The position numbers were made by a program, and so were the translations under genes. Shown one piece after another: positions 1 through 64,000 of a stretch of DNA of 64,000 nt. Each line of letters starts with the position of its first letter. Positions within the stretch are counted from its first letter, which is position 1. The notes beneath the pieces were generated by a model. That model searched no databases. It saw only the letters and a program-made list of their open reading frames with translations, and was not told where the DNA came from. Origin of the DNA: an uncultured Lachnotalea sp. (GTDB lineage Bacteria > Bacillota > Clostridia > Lachnospirales > Lachnospiraceae); NCBI GenBank assembly GCA_947066815.1, contig CAMSZT010000004.1, forward strand, positions 58,646 through 122,645. The letters run 5' to 3'.

Positions 1-634
1 TGACCCGCTTCTTCATCCGGTCCACGATCTCCTTACTGTGGGTCACCACCACCACCGTGGTGCCCGTCTGGTTGATCTCCTCCAGGAGCTTCATGATCTG
101 CCAGGCATTTCCCGGATCCATGTTCCCGGTGGGCTCGTCCGCCAGAAGGATCTCCGGGTGGTTGACCAGGGCCCTCGCGATGGCCACCCGCTGCTGCTCC
201 CCGCCGGAAAGCTGGTTCGGCATGGACTTATATTTGGAAGAAAGGCCCACCATGGCCAATACCTCCGGCACCCGTTTCCGGATCTCCCTGGTGGGCGTCA
301 CCACCACCCGCTGGGCAAAAGCCACGTTCTCATAGACATTCTTGTCCTTAAGCAGGCGGAAATCCTGAAAGACGACCCCCAGGTGGCGTCTGTACCTGGG
401 GACCATCTTCCGCTTCATCTTCGTGATGTCGATGCCGTTCACCCGGATCCTGCCGGAGGTCGCCTCGATCTCCTTCAGCAAAAGCCGGATCAGGGTCGTC
501 TTCCCCGACCCGCTGTTCCCCACGATAAAGACAAACTCTCCTTTCTCGATCTTCAAGTTCAGATCCCGCACGGCTTTCGTTTCCCGGTCGGTCGCCTTAT
601 CGTAGGTTTTACTCACGTGTTCAAATATGATCAT
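1..634 (-). CDS. ftsE: Cell-division ATP-binding protein FtsE (3' end beyond window)
   Basis: ATPase subunit of the FtsEX complex, which works at the cytoplasmic face of the division septum and switches on cell-wall hydrolases. The visible 211 codons show Walker A GNSGSGKT at residues 39-46, the Q-loop VVFQDFRLL, the signature LSGGEQQR, Walker B LLADEPTGNMD and the H-loop VVTHSKE. The opening IIFEHVSKTY is typical of FtsE. The ATG at 634 has a GAGGG box upstream and lies 15 nt past the regulator's stop, so the two are probably cotranscribed. The gene leaves the window at base 1 with only a short tail missing; ftsX is expected just outside. The family is known; the edge truncation is positional, not biological. 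Confidence 0.93.
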   Translation of the reverse strand, partial: MIIFEHVSKTYDKATDRETKAVRDLNLKIEKGEFVFIVGNSGSGKTTLIRLLLKEIEATSGRIRVNGIDITKMKRKMVPRYRRHLGVVFQDFRLLKDKNVYENVAFAQRVVVTPTREIRKRVPEVLAMVGLSSKYKSMPNQLSGGEQQRVAIARALVNHPEILLADEPTGNMDPGNAWQIMKLLEEINQTGTTVVVVTHSKEIVDRMKKRV

Positions 635-649
635 GAAAAGCCCTCAATT

Positions 650-1738
650 CTAGTTATCCAGCGTCTCGATATAATTCATATATTTCACCACCATCAGGGC
701 GATCTTGAAGGTGATGGCGTCCTCGAAGACACGAAGATCCAGGCCGGTGCTCTTCTGGAGCTTATCCAGCCGGTAGACCAGCGTATTCCTGTGGATGTAA
801 AGCTGCCTGGAAGTCTCGGAGACATTCAGGTTATTCTCAAAAAACTTGTTGATGGTGACCAGGGTCTCGTCGTCCAGATCGTCCGGGGACTTCCCGTCGA
901 ATATCTCCTTGATGAACATCCGGCATAAGGAGACGGGAAGCTGATAGATCAGGCGGCCGATCCCCAGGTTGTTGTAGGCCACGATGTTCTTATCGCTGTA
1001 GAAGATCTTTCCTACGTCCAGGGCCATCTTGGCCTCCTTGTAAGAGCGGGAGACCTCTTTCACCTCATTCACAATGGTCCCGTATGCCACGTGGACCGTG
1101 GCCATGGCCTCGGTGTTCAGCATATCCAGGATCATCTTCGCCACCTTGTCCATGTCCTCGTAGCTCTCGCCCGGCTTCAGTTCCTTCACCAGGATGATGT
1201 TCTTTTCATCCACCGCCGTGATGAAATCCTTGGACTTGGCGGAGAACATCCCCTTGACCGTCTCCAAGGCCACCGTGTCGTTCTCCGTCTGGGTCTCCAC
1301 CACGAACACCACCCGGCGCACGTTGATGTCGATGTGCAGCTTCTTGGCCCGGTTGTAGATATCCACCAGGAGCAGGTTGTCGAGCAGCAGGTTCTTGATA
1401 AAGTTATCCTTGTCAAACCGTTCTTTATAGGCCACCAAAAGATTCTGGATCTGGAACACGACCACCTTCCCGGCCATGTAGGCGTCATCCCCCGCGCCCC
1501 TGGCGAGGAGCACATACTCCAGCTGATGCTCGTCAAACACCTTGAAAAACTGATAACCCTGGATCACCTGGCTGTCCGCCGGGGACTCCACAAAGGCCAG
1601 CACAGAGAACTCATATTCCTCTGCGTCGGGGAACGTGGTGGCTAAAACCTTCCCCTCCGTGTCGCAGATACAAAGCTCAATCCGCATGATTCCCTTCAGG
1701 CCTTCGATCGTGTTCTGCAGGATCTGATTTGATATCAT
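650..1738 (-). CDS. CdaR/PucR-type helix-turn-helix transcriptional regulator
   Basis: A 362-residue regulator of the CdaR/PucR class: an N-terminal sensing region, a central GGDEF-like region and a C-terminal PucR helix-turn-helix. The HTH is clear near the C-terminus (NVSETSRQLYIHRNTLVYRL, around residues 310-330), followed by the conserved LDLRVFEDAITFKIALMV stretch. The start at 1738 is chosen because GGGGTG sits 6 nt before ATG ATA TCA; an upstream in-frame GTG at 1804 has a poorer site. It lies directly ahead of ftsE on the same strand. In Clostridia this family often neighbours ftsEX without a defined ligand. The effector here is unknown. Confidence 0.85.
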   Translation of the reverse strand: MISNQILQNTIEGLKGIMRIELCICDTEGKVLATTFPDAEEYEFSVLAFVESPADSQVIQGYQFFKVFDEHQLEYVLLARGAGDDAYMAGKVVVFQIQNLLVAYKERFDKDNFIKNLLLDNLLLVDIYNRAKKLHIDINVRRVVFVVETQTENDTVALETVKGMFSAKSKDFITAVDEKNIILVKELKPGESYEDMDKVAKMILDMLNTEAMATVHVAYGTIVNEVKEVSRSYKEAKMALDVGKIFYSDKNIVAYNNLGIGRLIYQLPVSLCRMFIKEIFDGKSPDDLDDETLVTINKFFENNLNVSETSRQLYIHRNTLVYRLDKLQKSTGLDLRVFEDAITFKIALMVVKYMNYIETLDN

Positions 1739-1883
1739 AAAATTCACCCCTATTACATGCTGTTTTCCGTCTATTAGTTCTATTTTAAACAATGAGTAAT
1801 GCACCCTTATTTTATCTTAATGCATAAAGGCCAAAAATGAAAGGGTTTTTCGATTTTTTTTTATAAAAAAGGATCGTCATACC

Positions 1884-1914
1884 AAAAAAGGAAGGGCCTG
1901 TGCCGGACCCCTCC
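1884..1914 (-). terminator. Rho-independent terminator after the degenerate ATPase gene
   Basis: Read on the minus strand, GGAGGGG pairs with CCCTTCC around a short loop and is followed by six T residues. It starts 12 nt past the ATPase stop codon at 1926 and separates that gene from the PucR-type regulator. Confidence 0.7.
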
Positions 1915-1925
1915 CTGGATTCTGT

Positions 1926-2894
1926 CTATAAGACCGCCTTTCCGGTCTCCCTGTCAAAAAAGAAAAATTCACACCCTGCCTCCGGCTTCGTCTCCTCCGA
2001 TTCCCCTCCCTCGTCGGCAGGCCGGCAGGTCGTATATCCCAAAAGCACCTTTTTCCCCAGATATCCGCCCCGCTCCAGGCGGCTGACCCATTCCGCAGGG
2101 ACGTCCACGCTGAACCCCTTCCCCATGGCCTCCACGGCCGTCTTCCCCTTCACGATCTCCACCTCGCTGCTTCCAAAGGCGGAGCCGTTCATGAACTGGG
2201 CCACGAAAAAATTACAGGGATTTTTTTTGAGTTCCGAGGGAACTCCCACCTGTTCGACCGTTCCCCTCCGCATGACCACGGTCCTCGCTCCCATGAGCGC
2301 CGCTTCCTCCGCATCGTCTGTGGCATAGACAAGGGTCGTCCGGATCTGGTCATACAGCTCCTTTAACCGCTCCCTGGCCCGTTTTCTGGCAGAGGCGTCC
2401 AGACTTCCCAGAAGATCCAGCATCAAGAATGCCTCCGGCCCGTGGACATTGGCCCTGGCCATGGCAACGTACTGCTTCTGCAGGTCGTTGAGCTCTCTGG
2501 GATAGCAGGACAGCAGGTTTTCGATCCGGAACAGCCTGGCATTTTGCTCCACCAGAGGACGGATCTTCTCCTCCGGCTCCCCCTTGAGCTTCATCAAAAA
2601 TGCGATATTGTCATAGACCGTCATGCCCGGATAAAGGGTGAAATGCTGGAAGATCATACCCACGTTCCGTTTCTCCAGACTGCCGTTCTTCACTGTCTCG
2701 CCGCCGATCTTAAGCTCTCCGCCGCTGATCGGTTCCATCCCGGCGATCATGCGGAGGACCGTCGCTTTTCCGGAGCCCTTCGGCCCGGTCAGCACCACAA
2801 ATTCACCGTCACCGATCTCCAGGCTGAAATCTCTCACCGCCGCCTTTCCATTGGGGAATGTCTTTGTCACATCCCGGAATGAAATCCCTGCCAT
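1926..2894 (-). CDS. Orphan MalK/UgpC-like ABC protein with degenerate catalytic motifs
   Basis: A 322-residue protein with the full layout of a sugar-importer ATPase: a nucleotide-binding domain (1 to about 230) and a C-terminal TOBE-like regulatory region. The catalytic residues are altered. Walker A reads GPKGSGKA (Ser/Thr replaced by Ala), the signature reads LNDLQ instead of LSGGQ, Walker B reads FLMLDLLGSLD where FLMDEPLSNLD is expected (Asp and Glu displaced), and the H-loop THD reads TDD. The Q-loop GMIFQHFTLYPGMTVYDNI is intact. The reading frame is open throughout, with a good AGGAGG site 7 nt before the ATG. No permease or binding protein is adjacent. This suggests a pseudo-ATPase kept for a regulatory or structural role, or a recently decaying gene; the open frame favours the former. 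Confidence 0.85.
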   Translation of the reverse strand: MAGISFRDVTKTFPNGKAAVRDFSLEIGDGEFVVLTGPKGSGKATVLRMIAGMEPISGGELKIGGETVKNGSLEKRNVGMIFQHFTLYPGMTVYDNIAFLMKLKGEPEEKIRPLVEQNARLFRIENLLSCYPRELNDLQKQYVAMARANVHGPEAFLMLDLLGSLDASARKRARERLKELYDQIRTTLVYATDDAEEAALMGARTVVMRRGTVEQVGVPSELKKNPCNFFVAQFMNGSAFGSSEVEIVKGKTAVEAMGKGFSVDVPAEWVSRLERGGYLGKKVLLGYTTCRPADEGGESEETKPEAGCEFFFFDRETGKAVL

Positions 2895-2912
2895 CTCTCC
2901 GCCTCCTGCCTT

Positions 2913-2933
2913 GTATGATTAGTAACATCATAC
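2913..2933. promoter_or_regulatory. Dyad operator candidate upstream of the degenerate ATPase
   Basis: GTATGAT, a 7-nt spacer and ATCATAC form a perfect inverted repeat 19 nt upstream of the ATPase start. On the minus strand its inner half overlaps TATGAT, a reasonable -10 box, so a bound protein would block transcription. The rest of the 194-nt gap (2895-3088) shows only a weak GC-poor hairpin after pepP. Confidence 0.4.
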
Positions 2934-3088
2934 CCCAAAGGCGTATAAAAAGCCATAACCGAAATCCACAAAAAGCTTTTTAAGTCTTTAGCAACTTTGT
3001 ACACCCCATCTGCGAACTGACAGGCATCGCGCCTTTTTCCGGTCTTTTCCTGTGAAGTATTACCAGAAAAAAATCGGCAAAAAACGGC

Positions 3089-4873
3089 TTAAACGGCCCT
3101 GGTCGCCTCCTGCAGCCACCGAAGCTCCTCCCCCTCAAAATAAGGCGACAAGGACTTTCGCACCTGTTCATGGTAGGTATTCAGTCTTTTTTTGTCTCTC
3201 TCATCCATCTCTGCAAGATCTACTGCGTCCAGGTCGATGGGCGCCATGGTCAGGTGTTCAAATTCCAGGAACTGCCCGTAGCTGTTCTTTTCTGCCTCCC
3301 GGCATAGGAGCAGGTTCTCGATCCGGATGCCGTACTCTCCCTCCAGATAAAAGCCCGGTTCATCGGAGGTCACCATGCCGGGAACGAGCACGGCCGTTTC
3401 CGGTCCCTCCGGCGGCAGCTTCCAGCGGAATCCGTTGGGACCCTCGTGGACATTTAAAAAATATCCGACCCCGTGGCCGGTCCCGTGCGGATAGTCAAGC
3501 CCCATGGCCCAGAGCGGTTCCCTGGCGATATAGTCCAGATTGGCCCCCCTGCACCCCTGCAGGAATTTCGAAGCCCCCAGAGCCAGCATCCCTTTGAGCA
3601 CTGCCGTAAAATGCCGTTTCTGATCTGCCGTCAGAGGACCCAGGGCGATGGTCCTGGTAATGTCCGTGGTCCCCTCCAGATACTGTCCCCCGGAATCCAC
3701 CAGGAGAAATCCCTCCGGCGCAAGAATGGCGCCCTCCCCCTCCATCCCATAATGGATCAGGGCCCCGTTGGCGCCGTAGGCGGCTATGGTGGAAAAGCTG
3801 GGGCCAAAATAATGCGCTCCCATCTCCCGGCACCGCTCCAGACAGGCCGCCGCCTGTCCCTCCGTGATGGAACGCTTCCCGATATTTTTCTTCAGCCAGA
3901 ACAGGAATCTGGTCACCGCGACTCCGTCCCTCACATGGGCTTTTTTAAAATTCTCCGCCTCCGCCGGATTCTTGACCGCCTTCATGGCGGCGGAGGGATT
4001 CGGCCTGTCCACAATGCTCCGCGCCTGCCTCAGGCCGCTCCAGGCCTGTTCGTTGACCCGCCTCCCGTCGGCCATCACCGTCTTAAAACGGCAGAGGGCG
4101 GGAAGCTCGCGGAAAAACTCGTCATAAGGACGAATCCTGACATGGTCCCTCGAAAGTTCCTCTTTCACTTCCTCCGAAAGCACCCCGTCCTGCACAAAGA
4201 GCCACGCCTCCTCCAGGGACAAGATCAGATAGCTTAAGAACACCGGGTTACAGGCGATGTCGCTTCCCCTGAGATTGGTAAGCCAGGCAATATCGTCCAG
4301 GGCCGTCACCACATGGTATTCCGCCTTCTCCCTCCGCATCTCCTCCCGGACTCTCGCAAATTTCTCCATCCGGCTCTCGCCGGCGTAGCAAAGCTCCAGA
4401 GAAAACACCGGATCTGCCCTGCGGGCGGGCCGCCTCTCCCAGACCTCCTCCGGCAGGTCGATCAGACGGATCCTCCCATCCTTTTGTTCCGCGATCTTCC
4501 GCAGGCTCTGACTGAGCTTTCGGTTCACGATGGTCCCGTCATAGGCCAGGATCCCCCGCTCCGGAAGTCTGCGGGTAGCCTCCTCCTCCAGGGAGGGAAC
4601 CCCTTCCTCTCCCATTTTATACAGGGTAATGCCGCTCCCTGCAAGCTGTCTTTCCGCCTGCAGGAAATACCGGCCGTCGGTCCAGAGCCCGGCCCAGTCC
4701 GCCGACACCGCCAGCGTTCCCGCAGAGCCGGTAAAGCCGGACAGATATTTCCTGGCCTCAAAATGCGCGCCGGGATATTCCGAGCCGTGAGGGTCTGCCG
4801 TCGGGATCACGCAGAGAGCGATCCAGTGCCTTTTCATTGCCTCCCGCAGGACTTCGATTTCTGTTCTTGCCAC
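3089..4873 (-). CDS. Xaa-Pro aminopeptidase, M24B family (PepP-like)
   Basis: A cytoplasmic dimetal peptidase that removes an N-terminal residue preceding proline. At 594 residues it is the long, three-domain form: two creatinase-like N-terminal domains and a C-terminal pita-bread domain. All five metal ligands are visible: Asp in LVDSGGQY (about 392), Asp in TTDITRT (about 402), His in HGTGHGVG (about 464), Glu in SDEPGFY (about 502) and Glu in RIENLL (about 516). The start is GTG at 4873 with AGGAGG 9 nt upstream. It follows hemL on the same strand across a hairpin repeat and may be the last gene of the hem transcript. It has no known link to haem and is probably a housekeeping rider. Confidence 0.93.
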   Translation of the reverse strand: MARTEIEVLREAMKRHWIALCVIPTADPHGSEYPGAHFEARKYLSGFTGSAGTLAVSADWAGLWTDGRYFLQAERQLAGSGITLYKMGEEGVPSLEEEATRRLPERGILAYDGTIVNRKLSQSLRKIAEQKDGRIRLIDLPEEVWERRPARRADPVFSLELCYAGESRMEKFARVREEMRREKAEYHVVTALDDIAWLTNLRGSDIACNPVFLSYLILSLEEAWLFVQDGVLSEEVKEELSRDHVRIRPYDEFFRELPALCRFKTVMADGRRVNEQAWSGLRQARSIVDRPNPSAAMKAVKNPAEAENFKKAHVRDGVAVTRFLFWLKKNIGKRSITEGQAAACLERCREMGAHYFGPSFSTIAAYGANGALIHYGMEGEGAILAPEGFLLVDSGGQYLEGTTDITRTIALGPLTADQKRHFTAVLKGMLALGASKFLQGCRGANLDYIAREPLWAMGLDYPHGTGHGVGYFLNVHEGPNGFRWKLPPEGPETAVLVPGMVTSDEPGFYLEGEYGIRIENLLLCREAEKNSYGQFLEFEHLTMAPIDLDAVDLAEMDERDKKRLNTYHEQVRKSLSPYFEGEELRWLQEATRAV

Positions 4874-4924
4874 CTCTTTTTCCTCCTGATTTCATAACAT
4901 ATTAGTAGTAATTGCGAAACTGAT

Positions 4925-6238
<1,314 letters not shown>

Positions 6239-6268
6239 GACCTTCTCCTTTTCTTTTTTCTGTTTCCC

Positions 6269-6331
6269 AGGTGATCGCGAAACTTAAAATTGCGGGAATA
6301 TTCAACAAGTTTTTAAATTTCACGATCACCT
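6269..6331. repeat. Hairpin repeat element B, between hemB and hemL
   Basis: AGGTGATCGCGAAACTT at 6269 is inverted as AAATTTCACGATCACCT ending at 6331. The loop holds ATTGCGGGAATATTC, the core of element A in the opposite orientation, and the right flank is again TGTCTC. The hairpin lies in the hemB-hemL spacer of the transcript and could act as a processing or attenuation site. Confidence 0.65.
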
Positions 6332-6374
6332 GTCTCTTGTTGTCGGACACGAATGCCCCGCGTCACGCCATCCC

Positions 6375-7361
6375 TTATCCGATCCGCCCCTCGTCCATAA
6401 ATTTCGCCAGTTCTTTTGCGTAATAGGTGAGGAGCACGCCGGCGCCGGCCCGGTACACGGCCGTGGCTGCCTCGCAGACCACCGACGCCTCGTCGATCCA
6501 GCCCTTCCCGGCCGCCGCCTTGATCATGGCGTATTCCCCGCTGACACTGTAGGCCGCCACCGGTACGTGGACCGTCTCCGACACCCGCCGGATCACGTCC
6601 AGATAGGAAAGGGCCGGCTTCACCATGACCAGATCCGCCCCCTCCTCCACGTCGAGGAGCGCCTCCTTGATCCCCTCTTTGGCGTTGTGGTAATCCATCT
6701 GGTAGCTCCTCCGGTCCCCGAAGGCCGGGGCCGAGTCCGCTGCCTCCCGGAAAGGCCCGTAAAAAGCCGACGCATATTTGACCGCATAGGACAGGATCGG
6801 AATCTCCACATGGCCGTTCTCGTCGAGGATCCGCCGGATGGCCGCTACCCTGCCGTCCATCATGTCGGAGGGTGCCACCATGTCCGCCCCCGCCTGCACA
6901 TGGGAGAGAGCCGTCTTTGCCAGAAGAGGCAGGGTCCTGTCATTGTCCACGTCGTGGCCGCAGAGGGCGCCGCAGTGGCCGTGGGACGTATACTCGCACA
7001 TGCACACGTCCGTAATGTAATAAAGCTCCGGCACCGCCTTCTTCCCCGCCTCCAGGGCCCGCTGGATGATGCCGTCCTGCGCCCAGGCGCTGCTCCCGAT
7101 CTCATCCTTGCTGTCCGGAATGCCAAAGAGCATCACCGAGGACACGCCGGCCTTCGCTGTCTCCTCCAGCGCCGCCGGCAGCATGTCCAGACTGTAGTGA
7201 TACTGTCCCGGCATGGAAGGGATCTCCCGCTTGATCCCCGTTCCCTCAACCACAAACATGGGATAGATCAGAGAATCCTTGCTCATCCTGGTCTCCCGCA
7301 CCATATTCCGAAGGGCTTTCGTCCCCCGAAGCCTCCTGGGCCGCTTGATCATCCTATCCAT
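6375..7361 (-). CDS. hemB: Porphobilinogen synthase (delta-aminolevulinate dehydratase)
   Basis: Condenses two 5-aminolevulinate molecules into porphobilinogen in the cytoplasm. The 328-residue length is normal. The two active-site lysines are in LSYAVKYASAFYG (about 195) and DLVMVKPALSYLD (about 247). The Cys cluster VCMCEYTSHGHCG near residue 125 marks the zinc-dependent form. ATG at 7361 has AGGAGG 8 nt upstream and overlaps the end of the HemC-CobA-HemD gene by 13 nt; an internal ATG at 7352 would give an ATGA overlap and cannot be excluded. It sits between the tri-domain gene and hemL, an order usual in clostridial hem operons. Confidence 0.96.
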   Translation of the reverse strand: MDRMIKRPRRLRGTKALRNMVRETRMSKDSLIYPMFVVEGTGIKREIPSMPGQYHYSLDMLPAALEETAKAGVSSVMLFGIPDSKDEIGSSAWAQDGIIQRALEAGKKAVPELYYITDVCMCEYTSHGHCGALCGHDVDNDRTLPLLAKTALSHVQAGADMVAPSDMMDGRVAAIRRILDENGHVEIPILSYAVKYASAFYGPFREAADSAPAFGDRRSYQMDYHNAKEGIKEALLDVEEGADLVMVKPALSYLDVIRRVSETVHVPVAAYSVSGEYAMIKAAAGKGWIDEASVVCEAATAVYRAGAGVLLTYYAKELAKFMDEGRIG

Positions 7362-9880
7362 TTTTCATTCCTCCTCGTCATCTCCAGCAATTTCTCCACC
7401 ATACTGTCGATCGTAGCCTCCCCGGACACCACCGTCCGGATCCCGTATTTTTCTGCTTCCCTCCTGGTCTGCTCCCCGATGCACAGTCCCCGGACTTTCC
7501 GATGATCCGGCTCCGGATAGAGGGACACGAAGCCCCGGACCGTGGAAGCGCTGGTGAAGGTCACGATGTCATCCGGCAAAAGCTCCGGCAGGACCCGATC
7601 CCCATCCGCGGCCTTTGTCCGATAAATGGGGATATCGTCAAAGGAGATCCCGGCTTCCTCAAGGAGCCTGGTCACCTCCTCCGTTCCGATGTCCGCCCTC
7701 GGAAGGAGCAGGCGCTCCCCGGCCTTCATCTCCTCTGCCAGCCGCCGTCCCAGGGCCTCCCCGGTAAAAGGCTCCGCCTGAAGGCCGGCGAAGATACCCC
7801 GTTTTTCCAGGGCCTTCCCGGTGGCCGGTCCGATGACGGCAAACCGGATCCCAAGAAGCGTCCGGATGTCCTTCCCTTCCCCCTGCAGTTTGTCAAAAAA
7901 GCAGTCCACGCCCTCCGCACTGGTAAACGCAATCCATCCATATTGCGAAATATGAGCGAGCGCCTCGTCAAACGCCGGGGCATCCGTGACCGGCTCCGTC
8001 TCGATGGCCGGGAGCAGGATCACCTCCGCCCCCAATTCCTCAAGCCGCTCCGCCATCCTCCGGCTCCGCTTCTTGGGACGGGTCACAATCACCCGCCTTC
8101 CCCCGAGGGGCCGCAGTCCCGCCCAGCCGAAGGTCTCCGAAAGGCCGCAGACCTTTCCCACCACGATGAGGGCCGGGGAAAGGATCCCTCCCCGTTTTAC
8201 CTCCTCCTCGAGCGTTTCCACCGTGGATACCACCTGTCTCTGAGCCGCCGAGGTCCCTCTGGAAATGACCGCCGCCGGCGTCTCCCCCGGCATCCCCGCC
8301 GCCATAAGCCCCCGGCAGATCCCTCCAAGCTCCGAGAGTCCCATGTAAAAGACCAGCGTGCCGTCCAGCTTCGCCAGCGTCTCAAAATCCGGCGCTTCCC
8401 CGCTTCCCCGCTTCTTGTGGGCGGTGATCAGATGGACCGAGGAACAATAGTCCCGGTGGGTGACGGGAATCCCCGCATACGCACACACCGCCGACGCCGC
8501 AGTCACCCCCGGCACCACCTCAAAGGGAATGCCTTTTTCGGCCAGAAGCTCCAGCTCCTCGCCGCCCCGGCCGAAGACAAAGGGATCACCGCCCTTTAAC
8601 CGCACCACCCGCTTTCCTTCCTCCGCCTTTTCAAGGAGGATCCGGTTGATCTCCTCCTGGGGCACCGGATGATCCCCGGAGCGCTTTCCCACATCGATCT
8701 TCTCCGCCTTCTCCGGCATCATCTGCAGGATTCCCGGCCCCACCAGCCGGTCATAGACCACCACCTGAGCCTCAGAGAGGACCTTCGCCCCCTTGAGGGT
8801 AAAAAGCCCGGCGTCAGAAGGGCCGGCGCCCACCAGCCAGACCTTGCCGGAACACCCGGCTTCCGGCCCGTCACCGCCGGACCTTCCGCCTGCCTCCGGC
8901 CTTCCGCTTCCCGCCTCTTCCTGCCGCCGGTTTCTGCCGGAAATCTCCAGTTCCCTCACCAGCTTCTTCGCCAGATCGATTCCCAGGCGCTCTCCCTCCT
9001 CCGCGGGACCCGTAAGCTCCCCGGTCAGATAAGTTCCTGTTTCTTCCTTATAATAAAGCCCACGAAGGCGGATGGTCCCGTCCGCCTGGGTTCTGGCATA
9101 GGCCGCAATGGGCGAGGAACAGCCCCCGTCCAGATACCGGACAAAGCTCCGCTCCGCCCCGGCCTCCTGCCATGCCTTCCTGTCGTCGACACAGTCCAGC
9201 CAGGAATGATCCTCCCCTGCCCGGCCCTGCACCGCCAGGATCCCCTGCCCCGCCGCCGGGATCACTTTCTCCGTGTCCAGATATTCGTCGATCCGCTCCG
9301 AAAGTCCCAGACGGATAAGCCCCGCCGCCGCCAGCACAATGGCGTCGTACCGGCCCTCGTCCAGCTTCTGGAGCCTGGTCAGCACATTCCCCCGGAGCAG
9401 GGAAAACTCTGCCTCCGGAAACATGGCCGCGAGCTGGAGCCGCCGCCTCTCGCTGGAGGTCCCGATCACAAAGGGCCGGCCGCTCTCCGGCCTCCACCGC
9501 TCCCGTCCCCTGGGATAGACCAGCACGTCCCGGATCTCCCCACGCTCCGACAAAGCGACGATGGGCATCCCCTCCGGCTGATCCATGGGCATGTCCTTCA
9601 AGCTGTGGACAGAGCAGTCGATCCGTCCCTCCTTAAGCGCCAGATCCAGCTCCTTGACAAAAAGCCCTTTTCCGCCCACCTTGTCCAGGCTCCGGTCCAA
9701 GATCCTATCCCCGGTGGTCTTCATGGTCACCAGTTCAAAGGCCAGCTCCGGATGACACTCTTCCAGCCGGCGAAGAAGGATCCTCGTCTGCTCCACAGCC
9801 AGCCGGCTCTCCCGGCTTCCCACCCGGATCACCCGCCTTTTATCTTCCGTTTTCACATCTCCCAGTTCCTTATCTTCCAT
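7349..9880 (-). CDS. hemC/cobA/hemD: HemC-CobA-HemD tri-functional fusion (uroporphyrinogen III and precorrin-2 synthesis)
   Basis: One 843-residue polypeptide that carries three successive activities. Residues about 15-335 are hydroxymethylbilane synthase, with VGSRESRLAVEQT and the dipyrromethane-cofactor Cys in DGGCSSPIAAY (about 252). Residues about 342-580 are uroporphyrinogen-III C-methyltransferase, with VWLVGAGPSDAGLFTLKG and RLKGGDPFVFGRGGEE. Residues about 590-835 are uroporphyrinogen-III synthase, with GGRRVIVTRPKK and WIAFTSAEGV. A Gly/Arg/Glu-rich linker joins HemC to CobA. The start at 9880 is preferred (GGGGAGGAG just upstream, 11-nt overlap with the preceding gene); longer in-frame starts add no conserved sequence. 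CobA-HemD fusions are common in Firmicutes, and the three-part version commits the pathway to siroheme and cobalamin precursors. Confidence 0.94.
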   Translation of the reverse strand: MEDKELGDVKTEDKRRVIRVGSRESRLAVEQTRILLRRLEECHPELAFELVTMKTTGDRILDRSLDKVGGKGLFVKELDLALKEGRIDCSVHSLKDMPMDQPEGMPIVALSERGEIRDVLVYPRGRERWRPESGRPFVIGTSSERRRLQLAAMFPEAEFSLLRGNVLTRLQKLDEGRYDAIVLAAAGLIRLGLSERIDEYLDTEKVIPAAGQGILAVQGRAGEDHSWLDCVDDRKAWQEAGAERSFVRYLDGGCSSPIAAYARTQADGTIRLRGLYYKEETGTYLTGELTGPAEEGERLGIDLAKKLVRELEISGRNRRQEEAGSGRPEAGGRSGGDGPEAGCSGKVWLVGAGPSDAGLFTLKGAKVLSEAQVVVYDRLVGPGILQMMPEKAEKIDVGKRSGDHPVPQEEINRILLEKAEEGKRVVRLKGGDPFVFGRGGEELELLAEKGIPFEVVPGVTAASAVCAYAGIPVTHRDYCSSVHLITAHKKRGSGEAPDFETLAKLDGTLVFYMGLSELGGICRGLMAAGMPGETPAAVISRGTSAAQRQVVSTVETLEEEVKRGGILSPALIVVGKVCGLSETFGWAGLRPLGGRRVIVTRPKKRSRRMAERLEELGAEVILLPAIETEPVTDAPAFDEALAHISQYGWIAFTSAEGVDCFFDKLQGEGKDIRTLLGIRFAVIGPATGKALEKRGIFAGLQAEPFTGEALGRRLAEEMKAGERLLLPRADIGTEEVTRLLEEAGISFDDIPIYRTKAADGDRVLPELLPDDIVTFTSASTVRGFVSLYPEPDHRKVRGLCIGEQTRREAEKYGIRTVVSGEATIDSMVEKLLEMTRRNEKWIG

Positions 9881-10367
9881 TCCCGTCTCCTCCCCGTTTT
9901 GCAACCTCCGGATCCCTAAACTTTTCCACAAACAGCCTGCGGATCTCTTCCGCCGCCGCCTTCGCCAGGCCATGAGATTTCCCGTCGGCGCAGACCCCCG
10001 CCGTCAAGATCCCTTCCCTGGCGATTCCCGGAAAATAAAAGTCGCACTCCTCCTTCCGGTCCGCCACATTGACAAAGACTCCGGCCGACCGGCACCAGAG
10101 CGCCACCTGGTGATTCGCCTGCCTGTCGCTGGTCGCCGCCACCACGAGAAACGCATCCCTCACATCCTCTTGCGCCGCCTCCCGAAGCATACAGGTAAGC
10201 CGGCCGGCCTCCCACAGGCTCCTCACCTTGCCGGAAATCTCCGGCGAGATCACCGTCACCCTGGCCCCGAACTCCAAAAGCGCCAGGATCCGCCTCGTGC
10301 CGATGGTCCCGGCCCCGGCCACCACCGCCTTCCTTCCTTCCAATTCCACAAACATCGGAAATCTCAT
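9870..10367 (-). CDS. Precorrin-2 dehydrogenase / sirohydrochlorin ferrochelatase (CysG N-terminal or Met8-like)
   Basis: Short 165-residue NAD-dependent enzyme that oxidises precorrin-2 to sirohydrochlorin and may insert iron. It opens with MRFPMFVELEGRKAVVAGAG and has the dinucleotide motif GAGTIGTRR, then VTVISPEI, VVAATSDRQANHQVA and NVADRKEECDFYFPG, all standard for the CysG-N/Met8 family. ATG at 10367 fits the family N-terminus; a longer reading to 10505 would overlap hemA and adds only basic shadow sequence. The stop overlaps the next gene by 11 nt. It takes precorrin-2 from the CobA domain encoded directly downstream. Confidence 0.9.
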   Translation of the reverse strand: MRFPMFVELEGRKAVVAGAGTIGTRRILALLEFGARVTVISPEISGKVRSLWEAGRLTCMLREAAQEDVRDAFLVVAATSDRQANHQVALWCRSAGVFVNVADRKEECDFYFPGIAREGILTAGVCADGKSHGLAKAAAEEIRRLFVEKFRDPEVAKRGGDGNGR

Positions 10368-10383
10368 ATCCCGTCCCCGTCTC

Positions 10384-11622
10384 TCATTCCAATTCCTTTG
10401 CCGAGCGGAACAGCCCCTCCAGGCAGGGCTTCCAGAGCTCCGGCTCCATGTCCTCCCTGAGTCCGTAACAGAGCTTTGCCGCCACTTTGGCCGCCGCCCG
10501 CTCAATGGATCCTAAGAGCGCCTCCCGCTCTTCCCGTTTAAGCGGATACTGCCGCAATTCTTTTTTTAACCTCGCCGCCGTATCCTCCCCGGCCAGCTTC
10601 GAGATCCGCTTGACCACCGGCACATATTCCCGGAACGCATACCACTGCTCATATTCCAGCTCATACTTCCGAAGGATCTCGTCGGCCGCCGCGATCTGCC
10701 TTTTGTCCCCCTCCGACTTGATGGTGTCAAAGCTGTCCATGTCAAACAGCCGGATCCCCGGCAGGCTCCCGATCGCCGGCTCGATATCCCTGGGAATGGC
10801 CAGATCCACAAACACCTTTCCGCCCGTCCCCAGCTTTCCCTCCGCCTGCTCCCTCGTCAGCGTATAATGGGGGCTTACCGTCGCGCTCACCACCAGATCC
10901 ATGTCCGGAAGGACCTCGTAGCGGTCCTGATAATCAATGACGTGACAGCCGGCCGGGATCACGGCCTCCTTTGCCTTGTACTGGCGCAGAGTCATGGACA
11001 CCTTCCCGCCCAGCCGCACCAGCTCGGCGGCGGCCAGCCTTCCGATCTCCCCGTTCCCGATGACCAGACAGCGCTTCCCGGAAACCTCGATCCCTTCCCC
11101 AAGAAGGAGACTCCCCATGGCGGCGGCCACCGACCGATCCACGCCCACAAGGAGCACCCGGCTCTTCACCTTCTTGGCCCCCGTGACGGCGGTGCGGAAC
11201 AAGATCTCCAGGACAGGATCCAACGCCCCCTGTTCCCTGGCCAGATCCAACGCCCGCTTCACCTGAGTGATAATCTGGTCGTCCCCGAAGATCTGCGACT
11301 TTAACCCGCAGGAAAGCTCCATCAGATAATGGACGGCCTCCTTCCCCTCCCGCACGGTGAAATACCGCCCGTACTCGGAGACTGCAAGTCCCTTTTCCCG
11401 GCAAAGGAGCGAGACCGCATCCAGTTCGTCAAAGATGTCCTCCTCCCCGCTGATCCAATACTCTGTCCGGTTACAGGTGGAAATAATGACGCACCCGGTC
11501 ACGCCGGGAGTCCCGCGCCCCCCCCTGAGGGCCCGCTCCACCATGGAAACCGTCATGGAAAACTGCTCCCGCACCTTCACCGGAGCCTTCTGATGATCAA
11601 TTCCGGCCATCTTTATCTTCAA
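10384..11622 (-). CDS. hemA: Glutamyl-tRNA reductase
   Basis: First committed enzyme of the C5 pathway, reducing glutamyl-tRNA to glutamate-1-semialdehyde with NADPH. It has 412 residues when begun at TTG 11622, giving KIKMAGIDHQKAPVKVRE, the expected family opening. AGAGGA lies 6 nt before this TTG, and an extended -10 promoter sits only 35 nt upstream, so the ATG at 11760 is very unlikely. The catalytic Cys is in IISTCNRTEYW (about 50). The NADPH domain shows CLVIGNGEIGRLAAAEL and a C-terminal dimerisation region follows. It heads the hem operon. Confidence 0.95.
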   Translation of the reverse strand: MKIKMAGIDHQKAPVKVREQFSMTVSMVERALRGGRGTPGVTGCVIISTCNRTEYWISGEEDIFDELDAVSLLCREKGLAVSEYGRYFTVREGKEAVHYLMELSCGLKSQIFGDDQIITQVKRALDLAREQGALDPVLEILFRTAVTGAKKVKSRVLLVGVDRSVAAAMGSLLLGEGIEVSGKRCLVIGNGEIGRLAAAELVRLGGKVSMTLRQYKAKEAVIPAGCHVIDYQDRYEVLPDMDLVVSATVSPHYTLTREQAEGKLGTGGKVFVDLAIPRDIEPAIGSLPGIRLFDMDSFDTIKSEGDKRQIAAADEILRKYELEYEQWYAFREYVPVVKRISKLAGEDTAARLKKELRQYPLKREEREALLGSIERAAAKVAAKLCYGLREDMEPELWKPCLEGLFRSAKELE

Positions 11623-11656
11623 TGTCGTTCCTCTTTTCTTCTTTTGATCTGAACCC

Positions 11657-11665
11657 ATTATAGCA
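11657..11665 (-). promoter_or_regulatory. Extended -10 promoter of the hem operon
   Basis: On the minus strand the sequence reads TGCTATAAT, a perfect TGn plus TATAAT extended -10 box, 35 nt before the hemA TTG start. The -35 region is weak, as is usual for extended -10 promoters. No cobalamin riboswitch or other structured leader fits into the short 5' UTR. Confidence 0.6.
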
Positions 11666-11808
11666 TAATCCCATAAAAAGTACAGCATTCCCCTGCCGCT
11701 TTCGAAAACCGGAAAAATGCCCTCTCCTGTCCTCCAGGCATTTTGGCACCTCCCCCGCAATTCCTCATATATTACTAGTAACCAATCAATCCGAAAGGAG
11801 TTCTACTA

Positions 11809-12210
11809 TTGGAACGTTATTATCAGCGCCGTGTGGACTGCCGGAAGAACAGCTCCTGCTGCGGCCAGAATTTTAACCCCGGACCGGGCCCCTGCAAAGA
11901 GCCCTCCTGTTCCTGCCAGCCCGACGGCCAAAAGCCGCCCACCGGATGCCGGCGGCCTTCCGGCGGTGGGGATCGTCCGGATCGGAACCCCCGCCCCTCC
12001 TGCCCCTGCCAGCCGAGGAACCAGGCAGGCTTCAACGTCTGCCGCCCTGGCGACTGCCCCCCTGCCGCCAACGCGGACATCGCCATGGGCTACGTCCCCT
12101 GGCAGCAGTGGGAATGCACGTACCCCCTGGGCAAAGGGCTTTTCATAGGGACCGTGTTCCCCTCCCTTGACAAACCATTTATGATCGGGAGGTGCGCAGT
12201 CAGACCATGA
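11809..12210 (+). CDS. cotJA: Spore coat protein CotJA with a Cys/Pro-rich N-terminal extension
   Basis: Small spore-coat protein encoded first in the cotJ operon. The C-terminal half carries the CotJA signature AMGYVPWQQW, YPLGKGLFIGTVFPSLDKPF (about 90-127). The N-terminal 85 residues are an unusual Cys-, Pro- and Gly-rich extension with repeated CxC and CC motifs (SSCCGQN, PSCSCQP, SCPCQP, CRPGDC), which may crosslink in the coat. The start is TTG at 11809, 8 nt after AAAGGAG; no in-frame ATG or GTG is better placed. The stop overlaps cotJB by 4 nt. Expression by mother-cell sigma E is expected from the family, but I see no convincing promoter box. Confidence 0.88.
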   Translation: MERYYQRRVDCRKNSSCCGQNFNPGPGPCKEPSCSCQPDGQKPPTGCRRPSGGGDRPDRNPRPSCPCQPRNQAGFNVCRPGDCPPAANADIAMGYVPWQQWECTYPLGKGLFIGTVFPSLDKPFMIGRCAVRP

Positions 12211-12491
12211 ATGAACTCATGACTCAAATCTATGAATACAGCTTCGCCGTCGACGATGTCCTTCTGTACCTGGACACTCATCCGGAGGACCAGGAAGCCC
12301 TGGCATACTACAAAAACATGAGAGACGCCAGGGAGGCCGCCCTCGGCGCTTACGAAGCCCAGTTCGGCCCCCTGACAAAAGACGGCGTGAAGGACTGCGC
12401 CGATTATTGGGTATGGGTAAACGGCCCCTGGCCCTGGGAAGGAGGTGCAAGTAAATGTGGAACTATGAGAAAAGGCTGCAATACCCGGTAA
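12207..12491 (+). CDS. cotJB: Spore coat protein CotJB
   Basis: A 94-residue coat protein, with MNELMTQIYEYSFAVDD followed by the hallmark VLLYLDTHPEDQEAL and the C-terminal YWVWVNGPWPWEGG. ATG at 12207 forms an ATGA overlap with the cotJA stop and matches the family N-terminus; GGGAGG lies 14 nt upstream. A GTG at 12192 touches that box and is implausible. The last 12 codons overlap the start of cotJC, which is usual for this operon. It is thought to help assemble the CotJ complex in the inner coat. Confidence 0.92.
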   Translation: MNELMTQIYEYSFAVDDVLLYLDTHPEDQEALAYYKNMRDAREAALGAYEAQFGPLTKDGVKDCADYWVWVNGPWPWEGGASKCGTMRKGCNTR

Positions 12492-13081
12492 ACATCACGA
12501 CCCCCAACGCAAAACTTGCCAGTGTGATCATCAGCCAGTATGGCGGACCTGATGGAGAGATGGGTGCCTCCATGCGCTATCTCTCCCAGCGCTACACCAT
12601 GCCCTACAAGCAGGGGCAGGCCATCCTGACGGATATCGGTACAGAAGAGCTGGCCCACCTGGAGATCGTCGCCACCATCGTCCACCAGCTGACCCGCAAC
12701 CTGACGGCAGAACAGCTGGAGGAGCAGGGCTTCGCCCCCTACTATATCGACCACACGGCGGGGATCTGGCCCCAGTCGGCCGGAGGCTTCCCCTTCAGTG
12801 CCAGCCAGTTCCAGTCCACCGGCGACCCCATCGCGGATCTCTATGAAGATATGGCGGCAGAACAGAAAGCAAGACTCACCTATGACAACATCCTCCGGCT
12901 GATCAAGGATCCGGAGGTCTGCGATCCGATCCGGTTCCTCCGGGAGCGGGAGATCATCCACTTCCAGAGGTTCGGTGAGACGATGCGGGTGGTCCAGGAT
13001 AACCTGGATTCCAAAAACTTCTATGCCTTCAACCCGGCCTTCGACGGTCCGGACGGCGGAAACTGCGGGTGCCGGAAATAA
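12455..13081 (+). CDS. cotJC: Spore coat protein CotJC, manganese-catalase fold
   Basis: A 208-residue coat protein of the di-manganese catalase family. It starts MWNYEKRLQYPVNITTPNA with AAGGAGGTG upstream. The metal-binding helices are visible: EELAHLEIVATIVHQ (about 65), AAEQKARLTYDNIL (about 139) and REREIIHFQRFGETM (about 167), so the dinuclear site looks intact and peroxide disproportionation is plausible. Together with CotJA and CotJB it forms a coat module, direct evidence that this organism sporulates. A strong hairpin follows 36 nt after the stop. Confidence 0.95.
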   Translation: MWNYEKRLQYPVNITTPNAKLASVIISQYGGPDGEMGASMRYLSQRYTMPYKQGQAILTDIGTEELAHLEIVATIVHQLTRNLTAEQLEEQGFAPYYIDHTAGIWPQSAGGFPFSASQFQSTGDPIADLYEDMAAEQKARLTYDNILRLIKDPEVCDPIRFLREREIIHFQRFGETMRVVQDNLDSKNFYAFNPAFDGPDGGNCGCRK

Positions 13082-13116
13082 GCTCCCTGCATGTTCGATA
13101 GCAGAAATCCGATAAA

Positions 13117-13152
13117 GCAGTCCCGCAGATGGAGTTCCATCTGCGGGACTGC
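13117..13152. terminator. Perfect hairpin between convergent cotJC and the aldolase gene
   Basis: GCAGTCCCGCAGATGGA pairs over 17 bp with its exact complement around a 2-nt loop. It lies between the convergent genes ending at 13081 (+) and 13164 (-). There is no long T-run on either side, so it may act as a transcript end stabiliser or a weak bidirectional terminator. Confidence 0.6.
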
Positions 13153-13163
13153 TCGATAAAAGG

Positions 13164-14018
13164 CTATCCGGCCTTCCCCTCTGAGCCGGCCAGCCGGATG
13201 ATGTCCCGGATATCTCCCCGGAGCCTCTCCTCCGCGTAAGCGGAGAGCTTCCAGGCGTGGTCCTGAAGATCCATGGCACAGCCTTCCCGCAGATAGGTCA
13301 TGTAGTTGTGGCGCACCTGAGTGCCGAAATTGATCTTTGCCACGCCGTATCCGATCGCCCTGCGGATCATATCCTCGTCCATGCCTGTACAGCCGTGCAG
13401 GACGAAAGGGATTTCCGTATGCCGCCGGATCTCCTCCAGCACCTCCAGACGGATGTCCGGTTTCGCCTTATAGAAGCCGTGGGCATTTCCGATCCCGACG
13501 GCAAGAAAGTCCGGCCGGCATAACCGGAGGTATTCCAGTACCTGGGCCGGGTCGGCCGCATGGGCGGAGCCTGCCTGGTTTCCATCGGCATCCAGCCGGC
13601 CGATCTGCCCGATCTCCGCCTCCACCGGCACGCCCCGCCCATGACAGGCGGCGATGACCCGGTTGGTGTTGGACGCATTCTCCTCCAGGGGGAGGGCGGA
13701 ACCGTCGTACATGATGGAAGTGAAGCCCAAATCCAGGCACTCCAGACAGTGTTCCACCGTATCCCCGTGATCCAGATGGATGGCCACGGGCACATCCACC
13801 TTCTCTGCCATCCACCTGGCGGTTTCGTAGAACCAGTCGTGGCCGGAGTAGGCCCCCGTGGACAGATAATGGGCCAGGATCACCGGCGAGCGCAGCTCCT
13901 GGGCGGCCATGCACACCGCCCGGATGATGTCGTAGGTACCGCCCTGCGTGTTGACGGCCGCCACCGCATAGCGTTCCTCCCGGGCCCTTTTCAGCATTTC
14001 TTTCGTTGTCGTCAGCAT
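13164..14018 (-). CDS. Class II (zinc) fructose/tagatose-bisphosphate-type aldolase
   Basis: A 284-residue metal-dependent aldolase of the Fba/GatY/KbaY family that cleaves a ketose (bis)phosphate into dihydroxyacetone phosphate and an aldehyde. The zinc ligands are in IHLDHGDTVEHC (about 81), GNAHGFY (about 178) and VLHGCTGMD (about 206); the glycine-rich phosphate loop KINFGTQVR follows. ATG at 14018 has AAGGAG upstream. It is the last gene of the leftward catabolic operon, 22 nt after the dehydrogenase. The presence of PFK-like and TIM-like enzymes in the same operon argues for a bisphosphate substrate entering lower glycolysis. The exact sugar cannot be read from the sequence. Confidence 0.9.
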   Translation of the reverse strand: MLTTTKEMLKRAREERYAVAAVNTQGGTYDIIRAVCMAAQELRSPVILAHYLSTGAYSGHDWFYETARWMAEKVDVPVAIHLDHGDTVEHCLECLDLGFTSIMYDGSALPLEENASNTNRVIAACHGRGVPVEAEIGQIGRLDADGNQAGSAHAADPAQVLEYLRLCRPDFLAVGIGNAHGFYKAKPDIRLEVLEEIRRHTEIPFVLHGCTGMDEDMIRRAIGYGVAKINFGTQVRHNYMTYLREGCAMDLQDHAWKLSAYAEERLRGDIRDIIRLAGSEGKAG

Positions 14019-14040
14019 CGCGTCTCCTTCTCCCTCCGTC

Positions 14041-15054
14041 TCACATCTTCACGACCACTTTTATGTAATTTCCCGGGTTGGCCATCATATCCAGCATGGT
14101 GGCCTCTGCCTCCTCCAGCTTTATCACCTTAGTGATGATCCTTTGCACAGGCACCGCACCGGCGGCCAGGAGGGACAGGGCCGCAGAGAACTGCTTGTTG
14201 GAATTCCGGGAGGGGTGGATATCCAGCTCCTTCTGGATGCACCGGACGGTGTTCACCGTCACCGGACCTTTCGGCCAGCCGACCAGGGCGATCCGTCCGC
14301 CGTGGCAGACATAGTCGTGCATCGCCCCCAGAACGGCCGGCGAACCGCTGCAGTCCAGCATGGCCCGGGGCAGGCCGCCCGCACCCTCCCTCAGATAAGC
14401 AGTCAGATCCCCCTCGCCGCTGTTAAAGGTATGGGCAATGCCGCATTCCCTGGCAAAGCGCAGCCGCTCCTCCACCACATCCACCAGGATGGGCCGGGCG
14501 CCCCTGCTCTTCACCCCGAAGGCAGCCAGAAGGCCGATGGGGCCCGCACCGGTGATGACACAGGATTCCCCCTTAGCCACCCCGGCCCGGGCGGCGGCAT
14601 GGAGGCCGATGGTAAGCGGCTCCGCCAGGGCCGCGTCCAGAGGATCCAGGCCCTCCGGCATCTTGTGGAGCAGATCCGACGGGAATACCACATAGTCCGC
14701 CATCATGCCCCCGGTGTGGACTCCTGCCACACGGATGTCCTCACAATTGTTAAACCTCTCTTCGGCGCACATCCGGCAGCTCCGGCAGGGGATATAAGGC
14801 TCCAGAGCCACCTTATCACCGGCGCAGAGCCCCCGGTCATTCTCCCCGATCTCCTCGATCGTGCCGATCCCCTCATGGCCGATGCCGGCGACCGGGTAGC
14901 GCACCGTGGGGTTCTTTCCGGTGTAGGCCGTCAGGTCGGAACCGCAGATGCCGCAGTATTCCATGCGGATCAGGGCATGGCCCGGCCGGACCTCCGGCCG
15001 GGGGACCTCCTTAAGCTCCATCTTTCCCGGAGCCCTCAGTTCTAAAATCTTCAT
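14041..15054 (-). CDS. Zinc-dependent medium-chain dehydrogenase (sorbitol/threonine dehydrogenase type)
   Basis: A 337-residue NAD(P)-dependent alcohol dehydrogenase of the MDR superfamily. The catalytic zinc site is CGICGSDLTAY plus GHEGIGTIEEIG, the structural zinc cluster is CRSCRMCAEERFNNC, and the Rossmann motif is GAGPIGLLAAFG. Polyol, sugar-phosphate or amino-alcohol oxidation are all possible in this family. ATG at 15054 has only a weak purine-rich site, preceded by an array of 17-bp repeats that separates it from the ATPase gene. It is one of two MDR enzymes in the regulon; the other is at 29147. Confidence 0.88.
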   Translation of the reverse strand: MKILELRAPGKMELKEVPRPEVRPGHALIRMEYCGICGSDLTAYTGKNPTVRYPVAGIGHEGIGTIEEIGENDRGLCAGDKVALEPYIPCRSCRMCAEERFNNCEDIRVAGVHTGGMMADYVVFPSDLLHKMPEGLDPLDAALAEPLTIGLHAAARAGVAKGESCVITGAGPIGLLAAFGVKSRGARPILVDVVEERLRFARECGIAHTFNSGEGDLTAYLREGAGGLPRAMLDCSGSPAVLGAMHDYVCHGGRIALVGWPKGPVTVNTVRCIQKELDIHPSRNSNKQFSAALSLLAAGAVPVQRIITKVIKLEEAEATMLDMMANPGNYIKVVVKM

Positions 15055-15073
15055 AGATCGTCGTCTTCTTTCT

Positions 15074-15209
15074 CAGTTTATCTTTCTTCTCAGTTTATCT
15101 TTCTTCTCAATTCATCTTCCTTCTCAGTACATCTTTTTTCTCAGTTCATCTTCCTTCTCGGTACATCTTTTTTCTCAGTCAATCTTCCTTCGCGGTTCAT
15201 CTTTCTTCC
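15074..15209. repeat. Tandem array of eight 17-bp units
   Basis: Eight consecutive 17-nt units begin at 15074, with consensus CAGTTCATCTTCCTTCT. The first two are identical and the others differ at one to six positions. On the coding strand each unit reads AGAAGGAAGATGAACTG, so each resembles a ribosome-binding site followed by ATG. The array fills the spacer between the ATPase stop and the dehydrogenase start. It has no spacers, so it is not a CRISPR array. Confidence 0.85.
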
Positions 15210-15219
15210 CGGCTCCTGC

Positions 15220-15978
15220 TCACCACCATTTGATCTTGTCGGTGATATAGTTGCGGTAGTCGATAAATTTCGGGTCCGTGATATCCCGGGGATGGGGCAG
15301 GTCAATGAACACCTCCTCCTTGATCGTTGCAGGCTTGTTGGTCAGGATGATCACCCGCTCGGCCAGATAGACCGCCTCCTCAATGTTGTGGGTGATGAAT
15401 ACCACGGTGCTCCCCAGCTCCTTCCACAGCCGGATGACCTCGTCCTCCAGGTAAAAACGGACCTTCACATCCATCTGCCCGTAGGGTTCGTCCATCAGGA
15501 GCAGGTCCGGCTGCATGGCAAAGGACCGGCCGATGATCACCCGCTGGACCACGCTCACCGACAGCTCCCTGGGGTAGGACTTCCGGTACCGCTCCAGCCC
15601 CATCAGGGAGATGATCTGCTCCACCCGCTTCCGGATCTCACTTTTGCCCAGTTTTTTGACCTTCAGGCCAAAAGCGATGTTCTCCTCCACCGTCAGCCAG
15701 GGAAAGGCGGAGGGCTCCTGGAATACAAAGGAAATGCTGTGCCTGCCGGGATCGGCGGGCTGTCCGTCGATATAGAGATCCCCCTCCGTTGGCTCGTGGA
15801 TGCGGGTGAGTACGTTGAGGAAGGTGGTCTTGCCGCACCCGGTGGGGCCCACCACGCAGACAAACTCATTCTTTTTAATGGTAAAATTCAGGTTATCCAG
15901 TACCAGGAGATCGCCGAACTTCTTTGTCAGGTCCCTAACCTCCACCTTGACTGGTCTGTTGTCTGTTTGTCGTTCCAT
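15220..15978 (-). CDS. NitT/TauT-type ABC importer ATPase A (degenerate signature motif)
   Basis: A 252-residue ATPase of the nitrate/sulfonate/taurine importer family (SsuB/TauB-like). Walker A GPTGCGKTT (about 41), Q-loop VFQEPSAFPW, Walker B LLLMDEPYGQMD (about 158) and H-loop ITHNIEEAVYL (about 195) are intact. The ABC signature reads LSVSVVQR (about 137) where LSGGMRQR is expected, so it cannot contribute a normal signature to the partner's ATP site. ATG at 15978 has AAAGGAG upstream. It lies 19 nt after ATPase B, whose defects are complementary, and the pair presumably form a heterodimer under the two permeases encoded upstream. Confidence 0.9.
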   Translation of the reverse strand: MERQTDNRPVKVEVRDLTKKFGDLLVLDNLNFTIKKNEFVCVVGPTGCGKTTFLNVLTRIHEPTEGDLYIDGQPADPGRHSISFVFQEPSAFPWLTVEENIAFGLKVKKLGKSEIRKRVEQIISLMGLERYRKSYPRELSVSVVQRVIIGRSFAMQPDLLLMDEPYGQMDVKVRFYLEDEVIRLWKELGSTVVFITHNIEEAVYLAERVIILTNKPATIKEEVFIDLPHPRDITDPKFIDYRNYITDKIKWW

Positions 15979-15997
15979 GTCGCTCGCTCCTTTCCCG

Positions 15998-16759
15998 TCA
16001 GATCGCCAGGTCCGTGTTGTCGGAGATCCTGGTCCGGATACCCAAAAACTCCCGGCTGACCATGTCCCTGGGCCTTGGCAGGCCGATGGGGTAAGTCTCC
16101 TTGACCGTGGCGGGGCAGTCGCTGAGCAGGATGATCCGGTCGCCCAGGTACACGGCCTCCTCGATATTGTTGGTGACAAAGATCACCGTTCTGCGCTCCG
16201 CCTCCCAGATACGAAGGATCTCATTCTGCATGGAATAGCGGGTCTGGGCGTCCAGCTGTCCGAAGGGCTCGTCCATGATCAGGACCTTCGGGTTGGCCGC
16301 GTAGGCCCGGGCGATCCCCACCCTCTGCTTCATCCCGCCGGAAAGCTCGTGAGGGTAGGACTTCTCGAAGCCTGTCAGGCCCACCAGCTCGATATAATGC
16401 CGGGCGGTCTCCCGCCTCTCCCCTTTCGGTACCCCTCTGAGTTTCAGCGGCAGCTCCACATTTTCCATGACCGTCTTGAACGGCATGAGGGCCAGGCTTT
16501 GGAATACCATGCCGAAGTCCGGGTGAGCCCCCGTCTTCTCCTGGCCGTTGTAGCGGATGCTGCCCCCGGTTTTCTCCTCGATACCGGCGATCATATTTAA
16601 CAGCACCGTCTTCCCGCAGCGCCCCGGCCCCAGGATGACCAGAAATTCACCGTCGTTCAGGGAAAAGCTCACATCCTCCACTGCCGTGAAATAACCGCCG
16701 GAGTTAAAAAACGTTTTGGTCACATGCTCGACCACCAGTCCGCTGGTCAGTTGTTCCAT
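15998..16759 (-). CDS. NitT/TauT-type ABC importer ATPase B (H-loop His replaced by Asn)
   Basis: A 253-residue ATPase of the same family as its neighbour. Walker A GPGRCGKT (about 40), Q-loop MVFQSLALMPF, signature LSGGMKQRVGIARAY (about 136) and Walker B VLIMDEPFGQLDAQTR (about 160) are sound. The switch His is lost: FVTNNIEEAVYL stands where FVTHDIDEAVYL is usual. ATG at 16759 overlaps the permease stop by 13 nt. With ATPase A, which keeps the His but has a broken signature, this predicts one fully consensus ATP site and one degenerate site in the heterodimer. Confidence 0.9.
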   Translation of the reverse strand: MEQLTSGLVVEHVTKTFFNSGGYFTAVEDVSFSLNDGEFLVILGPGRCGKTVLLNMIAGIEEKTGGSIRYNGQEKTGAHPDFGMVFQSLALMPFKTVMENVELPLKLRGVPKGERRETARHYIELVGLTGFEKSYPHELSGGMKQRVGIARAYAANPKVLIMDEPFGQLDAQTRYSMQNEILRIWEAERRTVIFVTNNIEEAVYLGDRIILLSDCPATVKETYPIGLPRPRDMVSREFLGIRTRISDNTDLAI

Positions 16760-17532
16760 GGGCACACCACCTTTTCCAATTTGTTGAGCACAAAGGCCAG
16801 AATGGCCCCGATGATACCGATACAGATAATGGAGACAAACACCAGAGCCATATCCCCGGCATTCCATCCCCGGGTCACCAGGGCTCCCACGCCGTGGTCC
16901 GCCCCCAGCATCTCGGCGGCCAGCACCACCGTCCAGGCGCAGCTCACGGAGGTGCGCACACCGGCGAAGATGGAGGGCAGGGCTGTGGGCACCACAAACT
17001 CCCTGAGGAGCTGGGATCTTTTGGCCCCGAACACCCGGCCCACATCGATATACTCTTTCTCCACCATGCGGATCCCCGCCTCCGTGTTGATGACGACCGG
17101 GATAAAGCTGCCGATAAATACGATCAGGACCTTCGGAAACTCGCCGATTCCGAACCACATGATGATAATGGGGATCCAGGCAATGGGCGGGATGGGCCGG
17201 AAAAGCTCGAAAATGCTGCCAAAGAGCGCTTTGCAGGTCCTGTTCCACCCGATCAGCACGCCGAAAGAGATCCCCAGCGTCCAGGCAAACAGCAGGGCGA
17301 TGAGCACGCGCCGCAGGCTGGCCCAGATGTGTCCCGGGAGGCCGGCCTCCTTGATCGGGTTTGTGAATGTCCTCAAAAACCGGTCCCAGAGTTCCCCCGC
17401 GTCCGGCAGCAGCGCGGGAAGACGCATCTGTACCAGGGCGTAGGCCAGGATCACCAGGGCCACCGAGAGGACGGGCAGGATGAGATACAGGATCCGCTGC
17501 CATTTTTTACGCTGTCCGATGGTATAAAACAT
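16747..17532 (-). CDS. NitT/TauT-type ABC importer permease 2
   Basis: A 261-residue membrane protein with about six hydrophobic segments, including YLILPVLSVALVILAYALV at the N-terminus. The ATPase-contacting EAA loop is GRVFGAKRSQLLREFVVPTA followed by LPSIFAGVR. The segment FRPIPPIAWIPIIIMWFGIG is characteristic of SsuC/TauC permeases. ATG at 17532 has AAGGAGGGAGG upstream. It is paired with a second, distinct permease gene immediately upstream, so the translocation pore is probably a heterodimer like the ATPases. Confidence 0.91.
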   Translation of the reverse strand: MFYTIGQRKKWQRILYLILPVLSVALVILAYALVQMRLPALLPDAGELWDRFLRTFTNPIKEAGLPGHIWASLRRVLIALLFAWTLGISFGVLIGWNRTCKALFGSIFELFRPIPPIAWIPIIIMWFGIGEFPKVLIVFIGSFIPVVINTEAGIRMVEKEYIDVGRVFGAKRSQLLREFVVPTALPSIFAGVRTSVSCAWTVVLAAEMLGADHGVGALVTRGWNAGDMALVFVSIICIGIIGAILAFVLNKLEKVVCPWNN

Positions 17533-17547
17533 ACGTTGCCTCCCTCC

Positions 17548-18381
17548 TTACCGTTCCAGCTTCCACTTGAGCACCCGCTTCTCCAGGATGCCCAGCGCCA
17601 GTGCCATCAGGGCTCCCAACACGCTGATCGCCACCATGCCGGCCACCACGATGTCCGCCCTCGCCACATTCCGCCCCACCTGGAGCATGTAGCCCAGGCC
17701 GGCCTTTGCCGCAAGCATCTCCGCCGCCACCAGGGTGGACCAGGCGCCGCCCAGAGCGGTGCGCACGCCGGTGAACACCATGGGCATGGCGGAAGGGATC
17801 CCCACCTTGACAAATGTCTCAAAATTGCCGGCCCCGAAGGTCTTGGCAACGTTGATGAGGGTCCTCTTGGTCAGCTTGATGCCCGTGTAGGAATTAATGA
17901 CGCAGGGGACAAACACGGACAGAAATATGATCGTCGCCTTTGCCTTCAGGTCGATCCCCACAAAGACCACCACCACGGGGATCCAGGCGATGGGCGGCAC
18001 GGGGCGCAGCAATTCGAACACCGGGCGGACGAACTTGTCGACCGGCGTGAACCACCCCATGAAGAGCCCCAGGGGGATGCCGATGACCAGAGCCAGAAAG
18101 AAACCGCTGAGCGCCACCTGGAGACTGGCCACGATGTTGGTCCCCAGGGTATTTCCGTCGGGATTCCTGTTGCTGATCTTATAAATGAGGGTCTCCATCA
18201 CTTTCGTGGGCGCCGGCAGGTTCCTGACATTGACCAGTTTGAACTGGACCACCAGCTGCCAGACGAGCAGGAATACCGCAATGCCCGCGGCGGACAGAAG
18301 GACCATCCGCAGAAGGTTCTTTTTCCGGCTCTTTTTATAGGCGGACAGCCCCTGCTCCAAATCCTTTTGATTGATTGACAT
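17548..18381 (-). CDS. NitT/TauT-type ABC importer permease 1
   Basis: A 277-residue inner-membrane permease with a cytoplasmic N-terminus (QKDLEQGLSAYKKSRKKN) and about six membrane segments. The coupling helix is AKTFGAGNFETFVKVGIPSA followed by MPMVFTGVR, and LLRPVPPIAWIPVVVVFVGI matches the family. It resembles permease 2 only at the level of shared family motifs. ATG at 18381 has AAGGAGAAAAG upstream, 35 nt after the binding-protein gene. Most transporters of this family use a homodimeric permease, so two permease genes side by side are worth noting. Confidence 0.91.
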   Translation of the reverse strand: MSINQKDLEQGLSAYKKSRKKNLLRMVLLSAAGIAVFLLVWQLVVQFKLVNVRNLPAPTKVMETLIYKISNRNPDGNTLGTNIVASLQVALSGFFLALVIGIPLGLFMGWFTPVDKFVRPVFELLRPVPPIAWIPVVVVFVGIDLKAKATIIFLSVFVPCVINSYTGIKLTKRTLINVAKTFGAGNFETFVKVGIPSAMPMVFTGVRTALGGAWSTLVAAEMLAAKAGLGYMLQVGRNVARADIVVAGMVAISVLGALMALALGILEKRVLKWKLER

Positions 18382-18416
18382 GATCTTTTCTCCTTATGGA
18401 CGGATGGATACGAGTA

Positions 18417-19592
18417 TTACCGGCTCTCCTCATAGAGTTCGTCGATGAGGGAGGTGTCCAGGTGTCCCTCTTTCAGGAACAGCTCGTCGTCCCCCTCCTG
18501 ATAGCTCTCCGTTTCGATAAAGAAGTTCAGGACTCCCAGGATCTGCTCCTGGATACGGCAGTAGTCTCCGCCGTCGTGGGCCGCCTCGTGGAGCGCGTTG
18601 TAATTGTCTTCCAGCGTATAATAGGGATCCACGGTGCAGTACAGGGCGGCCACCTCCTCGTCGACCGTATTGCCGGCGTACTCACACCACTGTATCATAT
18701 ACTTGGTAGCCTCCTCCGGGTTTGCACTGATCCAGTCGGCAGCCTTAAAAAACACCTGGAGAAATACCTTCATCGCCTCACGCTGCTCCTCATCCTTGAT
18801 CGCGGTGGGATTGGCCACAAAGTTGGTCTGCAGGCCGAGATCGGCCAGAGGGCCTGTGGAGGCGATCACAAACTCATCCTTGTCCGACTTAAAGCTCACC
18901 TCGCCGCTGACGCAGGTGGCATCGCCCTCGCCGGCCAGGAAGGAAGCGTTGGCAGTGGGCATATCCATCCAGTTGACCACCACGTCGTCGATCGTAAGTC
19001 CGAAACCGCTGAGTGTCTTGAGCAGCAGGTAGTGCAGGACCGTACCGTATGTACTGTTGACACTCATTCCTTTCCAGGACTCCGCATCGCCTACGATCTC
19101 CTCATTGATGCTGTTGTGCCCCTTGCCTGCCGCCGCCACCGGGCTGTCCGGACGGACGAAGAGATACTGCGTGCCGTCGTCCGTGCCGACCGTGCCCAAA
19201 AGGACCGCATCGTAGGAGATCAGCCCCGAAAGGACACCGCCCACTCCCGTCACACTGATATCCCAGGTGTCAATGGCTTCCATGGTGACGGGACCGTTCG
19301 TGAAGCCCATCCGCTCAATATCGAGGCCGGCCTCCTCGAACCACCCCATCTCCTGGGCAACGTACACCGGGAAAAGGGTGATACTGCCGTCGATGCCGGC
19401 CACTTTCAGGCTGTAAGAGCTGTCACCCGCCGAAGCGCTGCTACCCTCGGCGGGATCGCTTTTGCTCTCTCCTGCCGCAGTGCTTCCGGCGCTGTCCGAA
19501 GGACCGCTCCCGCTTTTGGAGCCGCTGCCGCCGCAGGCGGCGAGACTGAAGATCATAACCATAGTCAGTAAAAATGCCGTCAGTTTTTTCAT
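18417..19592 (-). CDS. ABC importer substrate-binding lipoprotein (NitT/TauT family)
   Basis: Extracellular solute receptor of the importer, anchored by lipid. The signal peptide MKKLTAFLLTMVMIFSLAAC ends at a lipobox Cys (residue 20), followed by a Gly/Ser/Ala linker. The mature domain has YSLKVAGIDGSITLFPVYVA and AQEMGWFEEAGLDIERMGF, typical of NMT1/SsuA-like receptors, and at 391 residues it is slightly long. AGGAGG precedes ATG 19592. Family substrates are small anions such as nitrate, sulfonates, taurine, or thiamine precursors; carbohydrate import by this type is unusual, yet the flanking genes are sugar-phosphate enzymes. The ligand is therefore open. Confidence 0.9.
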   Translation of the reverse strand: MKKLTAFLLTMVMIFSLAACGGSGSKSGSGPSDSAGSTAAGESKSDPAEGSSASAGDSSYSLKVAGIDGSITLFPVYVAQEMGWFEEAGLDIERMGFTNGPVTMEAIDTWDISVTGVGGVLSGLISYDAVLLGTVGTDDGTQYLFVRPDSPVAAAGKGHNSINEEIVGDAESWKGMSVNSTYGTVLHYLLLKTLSGFGLTIDDVVVNWMDMPTANASFLAGEGDATCVSGEVSFKSDKDEFVIASTGPLADLGLQTNFVANPTAIKDEEQREAMKVFLQVFFKAADWISANPEEATKYMIQWCEYAGNTVDEEVAALYCTVDPYYTLEDNYNALHEAAHDGGDYCRIQEQILGVLNFFIETESYQEGDDELFLKEGHLDTSLIDELYEESR

Positions 19593-19674
19593 TGTAATCC
19601 TCCTATTTCTTCTTTGTTGTTCCTGTCACCCGGAAAGCTCTTTCAAACATGTTACCCTGCCCCCGCACCCCGTC

Positions 19675-21135
19675 TCACACGCCGGAAAGGTCGTCGCCCT
19701 GCATGCACAGATGGACGGCCGCCAGCTTGAAGGTCCTGGGGAGAGCCAGGATGCGGGGAGCCGGCCCCACATACTTTCGCATGGCATCGGCCAGCGCCTC
19801 CTCAAATGTGGCCCGGGTTTTTAAGCCCATACCCCTGGCGATCCCCGGCTCCTGGGCCCCGACGATGTAGATGGCCGACGTGTTCATCTCCGCGATATGG
19901 CCGCAGGAGATCATGGAGAAGCCGTGGAACGGGTGGAAGGCATTGCAAAACCGGTAACGCCGGATATACTCCTCGTTGGTGGCAAAGTATTCCCCATACC
20001 GGTGCAGATCCGGCAGAGTATTCATGTAGTCGTGCTGGAACAGCTCATAGAGCTCTCTGAGATAGGGCCAGCGTTCGTCGTGAAAATATCCGTTGCAGAC
20101 GGACGAGCAGATGATGACGCAGTTGTCTTTCATCACACGTTTATGGCGGATGACCTGGGCGGACAGTGCCTGCATCATCTGGATGGGGTTTGTGCCCATC
20201 CCGTCCCCGTAATGGAAATCCTGGGGCATCCCGAAGACCATCACATCGTACTTTTCTTCGGCGAAGGGCACATAGGTCCGCTTGTTGGCCGTCGCCCAGG
20301 ATCTGAGCTGCATTTCGGCGGCACAGCCGGAGTGGATCTCGATCTGCCTGGAGTAGGTGTCCAGCACCGCGTCGCAGCAGAAGAAGGGGTGCCCCATCTT
20401 TTTTTCCATCCACATGCCGATCTCATCAAACTTGGTGCGCATCATGCTGTGGCCGGAAACCGGGGTGAAATCCGGACGGTGCATCACATCCGGCACATGG
20501 TGGCTGGCGATGGAACGCCAGTGGGTGATCCCGGTGGCACAGTGCTTATAGCCCCCGGAATAGCCTCCGTAAGGATTGCCCTGGGTATGGCCGATGAGAA
20601 TGGGAATGTCACATTCGAACACATACCGGTTCATCAGCACCGGGTCCCCCCTCTCCGTGACTCCCAGATCGGCCAGATGGTCATAGTCCTCGCTGTCATG
20701 GCTGGTGATCTGATGGGTCCAGTAAAACTCATGAAAGAGCTCCTCCCCCAGGATCTTCTTCATCTCCGGCACGGTGGTCCGCGGATGGAGCCCGTTGGAG
20801 AACAGGAGCAGGATATCCTTCCGCTCCACGCCGGCCGCATACAGCTCGTCCAGGCATGCCCGGATGGCCACGCGCCGGTGGGCCGTGGGCTGGCATCCGC
20901 CCTTGACGATGTCCGGGATGATAAACACCACCGTTTTGCCGGGCGCGGCCAGCTCCCTCAGCGGAGGCATCCCGGCAGGATCGCGGATGCTCTCCAGGGT
21001 GGCAGCGTAGAGACTGTCCCAGTCCTGGGGAAGGCAGGGGGGATCAGCCACCGTCTCTCCGGCGATAAACACGTCGGTGCTGTCAGGCAATTCGGCCGTC
21101 ATCAGGCCGTGTCCGTACTCAAGATCAAGTCTCAT
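19675..21135 (-). CDS. LarA-family nickel-pincer enzyme (lactate racemase/2-hydroxyacid epimerase-like)
   Basis: A 486-residue member of the LarA superfamily (DUF2088-type N-terminal domain), whose known members racemise or epimerise 2-hydroxy acids with a nickel-pincer nucleotide. Visible landmarks are IIPDIVKGGCQPTAHRRV, a cofactor-type segment GGYSGGYKHCATGI with the expected Lys (about 194), and a His pair in SIASHHVPDV. It is about 60 residues longer than lactate racemase. No larB, larC or larE cofactor genes are in the window, so the cofactor must be made elsewhere or the protein works differently. ATG at 21135 overlaps the TIM-like stop by ATGA, binding it tightly to the sugar operon. 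A sugar-acid or polyol substrate is inferred, not shown. Confidence 0.82.
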   Translation of the reverse strand: MRLDLEYGHGLMTAELPDSTDVFIAGETVADPPCLPQDWDSLYAATLESIRDPAGMPPLRELAAPGKTVVFIIPDIVKGGCQPTAHRRVAIRACLDELYAAGVERKDILLLFSNGLHPRTTVPEMKKILGEELFHEFYWTHQITSHDSEDYDHLADLGVTERGDPVLMNRYVFECDIPILIGHTQGNPYGGYSGGYKHCATGITHWRSIASHHVPDVMHRPDFTPVSGHSMMRTKFDEIGMWMEKKMGHPFFCCDAVLDTYSRQIEIHSGCAAEMQLRSWATANKRTYVPFAEEKYDVMVFGMPQDFHYGDGMGTNPIQMMQALSAQVIRHKRVMKDNCVIICSSVCNGYFHDERWPYLRELYELFQHDYMNTLPDLHRYGEYFATNEEYIRRYRFCNAFHPFHGFSMISCGHIAEMNTSAIYIVGAQEPGIARGMGLKTRATFEEALADAMRKYVGPAPRILALPRTFKLAAVHLCMQGDDLSGV

Positions 21136-21974
21136 AGTGATCCTCCTAAATATAAACGAATGATTTCCAGGTACTCCTCAGGGTAGAAGCCGATCTCCCC
21201 CTGAAACCGGGTGAGGGCGATGAGCCCGCCGTCGAGCTCCTCGATGGCGGCCAGCATGGCGGCGTTATCCGTTTTCAGACCGCCCCCGTAGACCACATCA
21301 ATCCCGCCGGTGCGTTCCTTGATAAAACGCGCTGCCTTCTCGATATAGTCTCTCCCCGCCGGGGTTTTTCCGGGGCCGATCGACCAGACCGGCTCGTAGG
21401 CGACCACAACCTTGCTCCTGTCCACGCCGTCCAGCCCCACGTCCAGCTGCTCTCCCAGGACCCGCTCCCAGTCCGGCTGCTCGTCAGCGGTCTCGCCGAT
21501 ACAGTAGAGTACCTTGAGGCCGGCCGCCTGCGCACACCGGATCTCCCGGTTTAGAAGGCGGTTGACGGCTCCCGCGTCCGCAATCCCCGCCTCGGCCAGA
21601 ACTCCTTTCTTGTCCGTCCGCTCCTCGCAGTGTCCGATAAGAGTATAGACACATCCCAGCGCTTTCATACTGTTGGCGGTCCGCCCGGCAGTAAACGCGC
21701 CGAAATTCCCGCCCTCCGCCGTGTCTTCCCGGTATACCCCCTGACACCCGATCCGGACAGGGCCGCCCGGGCGGCAGGCGGAGCGGGCGCCGATGATGTG
21801 CGCCTCCGGAAAAAACTGGACAAACTCCACGCGGGCGGCATCATAGCGTGCCAGCGCCTCCTGCGTCCGCTCCACCACAGTCCCCCCCCACTTCTCCCCT
21901 GGCGCCAGCCGGTTCACCCCGCCGTACACAGGCGGCACATCAAACCGCTTCAGATTCAGATACAAATGTTTCAT
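21132..21974 (-). CDS. Triosephosphate-isomerase-family protein
   Basis: A 280-residue (beta/alpha)8 isomerase. The three TIM catalytic residues are present: Lys in LYLNLKRFD (about 9), His in TLIGHCEERTDK (about 105) and Glu in VVAYEPVWSIGPGKTP (about 185), with the phosphate loop VVYGGGLKTDNA. The rest is distant from housekeeping TIM, and the N-terminus has an extra segment (KWGGTVVERTQEALARYD). Members outside glycolysis include tetrulose-phosphate isomerases such as EryH. ATG at 21974 overlaps the PFK-like stop (ATGA) with GGAAGAGGG upstream. In this operon it probably isomerises a triose or tetrose phosphate released by the aldolase. Confidence 0.87.
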   Translation of the reverse strand: MKHLYLNLKRFDVPPVYGGVNRLAPGEKWGGTVVERTQEALARYDAARVEFVQFFPEAHIIGARSACRPGGPVRIGCQGVYREDTAEGGNFGAFTAGRTANSMKALGCVYTLIGHCEERTDKKGVLAEAGIADAGAVNRLLNREIRCAQAAGLKVLYCIGETADEQPDWERVLGEQLDVGLDGVDRSKVVVAYEPVWSIGPGKTPAGRDYIEKAARFIKERTGGIDVVYGGGLKTDNAAMLAAIEELDGGLIALTRFQGEIGFYPEEYLEIIRLYLGGSL

Positions 21975-23155
21975 GCTTCCCTCTTCCCTTTCTTGTACAG
22001 CTTTGTGAATTGTAAATGGTCCCCCAGATCCCCGCCCGCCAGGGGGCGGCACCAGTCGACAAATTCCCGGGTGACATCATTGCCCCGCTCGTTGATCCAG
22101 GAATCCGGCAGGGTCCTTTCACGGAGCATCACCTGCTCGACCGGGATCCGGGTGAGCCGGATCTTGTAGGGACTGGAGCTGACCCGCTCGATGCCGATCA
22201 TGATCCCGCCGATCCCCTCCAGGGCCGCCCGGACCGCCTCCCTGCCCACCAGCTCCGCCTCCTCCCGGTCCACCCCCGACTGCCAGGGAATGGAGGAGCG
22301 CTCGCACAGGCCGGGTTTTTCATACCGCGCCTTAATGCCCAGTTCCCTCGTCACCGCATCGGCCAGATGGATCCCCGCGTAGCTGGGATACAGAGAGCGC
22401 CCCGAAGTGAAGACCGGCGCCCCCACAAACCGGCCGTCCTCCCCACGCAGCCCCTCGCTGCAGACCACCACCACGCCGCCGCGCTGCCGGTACAGCCGCT
22501 CCACATCCTCCAAAAAATGATCCATACAAAAGGTGCGCTCCGGCAGATAGATCAGGTGGGGGCCGTCCCCCGGCTCTCTCCGGGCCAGGGCCGAGGCGGC
22601 CGTCAGCCACCCGGCGTTGCGGCCCATGGTCTCCGTCACACTCACATGGATCGGGAGCGCCTCCACGTCGCAGGCTGCTTCCCGGACGGCCGCCGCCACA
22701 AACCGGGCGGCGCTGGCATAGCCGGGGGCATGATCCGTCACGGCAATGTCATTGTCGATGGTCTTGGGTACCCCGACCACGGAGATCCCCATCCCCGCGC
22801 AGGCCAGGCTCAGCCTGCCGCAGGCGTCCATGGTGCCGTTGCCGCCGTTCATGAGGACAAAACGGATGTCATGGCGGTCCAGGACCTTCGCCATTTCCGT
22901 ATAATGTTCCGCCTCCAGGGCGAAGCGGGAGGTTCCGATGGAGGAAGCCGGCGTATGTAATAGACGGCGGGTCTCCCGCTCCGGGAAGGCCGTCAGATCC
23001 ATAAACCGTTCCAGCAAAACTGCCTCGCTGCCTCCAACCGCTCCCAGGACCCGTTCCACCCTGCCGTCGGCCCGGGCCTCCTCGATCACGCCGTAGAGGG
23101 AAGCGTTCATCACGGCAGTCGGCGCACCTCCGTGTATAATCAGTAAATCCGCCAT
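21971..23155 (-). CDS. 6-phosphofructokinase-family kinase (PFK/PPi-PFK clade)
   Basis: First gene of the leftward operon, 394 residues. It has the clade opening LLIIHGGAPTAVMNASLYGV, VLMNGGNGTMDACGRL, the PFK hallmark GVPKTIDNDIAVTDHAPGYA and VTETMGRNAGWLTAA. In PPi-using relatives the second motif is GGNDS; here the donor-selecting Asp is Gly, as in ATP-PFKs, while the PKTIDND Lys of PPi enzymes is kept. The phosphoryl donor is therefore uncertain. The start at 23155 is 6 nt after AAGGAGG. Because a FGGY kinase is encoded divergently, this enzyme probably adds the second phosphate before aldol cleavage. Confidence 0.88.
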   Translation of the reverse strand: MADLLIIHGGAPTAVMNASLYGVIEEARADGRVERVLGAVGGSEAVLLERFMDLTAFPERETRRLLHTPASSIGTSRFALEAEHYTEMAKVLDRHDIRFVLMNGGNGTMDACGRLSLACAGMGISVVGVPKTIDNDIAVTDHAPGYASAARFVAAAVREAACDVEALPIHVSVTETMGRNAGWLTAASALARREPGDGPHLIYLPERTFCMDHFLEDVERLYRQRGGVVVVCSEGLRGEDGRFVGAPVFTSGRSLYPSYAGIHLADAVTRELGIKARYEKPGLCERSSIPWQSGVDREEAELVGREAVRAALEGIGGIMIGIERVSSSPYKIRLTRIPVEQVMLRERTLPDSWINERGNDVTREFVDWCRPLAGGDLGDHLQFTKLYKKGKREA

Positions 23156-23285
23156 TTGCATCCTCCTTGACAACAGTAGTCGATCGACAGTCATCGATCA
23201 TCTGAGAGATTCCACCGGCCGCGATTTCAAGAAAACCATTTCAGGCAAATCAATACAATTCCAGGTCTTTGATAATGAAAATTTA

Positions 23286-23301
23286 TGCAAACCGTTTTGC
23301 C
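23286..23301. promoter_or_regulatory. LacI-type operator candidate O1
   Basis: TGCAAACCGTTTTGCC is a near-perfect 14-bp palindrome (GCAAACCGTTTTGC, one mismatch) centred on CG, typical of LacI-family sites. It lies in the leader of the leftward operon, about 90 nt downstream of its likely transcription start and 144 bp from O2, a spacing that would allow looping. Confidence 0.6.
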
Positions 23302-23392
23302 CTGTGCGCGTGAAAATCCCCCAACAAAAGTTAACTGAAATCCCCCTCGCCATTCCCTTATAGGCTGGATATTCTGTATAACTTTTGTCCCA

Positions 23393-23420
23393 AGTATATC
23401 ATTTTATTGTAGAATGTCAA
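23393..23420 (-). promoter_or_regulatory. Sigma-A promoter of the leftward catabolic operon
   Basis: On the minus strand TTGACA (23415-23420) and TATACT (23393-23398) are separated by 16 nt. The transcript would have a leader of about 230 nt before the PFK-like gene, containing O1. Operator O2 lies immediately upstream of the -35 box. Positions 23156-23624 form the whole divergent control region. Confidence 0.65.
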
Positions 23421-23426
23421 CAAGTA

Positions 23427-23445
23427 TTTGCGAAAACGTTTGCAT
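23427..23445. promoter_or_regulatory. LacI-type operator candidate O2
   Basis: TTTGCGAAAACGTTTGCAT contains AAAACGTTT flanked by TGCG and TGCA, an imperfect LacI-family palindrome centred on CG. It abuts the -35 box of the leftward promoter and lies 65 nt upstream of the rightward one. A CcpA cre site was considered, but the register fits poorly. Confidence 0.55.
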
Positions 23446-23509
23446 TGTTCGGATTCGATTTTTTCTGAAATATATCCAGATTTTGTTTCTGTTTTGCTCT
23501 GCAATTTGG

Positions 23510-23538
23510 TTGACTTTCCCCGAAAGCGGTGTTATTAT
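23510..23538 (+). promoter_or_regulatory. Sigma-A promoter of the nagA-like operon
   Basis: TTGACT (23510-23515) and TATTAT (23533-23538) are separated by 17 nt. Transcription would start near 23545, about 80 nt before the nagA-like ATG. It is divergent from the leftward promoter and shares the region with O1 and O2. Confidence 0.65.
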
Positions 23539-23624
23539 GACATTGACGATTTCGTCAACTTGATTGGATTTTTGTCCATTTTTTCGTTGCAACGTATCAG
23601 GATCAGACCAGAAGGAGGAGAAAG

Positions 23625-24770
23625 ATGATTGCTCTTATCAACGCAAAGATCATTTGTGAACATGAAATCCTGAGAGATCATGTCGTCCTGTTCGAGGACA
23701 AGATTCATGCAATTTTACCCAAAGAGGCAGCGGACCTGACGGGAATGGAAATCATTGACGGCATGGACTGCTATCTCAGCCCCGGCTTCATTGACATACA
23801 CAAGCACGGGGCCTACGACTACGACTTCATGGATGCCCGGAACGAAGAGGCCCTGTCCCTGCTGGCACGCCTGCCGGAAACCGGCGCATCCTCCCTCTAC
23901 CCCACCACCATGGCCATGGGATTTCCCGAGGTCCGCCGGGCAATGGAAGCCATCGGAGCACTGATGGACACCCCCCATCCCGGCACTCAGGTACTGGGCT
24001 GTCATATGGAAGGGCCTTTCCTCTCCCCGGACTGGGGCGGAGCGCAGCCGAGGGAATTTATCGTCCCGGCGGACTATTCCCTGGTGGAGGGCCTGGAGCA
24101 CGTGATCAAGCTGGTGACCGTCGCCCCGGAGGAACCGGGAAACATGGACTTCATCCGCCTCTGCATCCGGGCCGGCATCCGGGTTTCCATCGGCCACACG
24201 CTGGCCCATTATGAGGACGCCATGGCCGCCTTTGCCCTCGGGGCCTCCTCGGTGACCCACACCTTCTGCGCCATGCACCAGCTCCAGCACCGGGAACCGG
24301 GGGTGGTCTGCGCCGCCAGCGAGAATCCCGGCGTGTTCTGTGAGCTGATCGCGGACAACCTCCACATCCATCCGGCCACCCAGCGGGCCCTTCTGAAGCT
24401 GAAGGGGATCGGGCAGATGATCCTGGTGACCGATTCCATGCGCTTTGCCGGAATGGGCTACGGGGAATCCACCCTGGCCGGCCAGCACGTCACCATCGAC
24501 GAGACGGGCGCCCATCTGGACAACGGATTTTTCGCGGGAAGCGTCCTGGCCCTCAACGACGCGGTGGCCAACTACAGGAGGAACAACCGCCTGTCCATGG
24601 CCGACGCCGTAAAACCGGTCACCGCCAACCCGGCCCGGCTGATGGGCATCTACGGCCAAAAGGGCGTCATTTCGCCCGGGGCGGACGCGGACCTTGTCCT
24701 CATCGACGAGGACATCCGCGTCCGGCGGACCATCATAGCCGGCCGCACGGCCTTCTGCGCGGCGAACTGA
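23625..24770 (+). CDS. N-acetylglucosamine-6-phosphate deacetylase family protein (NagA-like)
   Basis: A 381-residue amidohydrolase that removes the acetyl group from an N-acetylamino sugar phosphate. The family landmarks are present: metal-site GFIDIHKHGAYDYDFMD (about 55), GCHMEGPFLSP, SIGHTLAHYEDAM, SSVTHTFCAMHQL, LIADNLHIHPATQ and the catalytic Asp in ILVTDSMRFAG. Compared with housekeeping NagA, THTFNAM has become THTFCAM and ADGxH has become ADNLH, so substrate choice may have shifted. AAGGAGGAG precedes ATG 23625. No nagB or agaS deaminase follows; a kinase and an aminotransferase take that place. The substrate is inferred to be an N-acylated amino sugar or polyol derivative. Confidence 0.86.
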   Translation: MIALINAKIICEHEILRDHVVLFEDKIHAILPKEAADLTGMEIIDGMDCYLSPGFIDIHKHGAYDYDFMDARNEEALSLLARLPETGASSLYPTTMAMGFPEVRRAMEAIGALMDTPHPGTQVLGCHMEGPFLSPDWGGAQPREFIVPADYSLVEGLEHVIKLVTVAPEEPGNMDFIRLCIRAGIRVSIGHTLAHYEDAMAAFALGASSVTHTFCAMHQLQHREPGVVCAASENPGVFCELIADNLHIHPATQRALLKLKGIGQMILVTDSMRFAGMGYGESTLAGQHVTIDETGAHLDNGFFAGSVLALNDAVANYRRNNRLSMADAVKPVTANPARLMGIYGQKGVISPGADADLVLIDEDIRVRRTIIAGRTAFCAAN

Positions 24771-24849
24771 CCGGATCCGGGTGCGGGAAGCCGCCCCTCT
24801 CCTCAATCAAATTGCACAATGGTTCGTGATCCTGCGAAAGGAAATACCC

Positions 24850-26343
24850 ATGAAACAATATTCTCTGACCTTTGATTTCGGTTCCGGCAGCGTGAAGGCG
24901 GCCCTGGTGGGCGGCGACCACCGGATCCTGGCCTCCTGCAACCGACCCTACAACACCTACTATCCTCAGAAGGGCTGGGCCGTCCAGAGCCCGGATACCG
25001 CCTGGAGCAGCCTTCTTGAGGCCACCAGGCTGTTGATGGAGTCCGCCGCGATCCTTCCCGCCCAGGTCAAGGGGATCGCCCTGTCCCATACCGGCTCCAC
25101 CGTCCTCTTCGTGGACGGGGAAGGAAAGCCGCTGACCGACTGCGTCATGTGGATGGACGGCCGCGCCGTAGAGCAGGCGGGCCGCCTCAATGCCCTGGCC
25201 GGCCGGGAACTGTACACCGGGAAAAATGTCATCGCCAAGCTCCTCTGGTTCATGGAAATGCAGCCGGAGGTGGTCCGCTCCGCCTATAAGCTCCTGGATC
25301 TCCAGGGCTACCTGCTTTTTTGCATGACAGGCGAACTGGTCTACGAATCCACCGGGGCCAGGACCACTCGGCTGTTCCATGAACGCGAGGGCTGCTGGGA
25401 TGCGGACAAATTCGCCCAGAGCGGCTTCCCCCGCCGGCTGGTTCCGGAGCGGGTGGTCCGCTCGGAGGAGCTGGTGGGGCGGCTCACCGCGCAGGCTGCC
25501 CACCTGCTCGGCCTCTCCGAGGGCACTCCTGTCTACGGCGGATGCTGCGACCACGCCACGGCGGTCCTCGGAGCCGCCTGCATCCACCCCGGAGACGCCC
25601 ATATCTACATCGGGACCTCCGCCTGGCTGGCCGTGACGGCGCGGGAATACCGCGATGTCCCCACCATCCGCCCCTCCCCCGTCCCCGGGCAGTGGTACCA
25701 CTATTATGAGAGCGACTCCGGCGGGAACTGCATCGACTACCTGCTCCGCCACCATTATCAGAAGGAGCTGTCGGAGGGCCTGGATGTCTACTCCCTGCTG
25801 GGGGAGGAGAGCGCGGACAGCTCCTCCTACAAGGATGTGCTGTTCCTCCCCTTCCTCACCGGCGCCTCGGCTCCCATAAGCGATGTCCGCTCCCGCGCCT
25901 CCCTCCTGAACCTGGAGGCCGGCACCACCAGAGGACAGATTTCCCGCGCGGTGCTGGAGGGCCTGGGCTTCAACCTTCTGTGGCTCAAAGAATTCTGCAC
26001 GGCCGACAACGGCTGGAATGTGGGGCAGCTCCGGGGCATCGGCGGCGGGATGATGCTGCCCGAGAGTGTACAGACCATCGCCAATATCCTGGGCGACCCC
26101 ATCGCCACGGTGCGTGACCCCCGGTTTGCCGGAAACGTGGGGCTGGCCGTCTGTGTGGAGGTGGGTCTGCAGGAGCATGACGACGGGTATTCCGTTTTGG
26201 ATAAGACCGGCGCCTTTGACCGGCTCTTTGTCCCCCAGGAGGCTCTCCGCGAGCGGTATGACCGGCTCTACCGATCCTATAAAGCCGCATTTTTTGCCCT
26301 CAGCCAGATATACAACACGTTAAATAACAGAAAGGAAGACTGA
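24850..26343 (+). CDS. FGGY-family carbohydrate kinase
   Basis: A 497-residue sugar kinase of the xylulokinase/gluconokinase superfamily. The N-terminal ATP-binding site is LTFDFGSGSVKAALV, the substrate side has CVMWMDGRAVEQAGRL, and the C-terminal half shows GGCCDHATAVLGA with the catalytic Asp, IYIGTSAWLAV and the second FGGY signature around AGTTRGQISRAVLEGLGF. ATG at 24850 has AAAGGAAA upstream; a longer reading from 24781 adds no family sequence. The next gene begins 2 nt after its stop. It probably performs the first phosphorylation after import, since no phosphotransferase system is present in the region. The sugar is unknown. Confidence 0.88.
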   Translation: MKQYSLTFDFGSGSVKAALVGGDHRILASCNRPYNTYYPQKGWAVQSPDTAWSSLLEATRLLMESAAILPAQVKGIALSHTGSTVLFVDGEGKPLTDCVMWMDGRAVEQAGRLNALAGRELYTGKNVIAKLLWFMEMQPEVVRSAYKLLDLQGYLLFCMTGELVYESTGARTTRLFHEREGCWDADKFAQSGFPRRLVPERVVRSEELVGRLTAQAAHLLGLSEGTPVYGGCCDHATAVLGAACIHPGDAHIYIGTSAWLAVTAREYRDVPTIRPSPVPGQWYHYYESDSGGNCIDYLLRHHYQKELSEGLDVYSLLGEESADSSSYKDVLFLPFLTGASAPISDVRSRASLLNLEAGTTRGQISRAVLEGLGFNLLWLKEFCTADNGWNVGQLRGIGGGMMLPESVQTIANILGDPIATVRDPRFAGNVGLAVCVEVGLQEHDDGYSVLDKTGAFDRLFVPQEALRERYDRLYRSYKAAFFALSQIYNTLNNRKED

Positions 26344-26345
26344 CT

Positions 26346-27791
26346 ATGCTACGACAAGATTATCTCAACGGTTATGATGCCGACGCCATCCACCAGCGGG
26401 CCGCCCGGGTCATCCGGGACGGAAAACGCCTCTCCCAGGAGGCCCTGGAGACATACCGGGCCTGGTTTGACCAAAAATGTGCCGGTTCCAAAGCGGCCGT
26501 CGAGGAGGCCAAGCGTTTTATTCCCGGAGGGATACAGCACAACCTGGCCCTCAACCACCCTTTCCCCCTGGATATCGTCCGGGCCGACGGCCCCTACCTC
26601 TGCGACATCGACGGCAATCAGTATATCGACCTGCTCAATGCCGGCGGCGTCACCATTCTGGGCAACAACTATCCCCCGATCCGGGAGGCAGTCGTGAGGA
26701 TGATGGAGGACACCGGATATCTCACCGGCCTCTACCATGAATATGAGCGGAAACTGGCGGAAAAGATCTGCTCCTGCTACCCTTCCTGCGACAAATTCCG
26801 GATGCTGGGCAGCGGCACGGAGGCGGTGATGGTAGCCCTCCGTCTGGCCCGCGCTTTCACCGGAAAGGACCAGATCGTCAAACTCAAGGGCTGCTATGAC
26901 GGCTGGAGCGACCATATCGTCTACGACGTGCGCACGGTAAACACCAAAGCCTCCTTCGCCTCCGGGATCCCCGCCGATACGTTAAAAAACACCTCCGCCG
27001 TGATGATCAACGATCCGGAGGCCCTGGAACGGCGTTTTATCGAAAACGAGGCCAAAGGCGGCACCGCGGCCTTCATCATGGAACCCATCGGGCAGGACTC
27101 CGGCGGCGTGCCGGTCCGGCTGGGCTACCACCAGGAAGTCCGGCGGCTGTGTGACAAATACGGCGTGCTGCTCATCATGGACGAGGTGGTCACCGGCTTC
27201 CGCCTCGGCATGGGTGGAGCCCAGGAGACCTTCGGCGTGCCGGCGGACATCACCGTCTTCGGCAAGATCATCGCCGGCGGCTTTGCCTCCGCCGGAGGCG
27301 TGGGGGCCCGGGATGAGATCATGGCCCTGATCACCCCCGGCGTATCCCACACCGCGGGACGGACCATCATGCTGGGCGGGACCCTGAGCGCCAACCCGGT
27401 CAGCTGCGTTGCCGGCTACACGGCCCTGTGCGAGCTAGAACGGACCCGCGCCCACGAAAAACTGGAGACGGCCGCGGAGCAGTTTGCCAGAGATCTGACG
27501 GATCTGGCCAATCGGTATGAAATCCCTGCCATCATCACCCATCAGGGCTCCATCATGCAAATCGACGTCACGGGCTTCAAGCACATCGCCACCTTCCGGG
27601 AGTACTCCGAGGCGGAGATCGCTGCCCTGCGGGCGGAGGGCGGAAAGCGGATGAACGAGTTCGCCATGGCCCTGGCCGCCGAGGGAGTCATCGTAGCCGC
27701 CGGCAACAAGACCTTCCTGAACCTCCAGACCATCGGTGTCCTGCAGGATGCCCTGGCTGCCTATGAGCGGGTATTCCGGCAGATGATCTGA
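26346..27791 (+). CDS. Class III aminotransferase, glutamate-semialdehyde-aminomutase-like
   Basis: A 481-residue PLP enzyme whose core resembles HemL (KRFIPGGIQHNLALNH, LGSGTEAVMVALRLARAF, LIMDEVVTGFRLGMGGAQ, PLP-Lys in VFGKIIAGGFASAGG near residue 305). It has an extra N-terminal segment of about 45 residues. The true hemL is at 4925 in the hem operon, so this copy is free for another job. Within an operon that also encodes a deacetylase and a sugar kinase, it could transaminate, or shift within the molecule, the amino group freed by deacetylation. ATG at 26346 has AAAGGAAG upstream. A role in side-chain amine metabolism unrelated to sugars is possible but less consistent with context. Confidence 0.88.
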   Translation: MLRQDYLNGYDADAIHQRAARVIRDGKRLSQEALETYRAWFDQKCAGSKAAVEEAKRFIPGGIQHNLALNHPFPLDIVRADGPYLCDIDGNQYIDLLNAGGVTILGNNYPPIREAVVRMMEDTGYLTGLYHEYERKLAEKICSCYPSCDKFRMLGSGTEAVMVALRLARAFTGKDQIVKLKGCYDGWSDHIVYDVRTVNTKASFASGIPADTLKNTSAVMINDPEALERRFIENEAKGGTAAFIMEPIGQDSGGVPVRLGYHQEVRRLCDKYGVLLIMDEVVTGFRLGMGGAQETFGVPADITVFGKIIAGGFASAGGVGARDEIMALITPGVSHTAGRTIMLGGTLSANPVSCVAGYTALCELERTRAHEKLETAAEQFARDLTDLANRYEIPAIITHQGSIMQIDVTGFKHIATFREYSEAEIAALRAEGGKRMNEFAMALAAEGVIVAAGNKTFLNLQTIGVLQDALAAYERVFRQMI

Positions 27792-27850
27792 TCTCCCGGG
27801 GGCTTTCTCCCGCACAAGAGATCCGGAAAACTTCCTAATATAAGGACAAT

Positions 27851-27886
27851 GGAGGCATATGCCGGCCAGGGCCGGCATATGCCTCC
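27851..27886. terminator. Strong hairpin between convergent aminotransferase and lacI genes
   Basis: GGAGGCATATGCCGGC pairs over 16 bp with its exact complement around a 4-nt loop. It lies between the stops at 27791 (+) and 27910 (-). Only TCTT follows on the plus strand, so it may be a weak or bidirectional terminator. Confidence 0.65.
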
Positions 27887-27909
27887 TCTTGAAAAATCCC
27901 GAAAAACCT

Positions 27910-28959
27910 CTACTCCTTCTCGCGAAAACACCAGGGAATCCGCGGCGGTTTGGCACAGCTCTCCCTCTCGACGATGTAGAACGGAAGGGAAACCTTCATA
28001 TGGATGGAGTGGCCTCCGTTGATCCTGTCCAGAAGGATCTTGGTGGCCGTCTGCCCCATCTCCTCCACGGGGATGTGGACCGAGGTGAGCTTGGTGGACA
28101 TGTACTGAGCCATGTCGATGTCATCGATCCCCATGATGGACAGATCCTGAGGCGTGCGCACCCCCATCTCATGGAGAGCCCGCATGGCCCCGATGGCCGT
28201 CAGGTCATTGGCACAGAGGATGGCCGTCACACCCTCCGCACGGCGCATCAGCTCCCAGGCCCCCCGATACCCGTTCTCCGTGGAGAGCATCACGCTGCGC
28301 ACATAGTTCTCTCTCAGAGGGATCTTATGCTCCTCAAGCGCCTGGAGATATCCCAGATAGCGGTTCTCGTTGTCGGTCTCTCCGATATAGGCCACATTCT
28401 GATGCCCCAGGCTCAGAAGATACTCCACCGCCGCCCGACTGACCTCCTGCCCGTCGCAGATAATCTGGTCGTACTTGGCTTCCGGCGGGTTGAGTCCGGT
28501 ATAGCTGACACAGTGGAAACTCTGCTTGAGCAGGTGCAGCAGCTTCCGGTCACACCGCCCCAGGATCACCACCCCCCGCACATGCTGGTCCACCATGTCC
28601 TGGAGCAGGGAAGGCTGCCGGACATCCACTTCCGTCAGGGAATACCGGACCCGGTATCCTGCCTGAAAGGCCGCGGCCTCCACGCTGCGGGCCAGCTGGG
28701 AAAAAAAAGGATCGCTGATGGACTCCGGCGTCCTGGCAAACAGGCAGGCGATCGAACAGTGGGGCTGGCCGGCCCCGGGCTGCGTGTTCCGTTTCAGGTT
28801 CAATGCATTCTCATTGGGTCTATAACCGGTCCTGCTCACGATCTCCCAGATACGGTTCTGCAGCTCGGGCCGGGCTACATGAGGGCCCTTCTGATTGATG
28901 ACACGGGAGACGGTGGAAACGGATACCCCTGCCTCCTTGGCGATTTCTTTTAACGTCAT
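27910..28959 (-). CDS. LacI-family transcriptional repressor of the catabolic regulon
   Basis: A 349-residue regulator with the N-terminal helix-turn-helix and hinge (TLKEIAKEAGVSVSTVSRVI at residues 2-21, then RTGYRPNENALNLK) and a periplasmic-binding-protein-like core (VRGVVILGRC, GHQNVAYIGETDNENRY, ILCANDLTAIGAMRAL, LSIMGIDDIDMA). Its gene lies between the nagA-like operon and the dehydrogenase/TSUP unit. LacI-type palindromes occur at both divergent promoter regions and next to its own promoter, so it most likely controls all three units and itself. The effector is probably a pathway intermediate. The N-terminus fits the family exactly, so the start at 28959 is secure. Confidence 0.92.
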   Translation of the reverse strand: MTLKEIAKEAGVSVSTVSRVINQKGPHVARPELQNRIWEIVSRTGYRPNENALNLKRNTQPGAGQPHCSIACLFARTPESISDPFFSQLARSVEAAAFQAGYRVRYSLTEVDVRQPSLLQDMVDQHVRGVVILGRCDRKLLHLLKQSFHCVSYTGLNPPEAKYDQIICDGQEVSRAAVEYLLSLGHQNVAYIGETDNENRYLGYLQALEEHKIPLRENYVRSVMLSTENGYRGAWELMRRAEGVTAILCANDLTAIGAMRALHEMGVRTPQDLSIMGIDDIDMAQYMSTKLTSVHIPVEEMGQTATKILLDRINGGHSIHMKVSLPFYIVERESCAKPPRIPWCFREKE

Positions 28960-29057
28960 GGCTTTTTCACTCCATTTTTTAGTCTGACATCCCCGGAAAC
29001 GCTGTACCGGCCCGGCCGGTCTTTGATATCTGCAGCTTCCCAGCGTTCACCGTTCTT

Positions 29058-29086
29058 ATTATAGCGTGCTTTCCTTTTTGGCGCAA
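29058..29086 (-). promoter_or_regulatory. Promoter of the lacI-family gene
   Basis: On the minus strand TTGCGC (29081-29086) and TATAAT (29058-29063) are separated by 17 nt. The -35 box overlaps the operator cluster O3, which is consistent with autoregulation. Confidence 0.55.
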
Positions 29087-29108
29087 CCGATTAATGCAAA
29101 TTATTTGC
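29081..29108. promoter_or_regulatory. LacI-type operator cluster O3
   Basis: GCAAATTATTTGC (29096-29108) is a perfect palindrome with the same GCAAA/TTTGC half-sites as O1. It is preceded by a weaker CG-centred site, GCGCAACCGATTAATGC (29081-29097). Together they cover the -35 of the lacI promoter and lie 39 nt ahead of the rightward dehydrogenase gene. Confidence 0.55.
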
Positions 29109-29146
29109 CTAATTTTACGAAAAATCATGCAAAGGAGAATTGTCTT

Positions 29147-30172
29147 ATGAAGCAGATCCAACTCACCGCACCTCAGCTGATCGAAACCCTCGAAACCCCG
29201 CTCCCCCGGGCCGAGCCCGGCTGGGTGCTGGCAAAGACGCTGCGCACCGGCATCTGCGGCACCGACGTCCACAGCTTCTTCGGGGAGACGATCTTCGGCA
29301 AGGTATTCCCCTTCCATATCGGCCACGAAGTCTGTGCACAGGTGGAAGCCGTGGGAGAACCCTGTCCCGGCCTTAAGCCCGGGGACGTCATCGTGATCAA
29401 CCCCTTTTTCACCTGCGGTTCCTGTCCTGCCTGCTATATGGGACAGGAAAACAACTGCTCACACAAAACTACCATAGGCTTAAAGGGCTTTGGCGGCTTC
29501 TCGGAGTATGTCTATGTCCCCGCCGGCAGCGCCTTTAAGATCCAAAGCCGGGACTACGACGCCATGTGCCTGGCCGAACCCCTCGCCACGGTGGTCTATG
29601 GCTTTGACAAGCTCCGCCTGGATCCGTCCATGCGGGTACTCATCCAGGGAGCGGGACCAATCGGCCTGATGTTCCTTCAGCTGGCACGGGCAAAGAACGT
29701 GGGACAGCTGACCGTCTGTGATCTGAACCGCAAAAAGCTGGACGCTGCCCTGGATCTCGGTGCGGACGCCGCACTCTCCCCGCTGGAGGCAGAGGATGCG
29801 GCACGGCTGGAGCAGGCGGCCGGCTTCGATGTGGTCATCGACTGCACAGGCTCCATCCGGTCCATGCAAAAAGCCGTGGAACGCATCGGCTTTGGCGGAC
29901 AGATCCTGCTCTTCGGCCTGTGCTCCGCAGAACAGTCCATGGAGATCAAACCCTTCCGTCTTTATCAGAAGGACGCCTGCCTGATGACGTCCTTTGCCCT
30001 CAACAGGCGCTCCTTCCGAAAGGCGGTGGCTCTGTTGGAAAACGGAAAGATCGACACCTCCGGCCTCATCGACAGCGTTCAGCCTGTCTCTCAGCTGGAA
30101 GCCGGCATCCGGCGTCTGGCCAAAGGGGATGCCTCCGGAAAGATCATCATCGACACCACCCGGCAGGACTAA
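29147..30172 (+). CDS. Zinc-dependent medium-chain dehydrogenase (second MDR enzyme of the regulon)
   Basis: A 341-residue MDR alcohol dehydrogenase. The catalytic zinc site is GICGTDVHSFFGE with HIGHEVCAQVEAVG, the structural zinc cluster is FTCGSCPACYMGQENNC, and the cofactor loop is LIQGAGPIGLMFLQLA. It is closer to threonine or galactitol-phosphate dehydrogenases than to housekeeping alcohol dehydrogenases. ATG at 29147 has AAAGGAG upstream; an earlier in-frame ATG at 29066 lies inside the operator region and is rejected. It leads a unit with the TSUP transporter 17 nt downstream. It probably oxidises a hydroxyl on the pathway substrate. Confidence 0.88.
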   Translation: MKQIQLTAPQLIETLETPLPRAEPGWVLAKTLRTGICGTDVHSFFGETIFGKVFPFHIGHEVCAQVEAVGEPCPGLKPGDVIVINPFFTCGSCPACYMGQENNCSHKTTIGLKGFGGFSEYVYVPAGSAFKIQSRDYDAMCLAEPLATVVYGFDKLRLDPSMRVLIQGAGPIGLMFLQLARAKNVGQLTVCDLNRKKLDAALDLGADAALSPLEAEDAARLEQAAGFDVVIDCTGSIRSMQKAVERIGFGGQILLFGLCSAEQSMEIKPFRLYQKDACLMTSFALNRRSFRKAVALLENGKIDTSGLIDSVQPVSQLEAGIRRLAKGDASGKIIIDTTRQD

Positions 30173-30189
30173 ACATAAGGAGGGGATCT

Positions 30190-30972
30190 ATGCTGACTTT
30201 TTTTCTTGTCGGCTTTCTTGCCAGCACGGCGGGAGCCATCTGCGGGATCGGCGGAGGCGTGATCATCAAACCGGTACTGGATCTGCTCCGGCCGGGGAAC
30301 GTGTCCGCGATCAGCTTCCTTTCCGGATGTACCGTGCTGGCCATGAGCTGCTACTCCGTGGGACATTCCCTGCTGTCGGGGAAGAAAAGCGTCTCCCTGG
30401 ACACCGGCACGCCCCTCGCCATAGGGGCCGCTGCGGGCGGTCTGCTCGGCAGCCGCCTGTTCTCTGCGGTCAGGGGGATGTTCGAGGATCAAAACAGGGT
30501 CGGGGCGGTCCAGGCGGCCTGCCTGGCGCTTGTCACGGCCGGAACGCTGCTCTATACGATCAAAAAAGACCGCATTCCCGCCCATCCGGTATCCGGCCGG
30601 ACCCCATGCGTCCTGATCGGCCTGGCTCTTGGATGCATGTCCAGTTTCCTCGGCATCGGCGGCGGCCCCATCAACCTGGTGGTATTATATTTCTTTTTCG
30701 GTATGGACACCAGGACGGCCGCTGTCAACAGCCTCTATATCATCCTGTTCAGCCAGCTGGCCAATGTGCTGACGGTGCTGCTGACCGGCGCCCCGCCCTT
30801 CCGATGGCAGACACTGGTCCTGATGGTGCTCGGCGGCATCGGCGGCGCCGCCGCGGGACGATACCTGAACCGGAAGCTGGAAGACCGGGCAGTAGACAGG
30901 CTCTTTATCGGCCTGATGGTGCTGATCATCGGTATCAGCCTGTTTAACGCCTGGCGCTTTCTCGCCCCATGA
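30190..30972 (+). CDS. TSUP (TauE/SafE) family membrane transporter
   Basis: A 260-residue integral membrane protein with about eight segments and the duplicated TSUP motif: FLASTAGAICGIGGGVIIKP near the N-terminus and LGCMSSFLGIGGGPINLVVL in the second half. Characterised family members move sulfite, sulfoacetate, taurine and other small organic anions, often as exporters. AAGGAGGGG precedes ATG 30190, and a longer in-frame reading back into the dehydrogenase gene is a shadow. Sharing a LacI-type control region with a NitT/TauT importer, it may export an anionic end product of the pathway. Confidence 0.87.
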   Translation: MLTFFLVGFLASTAGAICGIGGGVIIKPVLDLLRPGNVSAISFLSGCTVLAMSCYSVGHSLLSGKKSVSLDTGTPLAIGAAAGGLLGSRLFSAVRGMFEDQNRVGAVQAACLALVTAGTLLYTIKKDRIPAHPVSGRTPCVLIGLALGCMSSFLGIGGGPINLVVLYFFFGMDTRTAAVNSLYIILFSQLANVLTVLLTGAPPFRWQTLVLMVLGGIGGAAAGRYLNRKLEDRAVDRLFIGLMVLIIGISLFNAWRFLAP

Positions 30973-31062
30973 CAGATTTCCATTTGTGTTTTTCCCGGAA
31001 ATCGGATATACTGTAGTCAACACAAAAAATTTCGACTGTGCGGTTGAAGGGAGAGAACACTC

Positions 31063-31605
31063 ATGAACGGAACACAACTCACGAAACTGGCGCTGGACCT
31101 GGGCTTTGCGGATGCCGCCCTGATCGACACGGACGAACTGGTCTTTGTGCCCAATTTCCGGATGCTCTGCAAAGAAAACCTGTGTGGGAAATACGGGGTC
31201 AACTACGCCTGCCCGCCGGACTGCGGGACCGTGGAGGAGATGAAACAGAAGGTGCTGTCCTGGAGGCAGGCCCTCGTCATGCAGACCATGTGGGATATCA
31301 GCGATCCTCTGGATAATGAGCAGATCAAGCCGGCAAAAGCCGAACACAACAAAATGACCCGCGCGCTGATCGACGAGTCCGGAGAGCCCGGGCTGATGAT
31401 CGGGGTGAGCGGCTGCAGCCTCTGCGATCCCTGTGCCCTCACGGCCGGAGAACCCTGCCGTTTCCCGAAGCTTCAATATTCCTGTATGTCGGCCTACTGC
31501 ATCTTTGTAAAGGAGATGGCCGAACACTGTCACATGGACTACGAATGCGCGCCCGGCATCACCACCTTCTTCAGCATGTTCTGCTTCGGAGAGCGGAAGG
31601 CCTGA
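31063..31605 (+). CDS. DUF2284 family Cys-rich metal-binding protein
   Basis: A 180-residue cytoplasmic protein of the DUF2284 family. Its many Cys residues cluster in CKENLCGKYGVNYACPPDC, SGCSLCDPCALTAGEPC and YSCMSAYC, a pattern suggestive of an iron-sulfur or zinc site. The function of the family is not established. The ATG at 31063 is preceded by TTGAAGGGAG, and a TATACT box at 31007-31012 with a weak -35 could give it its own promoter. It follows the TSUP gene by 90 nt; whether it shares the catabolic role is uncertain. Confidence 0.8.
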   Translation: MNGTQLTKLALDLGFADAALIDTDELVFVPNFRMLCKENLCGKYGVNYACPPDCGTVEEMKQKVLSWRQALVMQTMWDISDPLDNEQIKPAKAEHNKMTRALIDESGEPGLMIGVSGCSLCDPCALTAGEPCRFPKLQYSCMSAYCIFVKEMAEHCHMDYECAPGITTFFSMFCFGERKA

Positions 31606-31632
31606 ATCTGCCTTCCGTCCCTCAAAGGTCTG

Positions 31633-31722
31633 CTTACATCCGAACGGCTCACATACGAATCGCTTATATGTGAATCACTTATATGCGGATCGCTTACATA
31701 GGAATCGCTCACATAAGCGGGG
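31633..31722. repeat. Tandem array of 15-bp units
   Basis: Five and a half contiguous 15-nt units start at 31633, with consensus CTTACATANGAATCG (Y at positions 3 and 5). It fills the gap between the convergent DUF2284 and cardiolipin-synthase genes, and its last unit supplies the cardiolipin-synthase stop codon. There are no spacers between units. Confidence 0.8.
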
Positions 31723-33286
31723 CGAACACCTTCATCAGGCAGCCGATGAGCTTCACCCCAAGCTTTTCTTTTCGGACCGTCTCCGGAGTGACCTGCCTGC
31801 ACTTTGCCAGCGTCTCCTTAAAATCTTCCTCGATCCCGGAAATGCAGTCCGCTCCGCAGAGATAAGTGGCGCATTCAAAATGGTGGTACAGACTCCGGTA
31901 GTCCAGATTGATGGTGCCAACCACCGCCTCCCTCCCGTCGCCGACGAAGACCTTCGCATGGACAAAGCCCGGCGTGTATTCGTAGATCTTCACCCCGGAT
32001 TCCAGCAGAGACGCATAGTGGGTCTTGGCCAGGGCGTAGGGAATGGCCTTGTCCGGGATCCCCGGCAGCACGATCACCACCTCGACGCCCCTCTCGGCAG
32101 CAAATTTGATGGCCGTCTCCATCTCCCCGTCCAGGATCAGATAGGGCATCATGATCGATACATGGTCCGTGGACCGGTTCAGGATATCCATGTAGACCCG
32201 CTCTCCCAGCCGGTCCTCGTCCAGCGGGCAGTCCCCGTAGGGGATCACATAGCCCCTGGCCGCCTCCGCCCGCCCCGCGGGATAGGAGAGAAACCGCTCG
32301 ATCTCCTCCTTCTTTTCCCCCCACATCTGCAGGAACATCAGGGTGAAGCTCTTCACCGCCTCCCCCTTTAACATGACGGCCGTGTCCTTCCAGTGCCCGA
32401 ACTTTACTTTCCGGTTAATGTACTCATCCGCCAGGTTCACACCGCCGTTGAAGGCCGTGTGCCCGTCGACGACCAGGATCTTCCTGTGATCCCTGTAATT
32501 ATAGTGGGTCGAGACAAAGGGCGTCACCGGCGCAAAGACCCGGCAGTCGATCCCCAGAGCTTTCAGCCGCTTCGGATAATCCCTGGGCAGGAGGGCAAAT
32601 TCACAGGTGCCGTCATACAGAAACCGCACCTCCACCCCCTCCTTCGCCTTCTTCGCCAGGATTTCCAGGATCCGCCCCCACATGATCCCCTCGTCCACGA
32701 TGAAATACTCCATAAAAATGAAATGCTCCGCCGCCTCAAGCTGCTTTAACATTTCCTCAAACTTGTCCTCCCCCAAAGGAAAGTAAGTCACCGCCGTCCC
32801 GTCATAGACCGGATGGCAGCCGCTTCTGGCAATATAGTGAGCCAGGGAGGCGGCTCCCGGGTTTTCCTCCTCCAGCCGCTTAAGGACCGCTTCCTCCTGG
32901 GGAATACAGGTTTTGGTCTCCGAAATGACCTGGTTCATATACTTTTTCACCACCCGGTGGCCCAGATCACTCCGGATATAGACAAAGAACAGCACGCCGA
33001 ACACCGGCAGGAGCATGATCACCGTCAGCCAGGTGATCTTCACCGTGGGATCGATCCTGCTGTTCATATTCAGAAAGACGATGACCAGGACAAAGGTCAG
33101 AAATACCGTGGCTCCGAAAATATGCGGCAGATACTCCTCGAACCACTGAAACAGCCCCAGCAGGAGCAGCACCTGCAGGACCAGCAGCACGAGGACCAGA
33201 CCGAACCGGCTGAACACGGCATGAACGATCCCCTTCTGCCCTTTTTTTAACAGGGTGAGCCCCCTGTTCGTATCATCTGTCTGCAT
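31709..33286 (-). CDS. cls: Cardiolipin synthase
   Basis: A 525-residue membrane enzyme that joins two phosphatidylglycerol molecules into cardiolipin. Two hydrophobic N-terminal segments (VLVLLVLQVLLLLGLFQWF and FGATVFLTFVLVIVFLNM) and a third (WLTVIMLLPVFGVLFFVYI) precede two phospholipase-D motifs: HYNYRDHRKILVVDG with HxK, and GFVHAKVFVGDG with HxK, followed by VGTINLDYRSL. ATG at 33286 is 8 nt after AAGGAG; a GTG 9 nt upstream has worse spacing. The C-terminal codons and stop lie in the 15-bp repeat array, so repeat number could vary the C-terminus. Confidence 0.95.
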   Translation of the reverse strand: MQTDDTNRGLTLLKKGQKGIVHAVFSRFGLVLVLLVLQVLLLLGLFQWFEEYLPHIFGATVFLTFVLVIVFLNMNSRIDPTVKITWLTVIMLLPVFGVLFFVYIRSDLGHRVVKKYMNQVISETKTCIPQEEAVLKRLEEENPGAASLAHYIARSGCHPVYDGTAVTYFPLGEDKFEEMLKQLEAAEHFIFMEYFIVDEGIMWGRILEILAKKAKEGVEVRFLYDGTCEFALLPRDYPKRLKALGIDCRVFAPVTPFVSTHYNYRDHRKILVVDGHTAFNGGVNLADEYINRKVKFGHWKDTAVMLKGEAVKSFTLMFLQMWGEKKEEIERFLSYPAGRAEAARGYVIPYGDCPLDEDRLGERVYMDILNRSTDHVSIMMPYLILDGEMETAIKFAAERGVEVVIVLPGIPDKAIPYALAKTHYASLLESGVKIYEYTPGFVHAKVFVGDGREAVVGTINLDYRSLYHHFECATYLCGADCISGIEEDFKETLAKCRQVTPETVRKEKLGVKLIGCLMKVFAPLM

Positions 33287-33386
33287 GACCTTCACTCCTT
33301 ATAAAAACCTGTTTTTCCCCTGTTATTGTAAACCATACAGTAACCGGACGGTCAATCGGAAAATGAAATCCCCCGGAATCTTCCCC

Positions 33387-34214
33387 TCACTGCATCCGGT
33401 AGCGCAGACCCTCTCCCCCCGGCACCATACTGTTTAAGCTTCTGGCCGCATGGAGACCCGCCGACTCCCGCAATGCCTCCCATTCCGCCTCCGTAAAGGC
33501 TTCCCCCGGGGCTTCGGAAAGTCTGAGGACCACAGATTTCGGCTCCTCGTACTGATATACCTCCCCCCAGGTGCTCTCCGGGATCACCGCCAGCCCTCCT
33601 CCCGTCTGGAGCTCTTGGGAGGTGACGATACCTATGGTCTGGTAAAGCCGCCCTTCCACCTCGACGGTCTCCCCCAGCGGGTCTATACCGGGAAACAGGA
33701 TCTGAGCCGCACGCCCGTCCAGAAGGACCACCTGTCTCTTTTCCTCCACATCCCTCTCCGTGATCCCCCGGCCCCTCTCCACCTGGAGGCCGGCCGCCGG
33801 AAGGAAACCGGTATCCGCGCCAATGACGCTCCCCGCCTGCAGGCTGTCCATTCCCCGACAGACGCTCCCACCCTCTCTCCGGTAAAAAGCGGCCGCTGCC
33901 GCCACACTCTCCCGGCTGCCAAGCTCCGGGACCAGCCGGTCCGCCAGGGGAACAATGGATGAGGGCGCGGCCTCCGCGGAAAAATCGCAGGGCGTCCCGT
34001 CCGGGAGACAGGGGCTCACCACCACGGAGCCGTCCCCGAATCCGATGCTTCCCCCCGTCTCCTTTTCCTCCTGCGCTGCCTTCTCCTCCCCGGCCTCCTG
34101 TCCCCGCCTTCCGAGCCGGAAGGACAGGATCCCCACAAGGACCGAAAAGGCCAACGCCAGGAGAGCCAAAAACAGCAGACCCTTCTTTTTCTTCACATGC
34201 TCCCTCCAGTTCAT
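33387..34214 (-). CDS. MacB-like extracellular core domain protein (single membrane anchor)
   Basis: A 275-residue protein with one N-terminal membrane segment (GLLFLALLALAFSVLVGILS, about 11-30) and an extracellular domain resembling the periplasmic core of MacB-type permeases: ERGRGITERDVEEKRQVVLL, LFPGIDPLGETVEVEGR, LYQTIGIV. The four-helix permease part is absent. The gene overlaps the adaptor gene upstream by ATGA and is the last gene of a six-gene operon. It may dock with the two HlyD-like adaptors, as MacB cores dock with MacA in other systems. The domain assignment is by motif resemblance and moderately sure. Confidence 0.75.
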   Translation of the reverse strand: MNWREHVKKKKGLLFLALLALAFSVLVGILSFRLGRRGQEAGEEKAAQEEKETGGSIGFGDGSVVVSPCLPDGTPCDFSAEAAPSSIVPLADRLVPELGSRESVAAAAAFYRREGGSVCRGMDSLQAGSVIGADTGFLPAAGLQVERGRGITERDVEEKRQVVLLDGRAAQILFPGIDPLGETVEVEGRLYQTIGIVTSQELQTGGGLAVIPESTWGEVYQYEEPKSVVLRLSEAPGEAFTEAEWEALRESAGLHAARSLNSMVPGGEGLRYRMQ

Positions 34215-36205
34215 TCCTCCGCCGCCTCCGTTCCGATCTCCATCTCTTCCCCGTAGACGATCCGGACTCTGCTGCCCTCCATACCGGCCGCATCCTCCGG
34301 GTAAGCCAGATAATCTTCCCCGTCGATCCCTCCGAGGATCTCCGTCTCCGTTCCCTCGAAGCTCCTCCCGATCTCCACCTGCCGCTTCTCCAGATATCCG
34401 CCCCCGTCCATGACGTAGACAAAGGCGGCAGCGCCCTCGTAGGACAGGAGCGTATCCGGAAGGACAAGGCTTCCCTCTGAAGCTGCGGCTCCCGACTCAG
34501 CGTCTCCTCCTCCCCGGCCAAACAGCTCCCGGGGGACCATCACCTCCACCGGATCGCCGGCCCGGATCCCGGCCGCCTTCACCGGAGAAGCCGCAAAAGA
34601 ATAGTAACTTAAGGCCGTGCCGCCTGCAGACAACATCCCCGCAGTCCGGCCGGCCGGTGCACCCTCCTCCTCCGCCCCTTCCGGCTCCCGGCCCACCGAC
34701 TGGAGAACAGCCTCAAAGGAGACCTCCTTCTCCCGGACTCTGGCCGACACGGACACCCGGTCGCCGGGCTTTAAGACGGCCGCCAGCTCCTCGTTCATCC
34801 GGCCGCTTATGAGGCTGCCGCTCCGCGTCTGGAGGGTGAGGAAGGGCTGGCCCAGCCGGGCCGCTTCCTTCGGATCCGCCGTCTCCCGCACCCGGCCGTC
34901 TGCCTCCGCCACCAGGATATTCTCCTCGATCTCTTTCTTTAAGCCTTCCGCCTGCAGCTCATTCTTTCGGATGGCAAGCTCCAGGTTCTCATATTCCAGG
35001 CTCCTCTCCCGGATGGCCCGCTCCAGTTCCTCCTTCGTATATCCCTGCGGCTCGCTCTCCAGGCCGCTGAGCGCTTCGTCCAGGGCTCCGTCGTCAAAAG
35101 GGCCGTCAAAGTCCGGCGGACTCTCCGCAGGGTCCGCGGACTCTTCGTCTGAGGGATCTCCTTCTTCCGGCAAAGACTCTTCCTCCGACGTGGATCCCTC
35201 TTCCGACGAAGGCTCCTCCCCGGACGTGGATCCTGCCTCCGGCGTGGTTTCCCCCGTCGGCGCAGACTCCTCTGACGGCGTGGTTTCCTCCGGCGTGGAC
35301 TCCTCTGACGGCGTGGTTTCCTCCTCCGACGTGGGTTCCGTCTCCTCCGGTGTTTCCGTCCCCGAAGATGACTCCTCCTGGATAGCTTTCTTATAGACTT
35401 CCCCGTCAAAGGTCCAGACAAAAAGCGGCGTCTGAAAACTGCCCGCATCCTCCACGACGACAAACCGGCCGCAATGCCCGAGCAGCGTGAGCATGGCAAT
35501 GACCTCCGGCGCCACCTCCCCGCCTTTCCTCAGATAATAGACATAGGGATCCTGTGCCGTCCCGCTCCCGCCGCAGGAGGCGGAATCCTTGTCGATGCGC
35601 TCATAGACCACCGGGGGCTCCGGCTGCCCCTCTGCGTCCAGGAGTCCCTCCAGACTTTCCTCCGCCGGAAAAGAAGCCATACTCCCGGCCGCGGAAGAGA
35701 CAAAACGGGCCTCCATGACCGCCCCGTTTCCGGCAACAGCCCTGACGCCCGCCCCGTTTCCGCCCATTCCGAGTCCGTCCGCCCTGGGCTTTGTCGCCTT
35801 CAAAGTCCCGATGAACCCCCCCAGCCGTTCCAGATAGATCCGCTGATTTGCAAGGCTCTGTTCCACGCCGGCAAGCTCCTCCTCCAGGATCCCGCAGTCA
35901 TAGCGGAGCAGGGGAGTTCCCTTCTCCACGGCCTGCCCCTCCGCCACAAAAAGCTCTGCCGCCGGTTTCCTGCTGTCATAATAGTATACCGTCAGGGATC
36001 CCGCCTCCACCGCAGCGGGAACCGCCACCGCGTCAGACCACTTCTTATCCCGGAGCCCTTCCACCGAATAGACAGAGACCTCCTCCGCCTTCCCGGGAAA
36101 AAGCCTCCGGAGGCCGATGCCGGAAAAGAAACCGGCAAGCAAAAGGACCGCCGCACAGCCTCCCGCGAGAAGCCTCCTCTTTCCCGTCCATGTCCTCTCT
36201 CCCAT
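34211..36205 (-). CDS. HlyD-like adaptor protein with long acidic Ser/Thr/Glu insert
   Basis: A 664-residue membrane-anchored protein. One N-terminal segment (LLAGGCAAVLLLAGFFSGIG) is followed by a lipoyl-like half-motif (AELFVAEGQAVEKGTPLLRY), coiled-coil pieces (EELERAIRERSLEYENLELA), a second lipoyl half (ILVAEADGRVRETADPKEAA) and beta-barrel domains, the layout of HlyD/MacA adaptors. Residues about 285-380 are an acidic low-complexity insert built of degenerate SEESTPEETTP-type repeats between the two coiled-coil strands, probably disordered. ATG at 36205 has AGGAGG upstream. It is the second of two adaptors in the operon. In a Gram-positive cell it would reach across the wall zone rather than a periplasm. 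Confidence 0.8.
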   Translation of the reverse strand: MGERTWTGKRRLLAGGCAAVLLLAGFFSGIGLRRLFPGKAEEVSVYSVEGLRDKKWSDAVAVPAAVEAGSLTVYYYDSRKPAAELFVAEGQAVEKGTPLLRYDCGILEEELAGVEQSLANQRIYLERLGGFIGTLKATKPRADGLGMGGNGAGVRAVAGNGAVMEARFVSSAAGSMASFPAEESLEGLLDAEGQPEPPVVYERIDKDSASCGGSGTAQDPYVYYLRKGGEVAPEVIAMLTLLGHCGRFVVVEDAGSFQTPLFVWTFDGEVYKKAIQEESSSGTETPEETEPTSEEETTPSEESTPEETTPSEESAPTGETTPEAGSTSGEEPSSEEGSTSEEESLPEEGDPSDEESADPAESPPDFDGPFDDGALDEALSGLESEPQGYTKEELERAIRERSLEYENLELAIRKNELQAEGLKKEIEENILVAEADGRVRETADPKEAARLGQPFLTLQTRSGSLISGRMNEELAAVLKPGDRVSVSARVREKEVSFEAVLQSVGREPEGAEEEGAPAGRTAGMLSAGGTALSYYSFAASPVKAAGIRAGDPVEVMVPRELFGRGGGDAESGAAASEGSLVLPDTLLSYEGAAAFVYVMDGGGYLEKRQVEIGRSFEGTETEILGGIDGEDYLAYPEDAAGMEGSRVRIVYGEEMEIGTEAAEE

Positions 36206-36229
36206 GTCACATGCGCCTCCTGTCTCTCA

Positions 36230-37378
36230 TTATTCCCCAAAATCCGCCTTCTGCCCCTCCTCCAGAAGGGCCGAGGGCCATGCCAGATAATCCGTCATGG
36301 AAAGCCCCCCTTCCACCTGCCAGGCGCTGTGCCTGTCGTTATAGGCTCCCAGGGTGACCGGGCGCTTCTCCATCCGGCCGTCGTCCCCGGCCGCCCAAAC
36401 CCAGGGCTTCTCGGAGGCATCCTCCACGTATCCCTCCGGAAGAAGGATCTCCGCCTCCCCTCCCTCCGGTGCCCCCTCTCCGGCCTCTGCCTCTTTTCCG
36501 TTCTGCGCCTTCTCGATATAGACGTGCTGCCCCGGCAGGAATCCGCCGGCCCCCGTGACCGTCCCGTCCACCGGGTACAGGGAAGCCCTGGCCGCGCCGG
36601 AATCCGTCTCACCCGCCGACGGATCCTCCACGCCGACCCGGTCCACCACTCCTTCTAGAGAAAGAGTTCCGTCCCTGGAGGTGATGGAGACCGCATCCCC
36701 TGCCTGGAAATCCCCGAGTTCCTCCTCGCCGGCCGAAAAGGTAAACACATATTCATCCTCCGGCACGATGGAAAGACTCCCGCCCTCCATATCCACCTCT
36801 GTCACGGCCCCCCTGCAGGGAGAAACCAGTTCCTGCTCCCCAAGCTTTTCCTCCAGAGACGCGATCTCCCGGTCTTTCCTGGAAAGGTCGTACTCCTTCC
36901 GCTCCCGGTCCGCCTCCGCATTTAAGATCTGCAGATCGTAATCTCCCCTCTGTGAAGCCTCCGCCTGACTCCGCTCCCGCTTAAGGGTCCGGATCTGAAG
37001 CCCGGCGCTTTCCAGGTCGAAGACCATCTGTTCCCGGTCCAAAAGGAGTTGTTCCTTCTCAAGCAGCAGGGAGGAATTGTCGTAGACGGCGAGCACACTC
37101 CCCTCCGTCACCAGATCCCCCGCCTCCACAAGAAAACCTTCCGTCTCCCGCCCCGGATCCAGCTGTACCCTCACAGCCTCCTTCCGGGAAAGTACGCCCA
37201 GAAAGCGGCTCCTAAGGGCCTCCGCCTCCGCATATCCGGTGAGAGCCGCCACGGACTGTACCGGCACCAGCTGCTCCCTGCTCCGCTTCGGGATGGAGGG
37301 CGTCCCCAGGTAAAGGCCCAGCCCGGCCGCTGCAAGGAACAGGACCACCGCCGCAAACACGATCCACTTCTTCTTCAT
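36230..37378 (-). CDS. HlyD/MacA-like efflux adaptor protein
   Basis: A 382-residue adaptor with an N-terminal anchor (IVFAAVVLFLAAAGLGLYLG), lipoyl halves (VEAGDLVTEGSVLAVYDNSS and LVSPCRGAVTEVDMEGGSL) flanking a roughly 100-residue coiled-coil hairpin (LLLEKEQLLLDREQMVFDLE through REIASLEEKLGEQE), then beta-barrel and membrane-proximal domains. It overlaps the permease stop by ATGA, with GGAGGG 11 nt upstream. It has no low-complexity insert, unlike its neighbour. It presumably links the ABC-2 permease to extracellular partners. Confidence 0.85.
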   Translation of the reverse strand: MKKKWIVFAAVVLFLAAAGLGLYLGTPSIPKRSREQLVPVQSVAALTGYAEAEALRSRFLGVLSRKEAVRVQLDPGRETEGFLVEAGDLVTEGSVLAVYDNSSLLLEKEQLLLDREQMVFDLESAGLQIRTLKRERSQAEASQRGDYDLQILNAEADRERKEYDLSRKDREIASLEEKLGEQELVSPCRGAVTEVDMEGGSLSIVPEDEYVFTFSAGEEELGDFQAGDAVSITSRDGTLSLEGVVDRVGVEDPSAGETDSGAARASLYPVDGTVTGAGGFLPGQHVYIEKAQNGKEAEAGEGAPEGGEAEILLPEGYVEDASEKPWVWAAGDDGRMEKRPVTLGAYNDRHSAWQVEGGLSMTDYLAWPSALLEEGQKADFGE

Positions 37379-39798
37379 GATAAAGTGCCCTCCTCATAAG
37401 TCTGGATATAAAACCACATACCTGCCGCCAGAACCAGACACCAGTAGATCAGCCGCCCCGCGCTCAGACGATACATGGAATAGCCGGTGAGCAGGGGGAG
37501 GAGAGAGACATACGGCTCCCCCATGAACCCCATCAGGTACAAAAACACCGGGAGCAGCAGCACAAGACTTCCCAACAGGACCGTATGGATCAGGTTCCCG
37601 GTCCGCTTCGACAGCCAGAACACCAATCCCGCCGCCGCCGCCATTCCCAGGTAACGGGACAGCCCCACCAACACCAGATAGCCCCACAGGGGGATATTAA
37701 AGGGGATCTCCGAAAGCTGGGAAAGGCTCTGCAGAGGGGCGGCAAACCCGGCCGTCCCATAGGCCCGGAATACGGTCAGATAACGGGGCAGGAAAGCGAT
37801 CACCCAGGCAAAGGTCCCGTAAAGAAGCCCCGTCCAGTATTTTTTCCGGCACACGCCGCCGCCCCCGTGGACACAGGTCCGCTGCAAAAGCTCCACCTGG
37901 CTGGTTTTTTCCACCGAAAACACAGCTGCCAACCCCACTATCAAGAAAAAAGACAGTTTTCCGGCATCCATGACATCCACCCGCTGTCCCCGGATATCCA
38001 GCAGGGCTTCCCAGCCGGAAGCATAGAAAAGTTCCGCGTCCGTCCCTTCCCTCACCCTGCCGAGCACATACTCATACTGGGCCAGCGCTTTCCCAAAGCC
38101 GGTGCGGGCGTTCTGGACCGCCTGTACCTCCATCCTTGCTTCCTCTGCCTCCTCGTAGGAAAGCTCTCCGGCCGCGTAGGCCTTCGCCGCCCGCTCCGCC
38201 CTCCGGTCGATCTCATCAAAGCGCTTCTGTTCCTCCTGATACCGGCCGGCTGCCTCTCTGAGAGGTACTCCCTCGGCCCAGCCCACATACTGGCGGTAAA
38301 ACAGTTCTTCCGGAGCCTGGTAGATCCGAAATCCCCGATAGCTGTTCCACTGGAGCAGAGCAAACAAAAGGAGTACGAGACCTGCCCGCTCCATGACGAA
38401 CACCTTAAAAAATTCCTTTCCGAAAAGTCCGGCCCGGATCCTGCGGCCTCCCGCCCTCCGCTTCCTTCCCCGCCGTTTTTTTAAGAACGCCTTCCACCAG
38501 GAAAGGAGGCGGTTCTCCGCACTGAGGGCAGAGGTCTCCCTCACATACCGGAACAGGGCGAAAAAGCAGGACAGTCCTGCCACAGCCACCGCCGTTCCGA
38601 GTGCCGCCGGGATCACCTCCACCGGATACCCAAACACGTTCATATTCCGGTAATTTCCCAGAAACCAGGAAGCATCCGCCATACACACCAGGTTCAGGAC
38701 CTTGAGGGGGCTCAGATAGGAATGGATCCCGACAGTCAGATAGAGCAGGGTCTCCAAAAAGATCGCCCCCGCCGGGACCAGACAGGCGCTGACCCCGTTC
38801 CGGAACACGGTACACAGGCAGAATAACAGGGCGGAGAAGGTGAGGGCCGCCAGCACCTTGGCCCCAAAAAATACGACCAGATAATCTCCCGCCGTCATGG
38901 CATAGGGGGAGGCCAGCATTCCCCGGATGCTCTGGACGGGCCGTGTAAGATCCCCCAGTCCGAGAAGCCCTCCCGACAAAAGCAGGTTTTGCCCGTAAAA
39001 AGCCAGAGTGACAGCCACGGAGAAGGCGAGCATCACGAGGAGCTTCGCCGCTATGGTCTCCAGATATCCCTTTCTCGTGGGCTTGATCAGGAGAAGCGTC
39101 CCCTCCTCCCGCTCCCCCACCATCATGGAGAGGGCGAAGATCAGGAACACCGCCAGAAGCAGGACATCCGTCAGCTTAAACTCCGTGGCCAGAAGGAGCC
39201 CCTCCGAATCGGCCGCCGGAAGCTCGGTCCCCTTCAGATGCTCATAGACCGGCGGGGTCCGCTCGATATTCCGGTAGGAGAAGGTGTCCGGATCTCCGAA
39301 GAGGGAGGAATTCGTCATGATCTTCGCTTCCTCGTCGATCCCGGCCAGATAATCTTCGTAATGAGCCACCGACGAGACCTGCGCGAGCACACTGTCGATC
39401 AGATCCTGCTCCCCGTAAAAATCCGTCAGATAAGAAAGATAGCTGCCCTCCGGGTCCAGTTCCGGGTACTTCTCCAGGATTTCCCGGTTCCGCTCCAGGA
39501 ATCCCTGCCGCTCCTCCCGGTTCCACTCCCCGTATCCGTCGGTCCATTCCCTCCAGACAGCCACCGCCGCAAGAAGCTCCTTCTTCGCCGTAAGGGCCTC
39601 CTCCGCCTCCGGTGCCGTCATCCCCGCAAGATCCTCATAGACCCGGCCGATATCTCTTCTGGTATAACGCCAGTCGATCCTCTGCCCCGACTCCCGGTAA
39701 AGCATCAGCCCGTTAAACACAAACAGAAACAAAAGCAGGGCCGGAACCAGCCGCTTTCCAAACAATTTTTTTGACTCATAAAAGATCAGCCGTCCCAT
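37375..39798 (-). CDS. Large ABC-2 type permease with two half-units
   Basis: An 807-residue membrane protein with two permease-like halves. Each has a first membrane segment, a roughly 150-residue extracellular loop rich in charged helices, and a block of about five further segments (for example LLLAVFLIFALSMMVGEREE, the ABC-2 coupling region, and LVLVGLSRYLGMAAAAGLVF). A basic cytoplasmic linker, KKRRGRKRRAGGRR, joins the halves. The start at 39798 follows AAAGGAGGG by 6 nt; the ATG 21 nt earlier has no such site. It is encoded just after its ATPase and before the two adaptors. Fusing the two halves fixes a pseudo-dimeric pore. Confidence 0.85.
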   Translation of the reverse strand: MGRLIFYESKKLFGKRLVPALLLFLFVFNGLMLYRESGQRIDWRYTRRDIGRVYEDLAGMTAPEAEEALTAKKELLAAVAVWREWTDGYGEWNREERQGFLERNREILEKYPELDPEGSYLSYLTDFYGEQDLIDSVLAQVSSVAHYEDYLAGIDEEAKIMTNSSLFGDPDTFSYRNIERTPPVYEHLKGTELPAADSEGLLLATEFKLTDVLLLAVFLIFALSMMVGEREEGTLLLIKPTRKGYLETIAAKLLVMLAFSVAVTLAFYGQNLLLSGGLLGLGDLTRPVQSIRGMLASPYAMTAGDYLVVFFGAKVLAALTFSALLFCLCTVFRNGVSACLVPAGAIFLETLLYLTVGIHSYLSPLKVLNLVCMADASWFLGNYRNMNVFGYPVEVIPAALGTAVAVAGLSCFFALFRYVRETSALSAENRLLSWWKAFLKKRRGRKRRAGGRRIRAGLFGKEFFKVFVMERAGLVLLLFALLQWNSYRGFRIYQAPEELFYRQYVGWAEGVPLREAAGRYQEEQKRFDEIDRRAERAAKAYAAGELSYEEAEEARMEVQAVQNARTGFGKALAQYEYVLGRVREGTDAELFYASGWEALLDIRGQRVDVMDAGKLSFFLIVGLAAVFSVEKTSQVELLQRTCVHGGGGVCRKKYWTGLLYGTFAWVIAFLPRYLTVFRAYGTAGFAAPLQSLSQLSEIPFNIPLWGYLVLVGLSRYLGMAAAAGLVFWLSKRTGNLIHTVLLGSLVLLLPVFLYLMGFMGEPYVSLLPLLTGYSMYRLSAGRLIYWCLVLAAGMWFYIQTYEEGTLS

Positions 39799-39853
39799 CT
39801 GCGCCCTCCTTTCATTCAACCCCTCTCACGGGCAACCCCCGCCGATGGTCCGT

Positions 39854-40723
39854 TTACTCCCGGAAGCAGGAGAGGTACACGTCCTCCAGCCCCGGCCGCA
39901 CCGGCTCTGCCTGATATCCCTCCGGCTCCCCGTCGCAGATCACCCGCACAAACAGGGTTTCCCGCTCCCTGGAGATATTCCCCACCAGAAAAGCCGGGTC
40001 CTCCTCCACGTCCTTTAACCGCTCCTGGGGGATCGCAAGCTCGAATACCTTCCCCGAGAGGGCCTCGCAGAGTTCCTCCCTGGTGGAGTCCGCCGCCATC
40101 TCCCCCTCTTTGATGAGCAGGATCCGGTTGGCCGCCGATTCCACGTCCGTCACCACATGGGTGGCGACGATCACGATCTTCCCCGCCGCAGTCTCCGAGA
40201 TCAGGTTGCGGATGGCGATCCTCTGCTTGGGGTCAAGGCCGGCGGTGGGCTCGTCAAGGACCAGGATCTTCGGCTCCGCCAGCACCGCCTGGGCGATGAG
40301 GAGCCTCTGCTTCATGCCCCCGGAAAAGGATCTGATCTTATCCCCGGCCACCTCCAAAAGGCCCACCTCGGAGAGCACCTTGGGGATCCGTTTCGCCGCC
40401 TCGGACCGCTTCATATCCCGGAGGGCTGCCATATAGGCCAGAAATCCCTCCGCCGTAAAGTTCGGATAGAGAGCCTGCTGCTGGGGCATATACCCCAAGA
40501 TCCCCCGGAACTCCTTCCCCATCTTCGTGACATCCTCCCCGTCATAGAGGATCTGCCCGGAGGTCGCCTTTAAATTTCCGGTCAGGATGTTCATGAAGGT
40601 ACTCTTCCCGGCGCCGTTTGGGCCCAGGAAACCGTAAACTCCCTCCGTCAGGGTCATATCGATCCCCTTCAGGGCCTGTTTCTTTCCATAATTTTTCACC
40701 AGCTGTTTTACTTCCAGCTTCAC
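39854..40723 (-). CDS. ABC-2 type exporter ATPase
   Basis: A 289-residue ATPase of the ABC-2 (CcmA/DrrA) class, with all motifs canonical: Walker A GFLGPNGAGKST, Q-loop YMPQQQALYPNFT, signature FSGGMKQRLLIAQAV, Walker B ILVLDEPTAGLD and H-loop VATHVVTD. A C-terminal extension of about 80 residues ends FVRVICDGEPEGYQAEPVRP, as in DrrA-like proteins. The start is taken as GTG 40723, 7 nt after GGAGG; the ATG two codons earlier touches that box. It provides energy for the 807-residue permease encoded next. Confidence 0.92.
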   Translation of the reverse strand: MKLEVKQLVKNYGKKQALKGIDMTLTEGVYGFLGPNGAGKSTFMNILTGNLKATSGQILYDGEDVTKMGKEFRGILGYMPQQQALYPNFTAEGFLAYMAALRDMKRSEAAKRIPKVLSEVGLLEVAGDKIRSFSGGMKQRLLIAQAVLAEPKILVLDEPTAGLDPKQRIAIRNLISETAAGKIVIVATHVVTDVESAANRILLIKEGEMAADSTREELCEALSGKVFELAIPQERLKDVEEDPAFLVGNISRERETLFVRVICDGEPEGYQAEPVRPGLEDVYLSCFRE

Positions 40724-40780
40724 GAACATCCCTCCCGTTTCCCTAAAACCGCGAAAAACGGCTGTCTCCGCCCTCTCTCG

Positions 40781-42082
40781 TCAAAAACCACTCTCACACA
40801 CCACCTGGTAATCCGTCGAATCCGCTAAAAACGCTTCTGCCGAAAGTACGGCATAAAAACTCTCCGCCTCTCCCGTTTCCTTTTTGGAATAGCTTTCGCC
40901 GAAGATCATCTCCCGGCCGTCCTTTACAAAGACCTCCTCCGGGAACAGGGCCTGCGCCTGCGCCGGCAGATCCCGAAATTCTTTCACCGTGCCGTCCGAA
41001 AAGCTGCAGACCTTCCACTGGTCGGCTTCCCTCCACGCAAAAGCGTCATCCAGAAGGACGCTGCCATAAGCGGGGATGTCGGACGCCTCTGTCAGTTCTT
41101 TTGTCTCTCCTGTTTCCAGATCCAGCAGGTTCAGCCGGATCTTTCCCGTCGTCCGCTGATAATAGACCGCCCTCCCGCATCTCCAGGCGGCCACCCCCGG
41201 CTCCTCCAGCAATAGGACCGGCTCCACCTGGCCGGAAGCCGGGTCGATGGCGTAGATCCCCTCCTCCAGGATATCTCCGCCCGTGGCTCCCCTGCTCTCC
41301 ACCGTCATATACACCCTGCCGTCATAGACATGGCTGGGGGTCCAGAGGATCCGGCTGTCCCCCGCCCCCTCACATTTTAAGAGCGTCCGCGTATCCCCGG
41401 TTTCCAGATCGACTTCCAGCAGCAGGATCTCGCAGCCCGCCGGCCTGTCGTCATCGGGATCTTCCATGGTATACTCCTCCAGGCCAAGATAGAGTTTCCC
41501 GTCCGTCACCGCGATCGTACCGCCGACACCCGAAAATTCGAACACGGCCAGTTCTCTTCTGTTTTCCCCCGATACGTCCGCCCGGTACAGCGCCCAGCCC
41601 TCCTCCGCACTGTCAAAATAATAGAGGTCCCCCTCATAGAGAAACGCCATCTGTGTCGCCTTCCCGAGCACCGCCGCACATTCCGAATCCGAGTCGTGAC
41701 GGCAGTTTGGCCGGTTGCAGAGAGGGTAGGCCGTCCCCGTCTGATAATCATAGAACATCATCTTGTCCGTGAGCATCACGATCCCTTCTGCCCCCATTGT
41801 GAGAAGGGTCGTTCCCGTAACCCCGGATTCCGCCAGGTGTACCGCCTCCGCTCCCTGAGACTCCCCGGTGTTTTCTGTCTTTTCTTCTGTCTGCAAAGAA
41901 GCTTCCCCGCCAGGAGCAGCTTGTCCGGCTCCCGTCTCCCCCCTGCTTTCCAGGGGGATCCCCGCATCCCGGATCTCCCCTGCCGCCGCCGGCTCTTTCT
42001 CATTTCCGCCCCCGCAGCCGCAAAGCCCGATCAGGAGAACCGCCGCAAAGATCCCACTTACCCATCTGCACATCCTTCTCAT
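40781..42082 (-). CDS. Lipoprotein with beta-propeller-like repeats (DUF5050-like)
   Basis: A 433-residue secreted lipoprotein: signal segment WVSGIFAAVLLIGLCGC ending in a lipobox, a Glu/Gly-rich linker (about 25-85), then repeated strands of the form DLYYFDSAEEGWALYRADVS, KLYLGLEEYTM, HVYDGRVYMTVES and YYQRTTGKIRLNLLDL, suggesting a beta-propeller. A Cys motif, PLCNRPNCRHDSDSEC, could bind a metal. It heads the export operon, so it may sense or present the exported substrate. ATG at 42082 is 9 nt from AAAGGA; an ATG 9 nt upstream overlaps the box. The function is unknown. Confidence 0.8.
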   Translation of the reverse strand: MRRMCRWVSGIFAAVLLIGLCGCGGGNEKEPAAAGEIRDAGIPLESRGETGAGQAAPGGEASLQTEEKTENTGESQGAEAVHLAESGVTGTTLLTMGAEGIVMLTDKMMFYDYQTGTAYPLCNRPNCRHDSDSECAAVLGKATQMAFLYEGDLYYFDSAEEGWALYRADVSGENRRELAVFEFSGVGGTIAVTDGKLYLGLEEYTMEDPDDDRPAGCEILLLEVDLETGDTRTLLKCEGAGDSRILWTPSHVYDGRVYMTVESRGATGGDILEEGIYAIDPASGQVEPVLLLEEPGVAAWRCGRAVYYQRTTGKIRLNLLDLETGETKELTEASDIPAYGSVLLDDAFAWREADQWKVCSFSDGTVKEFRDLPAQAQALFPEEVFVKDGREMIFGESYSKKETGEAESFYAVLSAEAFLADSTDYQVVCESGF

Positions 42083-42290
42083 AAGACACATTCCTTTCTG
42101 TTTTGTATGCTTTTCTTATTTAGTCTGTCCGCCGGGTAAAAAGGTTACATTTTTTATTCTCTGTTTTCAGTTTATCACAGGTTCTCTCCCTCTCTCAAGT
42201 TACGATTTCGTCACACTCTCCAAAAATCCCTTCTACTCCAAGTAAAACTCCTTCCCGGAATCCTCCTCCTTTTTCAGAAATTATAATTTT

Positions 42291-42319
42291 ATTATACTAT
42301 ATTTCCAGATATTTGCCAA
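42291..42319 (-). promoter_or_regulatory. Sigma-A promoter of the lipoprotein/ABC export operon
   Basis: On the minus strand TTGGCA (42314-42319) and TATAAT (42291-42296) are exactly 17 nt apart. The leader to the lipoprotein ATG is about 200 nt. The stretch 42083-42290 holds no gene; it contains a purine-rich segment and no clear hairpin, so the long leader is unexplained. Confidence 0.6.
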
Positions 42320-42403
42320 CTAATTTTTTAGCGGGCAAGCGCAAGAAAATCGCCACAGCTCCTGTTTTTCGGAAATCTGTGGCGATCGCTTCATCTGATC
42401 AGA

Positions 42404-43165
42404 TCAGCACTGCCGCATCAGCCGGATGTAGAACTCCACCGCCCGGTGTATGGTCTCCACCCGCACCCGCTCGTTGTTGCCGTGGATGGTCCCCCGCTCC
42501 TCGGCCGTCAGATCCATGGCGGAAAACCGGTAGACGTGGTTGGAGATCCTTCCGTAATGACGGCTGTCGGAACACTGCACCATCAGGTAGGGCGACACCA
42601 GGCACCCCTTCCAGGTGGAGGCCACCGCACTCGCCACCTTGTCCCAGGCCGGGCAGTCCGTCTCCGAGATGGGGCTGGGATCCATACCCTGGATCTTCGT
42701 AATCTCCACATCCGGATTCCCTGCCGTCTCCCGCAGATAGGCGAGGGCGCCGTCCATGGTGTCCTCCGGATTCAGGCGGATGTTGGAGACCATGGAGGCC
42801 TCCGGCGGGATCACGTTGGAGGCGTCGCTCCCCTTCATCTGGGTAAAGGCCACCGTAGTCCGCATCAGGGCATTGAGCTCCCCGCCGCCCTTCTTGCAGA
42901 TAGAATCCAGAATTCCGGAGAAGCACCACAGATTGGAAAAGATCATCCGGTACAGGAAGGAAGAATGCCTTCCCAACGTGTCAAACATCTCCGCCACCGG
43001 CTTTGTCAGATGGGCCTTAAAGGGATGGTTCTCCACCATGCAGCAGACATCCGCCAGGACGCCCACCGGCGTGTGGGGCTTCGGTGCGGACGCATGGCCT
43101 CCCGCCGACTTCGTCCGATACTTCACGTCCAGAAGCCCCTTCTCCGCAATGCCGATCAGGCCAAA
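42404..43165 (-). pseudogene. M20 family peptidase remnant lacking its N-terminal half
   Basis: About 250 codons of an M20 metallopeptidase (carboxypeptidase/deacylase type): GLIGIAEKGLLDVKYRTKSA, GGHASAPKPHTPVGVLADV, NVIPPEASMVSNIRLNP, ISETDCPAWDKV and a C-terminal IHGNNERVRVETIHRAVEFY. The first catalytic half, with the metal ligands HxD and DEE, is missing. Homology stops abruptly at 43165, where the sequence becomes AT-rich and the frame closes within about 15 nt. No insertion-sequence ends are visible at the junction. An in-frame ATG at 43126 could still yield a fragment, but it would be inactive. Confidence 0.8.
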
Positions 43166-43504
43166 TGATATACAATATTAATATGATATCTTATTTTCAG
43201 AAAATTCGCAAGATAAAACAGGCAAAACTTTTCTGTCTAAATGTTTTAGTCTGCCTGTATCCTGTTCTTCTCACAAGGGATTTGTGAATTATGAAAACAC
43301 AGATAACTATCAATGGAAATGATATTTGAATGGCGTCATTAAGCGAAAAAAGATTTGAAAACGCGCCTGCTCTGCCGTAAGTGTCTGAAATCCCACCAAT
43401 TCTCTTCATTCACAAAAATCTTCTACTGAAATTGTAGTCTCAAATATGATTTCGTTTTCAATCATTTTTTCATCTCCATAATCCTGTCTTAAAAAACGCC
43501 CAAA
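43166..43504. other. AT-rich non-coding stretch abutting the M20 remnant
   Basis: About 340 nt clearly richer in A and T than all surrounding sequence, with no convincing gene. Only tiny frames occur (for example a 12-codon frame from 43290 with no family match I recognise). It begins exactly where M20 homology ends, suggesting a deletion or insertion junction. I see no inverted-repeat ends or transposase. Confidence 0.5.
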
Positions 43505-43506
43505 AG

Positions 43507-43545
43507 CTGCCCTGCAGTCTCAGACTGTACCGCAGGGCAGTTTTT
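43507..43545 (-). terminator. Terminator hairpin after the SH3 protein gene
   Basis: CTGCCCTGC pairs with GCAGGGCAG, and an inner AGTCT/AGACT pair extends the stem. On the minus strand CTTTTGGGCGTTTTTT follows, and on the plus strand TTTTT follows, so it could work in both directions. It lies 36 nt past the SH3 gene stop. Confidence 0.7.
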
Positions 43546-43580
43546 GAACGCCTCTCATGATCCTGTATGCTCTTGTCTGT

Positions 43581-44426
43581 CTATTCCGTGGTCAGAAGGC
43601 TTGTGACCGCATAGACCTCGGTGCCGTTGTAGTCAAGCCTCGACCAGCCGTCGCTGCCGATCCCGGTGCGGGCCACGAACTCCCCGTGGGCCAGGGTCGC
43701 GACCACGTTGTCGTCGGCGGAAGAATCCGGCGCGGACCTGAGATAGACCTCGTCCTTGGCCGTCACACTGTCCGACACCTCCTGGTAGGTGGGTGCGGAG
43801 GCCGAGGAACCGTCCGTGGAGAGATAGCTGGTGACCGCATAGAGCACCTGGCCCTCGTACTCCACCCTGGACCATCCGTTGTGGCCGATACCGGTGCGCC
43901 TGATCCAGTCTCCGTTGTAGATCCTCGTGACCACGTCCTCGTCCTTCTCCGTGCTGGGCACCCGCCTGAGATTGGTCTCGATCTTGGCCGTCACCTGCTC
44001 GTCCACCGCCTGGAAATGGACGCCGTGCTCCGTGAAGGTATCGCCCTGGGCGCCGGCTGCCGTCTGGCTGTCTCCGGATCCGGTCTCCAGGGCGCCGGAG
44101 GACGGGCTCTCTGCCTCCTGGCTGCTCTCCGGCGCCGCGGCTGCAGGCGTACTTTCTGCCGCCCCGGATCCCAGGGGCTGTACGGCGGGCCCGTCCCCGC
44201 CTTCTTCCGTACTCTCCTCCGCCTCCCCTCCGGCCGGACTCTCCGACGGGTTTCCCGCCGCCAGAGTCTCCGCGGCCGAAGGGGCAGGGCCCTTCTTCCC
44301 GGAGCCCCCTCCCGCCGCATAGCTGATCCCGTAGGACGCGCCGCCGATCAGAGTGACGACCAGCAAAAACACAAGAATGCCAGCCACTTCCCCGTGATCC
44401 GACATCCATCTTCCGATTCCCCGCAT
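43581..44426 (-). CDS. Membrane-anchored protein with two bacterial SH3 domains
   Basis: A 281-residue protein with one membrane segment (AGILVFLLVVTLIGGASYGI, about 15-34), a long Ala/Ser/Glu/Pro-rich linker (about 40-130) and two SH3b repeats near the C-terminus: EQVTAKIETNLRRVPSTEKD through WSRVEYEGQVLYAVTSYL, and DSVTAKDEVYLRSAPDSSAD through WSRLDYNGTEVYAVTSLL. SH3b domains usually bind cell-wall peptides. GGAGG lies 6 nt before ATG 44426. It follows the PHP gene by 72 nt across a hairpin. A role in wall attachment or sensing is inferred from the domains alone. Confidence 0.85.
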   Translation of the reverse strand: MRGIGRWMSDHGEVAGILVFLLVVTLIGGASYGISYAAGGGSGKKGPAPSAAETLAAGNPSESPAGGEAEESTEEGGDGPAVQPLGSGAAESTPAAAAPESSQEAESPSSGALETGSGDSQTAAGAQGDTFTEHGVHFQAVDEQVTAKIETNLRRVPSTEKDEDVVTRIYNGDWIRRTGIGHNGWSRVEYEGQVLYAVTSYLSTDGSSASAPTYQEVSDSVTAKDEVYLRSAPDSSADDNVVATLAHGEFVARTGIGSDGWSRLDYNGTEVYAVTSLLTTE

Positions 44427-44447
44427 ATGATCCCTCCATCAAATCCT

Positions 44448-44500
44448 AGTATGGCCCTCACCAATTAATCACATTAGTGGTAATTTGTGCGGGTCATACT
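44448..44500. repeat. Hairpin at the stop codon of the PHP gene
   Basis: AGTATGGCCC pairs with GGGTCATACT over 10 bp (one G-T pair) around a 33-nt loop that itself has an imperfect ATTAATCAC/GTGGTAAT dyad. It begins at the PHP stop codon. There is no T-run, so an attenuator or mRNA-stabilising role is as likely as termination. Confidence 0.45.
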
Positions 44501-45278
44501 AACCGTAAAACCCGGCCTCCCGAAGTCTCATCTTTCTGGCATGGCATCTGGCCGCCGCAAGCCCCCTGTTGTAGATCTTCCATCCGGCCCCGATCGTGGC
44601 TGCCCAGAGGGGAGTTCGCTCCTTCGGCTCCCGCTCCATCCCGCCGCAGCCGTCGATACGCCCCTCCCGCACCAGACGGATCAGATCGTCCGCACAGGTG
44701 ACCGGTTCAGAAATCTCCGTGTAAGCCATCCCGATATAATCCGCCTTATGGGAATCGGAACCGCCGAAGCAGGGCTTCCCGTACCGGGCCGCCAGATGCG
44801 CCGCCTTCCGGTTGGACTCCGGAAGTTCACAGGTGTTGAAAGCCTCCACAAAATCAAACTCATGGATCAGCTCCGGTTCCCGCTCCAGCCGCTTCGAGCA
44901 CATGGCGCTCAGAAATTTGGCCCCGTAGGGGTGGGCCGGCCCCAGGATCCCGCCGTACCGGTGGACAAGTCCCGCCAGTCTGCGGACGGGAAGTCCCCGT
45001 ATCTCCAGGATCTGCAGCTCCACCGCATCCGGCATGACCACCAGGATGTGGCCTGCATCAAGGGTATCGTACTCGATCCCCCGAAGCACCGTAAACTCCT
45101 GCGGGCCGCCCATCTCTTCCTTTATGGTAAGCCATTCTCTGTATCCTCTGTAGCTGTTGTGGTCCGTAACCATCATTCCCGCAAAGCCCTTCTCCTTAAG
45201 AAGCTTCGCATACTCCAGAATGTCCACCCTGGCATCCAGGGAGCCGTTCCTCGTATGGCAATGAAAGTCGTACTTCAA
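44499..45278 (-). CDS. PHP-domain phosphoesterase
   Basis: A 259-residue metal-dependent phosphoesterase of the PHP superfamily. The metal motifs are MKYDFHCHTRNGSLDARVD at the N-terminus, MMVTDHNSY (about 37), a central His in LGPAHPYGAKFL and the final GGSDSHKADYIGMAYTE. The start is TTG 45278 with AAGGG 8 nt upstream, the only start that gives the family opening KYDFHCHT. Relatives hydrolyse small phosphate esters or nucleotides; the substrate is not deducible. It lies between the potD gene and the SH3 protein gene on the same strand. Confidence 0.87.
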   Translation of the reverse strand: MKYDFHCHTRNGSLDARVDILEYAKLLKEKGFAGMMVTDHNSYRGYREWLTIKEEMGGPQEFTVLRGIEYDTLDAGHILVVMPDAVELQILEIRGLPVRRLAGLVHRYGGILGPAHPYGAKFLSAMCSKRLEREPELIHEFDFVEAFNTCELPESNRKAAHLAARYGKPCFGGSDSHKADYIGMAYTEISEPVTCADDLIRLVREGRIDGCGGMEREPKERTPLWAATIGAGWKIYNRGLAAARCHARKMRLREAGFYG

Positions 45279-45389
45279 ACTACCATCCCTTTCCTGATAC
45301 CGTATTACTTTATCACTTTTTCCCGTTCAGGTAAAGGCTTATCCGGGATTTCCAGCGAATTCATAAAGAATTAAGAGTTCCTTTCGGAG

Positions 45390-46451
45390 TTACTGTGCAT
45401 CTTTTATCTGGAGCCAAAGGTCATTGAACAGGGCATCCCCGTCGGTGCCCAGGGAGTGGAACACCTCGCATTTGCTCAGGACGTCCTCACCGGGAAACAC
45501 CGCCGGATTTTTAAGGAGCTCCTCGTCCATCAGCGCCTGGGCCCCTGTGTTGGGGGTGGAATAGGTGATATACTCAAAATTTTTGAGGGCGATCTCCGGC
45601 CGGTTCAGGAAGTTGATCCAGGCTTCGGCATTCTCTTTGTTCTCCGCATTGGCGGGAATGACCCAGGAGTCGATGAAATAATTGCTCCCCTCCTTCGGCA
45701 CCACGTATTTCAGGTCCGGATTGGAGCTCTGGAGCTGGAGCACCTCGCCGGAATAGCACATGGCGATGGAGGCGCTGCCGGAGATCATGCTGTCCTTGAT
45801 CTGGTCCATCACGTACCGCTGGAGCAGGGGCTTCTGCGCAAGCAGCAGCTCCTTGGCCTCATCAAGCTGCGCCTCGTCCGTGGTGTTGATGGAATAGCCC
45901 AGGATCTCCAGTGGCGCCACGAACAGGTCCCTGGGGCTGTTGTACATCAGGATATTCCCCTTGTACTCCTCGTTCCAGAGGGCCTCCCAGCTGTCGATCT
46001 CATCGTCAATCAGCTCCGTGTTGTATAAGATCCCCAGGGTCCCGAAGGTGTAGGGCACCGAGTACTTATTCTCCGGGTCAAAGGTTTTCGAACCTTCCAT
46101 GATCCCCTCGCTGATGTACTTCACGTTGGGAATGTTGTCAAGATCGAGCTCCGCCAGGAGATCGTTCGCGATCAGCTTCTCGATCATATAGTCCGAAGGG
46201 CAGATGGCGTCATAGGCGACGCCGCCGGCCTCGATGATGGGATACATGGCTTCGTTGGTCTCAAAGGTGTCATAGACCACCTCGATCCCGGTCTCCTCCT
46301 CAAACTGTTCGATGACCTCCTCGTCAATGTACTCGCCCCAGTTGAAGATCTTCACCTGGCCTTTCGATTCCTTCTTCTCCCCGCCGCAGCCGGCAAGGGC
46401 CATCACCAGGCAGGCCAAAAGAGCCAGCGCCCCGATCCGTCTCATTTTCAT
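45390..46451 (-). CDS. potD: Spermidine/putrescine-binding lipoprotein
   Basis: Solute receptor of the PotABCD polyamine importer, lipid-anchored outside the membrane. The signal peptide ends at the lipobox LVMALAGC (Cys about 22), followed by KIFNWGEYIDEEVIEQFEEE, the PotD hallmark, then YDAICPSDYMIEKLI, YSVPYTFGTLGILYNTE, and DSWVIPANAENKENAEAWIN with polyamine-contacting Trp and Asp positions conserved. The 353-residue length is normal. AAAGGAG lies 10 nt before ATG 46451. It is last in the operon, 122 nt after potC, with a repeat fragment in between. Confidence 0.95.
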   Translation of the reverse strand: MKMRRIGALALLACLVMALAGCGGEKKESKGQVKIFNWGEYIDEEVIEQFEEETGIEVVYDTFETNEAMYPIIEAGGVAYDAICPSDYMIEKLIANDLLAELDLDNIPNVKYISEGIMEGSKTFDPENKYSVPYTFGTLGILYNTELIDDEIDSWEALWNEEYKGNILMYNSPRDLFVAPLEILGYSINTTDEAQLDEAKELLLAQKPLLQRYVMDQIKDSMISGSASIAMCYSGEVLQLQSSNPDLKYVVPKEGSNYFIDSWVIPANAENKENAEAWINFLNRPEIALKNFEYITYSTPNTGAQALMDEELLKNPAVFPGEDVLSKCEVFHSLGTDGDALFNDLWLQIKDAQ

Positions 46452-46559
46452 TCCGTCAGTTCTCCTTTACAAATTCTTTCCAAGTTCTTCTCTGGTCTTT
46501 CCTCCACGGCGCAGAGGGCTTTTCCCGGAAATATCGCCAGAATATCCGCCAGATTTTTG

Positions 46560-46573
46560 AGTTTCGCAATTAC
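46560..46573. repeat. Single arm of the hemL-flanking hairpin repeat
   Basis: On the minus strand GTAATTGCGAAACT starts immediately after the potC stop codon. It is identical to the left arm of repeat element A at 4908. No inverted partner lies nearby, so this is a decayed or solo arm. Confidence 0.5.
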
Positions 46574-47347
46574 TTAAAATTCTTTTTTGTTTCCTTTCGG
46601 CAGGTTCGCGATGACTAAAAGGATCAAAACCGCCAGGAACATGACCGTGGACAGCGCATAGAGGCTGGGCTTGATCCCCTTCCTCACCTCGCTGTAGATC
46701 AGCGTGGACAGCGTGTTGACCCCGGCCCCCTTGGTAAAGTGGGTGATGATGAAATCGTCCAGGGACATGGTGAACGCCATCAGAAACCCGGACAGCACCC
46801 CCGGCCGGATATCCGGAAAGACCACCTTCCAGAAAGCCCGCAGGGGCGAGGCCCCCAGATCCAGCGCCGCCTCGTAGGTGCTGGGCTCCAGCTGCTTCAT
46901 CTTCGGCATCACGCTTAAGACCACGTAGGGGATGCAGAAGGTGATATGGGACACCAGGATGGTCCCGAACCCCAGGCTCACGCCGAAGGCGATGAAGCAG
47001 AGCATCAGGGAGATCCCCGTCACGATCTCCGCATTGACCATGGGAATGTTGTTGAGCCCCATGACCACGGCCCTGGGCTTTCGCTTCATCCGGCTGATGC
47101 CGATACAGGCCGCCGTCCCGATCACCGTGGAGATCACCGCCGAGAGCAGGGCGATGACGAGGGTGGTCCTAAGAGCCGACATGATCAGCTCGCTGGAAAA
47201 CATGGCCTCATACCATTTCAGGCTGAAGCCGTCCCACCGGGACATGTACTTGGAGCTGTTGAAGGACAGCACCATCAGCGCCGCGATGGGCGCATAAAGG
47301 AAAATAAAGATGATCACCAGGTAAAAACGCTTGAGAAACCGCATCAT
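46574..47347 (-). CDS. potC: Polyamine ABC importer permease PotC
   Basis: A 257-residue membrane permease with six predicted segments, starting LVIIFIFLYAPIAALMVLSF. The ATPase-coupling EAA motif is YEAALDLGASPLRAFWKVVF followed by PDIRPGVLSGFLMAFTMS, and SLDDFIITHFTKGAGVNTLS is a standard PotC segment. ATG at 47347 overlaps the potB stop by ATGA. It forms the translocation pore with PotB. Confidence 0.95.
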   Translation of the reverse strand: MMRFLKRFYLVIIFIFLYAPIAALMVLSFNSSKYMSRWDGFSLKWYEAMFSSELIMSALRTTLVIALLSAVISTVIGTAACIGISRMKRKPRAVVMGLNNIPMVNAEIVTGISLMLCFIAFGVSLGFGTILVSHITFCIPYVVLSVMPKMKQLEPSTYEAALDLGASPLRAFWKVVFPDIRPGVLSGFLMAFTMSLDDFIITHFTKGAGVNTLSTLIYSEVRKGIKPSLYALSTVMFLAVLILLVIANLPKGNKKEF

Positions 47348-48156
47348 ACCACCGCCCCCTCTCCGTCCCTGTCATACTTGGCAAAGAGCACCATGCTGAT
47401 CAGGATAAAGACCATCAGCACCAGCGAGAGGCCGGAGCCTAAGTTCCAGTTGGCCGTGAAGGTGAACTCCTGCTCGATCACGTTCCCGATCAGGAGCACC
47501 ATGCCGCCCCCCAGGAGGTCCGAGATCACGAAGGTGGTCAGAGCCGGCACGAAGACCATGGTGATGCCGCTCACGATCCCCGGCATGCTCAAGGGGAAGA
47601 TCACCCGGAAAAAGGTCTGTATCCCGTCGGCTCCCAGGTCTCTGGCCGCCTCCACCGTGTCATCGCCGATCTTGATGAGCACATTATAAATAGGAAGGAC
47701 CATGAACGGCAGGAAATTATAGACCATGCCGAAGACGATGGCCGCCTGGGTGTTGATGATGTTGATCCCCGGCAGGCGGAAAAACGCCAAAATACTGTTG
47801 ATGACCCCGTTCCGGTCCAGGAGAGTCTGCCAGGCCATGGTCCGGAGCAGGAAATTCATCCACATGGGAAGGATGAACAGGAACACCACGAAGCTTCCCT
47901 TCTTCACATGGAGCCCCTTTAAGATCATGGCCAGCGGATAGGCCAGGATCAGACAGATTCCCGTACTGAGCACGGACAGCTTCAGGGACCGGAGGAGGGC
48001 GCTCACCTTCTCCGGCGAAGCGATGGCCGCCAGGTTCTCCAGGGTAAAAGCCCCGGACCGGTCCGTCAGCCCGTAATAAAACACGAACAGGAGCGGGATG
48101 ACGATAAAGCCCGCCATCCACACGATGTACGGGGCCGCTAACGATCTCTTACCCAT
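47344..48156 (-). CDS. potB: Polyamine ABC importer permease PotB
   Basis: A 270-residue permease with about six segments. It begins [20 protein letters not shown], normal for PotB; the upstream in-frame ATG at 48177 lies within the end of potA and adds only basic residues. Segments include [20 protein letters not shown] and the coupling helix [20 protein letters not shown]. It overlaps potA by 8 nt and potC by 4 nt, which implies tightly coupled translation. Confidence 0.94.
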
Positions 48157-49243
48157 TGACTCCCACCGCCTCCTCATCCTCCGACTCCGGCTTCTTCATG
48201 ATCTGGATATTGAAGGGATCCACATCGATCCCCACCTTGGCCCCCACCGGGTGGCAGACCGTGGAATGGACCAGCCACTCGAAGCCCCCGGCCATGACCT
48301 CCATCTCATAGTGGACGCCCTTGAAGATAATGTGGGACACCACGCCGGGAAGCCGCCCCTCCCCCTCCGGAAGAAGCTCCACATCCTCCGGCCGGATCAC
48401 CACATCCACCGGCCTCCTCACTCCGAAGCCCGTGTCCACGCAGGGAAACTTCACCCCGAAGATCTCCACCAGCTTATCCTCGATCATCAGCCCGTCTATG
48501 ATGTTGCTGTCGCCGATGAAATCCGCCACGAAGGCATTTTCCGGCTCATTGTAAATGTCCTCCGGCGTACCCATCTGCTGGATATACCCCTGGTTCATGA
48601 CCACGATGGTGTCCGACATGGTGAGGGCCTCCTCCTGGTCGTGGGTCACATAGACGAAGGTGATCCCCAGCTCATTCTTAAGACGGATCAGTTCATACTG
48701 CATATCCTGTCGGAGCTTCAGATCCAGCGCCCCCAGAGGCTCGTCGAGGAGCAGGACCCGGGGTTCGTTGACAATGGCCCTGGCGATGGCGATCCGCTGC
48801 TGCTGGCCGCCGGAGAGGGAGGAGACGCTGCGCTTCTCATACCCGTCCAGGTTCACAAGCTTCAGGGCGTATTTGATCTTGTCGTCGATATAGGACTTTG
48901 TCTTCCCCTTGATCTTTAAGCCGAAGGCAATGTTCTCGGCGATGTTCATGTGGGAAAACAGGGCGTATTTCTGAAATACCGTGTTGAGCTGCCGTTTGTT
49001 GGGTGCCAGATCCGTGATGTCCGCCCCCTCAAAATAGACCCGCCCCGTATCCGGCTTCACAAAACCGCCGATGATCCTGAGGGTCGTGGTCTTCCCGCAG
49101 CCGCTGGGGCCCAGGAGCGTCATAAATTCATTTTCCCTGATGGAAAGCTCCAGTTCGTCGAGGACCATGGTCCCCTCCGAATTTTTGGTCTTGTCAAAGG
49201 TCTTGGAAATCTTATCCAGGCGGATCAAAGGTGTGCCGCTCAT
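48149..49243 (-). CDS. potA: Polyamine ABC importer ATPase PotA
   Basis: A 364-residue ATPase with a complete motif set: Walker [17 protein letters not shown]-loop [14 protein letters not shown], signature [15 protein letters not shown], Walker [15 protein letters not shown] and H-loop [14 protein letters not shown]-terminal TOBE-type domain (about 240-355, [12 protein letters not shown]) follows. TAGGAGG lies 7 nt before ATG 49243, 11 nt after the regulator stop. These intact motifs contrast with the degenerate MalK-like protein at 1926. Confidence 0.96.
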
Positions 49244-49254
49244 CGCTTATCCTC

Positions 49255-49788
49255 CTAAAAATTGGGCGGTGAGCTGATCCAGATCAGGACCGCCCCCGTC
49301 TTTGACGTGAGATAATGCTTCTTATCCGGTGTAAAATAGAAGGATTCCCCCTTCTTCGCCCGGTAGCTTTTCGTTCCGATATGTATCAGGACCGCCCCCT
49401 GGAGCACGTAGCCGAACTCCTCCCCCTCGTGGGGCGTATCCGGGTAGGTGGAGCCGCCCTTTTCCAGGGTCAGCAGGATCGGCTCCATCACGTTCTTCTG
49501 GGCGTTGGGGATGATCCACTGGATCGTGTTTTTTAACTCCCCGTCCTCCTTCACGAAATAATCCTCCGCCCCGAACACGATCTGCTCATCCGCGTCCGCC
49601 GTAAAAAATTCATTCAGGGTCGTCCCCAGACACTGCAGGATATCCGTCAGGGTGGCGATGGAGGGCGAGGTCAGATCCCGCTCCAGCTGGGAGATGAACC
49701 CTTTGGAAAGCTCCGCCCGGTCAGCCAGCTCCTCCTGGGTCAGCCCCTTCAAAATCCGCAGTTCTTTCAGTTTCTGTCCAATATCCAC
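49255..49788 (-). CDS. XRE-cupin transcriptional regulator of the polyamine importer (PuuR-like)
   Basis: A 177-residue regulator with an N-terminal XRE helix-turn-helix (IGQKLKELRILKGLTQEELA, AELSKGFISQLERDLTSPSI) and a C-terminal cupin (HEGEEFGYVLQGAVLIHIGT, KKGESFYFTPDKKHYLTSKT). This architecture is typical of polyamine-responsive PuuR-type proteins beside potABCD. The start is GTG 49788, 9 nt after AAGGAG; the longer frame to 49893 includes the operator palindrome and is rejected. A promoter and a 17-bp palindrome lie just upstream, so autoregulation is likely. Confidence 0.9.
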   Translation of the reverse strand: MDIGQKLKELRILKGLTQEELADRAELSKGFISQLERDLTSPSIATLTDILQCLGTTLNEFFTADADEQIVFGAEDYFVKEDGELKNTIQWIIPNAQKNVMEPILLTLEKGGSTYPDTPHEGEEFGYVLQGAVLIHIGTKSYRAKKGESFYFTPDKKHYLTSKTGAVLIWISSPPNF

Positions 49789-49896
49789 CGGATCTGTCTC
49801 CTTCTCTCCACTTTTTTGCGGAACAACTCCCCGCCGCACGGGAACCCCCTGTGCAATTCGGGATAAACCATATAGTTCGGAATAAATAAACACAAA

Positions 49897-49913
49897 GTTT
49901 AGTATATCTAAAC
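49897..49913. promoter_or_regulatory. Operator palindrome of the pot operon
   Basis: GTTTAGTATATCTAAAC has perfect 6-bp arms around TATAT. It starts about 15 nt downstream of the -10 box of the regulator promoter, in a position to block elongation. The XRE-cupin protein is the obvious candidate binder. Confidence 0.6.
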
Positions 49914-49928
49914 CGTAAAACAGCTTCT

Positions 49929-49956
49929 ATTATACATCTTTCTTCTGCAGTGTCAA
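49929..49956 (-). promoter_or_regulatory. Sigma-A promoter of the regulator-potABCD operon
   Basis: On the minus strand a perfect TTGACA (49951-49956) and a perfect TATAAT (49929-49934) are separated by 16 nt. The gap 49789-50096 also holds the operator at 49897 and the divergent tRNA promoter; nothing else is visible in it. Confidence 0.75.
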
Positions 49957-50024
49957 TGGTTTTTTTATTTTTTCCCCCGGATCCGGCAGCCCCCTTTTTT
50001 TCAAAAATTTTTTTTCAAATTGTG

Positions 50025-50053
50025 TTGACATTTGAAACTATTTAAGGTATACT
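50025..50053 (+). promoter_or_regulatory. Sigma-A promoter of tRNA-Leu
   Basis: TTGACA (50025-50030) and TATACT (50048-50053) are separated by 17 nt, a near-consensus promoter. The 37 nt between it and the tRNA 5' end would be removed by RNase P. Confidence 0.75.
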
Positions 50054-50096
50054 ATGTTTCGTCCGGTGGTGATGCCGCCGGGGGAACAAAAGATGG

Positions 50097-50180
50097 GCAG
50101 TTGTGGCGGAATTGGCATACGCGCATGATTCAGGTTCATGTGAGCATTAGCTCGTGAGGGTTCAAGTCCCTCCAACTGCA
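50097..50180 (+). tRNA. tRNA-Leu (anticodon CAG)
   Basis: The acceptor arms GCAGTTG (50097) and CAACTGC (ending 50179) pair perfectly, with A as discriminator. The anticodon arm is CATGA, loop TTCAGGT, TCATG, giving anticodon CAG. A long variable arm and the T-arm GAGGGTTCAAGTCCCTC follow, as expected for a class II leucine tRNA of about 84 nt. CCA is not encoded. Confidence 0.92.
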
Positions 50181-50253
50181 TGAAGCAACACAGACAGAGT
50201 TCGGAGAGATATCCTCACCGGGCTTTTTTATGTGCAAGCCCGCACAGAGGAAT

Positions 50254-50305
50254 ATGCCGCAGGAGCGGCATGGCAAAACGTCCCGTATTCCTACAGGACG
50301 TTTTG
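50254..50305. terminator. Two stacked hairpins between tRNA-Leu and the small minus-strand gene
   Basis: ATGCCGC/GCGGCAT with loop AGGA (50254-50271) is followed by CAAAACGTCC/GGACGTTTTG (50274-50305). The second could terminate minus-strand transcription of the 83-residue protein gene, and the pair could also end the tRNA transcript, which has a TTTTTT run at 50224. Confidence 0.45.
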
Positions 50306-50364
50306 GCGAAACATATATTTCAGGAGGACTGGCACGGAACACAGTCGCTTTTTGCCTTCCGATC

Positions 50365-50616
50365 CTACCGGTCCGCCCTCAGCCGCAGCATGATCTGGCA
50401 GCTGCCATAATCGGGGAGCGTGATGGTCGCCGCCCGGTCCGTGCAATCTCTGGAAAGCCTTCCGTTCACCTGGTTCGCCAGCTTCCGGAATGCCTTCTTT
50501 CCCTCCTCGGCCTCCACCTTCACCGTGGTCATGTACGCCGTGATGTCATTTCTCTCTTCTCTCGGAAGCGTTCCCTTTTTTGACTGGATCGCCTCCACCT
50601 CAAACCCGTAAATCAT
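50365..50616 (-). CDS. Small hypothetical protein of 83 residues
   Basis: Not recognised. The protein is soluble and charged, with a mixed alpha/beta look: MIYGFEVEAIQSKKGTLPRE, a central helix (EAEEGKKAFRKLANQV) and a C-terminal strand (GSCQIMLRLRADR). A reasonable GAGGGC site precedes ATG 50616, codon use matches its neighbours, and hairpins lie beyond its stop. It is isolated between tRNA-Leu and the beta-propeller gene. It is probably a real gene because no other frame in the interval is plausible. Confidence 0.55.
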   Translation of the reverse strand: MIYGFEVEAIQSKKGTLPREERNDITAYMTTVKVEAEEGKKAFRKLANQVNGRLSRDCTDRAATITLPDYGSCQIMLRLRADR

Positions 50617-50757
50617 AAAGCCCTCGTCCCTTCCGGCGGCCGCAAGCGGCCCACGGGTTCTATTCTATATGCATTCCGCACAAAATGCAAGCACTAATTC
50701 CCGGCCTCTCCTCCAATCCCGGGGCCCGGCTCTCCCGCGCCGCCCCGGACTCAAGAG

Positions 50758-52818
50758 TCATTTCAGCCTGAGCCTTCCGGTCTCCTCCCCGTTTTTCATG
50801 GAATAGGCGCGCACGCCGTCCCCAAAGCCTGCCAGATAGAGCGTATCGCCGATGTAGATCCCCCGCAGACTGCTCCCGTAGCCGGCCGAGATCTCCTCCC
50901 AGGACAGGCGGATGGCAAGCCGTTTTGTGAATCCCCACTCTTCGTCGTAGGAATAGAGCACATAGTCATAGTACTCCTCCACGTCCGCCCCCCATTCATA
51001 GCCATAGGCCAGGAAACCGAACAGGTTCTTTTCCGTGTCGATCAGCACCGCCTTGTGGTCCGAGAGGGCCGCAGACCCCTGATATTCCGTAAGGATCTCC
51101 CTGTCCTCCTCGGTTACATGGTACGGGTCCTCCGTGTCGAACATGGACAGCTTTAACCCCTCCATCTCGCCGGTGCGGGGATTGATCTCCTCCCCGATCC
51201 CGAGGAGCTTGTGCTCCGAATAGCCGTGGAGATAGCTGGAGAATCCGGTGATCTTGAGCTCCCCCATGATCTTCGGGTTTTTCGGATCCGACAGGTCTGC
51301 GCTGAACAGAGGATCCGTCTCCCGGAAGGTGACAAAGTATCCCACATCGCCCATAAACCTGGCCGAATAGATCCGCTCGTCGGGCGCCAGGTTGTGGATG
51401 CTGCCCACGATATCTAAGTCCTCATCCATCACATACAGAGAATTCACCTGTCGGCCGCTCCGGGGATCGTCCACCGTGGCCACAAGGCGCAGATGGTCCT
51501 CGTATTCATCCATGGAAAACTGGTTGTTCAGCCAGCCGAGGAACCTCCTGCTGCCCGCCGCTTCCAGCTTCCCCTCCCGGTAGGTGAGCTTGAAAAGCTC
51601 CGTCTGCCTCGTTCCGTCCCGGTAAAGGGTCTCCGCCGCATAAACGGCCTCTCTGCTGACATACATGGTATCCCCGCTGCAAAAAACCGCCTTCTGATCC
51701 GTGAACTGTCCCGGGTCATTGGTGTCAAAAGCCGTCACGATCAGCATCCGCTCTGCCCCGGTCTCCGGAGAATAGTAAATGTCCTCACAGGAGAGCGGGT
51801 CATCCCCCGCATAGGGGATATAACTCCGTTTTTCCTCCTCCCTGGCTTCTGCATACCTGGAAGTGAAGACATAGACGTAAGAGCCGTTCTTCCGGCTGGA
51901 TTCATAGCGGCCGTCCTGGATCAGGACGTTCACAAGCTCCGGCTCCTCCCTGTCCGAAATGTCGTACACGGCCGCCGCCGTATAGCTCCCCGCAGTTTCC
52001 TCATTGATACAGTCCATCAGCACCGTCATGGTATCGCCGTCCACATAGAGTTCCAGCGCCGAGTCATAATCCCGGTAGATCCCGTCGGTCACCGGCTCCG
52101 TCCTGGACACCTCCCGCATCTTCCCGCCGTCCGTCTCGATGATGTGTACCCGGCCGGCAAAGTCCGACCCTCCGTGCACCACATACAGATACTTTCCGTC
52201 GGTTTTCACAATGTCCGCCTCGTCGACACCCTTCACCTGGGTGTTGGTCTCCGAATGGTCCCCGTCAGCAGTATCCTCCGCGGCGGCCGGCGCCTCGGCC
52301 TCCATGGTCGATTCGCTTTTCGACGCAGTATCATACTCCATGGCCTCCGGGGCCGCTTCCTCGGCCGCACCCTCCCAGGCCCCGTCGTCTCCCGCCGCCA
52401 TCTCATTTCTGGAAAGCTGCTGTGCCTTCAGATATCCATAGATCTCTTCATAAGAGGCCGCCGCCCGGTAGCCGCCGGACAGGCTCTGGCCCTCCTCCGG
52501 CACGGCCATCCGCGCCATCTCCTGCCCCGCCTCCGTCTCGATGTCCGAAACCCTGCTTTTCCCGACGTCTCCGCCGAACTGGCGGAAAAGCCAGAGGCTC
52601 CCGCCGCCAAGGAGCAGGAATAAAAACAGCACGGCTGCCTGGGCCAGATGCTTATGCAGCCGGACCGGCTCCTCCTTCGGCCTTCTCCCCTCCCGTTTCA
52701 GTCTATCTGCCACGGCCTCCGGGGAAAGGCTCTTTGGCGGTTCCACCAGTTCCGCCGTCTTTCTTGCCTCCTCGATCCATTTTTCTTCCACAGGAACCTG
52801 TTCCCGATTCTCTCTCAT
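50758..52818 (-). CDS. Membrane-anchored beta-propeller protein, putative ECF sigma partner
   Basis: A 686-residue protein. A cytoplasmic N-terminus of about 55 residues (VEEKWIEEARKTAELVEPPK) is followed by one membrane segment (LAQAAVLFLFLLLGGGSLWL), an acidic linker and a large C-terminal secreted beta-propeller (Beta_propel family) that starts at the hallmark TNTQVKGVDEADIVKTDGKY. The gene lies 26 nt after the ECF sigma gene. A cytoplasmic stub plus an extracellular sensor is the layout of an anti-sigma factor, though the N-terminus has no obvious zinc HxxxCxxC motif. ATG 52818 is chosen over GTG 52824 for spacing from AAGGAG. Confidence 0.82.
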   Translation of the reverse strand: MRENREQVPVEEKWIEEARKTAELVEPPKSLSPEAVADRLKREGRRPKEEPVRLHKHLAQAAVLFLFLLLGGGSLWLFRQFGGDVGKSRVSDIETEAGQEMARMAVPEEGQSLSGGYRAAASYEEIYGYLKAQQLSRNEMAAGDDGAWEGAAEEAAPEAMEYDTASKSESTMEAEAPAAAEDTADGDHSETNTQVKGVDEADIVKTDGKYLYVVHGGSDFAGRVHIIETDGGKMREVSRTEPVTDGIYRDYDSALELYVDGDTMTVLMDCINEETAGSYTAAAVYDISDREEPELVNVLIQDGRYESSRKNGSYVYVFTSRYAEAREEEKRSYIPYAGDDPLSCEDIYYSPETGAERMLIVTAFDTNDPGQFTDQKAVFCSGDTMYVSREAVYAAETLYRDGTRQTELFKLTYREGKLEAAGSRRFLGWLNNQFSMDEYEDHLRLVATVDDPRSGRQVNSLYVMDEDLDIVGSIHNLAPDERIYSARFMGDVGYFVTFRETDPLFSADLSDPKNPKIMGELKITGFSSYLHGYSEHKLLGIGEEINPRTGEMEGLKLSMFDTEDPYHVTEEDREILTEYQGSAALSDHKAVLIDTEKNLFGFLAYGYEWGADVEEYYDYVLYSYDEEWGFTKRLAIRLSWEEISAGYGSSLRGIYIGDTLYLAGFGDGVRAYSMKNGEETGRLRLK

Positions 52819-52844
52819 GACCACTCATCTCCTTTTCCCGCGGC

Positions 52845-53411
52845 CTACAGGCCGTAAGCCCCCGTCAGCAGTTCCCGCATTCTTGAAAGCGCCCTGCTCT
52901 GCCTGGAGCGCACCGTCCCGGACTTCCGTTTCAGCATTTTCGCGATCTCCTCGCTGGTATATCCTCCGAAGAAAGACAGAGCGACGATCAGCCGGTCCTC
53001 CTCGGGGAGCATGGCAAAGGCCCTCCTCAGATCCATCAGGTCCTCCCGGTTCACGCCCTCCTCCCCGGAGAGGGGGCTGCCGCCCGCCAGAGCCTCCCGG
53101 CCGGACATGGCCTCCTCATACTCTTTCATGGCCGGCCGCTCCGCCCGCTGCTTTAACATCCGCCTGCATTTATTGGTCAGGATCTTAAAGATCCAGCCGC
53201 GGAAGGCCTCCTCCGCCTTCAGCTTCCCGATCCCCACAAAGGAATCCGTCACCGTATCCGAGACCACATCCTCCGCATCGTGGGGATCCTTTAAGGTAAA
53301 CAGCGCAAACCGGTACAGATCCATATACACCATCTCATACAGACGCCCGTAGGCATCCACGTCTCCCTGCTTTGCCTGCCTGATCAGGCTCCGTTCCTCC
53401 AGTCGTTCCAT
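52845..53411 (-). CDS. ECF-type RNA polymerase sigma factor
   Basis: A 188-residue sigma-70 family protein. Region 2 is visible as AYGRLYEMVYMDLYRFALFT followed by DPHDAEDVVSDTVTDSFVGI, with FRGWIFKILTNKCRRMLK, and region 4 as RRAFAMLPEEDRLIVALSFF followed by GGYTSEEIAKMLKRKSGTVR. A Gly/Glu-rich linker joins them. ATG 53411 (ahead of EERSLIRQAKQGD) follows GGTGGAG; an earlier ATG at 53441 is possible. It forms an operon with the beta-propeller protein, the likely signal input. An AAGAAC box and a GTC box upstream could be its own autoregulated promoter. Confidence 0.92.
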   Translation of the reverse strand: MERLEERSLIRQAKQGDVDAYGRLYEMVYMDLYRFALFTLKDPHDAEDVVSDTVTDSFVGIGKLKAEEAFRGWIFKILTNKCRRMLKQRAERPAMKEYEEAMSGREALAGGSPLSGEEGVNREDLMDLRRAFAMLPEEDRLIVALSFFGGYTSEEIAKMLKRKSGTVRSRQSRALSRMRELLTGAYGL

Positions 53412-53464
53412 ACTCCACCGCCCTTTCGGACCTTTCTCCATAGCCGTCCGTCCCTGCTCTCTGA

Positions 53465-53490
53465 CTTTAATCCTGTGAACATGTTCTTAT
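53465..53490 (-). promoter_or_regulatory. Candidate ECF-type promoter of the sigma operon
   Basis: On the minus strand AAGAAC (53485-53490) and GTC (53465-53467) are spaced by 17 nt, matching the AAC/GTC pattern of ECF promoters. GAACATGTTC, a perfect palindrome, overlaps the -35 element. Suggestive only. Confidence 0.3.
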
Positions 53491-53529
53491 ATAAAGTGTC
53501 ATGAAAAAGAAAAACTGTTGCAAAAACGT

Positions 53530-53560
53530 AAAAAACTGTGCCGGCCAGGACCAGCACAGT
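53530..53560 (-). terminator. Rho-independent terminator of the iron alcohol dehydrogenase gene
   Basis: On the minus strand ACTGTGCTGGTC pairs with GGCCGGCACAGT over 12 bp (two G-T pairs) around a 2-nt loop, followed by TTTTTTAC. It lies 9 nt past the stop at 53569. Confidence 0.8.
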
Positions 53561-53568
53561 CGAAATCT

Positions 53569-54756
53569 CTATCCATATGCCCGCTCCAGGACCGCGAGCA
53601 CATCCTCTCTCCCCACCTGCTTCGGATTGACGATCATGGCGCCGTCGGAGAGAGCCGCCTTTGCCACCTCCCCAAAGCACTCCCGCTCCACCCCCGCATC
53701 CCTCAGGCAGAGGGGCAGGCCGCAACGCCCGTGAAGGCGGCCCGCAAGCCCCCGCACCCGTCTCACCATGGCCTCTCCCCGTTCCCTTTTGGGCGTGGCC
53801 GCGTATTCCTCCGGGCCGCCGAGGAAGAGGAGCAGCTCCCCGTAATCCTCCGTCAGCAGATCCATGTTGTATTCCATGCAATATGGCAGGAGGATCGTCA
53901 TGGCATCGGCGTGGGGCACATGGCAGACCCCGCCCAGGGCATGGCCGATAGCGTGGACCATCCCCACCATGGAATTGGAAAACGCCGCCCCCGCCATGGT
54001 GGAGGCGTTGGCCATCCCCAGCCTGGCCTCCTCGTCCTTCCCGTTTTCCACGGCCCGCTCCAGATACTTTCCCACCATGCGGATGGCCGCCGTCCCGTAG
54101 GCATGGCTCAGAGGATTTTTCTGGAGGCAGGTGCAGGCTTCAATGGCGTGGCAGAGGGTATCCATCCCTGTGGCCGCCGTGATCCTGGCGGGAAGGGTCC
54201 GCGTCATCCTGGCGTCCAGGACCGTCACGTCCGGCTGGAGGTAGTAAGAGATAAATTCCATCTTCATACCGTTTGCCGCACTTCGGATCACCGCCACCAG
54301 GGTCGATTCCGAACCGGTCCCGGAGGTCGTCGGGACCGCCACAAAGGGGATATGGCGGCCTCTGGTAAGGATCTCGCAGCCCAGGAGCTCCATGATATCG
54401 TGAACCTTCTGGGAGAGCAGCATCCGCACCCCCTTGGCCGTGTCCAGGACGGAGCCGCCTCCCACTGCTACCAGGCTGTCGCAGCCGCTGCTCTGGTAGA
54501 TCCCCGCGATCTCGTTGACCACATCCGAGGAAGAATCCGCCGGGATCTCATGGAATATGGCTCCGATCGAGATCCCGTCCTCCTGGAGGGCGTCGCAGAC
54601 CTTCGAGAGCGTCCCGATCTCCTGGAGCACATGGTCGGAGAGCACCATGGGATGGGAGGCTCCCAGCATATGGAGCTCCGCCGGTATATTTTCCAGGGCA
54701 TCCTTTCCCGAAAGCAGCTTTGTACTGTGCTGAAACTCATAATAAACTGGCAGCAT
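53569..54756 (-). CDS. Iron-containing alcohol dehydrogenase (group III)
   Basis: A 395-residue NAD(P)-dependent Fe-ADH. It starts MLPVYYEFQHSTKLLSGKDA, with GGGAGG upstream of ATG 54756. The cofactor loop is DSLVAVGGGSVLDTAKGV and VAVPTTSGTGSE, and the metal ligands are the Asp and His in GMDTLCHAIEACTCL plus the His residues in VHAIGHALGGVCHVPHADAM. The substrate is unspecific in this family (butanol, propanediol, phosphonoacetaldehyde and others). The 2-aminoethylphosphonate operon lies only 1.2 kb away but is separated by an opposite-strand gene, so any connection is speculative. A terminator follows directly. Confidence 0.92.
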   Translation of the reverse strand: MLPVYYEFQHSTKLLSGKDALENIPAELHMLGASHPMVLSDHVLQEIGTLSKVCDALQEDGISIGAIFHEIPADSSSDVVNEIAGIYQSSGCDSLVAVGGGSVLDTAKGVRMLLSQKVHDIMELLGCEILTRGRHIPFVAVPTTSGTGSESTLVAVIRSAANGMKMEFISYYLQPDVTVLDARMTRTLPARITAATGMDTLCHAIEACTCLQKNPLSHAYGTAAIRMVGKYLERAVENGKDEEARLGMANASTMAGAAFSNSMVGMVHAIGHALGGVCHVPHADAMTILLPYCMEYNMDLLTEDYGELLLFLGGPEEYAATPKRERGEAMVRRVRGLAGRLHGRCGLPLCLRDAGVERECFGEVAKAALSDGAMIVNPKQVGREDVLAVLERAYG

Positions 54757-54811
54757 GATCCTTTTCCTCCCCAAGATCGATTTTCTGAAAAACGCCGCGG
54801 GCCGGCTGTCC

Positions 54812-55381
54812 TCAGCGCACCGCCATATGCGCCAGGACCTCCAGATAGGTGTGGAGAAGCCCCATCCGCTTCCTCGGGACCTCCTTCAGGATCCGTCTCG
54901 AGATCAGCCGGGGAAACAGGTACGCCTCCGCCAGATCCATGCAGCGGACCACCGACATGGCCCTGGCAATATCCCCCTTCAGGACAAAACCATGCCTCGC
55001 GTAGGAGCCGGCCACTCCGATCTGCCCGGACATCACCTGAAAGGCCGCGTCCACGCTCTTGAACCGGATCATCAGATCCATCTCCTCCGGCCCTGTCTCC
55101 CTGCCGGAAAGACGCACAAGCCCCTCCTGTGTCTTTTCCATATAAAGGGCCGGAGCCCCCTCGCCCATGCCGATCCCCCAGACGAAACCATCCTCCCATT
55201 CCCCGATCTCCGAACGCACCCTCTCGTCCTTCCGGTACAGCACATTCAATCCATGGAACAAAAAATGAAGGATCACCGCAGAAAACATCTTCTTTCCCGC
55301 AAGGCGCCTCTTTTTTCCGGCGGACACCTGGTAAACTTCCGCCGCCCCTGCCTTTTCGGCCCTGATCGTAAGCTGGCTCAT
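54812..55381 (-). CDS. SCP2-like small protein of unknown role
   Basis: A 189-residue soluble protein. The part IRFKSVDAAFQVMSGQIGVA followed by YARHGFVLKGDIARAMSVVR resembles SCP2 lipid-binding domains, but the match is by eye and weak. It precedes the iron alcohol dehydrogenase gene by 55 nt on the same strand, and the two are probably cotranscribed. GGGAGG lies 4-5 nt before the chosen ATG 55381; the ATG one codon earlier is too close. The spacer upstream to 55646 (265 nt) is AT-richer and holds only promoter-like sequence. Confidence 0.6.
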   Translation of the reverse strand: MSQLTIRAEKAGAAEVYQVSAGKKRRLAGKKMFSAVILHFLFHGLNVLYRKDERVRSEIGEWEDGFVWGIGMGEGAPALYMEKTQEGLVRLSGRETGPEEMDLMIRFKSVDAAFQVMSGQIGVAGSYARHGFVLKGDIARAMSVVRCMDLAEAYLFPRLISRRILKEVPRKRMGLLHTYLEVLAHMAVR

Positions 55382-55646
55382 CATTCCTCCCGGGCGTATG
55401 TCCCGCCCTCTCTTCCAAATATTCTTCTGGAATTATAACGCAGCTCCCGTTATTTGGCAAGCAAAATATTTTGATGATAAAATAATCCCCGGTCCAAACT
55501 GCCCTTCGGCCGGAATCCTTCCTCCTTAAGCTCTTCTTTTGTCTTCTTTTGTCGCATTTCCTCTCTTGTATGGATTTTCCGTCTCTAATATTCTATATTT
55601 TAAGAAGCACACAAGACAAATCGAATAATCAGGAGGTACACACTTT

Positions 55647-56015
55647 ATGAAACCAACCATGCAGTCTACCCTTCAATCCGTCGGGGTCTTCCGACATTAC
55701 TGCGGATACCCGCATTTCATCCTGTCCGTGGCCATCGCCGCCGAGGATCCCGGCCGCCTGCAGAACATCCGCAAGGAGATCTATCTCCCCGTCGCCAGGC
55801 TCTGCCATGCCGAGCTGGCAAACGTGGAGAAAAACATCCGTACCATCCGTGATGTCATGATGCGCAACGAGGGGGCCGCCCTGCTGACAAAAATGACCGG
55901 CAATTCCTGCTGGAACAAGAGAACGCCCTATCCCAAGGAAGTCATCGGGATCTTCGCGGAATATTTCTCGGAAGAGCTCCACGAAAAAAATCCAATCATC
56001 TCAAAAAATCCATAA
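55647..56015 (+). CDS. Stand-alone Spo0A C-terminal (DNA-binding) domain protein
   Basis: A 122-residue protein covering only the effector domain of Spo0A-type regulators: LQSVGVFRHYCGYPHFILSV, KEIYLPVARLCHAELANVEK, NIRTIRDVMMRNEGAALLTK and RTPYPKEVIGIFAEYFSEEL correspond in order to the GYxYL, LYPxIAxxY, VERAIRxAI and PTNSEFIA segments of Spo0A. No receiver domain or phospho-acceptor Asp is present. AGGAGG lies 10 nt before ATG 55647. Its 3' end overlaps the convergent ppd gene by 20 nt. It could compete for 0A boxes or regulate the phosphonate operon; both are inferences. The key DNA-contact residues are divergent, so a changed target is likely. Confidence 0.75.
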   Translation: MKPTMQSTLQSVGVFRHYCGYPHFILSVAIAAEDPGRLQNIRKEIYLPVARLCHAELANVEKNIRTIRDVMMRNEGAALLTKMTGNSCWNKRTPYPKEVIGIFAEYFSEELHEKNPIISKNP

Positions 56016-57111
56016 ATTCGTTCTTATTGTCCATAGCCGCCGTGGTGGGCCTTCCCAGGTCCGCCCTGGCGCCGATGGCACACTTCACTTCGATCAGGCT
56101 CAGGCTTTTTCTTTCCCTTGCCGCCAGAAGCTCCCGGTCAAGAGAGGCCGGATCCTCCACACAGACCGCGTGCGGATAGCCGCAGGCCCTCGCGACGGAG
56201 ACCAGGTCGATCCTCGAGGCCACCGTCGGCATGCCGCCCACCGTCTCATGGGCGCCGTTGTTGATGAGGATATGGACCAGGTTTTCCGGCGCCTCCGCCC
56301 CCAGAAGGGCCATGGAGCCCAGATGCATCAGTGCCGCCCCGTCCCCGTCGATACACCAAACCTTCCGCTCCGGCCGGTTCACCGCAACGCCAAAGGCGAT
56401 GGAGGAGCTGTGCCCCATGGAGCCCACTGTCAGAAAATCATATTTATGGCTCTGCCCCCTCGCCTCCCGGATCTCAAAAAGCTCGCGGCTGGCCTTTCCC
56501 GTGGTGGAGATCACAGGATCCTCGCCGGAGACCGCCGTGATATGCCGGATGATCTCCTCCCGGCTCATGGGATTGTCATTCTTATATTCCACCTGCCCGT
56601 CATAGGAGAGCGCACCCTTCCGGACCACAAAAGCCGCATCCTTTCCGGCCGCCAGGATCTTCTTAAACTCTTCCATGGCAGCGGCGGCTTCCCCGTCCGT
56701 AGTCTCCTTCCCGACGATAAAATACCGGATATCCATATCCTCCAGGAGCTTCAAGGTCACCTGACCCTGATAGATGTGCTGGGGCTCGTCGTGGACGCCG
56801 GGCTCTCCCCTCCACCCGATGACAAAGACCACCGGGATCCCGTATACCTGGTCGCTCAGCAGCGAGGCCGCCGGATTGATGATATTCCCCTCCCCGCTGT
56901 TCTGCATATAGACCACCGGAATCTTTCCCGTGGCCAGGTGATATCCGGCGGCGATGGCCGTACAGTTCCCCTCGTTGGCCCCGATCACATGGTGCTTCGG
57001 ATCGATCCCGTAGGTGTCCATCAGATAGTTGCACAACGCCTTCAGCTGGCTGTCCGGCACTCCCGTATAGAAATCCGAACCGATGATCTCTGCCAGTCTC
57101 TCTGCTCTCAT
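55996..57111 (-). CDS. ppd: Phosphonopyruvate decarboxylase
   Basis: ThDP- and Mg-dependent enzyme that decarboxylates phosphonopyruvate to phosphonoacetaldehyde, pulling the unfavourable PepM reaction forward. The 371 residues show FYTGVPDSQLKALCNYLMD, the catalytic-Glu region HVIGANEGNCTAIAAGYHLA, YMQNSGEGNIINP, GWRGEPGVHDEPQHIYQG and the ThDP motif WCIDGDGAALMHLGSMAL followed by INNGAHETVGGMPT. ATG 57111 has AAGGAGGG upstream, 15 nt after the pepM stop. It is the last gene of the phosphonate operon. Confidence 0.95.
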   Translation of the reverse strand: MRAERLAEIIGSDFYTGVPDSQLKALCNYLMDTYGIDPKHHVIGANEGNCTAIAAGYHLATGKIPVVYMQNSGEGNIINPAASLLSDQVYGIPVVFVIGWRGEPGVHDEPQHIYQGQVTLKLLEDMDIRYFIVGKETTDGEAAAAMEEFKKILAAGKDAAFVVRKGALSYDGQVEYKNDNPMSREEIIRHITAVSGEDPVISTTGKASRELFEIREARGQSHKYDFLTVGSMGHSSSIAFGVAVNRPERKVWCIDGDGAALMHLGSMALLGAEAPENLVHILINNGAHETVGGMPTVASRIDLVSVARACGYPHAVCVEDPASLDRELLAARERKSLSLIEVKCAIGARADLGRPTTAAMDNKNEFMDFLR

Positions 57112-57126
57112 ATTCCCTGTCCCTCC

Positions 57127-58422
57127 TTACAGCTCGTCGATCAGCGTGATGATGTCTTTGATGGGCAGCAGCCGGTCATCGACCTCCTTCGCCCGGTGGA
57201 AACGCAGGATATCCTCCGCGGTCTTCTGCATGGCCGGGAAGGCGCTGCGGGTCAGCTGATTGGCGTAGATCACGATGTTCACCCCGTGGGCGGTAAGCTC
57301 CTCCTCCGTAACCGTATTGTAGGAGGAGGGGACCACGACGATGGGGGTCTTTCGATCCCGCTCCCGGAACCGGCCGCAGAATTCCAGGATCTCATCCGGC
57401 TCCTTTTTCCGGCTGTGGATCATGATGCCGTCCGCACCGGCCTCCACGAAGGCGAAGGCTCTCGTGAGCGCATCCTCCATGCCCTTCTCCAGGATCAGGC
57501 TCTCAATGCGGGCGATGATCATAAAGTCATCGGTCAGCTGGGCATGCTTTCCCGCGGATATTTTGGCACAGAACTCCTCCACGCTCTCCTGCTCCTGGAC
57601 GACCTCCGTCCCGAACAGGCTGTTTTTCTTAAGGCCCTTCTTGTCCTCGATGATGACGGCCGAGACCCCCATCCGCTCCAGGGTCCTCACGTTGTACACG
57701 AAATGCTCCGCGAGGCCGCCCGTATCCCCGTCCAGGATGATCGGCTTCGTGGTCACCTCCATGATCTCGTCGATGGTACGGAGCCTGGAGCTCATGTCCA
57801 CCAGCTCGATGTCCGGCTTCCCCCTGGCCGTACTGTCGCAGAGACTGCTCACCCACATGGCGTCAAACTGGTCCAGCTTTCCGTTCTCCTCCACGACGGT
57901 CTTCTCCGCGATCAGTCCCGTCAGACCGCTGTGGGCCTCGATGACCTTCACGATGGGGCACATCCCGATCAGCTGCCGCAGCCGCCTTCTCCGGTATTCC
58001 GGCATGGCCAGCTTTTCCTTTAAGAGCCGGTCCACCTTTTTTACCTTTTCGCTGTAGGTGTAGGGCACCTCGATCAGCTCGCCGCCGTATTTTTCCAGCT
58101 GTCCGAGGACATTGGCGCGGATCGCCGCCTCCGGCCCCTCCCTCCAGTTGTCTCCGTGGATCACATAGTCCGGATGGATCAGCAGGATCACATCGTCATA
58201 GAGCATGTCATCCTGCAGGACCACCTCGTCCACCCCGCTTATGGAGCGGTAAAGCCTGACCCGCTCCTCCTGGGTAATGGTCGGAAATTTGTTATAGCGG
58301 ATCAGGGCCCGGTCCGACAGGGCGCCCACGATGACCCGGCCGTACTTTCCGGCCTCCCGGATGATGTTCCGATGCCCGTCGTGGATCACATCCGTGCAAA
58401 AACAGGTATATACGGTCTTCAT
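57127..58422 (-). CDS. pepM: Phosphoenolpyruvate mutase with N-terminal cytidylyltransferase-like domain
   Basis: A 431-residue enzyme that rearranges phosphoenolpyruvate to phosphonopyruvate, creating the C-P bond. The C-terminal isocitrate-lyase-like domain (about 145-431) has the PepM hallmark IEDKKGLKKNSLFG and ARIESLILEKGMEDALTRAF. The N-terminal 130 residues form a nucleotidyltransferase domain with CTDVIHDGHRNIIREA (HxGH) and the IRYNKFPTITQEERV region, as in CTP:glycerol-phosphate cytidylyltransferases. ATG 58422 overlaps the phnW stop by ATGA. The fusion is known from other surface-phosphonate clusters and hints at CMP activation. Confidence 0.95.
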   Translation of the reverse strand: MKTVYTCFCTDVIHDGHRNIIREAGKYGRVIVGALSDRALIRYNKFPTITQEERVRLYRSISGVDEVVLQDDMLYDDVILLIHPDYVIHGDNWREGPEAAIRANVLGQLEKYGGELIEVPYTYSEKVKKVDRLLKEKLAMPEYRRRRLRQLIGMCPIVKVIEAHSGLTGLIAEKTVVEENGKLDQFDAMWVSSLCDSTARGKPDIELVDMSSRLRTIDEIMEVTTKPIILDGDTGGLAEHFVYNVRTLERMGVSAVIIEDKKGLKKNSLFGTEVVQEQESVEEFCAKISAGKHAQLTDDFMIIARIESLILEKGMEDALTRAFAFVEAGADGIMIHSRKKEPDEILEFCGRFRERDRKTPIVVVPSSYNTVTEEELTAHGVNIVIYANQLTRSAFPAMQKTAEDILRFHRAKEVDDRLLPIKDIITLIDEL

Positions 58423-59561
58423 CTCTCCTCCTTCTGATAGACCACCGGGACCGCAATCTGATTCTCCTCAAGGGCCTCTCGGAACACTGCGAAGAAGTCC
58501 CGGATATCCGGCTCGTCGATGGCGCCCAGGGCACAGAGCCGGAAGGTATCCATCTGGCTGATCTTCCCCGGGTAAATAGTAAAGCCCCTCTCATAACAGT
58601 AATCATGGACCTTCTCAAAATCCCAATTGGGATCGTCCGGATAGAGGACCGAGACCACGAGCCCCGCCTGCCATTCCCGCTTGATGATATCCCGGAAGCC
58701 AAGCTCCGCAAGGCCGGCATGGATCGCCTCAAAGACTCTCGTGTGCCGCTCCCACTTGGCCTCCTCCCCCTCCGCCCAGTATTCCTTAAGCGCCTGGAGG
58801 GCCGCATAGATGGTCTGCACCGGAGGCGTAAAATGCATCTCCCCGGTCCGCTCAAAATAGTCGTACTGGAGGTACAGGTTGCAGTAATAGGACCGCTTCG
58901 GGTAATCCTTTGACGCTTCCAGGAGCCTCCTGTTTCCGACCACAAAGGACAGGCCGGTCATGGCCATCAGCCCCTTCTGGGCGGAAGCCATACAGAAATC
59001 AATATTGTCCTCCCTGATGTGGATGGGCCTCATGGCGTAGGTGCTGGTCGTATCGACCGTAAAGACCGCCCCGTACCGGTGGGCCAGAGCCCCGATCTCC
59101 CGGACCGGGTTCAGGATCCCCGTCCCGGTCTCATTGTGGGTCGTATGGACCAGGGCGATGTCCGGATTCTCCTTAAGCACCTGTTCCACCTTCTCAAGGT
59201 CCGGCCTCTCGTCGGCGGCAAACCGCAGATCGATATGGGGCAGGCCGTAATACTCGCAGATCTCCACTGCCCTCGCGCTGTAAGCCCCGTTGTTCACCAC
59301 CAGGACCTTTTTCCCCTCCGGCAGCAGGGAATTGAGGCACACGTCGATGTTCAGGGTGCCGGAGCCGCAGAACAAGACGGCCGTATAGGCTTCCGGGTCC
59401 CCGTGGACGATCCGCACCAGATCCTCGCGGAGTCCCCTCATCAGCCCGCCGAATTCCTTCTCCCTGGGGCAGATATCCGGCACCACCTGGGCATATTTGA
59501 CGGTGTCCGTGGTGGTGGACGGCCCCGGGTTCAACAGTATGTTTCTTTTTATCGTTTTCAT
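58419..59561 (-). CDS. phnW: 2-aminoethylphosphonate:pyruvate aminotransferase
   Basis: A class V PLP aminotransferase that, in this biosynthetic setting, converts phosphonoacetaldehyde to 2-aminoethylphosphonate. The 380 residues start KRNILLNPGPSTTTDTVKYA, then CPREKEFGGLMRGLREDLVR, VLFCGSGTLNIDVCLNSLLP, VHTTHNETGTGILNP and the PLP-Lys in FCMASAQKGLMAMTGLSFVV. AGGAGAGG precedes ATG 59561. The neighbouring pepM and ppd genes make synthesis, not degradation, the likely direction; no phnX phosphonatase is nearby. Confidence 0.95.
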   Translation of the reverse strand: MKTIKRNILLNPGPSTTTDTVKYAQVVPDICPREKEFGGLMRGLREDLVRIVHGDPEAYTAVLFCGSGTLNIDVCLNSLLPEGKKVLVVNNGAYSARAVEICEYYGLPHIDLRFAADERPDLEKVEQVLKENPDIALVHTTHNETGTGILNPVREIGALAHRYGAVFTVDTTSTYAMRPIHIREDNIDFCMASAQKGLMAMTGLSFVVGNRRLLEASKDYPKRSYYCNLYLQYDYFERTGEMHFTPPVQTIYAALQALKEYWAEGEEAKWERHTRVFEAIHAGLAELGFRDIIKREWQAGLVVSVLYPDDPNWDFEKVHDYCYERGFTIYPGKISQMDTFRLCALGAIDEPDIRDFFAVFREALEENQIAVPVVYQKEER

Positions 59562-59563
59562 AT

Positions 59564-61087
59564 TTATCCTCTCCTGATCGATCCTCTCCTCCGGGGATCA
59601 CTGTGAAAGCTTTTCCGCTGTCTGAGATAAAAAACGCCCCCGAGCCCGAGCCAGACAGCTAACATCAGGTACGACTCCCGGCCGAAATGGACGCCCGAAA
59701 GGCCCGGGACCGGGATCAGCTGCAGCGCCATGAACGCCAGGGAAAAGAAGACCCCGAGCACCGCAGAAAACTTCAGGAACCGGTTTCCGTCCCCTTCCCG
59801 TCTCATCGTGGCCAGTGTGGCCGCGCAGGTAAAAAAATATCCGATGGAAGCGCCGATGGCGGACATGTCCACAAACCAGCCCAGGGCCTCCCGGCCAAGG
59901 ACGGGGCCGGACAGGGAGATCAGGATGCAGAAGCACAGCGCGTTTTTCGGCGTCCCGTGCCTCTCATCGACCCTGGAAAACCATTCCGGCAGATACCCGT
60001 CCCGGCTCATGGAATACATGAGCCGGCTGGAGGCCAGATAAAAGCCCATGATCCCGGAGAGCACCGCACAGGAGACCGCGATCCCCACCAGGACCTTTCC
60101 CGGCGTCCCCAGAAGCCGTTCGGCCGCCGCCAGGAGGAGCCAGGGCGTGGAGTCACTCTCCACGATCAGGTCCGGCCAGTTACTGAGGGCCGCCGCCGCA
60201 ATGGTATTGTTGGCCGTGTACACAAAGCAGCCGAACAAGATGGCGACCACCATGATCACGCTGACCTTTTTGTAAGAAAACCGAAACTCCTCCGCCGCCT
60301 GGGGGATGGTGTCAAACCCCACAAAGGCCCAGGGTGCGATGGCAAAGGTGGCCAGGACGGCCGAGAGCACCCCCATGGTCCCTCCGTGGGCAAACTCCCC
60401 GCCCCCCGCGTAAGTCCCCTGTTCCCAGGCAGCGGCCGCCGCGGCCCGGTCGAACCCCCAGAGCGGCTCCATATTGGCGGCGGAGGCCCTGCTGCTAAGG
60501 AGCGCCGCCGCCATGAGGGTGAGGACCGAAATGCCCAACAGCGCCGCCAGCACCGTCTGCACCATCCCTGCCTTCTTCACGCCGACGATGTTCAGATATC
60601 CGAAGAGGATCAGGATCCCCATGGCCAGGACCACCTCCCCCATCCAGACCTCAAACCCGGCGATCTCGTAATGGAATCCCCATTTCAGGATGTCCGACGC
60701 CCCGTCCAGCCCGTCCACGATCAGGCCGATGGCCGTGCTGTTCATGGGGACATTGGTCAGGTAGGCCGCCACCAGGAACCAGCCGCAAAGATAAGCCGCC
60801 CTCCTCCCGAAACAGGCCTTCGTAAAGGTGAACTCCCCGCCTGCCTTCGGATATCTGGGGACCATGTAGGCATAGCTGAAGGCGATGACGATCATCACCA
60901 GCGCCCCCGCCGCCATGGCGGCGGCTGTCCCGGCCACGCCGGAATTGGGCAGAAACTTCTTGCCGGGGTTGATGAAGGAGCCCCAGCCGATGATGCAGCC
61001 AAAGGCGATCGCCCACACATGCCAGGGGCTCAGCTGCCGCCTGAGCCCCGGCCCCTTTTTCATCGCCTCATCCGTCTTTTCCCTCAT
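59564..61087 (-). CDS. APC-superfamily amino acid/amine permease
   Basis: A 507-residue transporter with about 12 membrane segments. The APC N-terminal signature is WHVWAIAFGCIIGWGSFINP, followed by AGALVMIVIAFSYAYMVPRY, the PKAGGEFTFTKACFGRRAAY motif and TFAIAPWAFVGFDTIPQAAE. ATG 61087 has GGAGAGGAAGG upstream. It lies between the cytidylyltransferase and phnW genes, so its substrate may be an amine or amino acid used with 2-aminoethylphosphonate; such a permease is not a usual part of phosphonate operons. The amino-acid family is certain, the ligand is not. Confidence 0.88.
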   Translation of the reverse strand: MREKTDEAMKKGPGLRRQLSPWHVWAIAFGCIIGWGSFINPGKKFLPNSGVAGTAAAMAAGALVMIVIAFSYAYMVPRYPKAGGEFTFTKACFGRRAAYLCGWFLVAAYLTNVPMNSTAIGLIVDGLDGASDILKWGFHYEIAGFEVWMGEVVLAMGILILFGYLNIVGVKKAGMVQTVLAALLGISVLTLMAAALLSSRASAANMEPLWGFDRAAAAAAWEQGTYAGGGEFAHGGTMGVLSAVLATFAIAPWAFVGFDTIPQAAEEFRFSYKKVSVIMVVAILFGCFVYTANNTIAAAALSNWPDLIVESDSTPWLLLAAAERLLGTPGKVLVGIAVSCAVLSGIMGFYLASSRLMYSMSRDGYLPEWFSRVDERHGTPKNALCFCILISLSGPVLGREALGWFVDMSAIGASIGYFFTCAATLATMRREGDGNRFLKFSAVLGVFFSLAFMALQLIPVPGLSGVHFGRESYLMLAVWLGLGGVFYLRQRKSFHSDPRRRGSIRRG

Positions 61088-61107
61088 TCCTTCCTCTCCA
61101 TTTCCCC

Positions 61108-62208
61108 TTATACATCATAGGTCTTATCGATGGCCTTCAGCTCCCGGAAGGTATCGATCTCCACGATGTCCTCATCATAGCATTCCCGGATCTCCACCCG
61201 GTAATGCTCCTTCCGAAAGACCAGCGGCACCTGCTCCCAGTACCGCTCCTTCCCGCCGGGGCTGGCATAGACCTCCTTGATATCCTCCGCCAGCTTCCGG
61301 CCGTCCTCCCGATCCCAGTAGGAGATCCCCACCAGCTGCCAGCAGTCCACCCCGCCGACCTTCTCCTCCACGATGATGCCGTCCTCCACCTCAAAGCACC
61401 AATCGTCCGTCCGGTCCTTCTTGATAGCCAGAAAGTTGGAGGCGTAGTGGTAGGGCTTTATCAGCCCCGGATTGCTGAGCACCAGATCCGCCTCGAACAC
61501 ATAGGCATTCTCCATCAGATGCCTGGCGCACATGGCCGAGGAGACATTGTTCGCCTCATTGTAAACCGGATTCTCCAGGAACCGGATCATCGGATAATCA
61601 TAGAGCAGCTGGTCGAACTGCTCCGCCAGATACCCCCGCACGATATAGATCTCCCGGATCCCCGCCCCCAGGCAGGCGTCCAGGAGTCCGTCGATGATCC
61701 GTTTTCCGCACACCCGCACCAGGGGCTTCGGCGTATTGAGTGTGATCGGCACCAGCCTGGACCCGAAGCCCGCCGCGATGAACACCGCCCGCCTCACCCG
61801 GTAGGGCTCCATGGCATCCCGGCCCGCCGCGGTCACCGCCGGCACGTCCTCATGATCCTCCGGTCCGCCCTCTGGTCCTTCCGAAAACGGGCCTCCTGCG
61901 GTCCCGCCCCCAGGACCGGCCGGCTCCGCCGATAGAAACCCCAGGCCGGCCAGCTCTCCCACTGTCCTTCTCACCGCCTCTGGCGAAAGCCCCGTCCCCG
62001 CCGCGATCCAGGCGGCCGATTCCGTCCCTGCTGCTTCCGCCGTCTGCCGCCGCGGTGCGTCTCCGCCGTCTGCCCGCTCCTGCCCCGCCGCGGCTCCGCC
62101 GCCTGCTCCCGCCTGCTCCGGCGGAGCCTCCCCGCCGTTTCCCGTCCCTTCCCGTTCTATCAGGAATTCCAGTATCTGAAATTGCTCTCTGGATAACTCT
62201 CCACGCAT
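61108..62208 (-). CDS. Winged-helix/nucleotidyltransferase fusion, PntC-like cytidylyltransferase
   Basis: A 366-residue protein. An N-terminal winged-helix module (LSREQFQILEFLIEREG, then WIAAGTGLSPEAVRRTVGEL) is split by long Gly/Ala/Glu-rich linkers (about 25-60 and 95-115). A C-terminal sugar-nucleotidyltransferase domain follows: RRAVFIAAGFGSRLVPITLN, TPKPLVRVCGKRIIDGLLDA, VFEADLVLSNPGL and VEIDTFRELKAID. This domain matches LicC/PntC enzymes that load CMP onto phosphocholine or 2-aminoethylphosphonate; the operon context favours the latter. The start at 62208 follows GAGG by 9 nt. The transferase that would use the CMP product is not in the window. Confidence 0.85.
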   Translation of the reverse strand: MRGELSREQFQILEFLIEREGTGNGGEAPPEQAGAGGGAAAGQERADGGDAPRRQTAEAAGTESAAWIAAGTGLSPEAVRRTVGELAGLGFLSAEPAGPGGGTAGGPFSEGPEGGPEDHEDVPAVTAAGRDAMEPYRVRRAVFIAAGFGSRLVPITLNTPKPLVRVCGKRIIDGLLDACLGAGIREIYIVRGYLAEQFDQLLYDYPMIRFLENPVYNEANNVSSAMCARHLMENAYVFEADLVLSNPGLIKPYHYASNFLAIKKDRTDDWCFEVEDGIIVEEKVGGVDCWQLVGISYWDREDGRKLAEDIKEVYASPGGKERYWEQVPLVFRKEHYRVEIRECYDEDIVEIDTFRELKAIDKTYDV

Positions 62209-62295
62209 GGTCTTGCACCTCATATGTTAAAAGATAAAAAAGTAAAACAGATCCGTCAGACACAGAAACCCGATCTGCGCCTTTGTCCTTAATGC

Positions 62296-62324
62296 ATTAT
62301 AATGGATTCGGAGGCCGGACGCAA
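62296..62324 (-). promoter_or_regulatory. Candidate promoter of the phosphonate operon
   Basis: On the minus strand TATAAT (62296-62301) is preceded after 17 nt by TTGCGT (62319-62324), 88 nt before the cytidylyltransferase ATG. The -35 box is weak. The same ATTATAAT is symmetric and could serve the plus-strand gene. Confidence 0.4.
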
Positions 62325-62361
62325 TGCGCTTTTCGCAAAAACAGGAAAAAGATCTTCGTAA

Positions 62362-63861
62362 ATGCGCCCAAGGCGCTTCGGGAAGTCGGTCACAGCCAAC
62401 ATGCTGGCCGCCTACTACAGCAGAGGCTGTGATTCCGAAAAGCTGTTTGAAAGCCTTGACATCGGCAGGGATCCGTCCTTCAAAGAGCATTTAAACCAAT
62501 ATAACCTGCTCCGCATCGATGTGCAGTGGTGTTGTATGGATGCCGGATCGGCAAAAGAAACCGTTTCTTATATCGTGGAACATGTGCTTACGGAACTGAG
62601 AGAAGAATATCCGGGTATCGTCACCCCGGAAATCACGACAGTTCCCAACGCACTGTCCGCCATCCACGGGGCAACCGGAAGGAAATGCATCATCGTCATA
62701 GACGAATGGGATTTTCTGATCCGGGATGCGGCAGAGAATGAGCAGATCCAGGAGGATTATATCAAATTTTTAAGAGGGCTCTTCAAGGGGATCCATTCCG
62801 GTGAGTTTATCCATCTGGCCTATCTGACGGGCATCCTCCCGATCAAAAAGCTGAAGACCCAGTCCGCATTGAACAATTTCGAAGAATTTACCATGCTCAG
62901 CCCCGGCGCCCTGGCTCCCTATATTGGTTTTACGGAGGAGGAGGTTCGAAAGCTGTGCGGCAGATATGGCAGATATTTTGAGGAGGTCAGCCGTTGGTAT
63001 GACGGGTATCTTTTTGAGTGGATGCCCCCTGCCGTCCCCCAAAAGCCGGTCCCGTCCGCCCAGGAACGGCTTCATGTCTATAATCCCATGGCAGTGGTGG
63101 AGGTGATGCGGCGCGGGATTTTTGAGAGCTACTGGTCGAAGACAGGAACTTATGATTCCATTATTCCGCTTATCAGTATGAATTTTGACGGTCTGAAATC
63201 TGCCTTGATCGAAATGCTCGCCGGAGAACCGGTAAGAGTCAGGACAGCCTCCTACCAGAACGACATGGTCACCTTTAAAAATAAAGACGACGTGCTGACA
63301 CTTTTGATCCATCTCGGCTATCTGGCTTATGACAGCCGGAAAAAATCCGCCTTTGTTCCAAACGAGGAAATCCGCAGTGAGCTGACCGAGGCCGTAGAGA
63401 GCAATCAGTGGAGTGAACTCATCAAACTGCAGAAAAAATCAGAAAAGCTCCTGCGGGCAACCTGGAATATGGACGGCGAGACCGTGGCGGAAATGATCGA
63501 GGCGATCCATTCAGCCTACGTTCCGGCCATCACATACAATAATGAAAATTCTCTGAGCAGTGTGCTGAGCATCGCCTACCTCAGCACAATGCAGTATTAC
63601 TTCAAACCGATCCGGGAACTGCCTGCCGGGCACGGGTTTGCGGATTTTGTATTCCTGCCGAAAAAAGAATACGCAGACTGCCCCGCCCTAATCGTGGAAT
63701 CAAAATGGGATCATTTTGCCGAAACAGCACTCAAACAGATCCGGGAGAGAAAGTATGCAGAAGCGATCAAAGGCTACACGGGAAAGCTCCTTCTGGTCGG
63801 CATCAATTATGATAAAAAGAGCAAGGTTCATGACTGCCTGATTGAAAAGCTTGTGTTGTGA
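62362..63861 (+). pseudogene. AAA-ATPase-like/PD-(D/E)XK nuclease-like protein, truncated at its P-loop
   Basis: A 499-residue frame of the AAA-ATPase_like plus PDDEXK_9 family common in gut Clostridia. It starts MRPRRFGKSVTANMLAAYY, which is the family P-loop itself; the usual N-terminal 50-60 residues (with the YVDKT segment) are absent, and a stop codon directly precedes the ATG. Walker B is CIIVIDEWDFLIRD (about 112), and the nuclease-like motif GFADFVFLPKKEY, ALIVESKWDHF lies near residue 435. No good ribosome-binding site precedes 62362. It is probably a 5'-truncated pseudogene, although the rest of the frame is intact. The function of the family is unknown. Confidence 0.7.
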
Positions 63862-63890
63862 ATCGGTTCTGCACGGAGAACAGGCATACA

Positions 63891-63928
63891 GGACAAGGCT
63901 CTCCCCATTCCACACCTCGGCCTTGTCC
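63891..63928. repeat. Hairpin after the truncated AAA/nuclease frame
   Basis: GGACAAGGC (63891) and GCCTTGTCC (ending 63928) pair over 9 bp around a 20-nt loop, 30 nt past the stop. No T-run follows. The remaining sequence to 64000 holds no recognisable gene. Confidence 0.4.
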
Positions 63929-64000
63929 ATCCATCCTGGATTCTTGGAGTTAACATGACGAGGTTGGTACCTTCACTCCGAGAGCCTCATATATTTTTGC

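Follow-up and report, generated by a model that had tools for sequence, protein, structure and literature searches.

In the usual models of ABC importers, the two ATP sites are equivalent. The window analyzed here, the whole stretch of 64,000 nucleotides, contains on its minus strand a transporter gene cluster with two different ATPases, A and B, whose departures from the canonical motifs fall at different places. The locus raises the question of whether an importer of this kind is built around one intact and one crippled ATP site, and whether such an arrangement is peculiar to this DNA or fixed in a family.

The transporter and its two ATPases

The cluster likely encodes an importer of five genes, predicted to be NitT/TauT-like, with one binding protein, two permeases and two ATPases. 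Its features are as follows.

15220..15978, minus strand: ATPase A, 252 aa, PF00005; Walker A, the Walker B Glu and the switch His are intact and the signature is degenerate
15388..15390, minus strand: switch His197 of A, kept in 114 of 114 distinct relatives
15550..15564, minus strand: signature of A (residues 139-143), LSVSV in place of LSGGx
16001..16759, minus strand: ATPase B, 252 aa, PF00005; LSGGM is intact, Asn197 stands at the switch His and Walker A is altered
16169..16171, minus strand: Asn197 of B at the switch-His position; Asn in 111 and Ser in 2 of 113 relatives
16331..16345, minus strand: signature of B, LSGGM (residues 139-143)
16607..16630, minus strand: Walker A of B, GPGRCGKT (residues 44-51), where Arg47 replaces Gly
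16747..17532, minus strand: permease P1, TauC/SsuC-like (BPD_transp_1), with a 13-base overlap with the start of B
17548..18381, minus strand: permease P2, TauC/SsuC-like (BPD_transp_1), by domain match and conserved order
18417..19592, minus strand: substrate-binding lipoprotein, SsuA/NMT1-like, by domain match and conserved order

The motifs of A read GPTGCGKT, a Q-loop Gln, LSVSV, LLMDEP, QMD and ITHN, while those of B read GPGRCGKT, LSGGM, LIMDEP, QLD and VTNN. The Walker A Lys, Walker B Asp and catalytic Glu are present in A and B alike. An earlier note on this DNA had described A as retaining Walker A, Walker B and the switch His with LSVSV for LSGGx, and B as having a perfect LSGGM signature with Asn for the switch His (TNN), and the reading frames and motifs bear out both descriptions. 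Its list for B was nevertheless incomplete, having missed the Arg at position 4 of Walker A, where the control ATPases described below carry Gly.

The binding protein matches PF09084 above the cut-off (E 2.6e-9) and TIGR01728 below it (E 2.1e-14). The best model for both P1 and P2 is PRK10160 TauC, below the equivalog cut-off. For B, the three best models are SaoA, TauB and NtrCD, and for A, SaoA ranks best, NtrCD fifth and TauB ninth, all of these being below their cut-offs. Among solved structures, the chains closest to B are NrtCD and CmpCD, and the one closest to A is the sugar-transport ATPase 1vci, slightly ahead of CmpD. Since the binding protein, permeases and ATPases match NitT/TauT models, with those so listed below their cut-offs, the transporter is described as NitT/TauT-like and is assigned to no named member. 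The two distinct permease genes that the earlier note placed alongside are both kept beside the A-B pair across loci, and the hetero-tetramer which that note suggested is a possible assembly.

Conservation of the altered motifs

Relatives were gathered in a genome scan with A as the query, from which the best 80 of 585 confirmed stretches were kept, and whole-genome searches added more. In all, 234 fetched loci were re-read and their ABC ATPases sorted by profile score alone. The A class lies above 350 bits, with no scores between 400 and 275, while the B class lies above 335 bits, where the gap is small (347 vs 326 bits); the profiles of both classes were built from members already carrying the motifs.

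Within this census, the signature of A is [LIM]S[VATSMI]S in 114/114 distinct relatives, the second Gly being replaced by Ser throughout; all of them possess the switch His and none has a Gly-Gly signature. SGGM is found in 113/113 distinct B relatives, with Asn (111) or Ser (2) at the position of the switch His. Position 4 of the B Walker A is variable but is never Gly: R, Q, H, L, E, Y, N or K takes its place in all 112 readable relatives, one further B being truncated before Walker A. The catalytic Glu and the Q-loop Gln are present in every distinct A and B sequence, and the Walker A Lys in every readable one. The controls, 49 other distinct NitT-type ATPases scoring at least 180 bits, are all canonical, with Gly at Walker A position 4, SGG and His (49/49). 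Distant ABC ATPases below 180 bits with both profiles, by score not NitT-type, were left out of the controls; among these are some whose own signature is non-GG (LSVAE, MSVSQ, LSLGQ).

Database relatives agree with the census. A non-GG signature together with His occurs in 120/120 A-type sequences (the best 120 of 7957 passing the E-value), and SGGM, Asn and Arg at Walker A position 4 occur together in 120/120 B-type sequences (the best 120 of 7961). Odd residues appear in single members, one A with LSVIV and one Walker B reading LLMVEP, and these may be errors.

The two classes do not owe their existence to the altered motifs. A quick tree of 208 sequences placed the 75 rows of A on one side of a branch and the 91 rows of B on one side of another, with support of 99 for each. 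When Walker A, the signature and the H-loop are masked, the support is 100 for A and 98 for B, and the profile scores still part A from B. As the groups and the score classes both hold after masking, the motifs are not what defines them. The 42 controls likewise form one side of a branch in the masked tree (support 92), whereas the unmasked tree splits them (2 changes). A single duplication, after which A and B changed in complementary fashion, is a possible history, which fits the masked tree only.

Pairing, gene order and spread

Among 28 genomes reached via named loci, 50 A-type and 50 B-type matches were counted, and the two numbers are equal in every genome (28/28). For this count 11 weaker B-profile matches were set aside, below a gap from E 1.4e-107 to 2.1e-95, and all 11 proved canonical at Walker A, signature and His when read. 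A phylum search of 398 genomes gave 8 A and 8 B matches above the score gap, in the same 7 genomes, and an order search of 246 genomes likewise gave 8 of each type, A and B again sharing 7 genomes; the candidates scored per genome numbered 6 (phylum), 10 or 11 (order) and up to 96 (the 28 genomes), and extra copies may be missed in these counts.

The earlier note had proposed looking for either variant as the sole ATPase of an operon. None was found in the loci read or the genomes searched, both gene orders being covered among the fetched loci, apart from a single A without B (L025), in which the frame of A opens at base 50 of the contig. A first listing had contained five A-only and four B-only loci, four of each being the short flanks of clusters with the second gene order, which were refetched whole (L152-L155). 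Gene calling was crude and some labels are faulty: P2 is missing in L053, L070 and L218, in L227 and L228 P2 is labelled twice and P1 not at all, and L224 lacks the B label, its B reading frame being present.

The variants also co-occur as neighbours, as that note had suggested checking. A and B adjoin in 164 pairings and are separate in 7, overlapping stretches being counted more than once. The separated genes belong to a second order, A-SBP-P2-P1-B, and because the pair is kept there, the pairing survives rearrangement.

By record title, members of the family (among the best 80 of 585 stretches) come from Clostridia, Desulfovibrio, Sphaerochaeta, another Spirochaetia bacterium, Anaerolineaceae and a Planctomycetota MAG, and titles of MAGs may be wrong. 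Most members are Clostridia by the same titles.

Covariation between the two ATPases

Covariation was analyzed in 111 A-B pairs (effective number about 76), with 199 variable columns in A and 206 in B. Four of the seven strongest A partners of B Walker A position 4 lie within A residues 139-149, which comprise the signature and the residues following it. No other of the 206 variable B columns reaches four partners in this segment, the limits of which were chosen after the top columns were seen. The strongest partner of the fifth signature residue of A is again B Walker A position 4, only 47 of 40,994 pairs scoring higher; for the third signature residue paired with the same B column, 528 of the 40,994 score higher. 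The top covarying pairs overall do not link the A signature and B Walker A columns, and shared phylogeny can yield part of the covariation as well as of the distance correlation. At the level of the aligned sequences, the odd Walker A residue of B covaries with the odd signature of A.

A joined B-A structure model has a pTM of 0.65, with a linker that forces proximity. The predicted arrangement is compatible with a dimer of two nucleotide-binding domains (NBDs).

Predicted mechanism and alternatives

In an ABC dimer each ATP is sandwiched, one domain supplying the Walker A and B motifs with the Q- and H-loops and its partner the signature, as described in an extract of PMC7756269. With this geometry, an A-B dimer has one site in which all motifs are intact and another which collects all three changes. 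Site 1, formed by Walker A, Walker B and His of A together with LSGGM of B, would be complete, and hydrolysis of ATP is predicted there. Site 2 would be formed by the GPGxCGK Walker A and the Asn of B with the LSxS signature of A; the Lys, Gln, Asp and Glu are kept, and the site is predicted to bind ATP and to hydrolyse it slowly or not at all. It may serve as a hinge or an ATP clamp during the cycles of site 1. The head-to-tail pairing of a consensus with a degenerate site, put forward in the earlier note, is supported by the motifs, their fixation and the constant pairing.

Judged from its genes, the family quite probably consists of NitT/TauT-like importers whose ATPases form an obligate heterodimer, one ATP site being intact and the other crippled. 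We infer heterodimer assembly, with ATP held at site 2 and one ATP hydrolysed per cycle. A broader reading leans toward the probable, with less assurance: that these are widespread, separately evolved importers whose motor is permanently asymmetric, one ATP being hydrolysed per cycle and the second held at a co-evolved crippled site.

The main competitor accepts a single A-B heterodimer and holds that the substitutions merely tune rates, with both sites hydrolysing ATP, as in DppDF, where hydrolysis by DppD and by DppF is reported in a passage of PMC12136057. Site 2 might indeed still hydrolyse, because the catalytic Glu is kept and because one site of MRP1 tolerates such a change at the H-loop, transport being retained with Asn or Gln in place of His (according to a portion of the review PMC7756269); the conservation of the Q-loop Gln and of the readable Walker A Lys points the same way. 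Against this, the three changes of site 2 are fixed together while 49/49 controls are canonical, and the same portion of that review attributes signature changes to all degenerate sites of human ABC proteins. Hydrolysis at both sites is accordingly rated unlikely, though it has a real share of the probability.

Separate A and B homodimers, serving different complexes or conditions, are highly improbable. An A-A dimer would combine two bad signatures, and in a B-B dimer both pockets would be altered, whereas the A-B pair is present in every locus read, bar the one truncated by a contig end, two permeases accompany it, and the Walker A residue of B covaries with the signature of A. Homodimers were rejected, lone A or B genes not being found in the 28 genomes or the fetched loci. 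The chance that the motifs reflect a sequencing error, or a duplicated ATPase in decay, is close to nil. Equivalent residues recur in more than 100 distinct sequences, isolate genomes included, whose record titles name several phyla, the reading frames are intact and 0/49 controls are altered, so that both explanations were rejected on the census and the database relatives. The error at either motif that the earlier note had allowed for is ruled out by the equivalent residues in 114/114 A and 113/113 B sequences. That the same replacements recur (Ser at the second signature Gly, Asn or Ser at the switch His) argues for function rather than decay, and the preferred reading stays that of a heterodimer with one intact and one crippled site.

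Neighbouring genes and substrate

The transporter genes of the window are flanked on both sides by genes of predicted enzymes.

13164..14018, minus strand: class II ketose-bisphosphate aldolase-like protein, by domain/model match
14041..15054, minus strand: zinc-dependent sugar-alcohol/threonine dehydrogenase-like protein, 3' of A
19675..21135, minus strand: LarA-like nickel-pincer enzyme of the Asn (single-His) type, a recurrent neighbour (PMC12393405)
21132..21974, minus strand: triosephosphate isomerase-like protein, by domain/model match
21971..23194, minus strand: pyrophosphate-dependent phosphofructokinase-like protein, PRK14072 subfamily, above the cut-off

The LarA-like protein is closely related to two solved LarA enzymes of the single-His type, 9q3j (E 1e-253) and 9q2u (E 1e-240), and shares with both the stretch QGNPYGGYSGGYK, which includes Asn187. 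In one such enzyme Asn187 replaces a catalytic His, and the neighbourhoods of single-His LarA genes contain glycolytic enzymes and possible sugar ABC transporters (both from an excerpt of the preprint PMC12393405). Asn occupies this position in 28/28 LarA-like reading frames above 150 bits in the fetched loci, the query itself being of the Asn type. A LarA-like gene lies within the fetched flank in 25 of 80 loci (the best 80 of 585 scan stretches). Going by the neighbours in the window, this subgroup might reasonably be guessed to import a sugar, sugar acid or polyol.

Clusters with the second gene order (L151-L155, L222, L223) have as neighbours thiamine-diphosphate enzymes (near L151 and L154), alanine dehydrogenase and class III aminotransferases (near L154 and L223), which suggests a different substrate. 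Ribulose-phosphate epimerase, sulfatase, transketolase and ribosomal genes are neighbours in other subgroups; in L080:9828-14671 the transporter cluster lies between transketolase genes and ribosomal protein genes. Because the neighbours differ between subgroups, no family-wide substrate is claimed.

Divergent plus-strand genes at 23625-27791 of the window encode a NagA-like deacetylase (above the cut-off), an FGGY kinase and a class III aminotransferase related to glutamate-1-semialdehyde aminomutase, and the same trio also adjoins the transporter in L013. Between A and the zinc-dependent dehydrogenase gene, at 15070-15208, a 17-base unit with the consensus TTCTCAGTTCATCTTTC is repeated in tandem (8.2 copies, 80% matches).

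The importer family is uncharacterized and often lies beside single-His LarA, and the substrate of either, once solved, would help with the other. The family, with its fixed unequal sites, lends itself to studying whether one hydrolysis per cycle is enough to drive an importer, and what a second ATP that is not hydrolysed would do.

Comparison with known transporters

The cyanobacterial nitrate and bicarbonate transporters NrtBCD and CmpBCD (PDB codes 8wm7 and 9u9z) are likewise NitT/TauT-type systems with two different ATPases, and theirs are the solved chains nearest to the B profile and also to the B part of the joined model. Unlike A and B, however, CmpD, NrtD and NrtC are canonical in the alignments read, with SGGM, His and a GHSGCGKS Walker A, and the NrtC and CmpC chains have 665-690 residues vs 252 here. 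The two canonical ATP sites of the 49 controls and of NrtC, NrtD and CmpD are thus absent from the present system, which has two non-equivalent NBDs with complementary motif loss.

The arrangement of one intact and one crippled site is best known from exporters, and the earlier note gave it as known from heterodimeric ABC exporters and not from this importer family. To this it must be added that asymmetric ATP sites have been described from sequence in RbsA and NupO of B. subtilis, a sugar and a nucleoside importer (in part of PMC11466899). A literature search of open-licence papers found no NitT/TauT-type importer with a degenerate site. The novelty lies within the NitT/TauT-like group, degenerate sites being already known in exporters and other importers. 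In RbsA and NupO, going by the same part of PMC11466899, a single chain contains both ATPase halves, the second of which has a Walker A without its Lys, while here the halves are two separate reading frames and the Lys is kept.

DppBCDF of E. coli, a dipeptide importer with Fe-S clusters, is similarly made of five different subunits, a binding protein, two permeases and two ATPases, but there both ATPases are reported to hydrolyse ATP (from a passage of PMC12136057). The exporters TM287/288, TmrAB, BmrCD, TAP, ABCG5/G8 and Pdr5 also have one consensus and one degenerate composite site, and ABCG5/G8 also combines signature and Walker A changes (in an extract of PMC7756269). Many heterodimeric exporters, although not all, alter or lose the catalytic Glu at the degenerate site, whereas DEP is present in both ATPases here. 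Heterodimeric ABC exporters moreover carry the transmembrane domain and the NBD in one chain, while in the present system the permeases and ATPases are encoded by separate genes.
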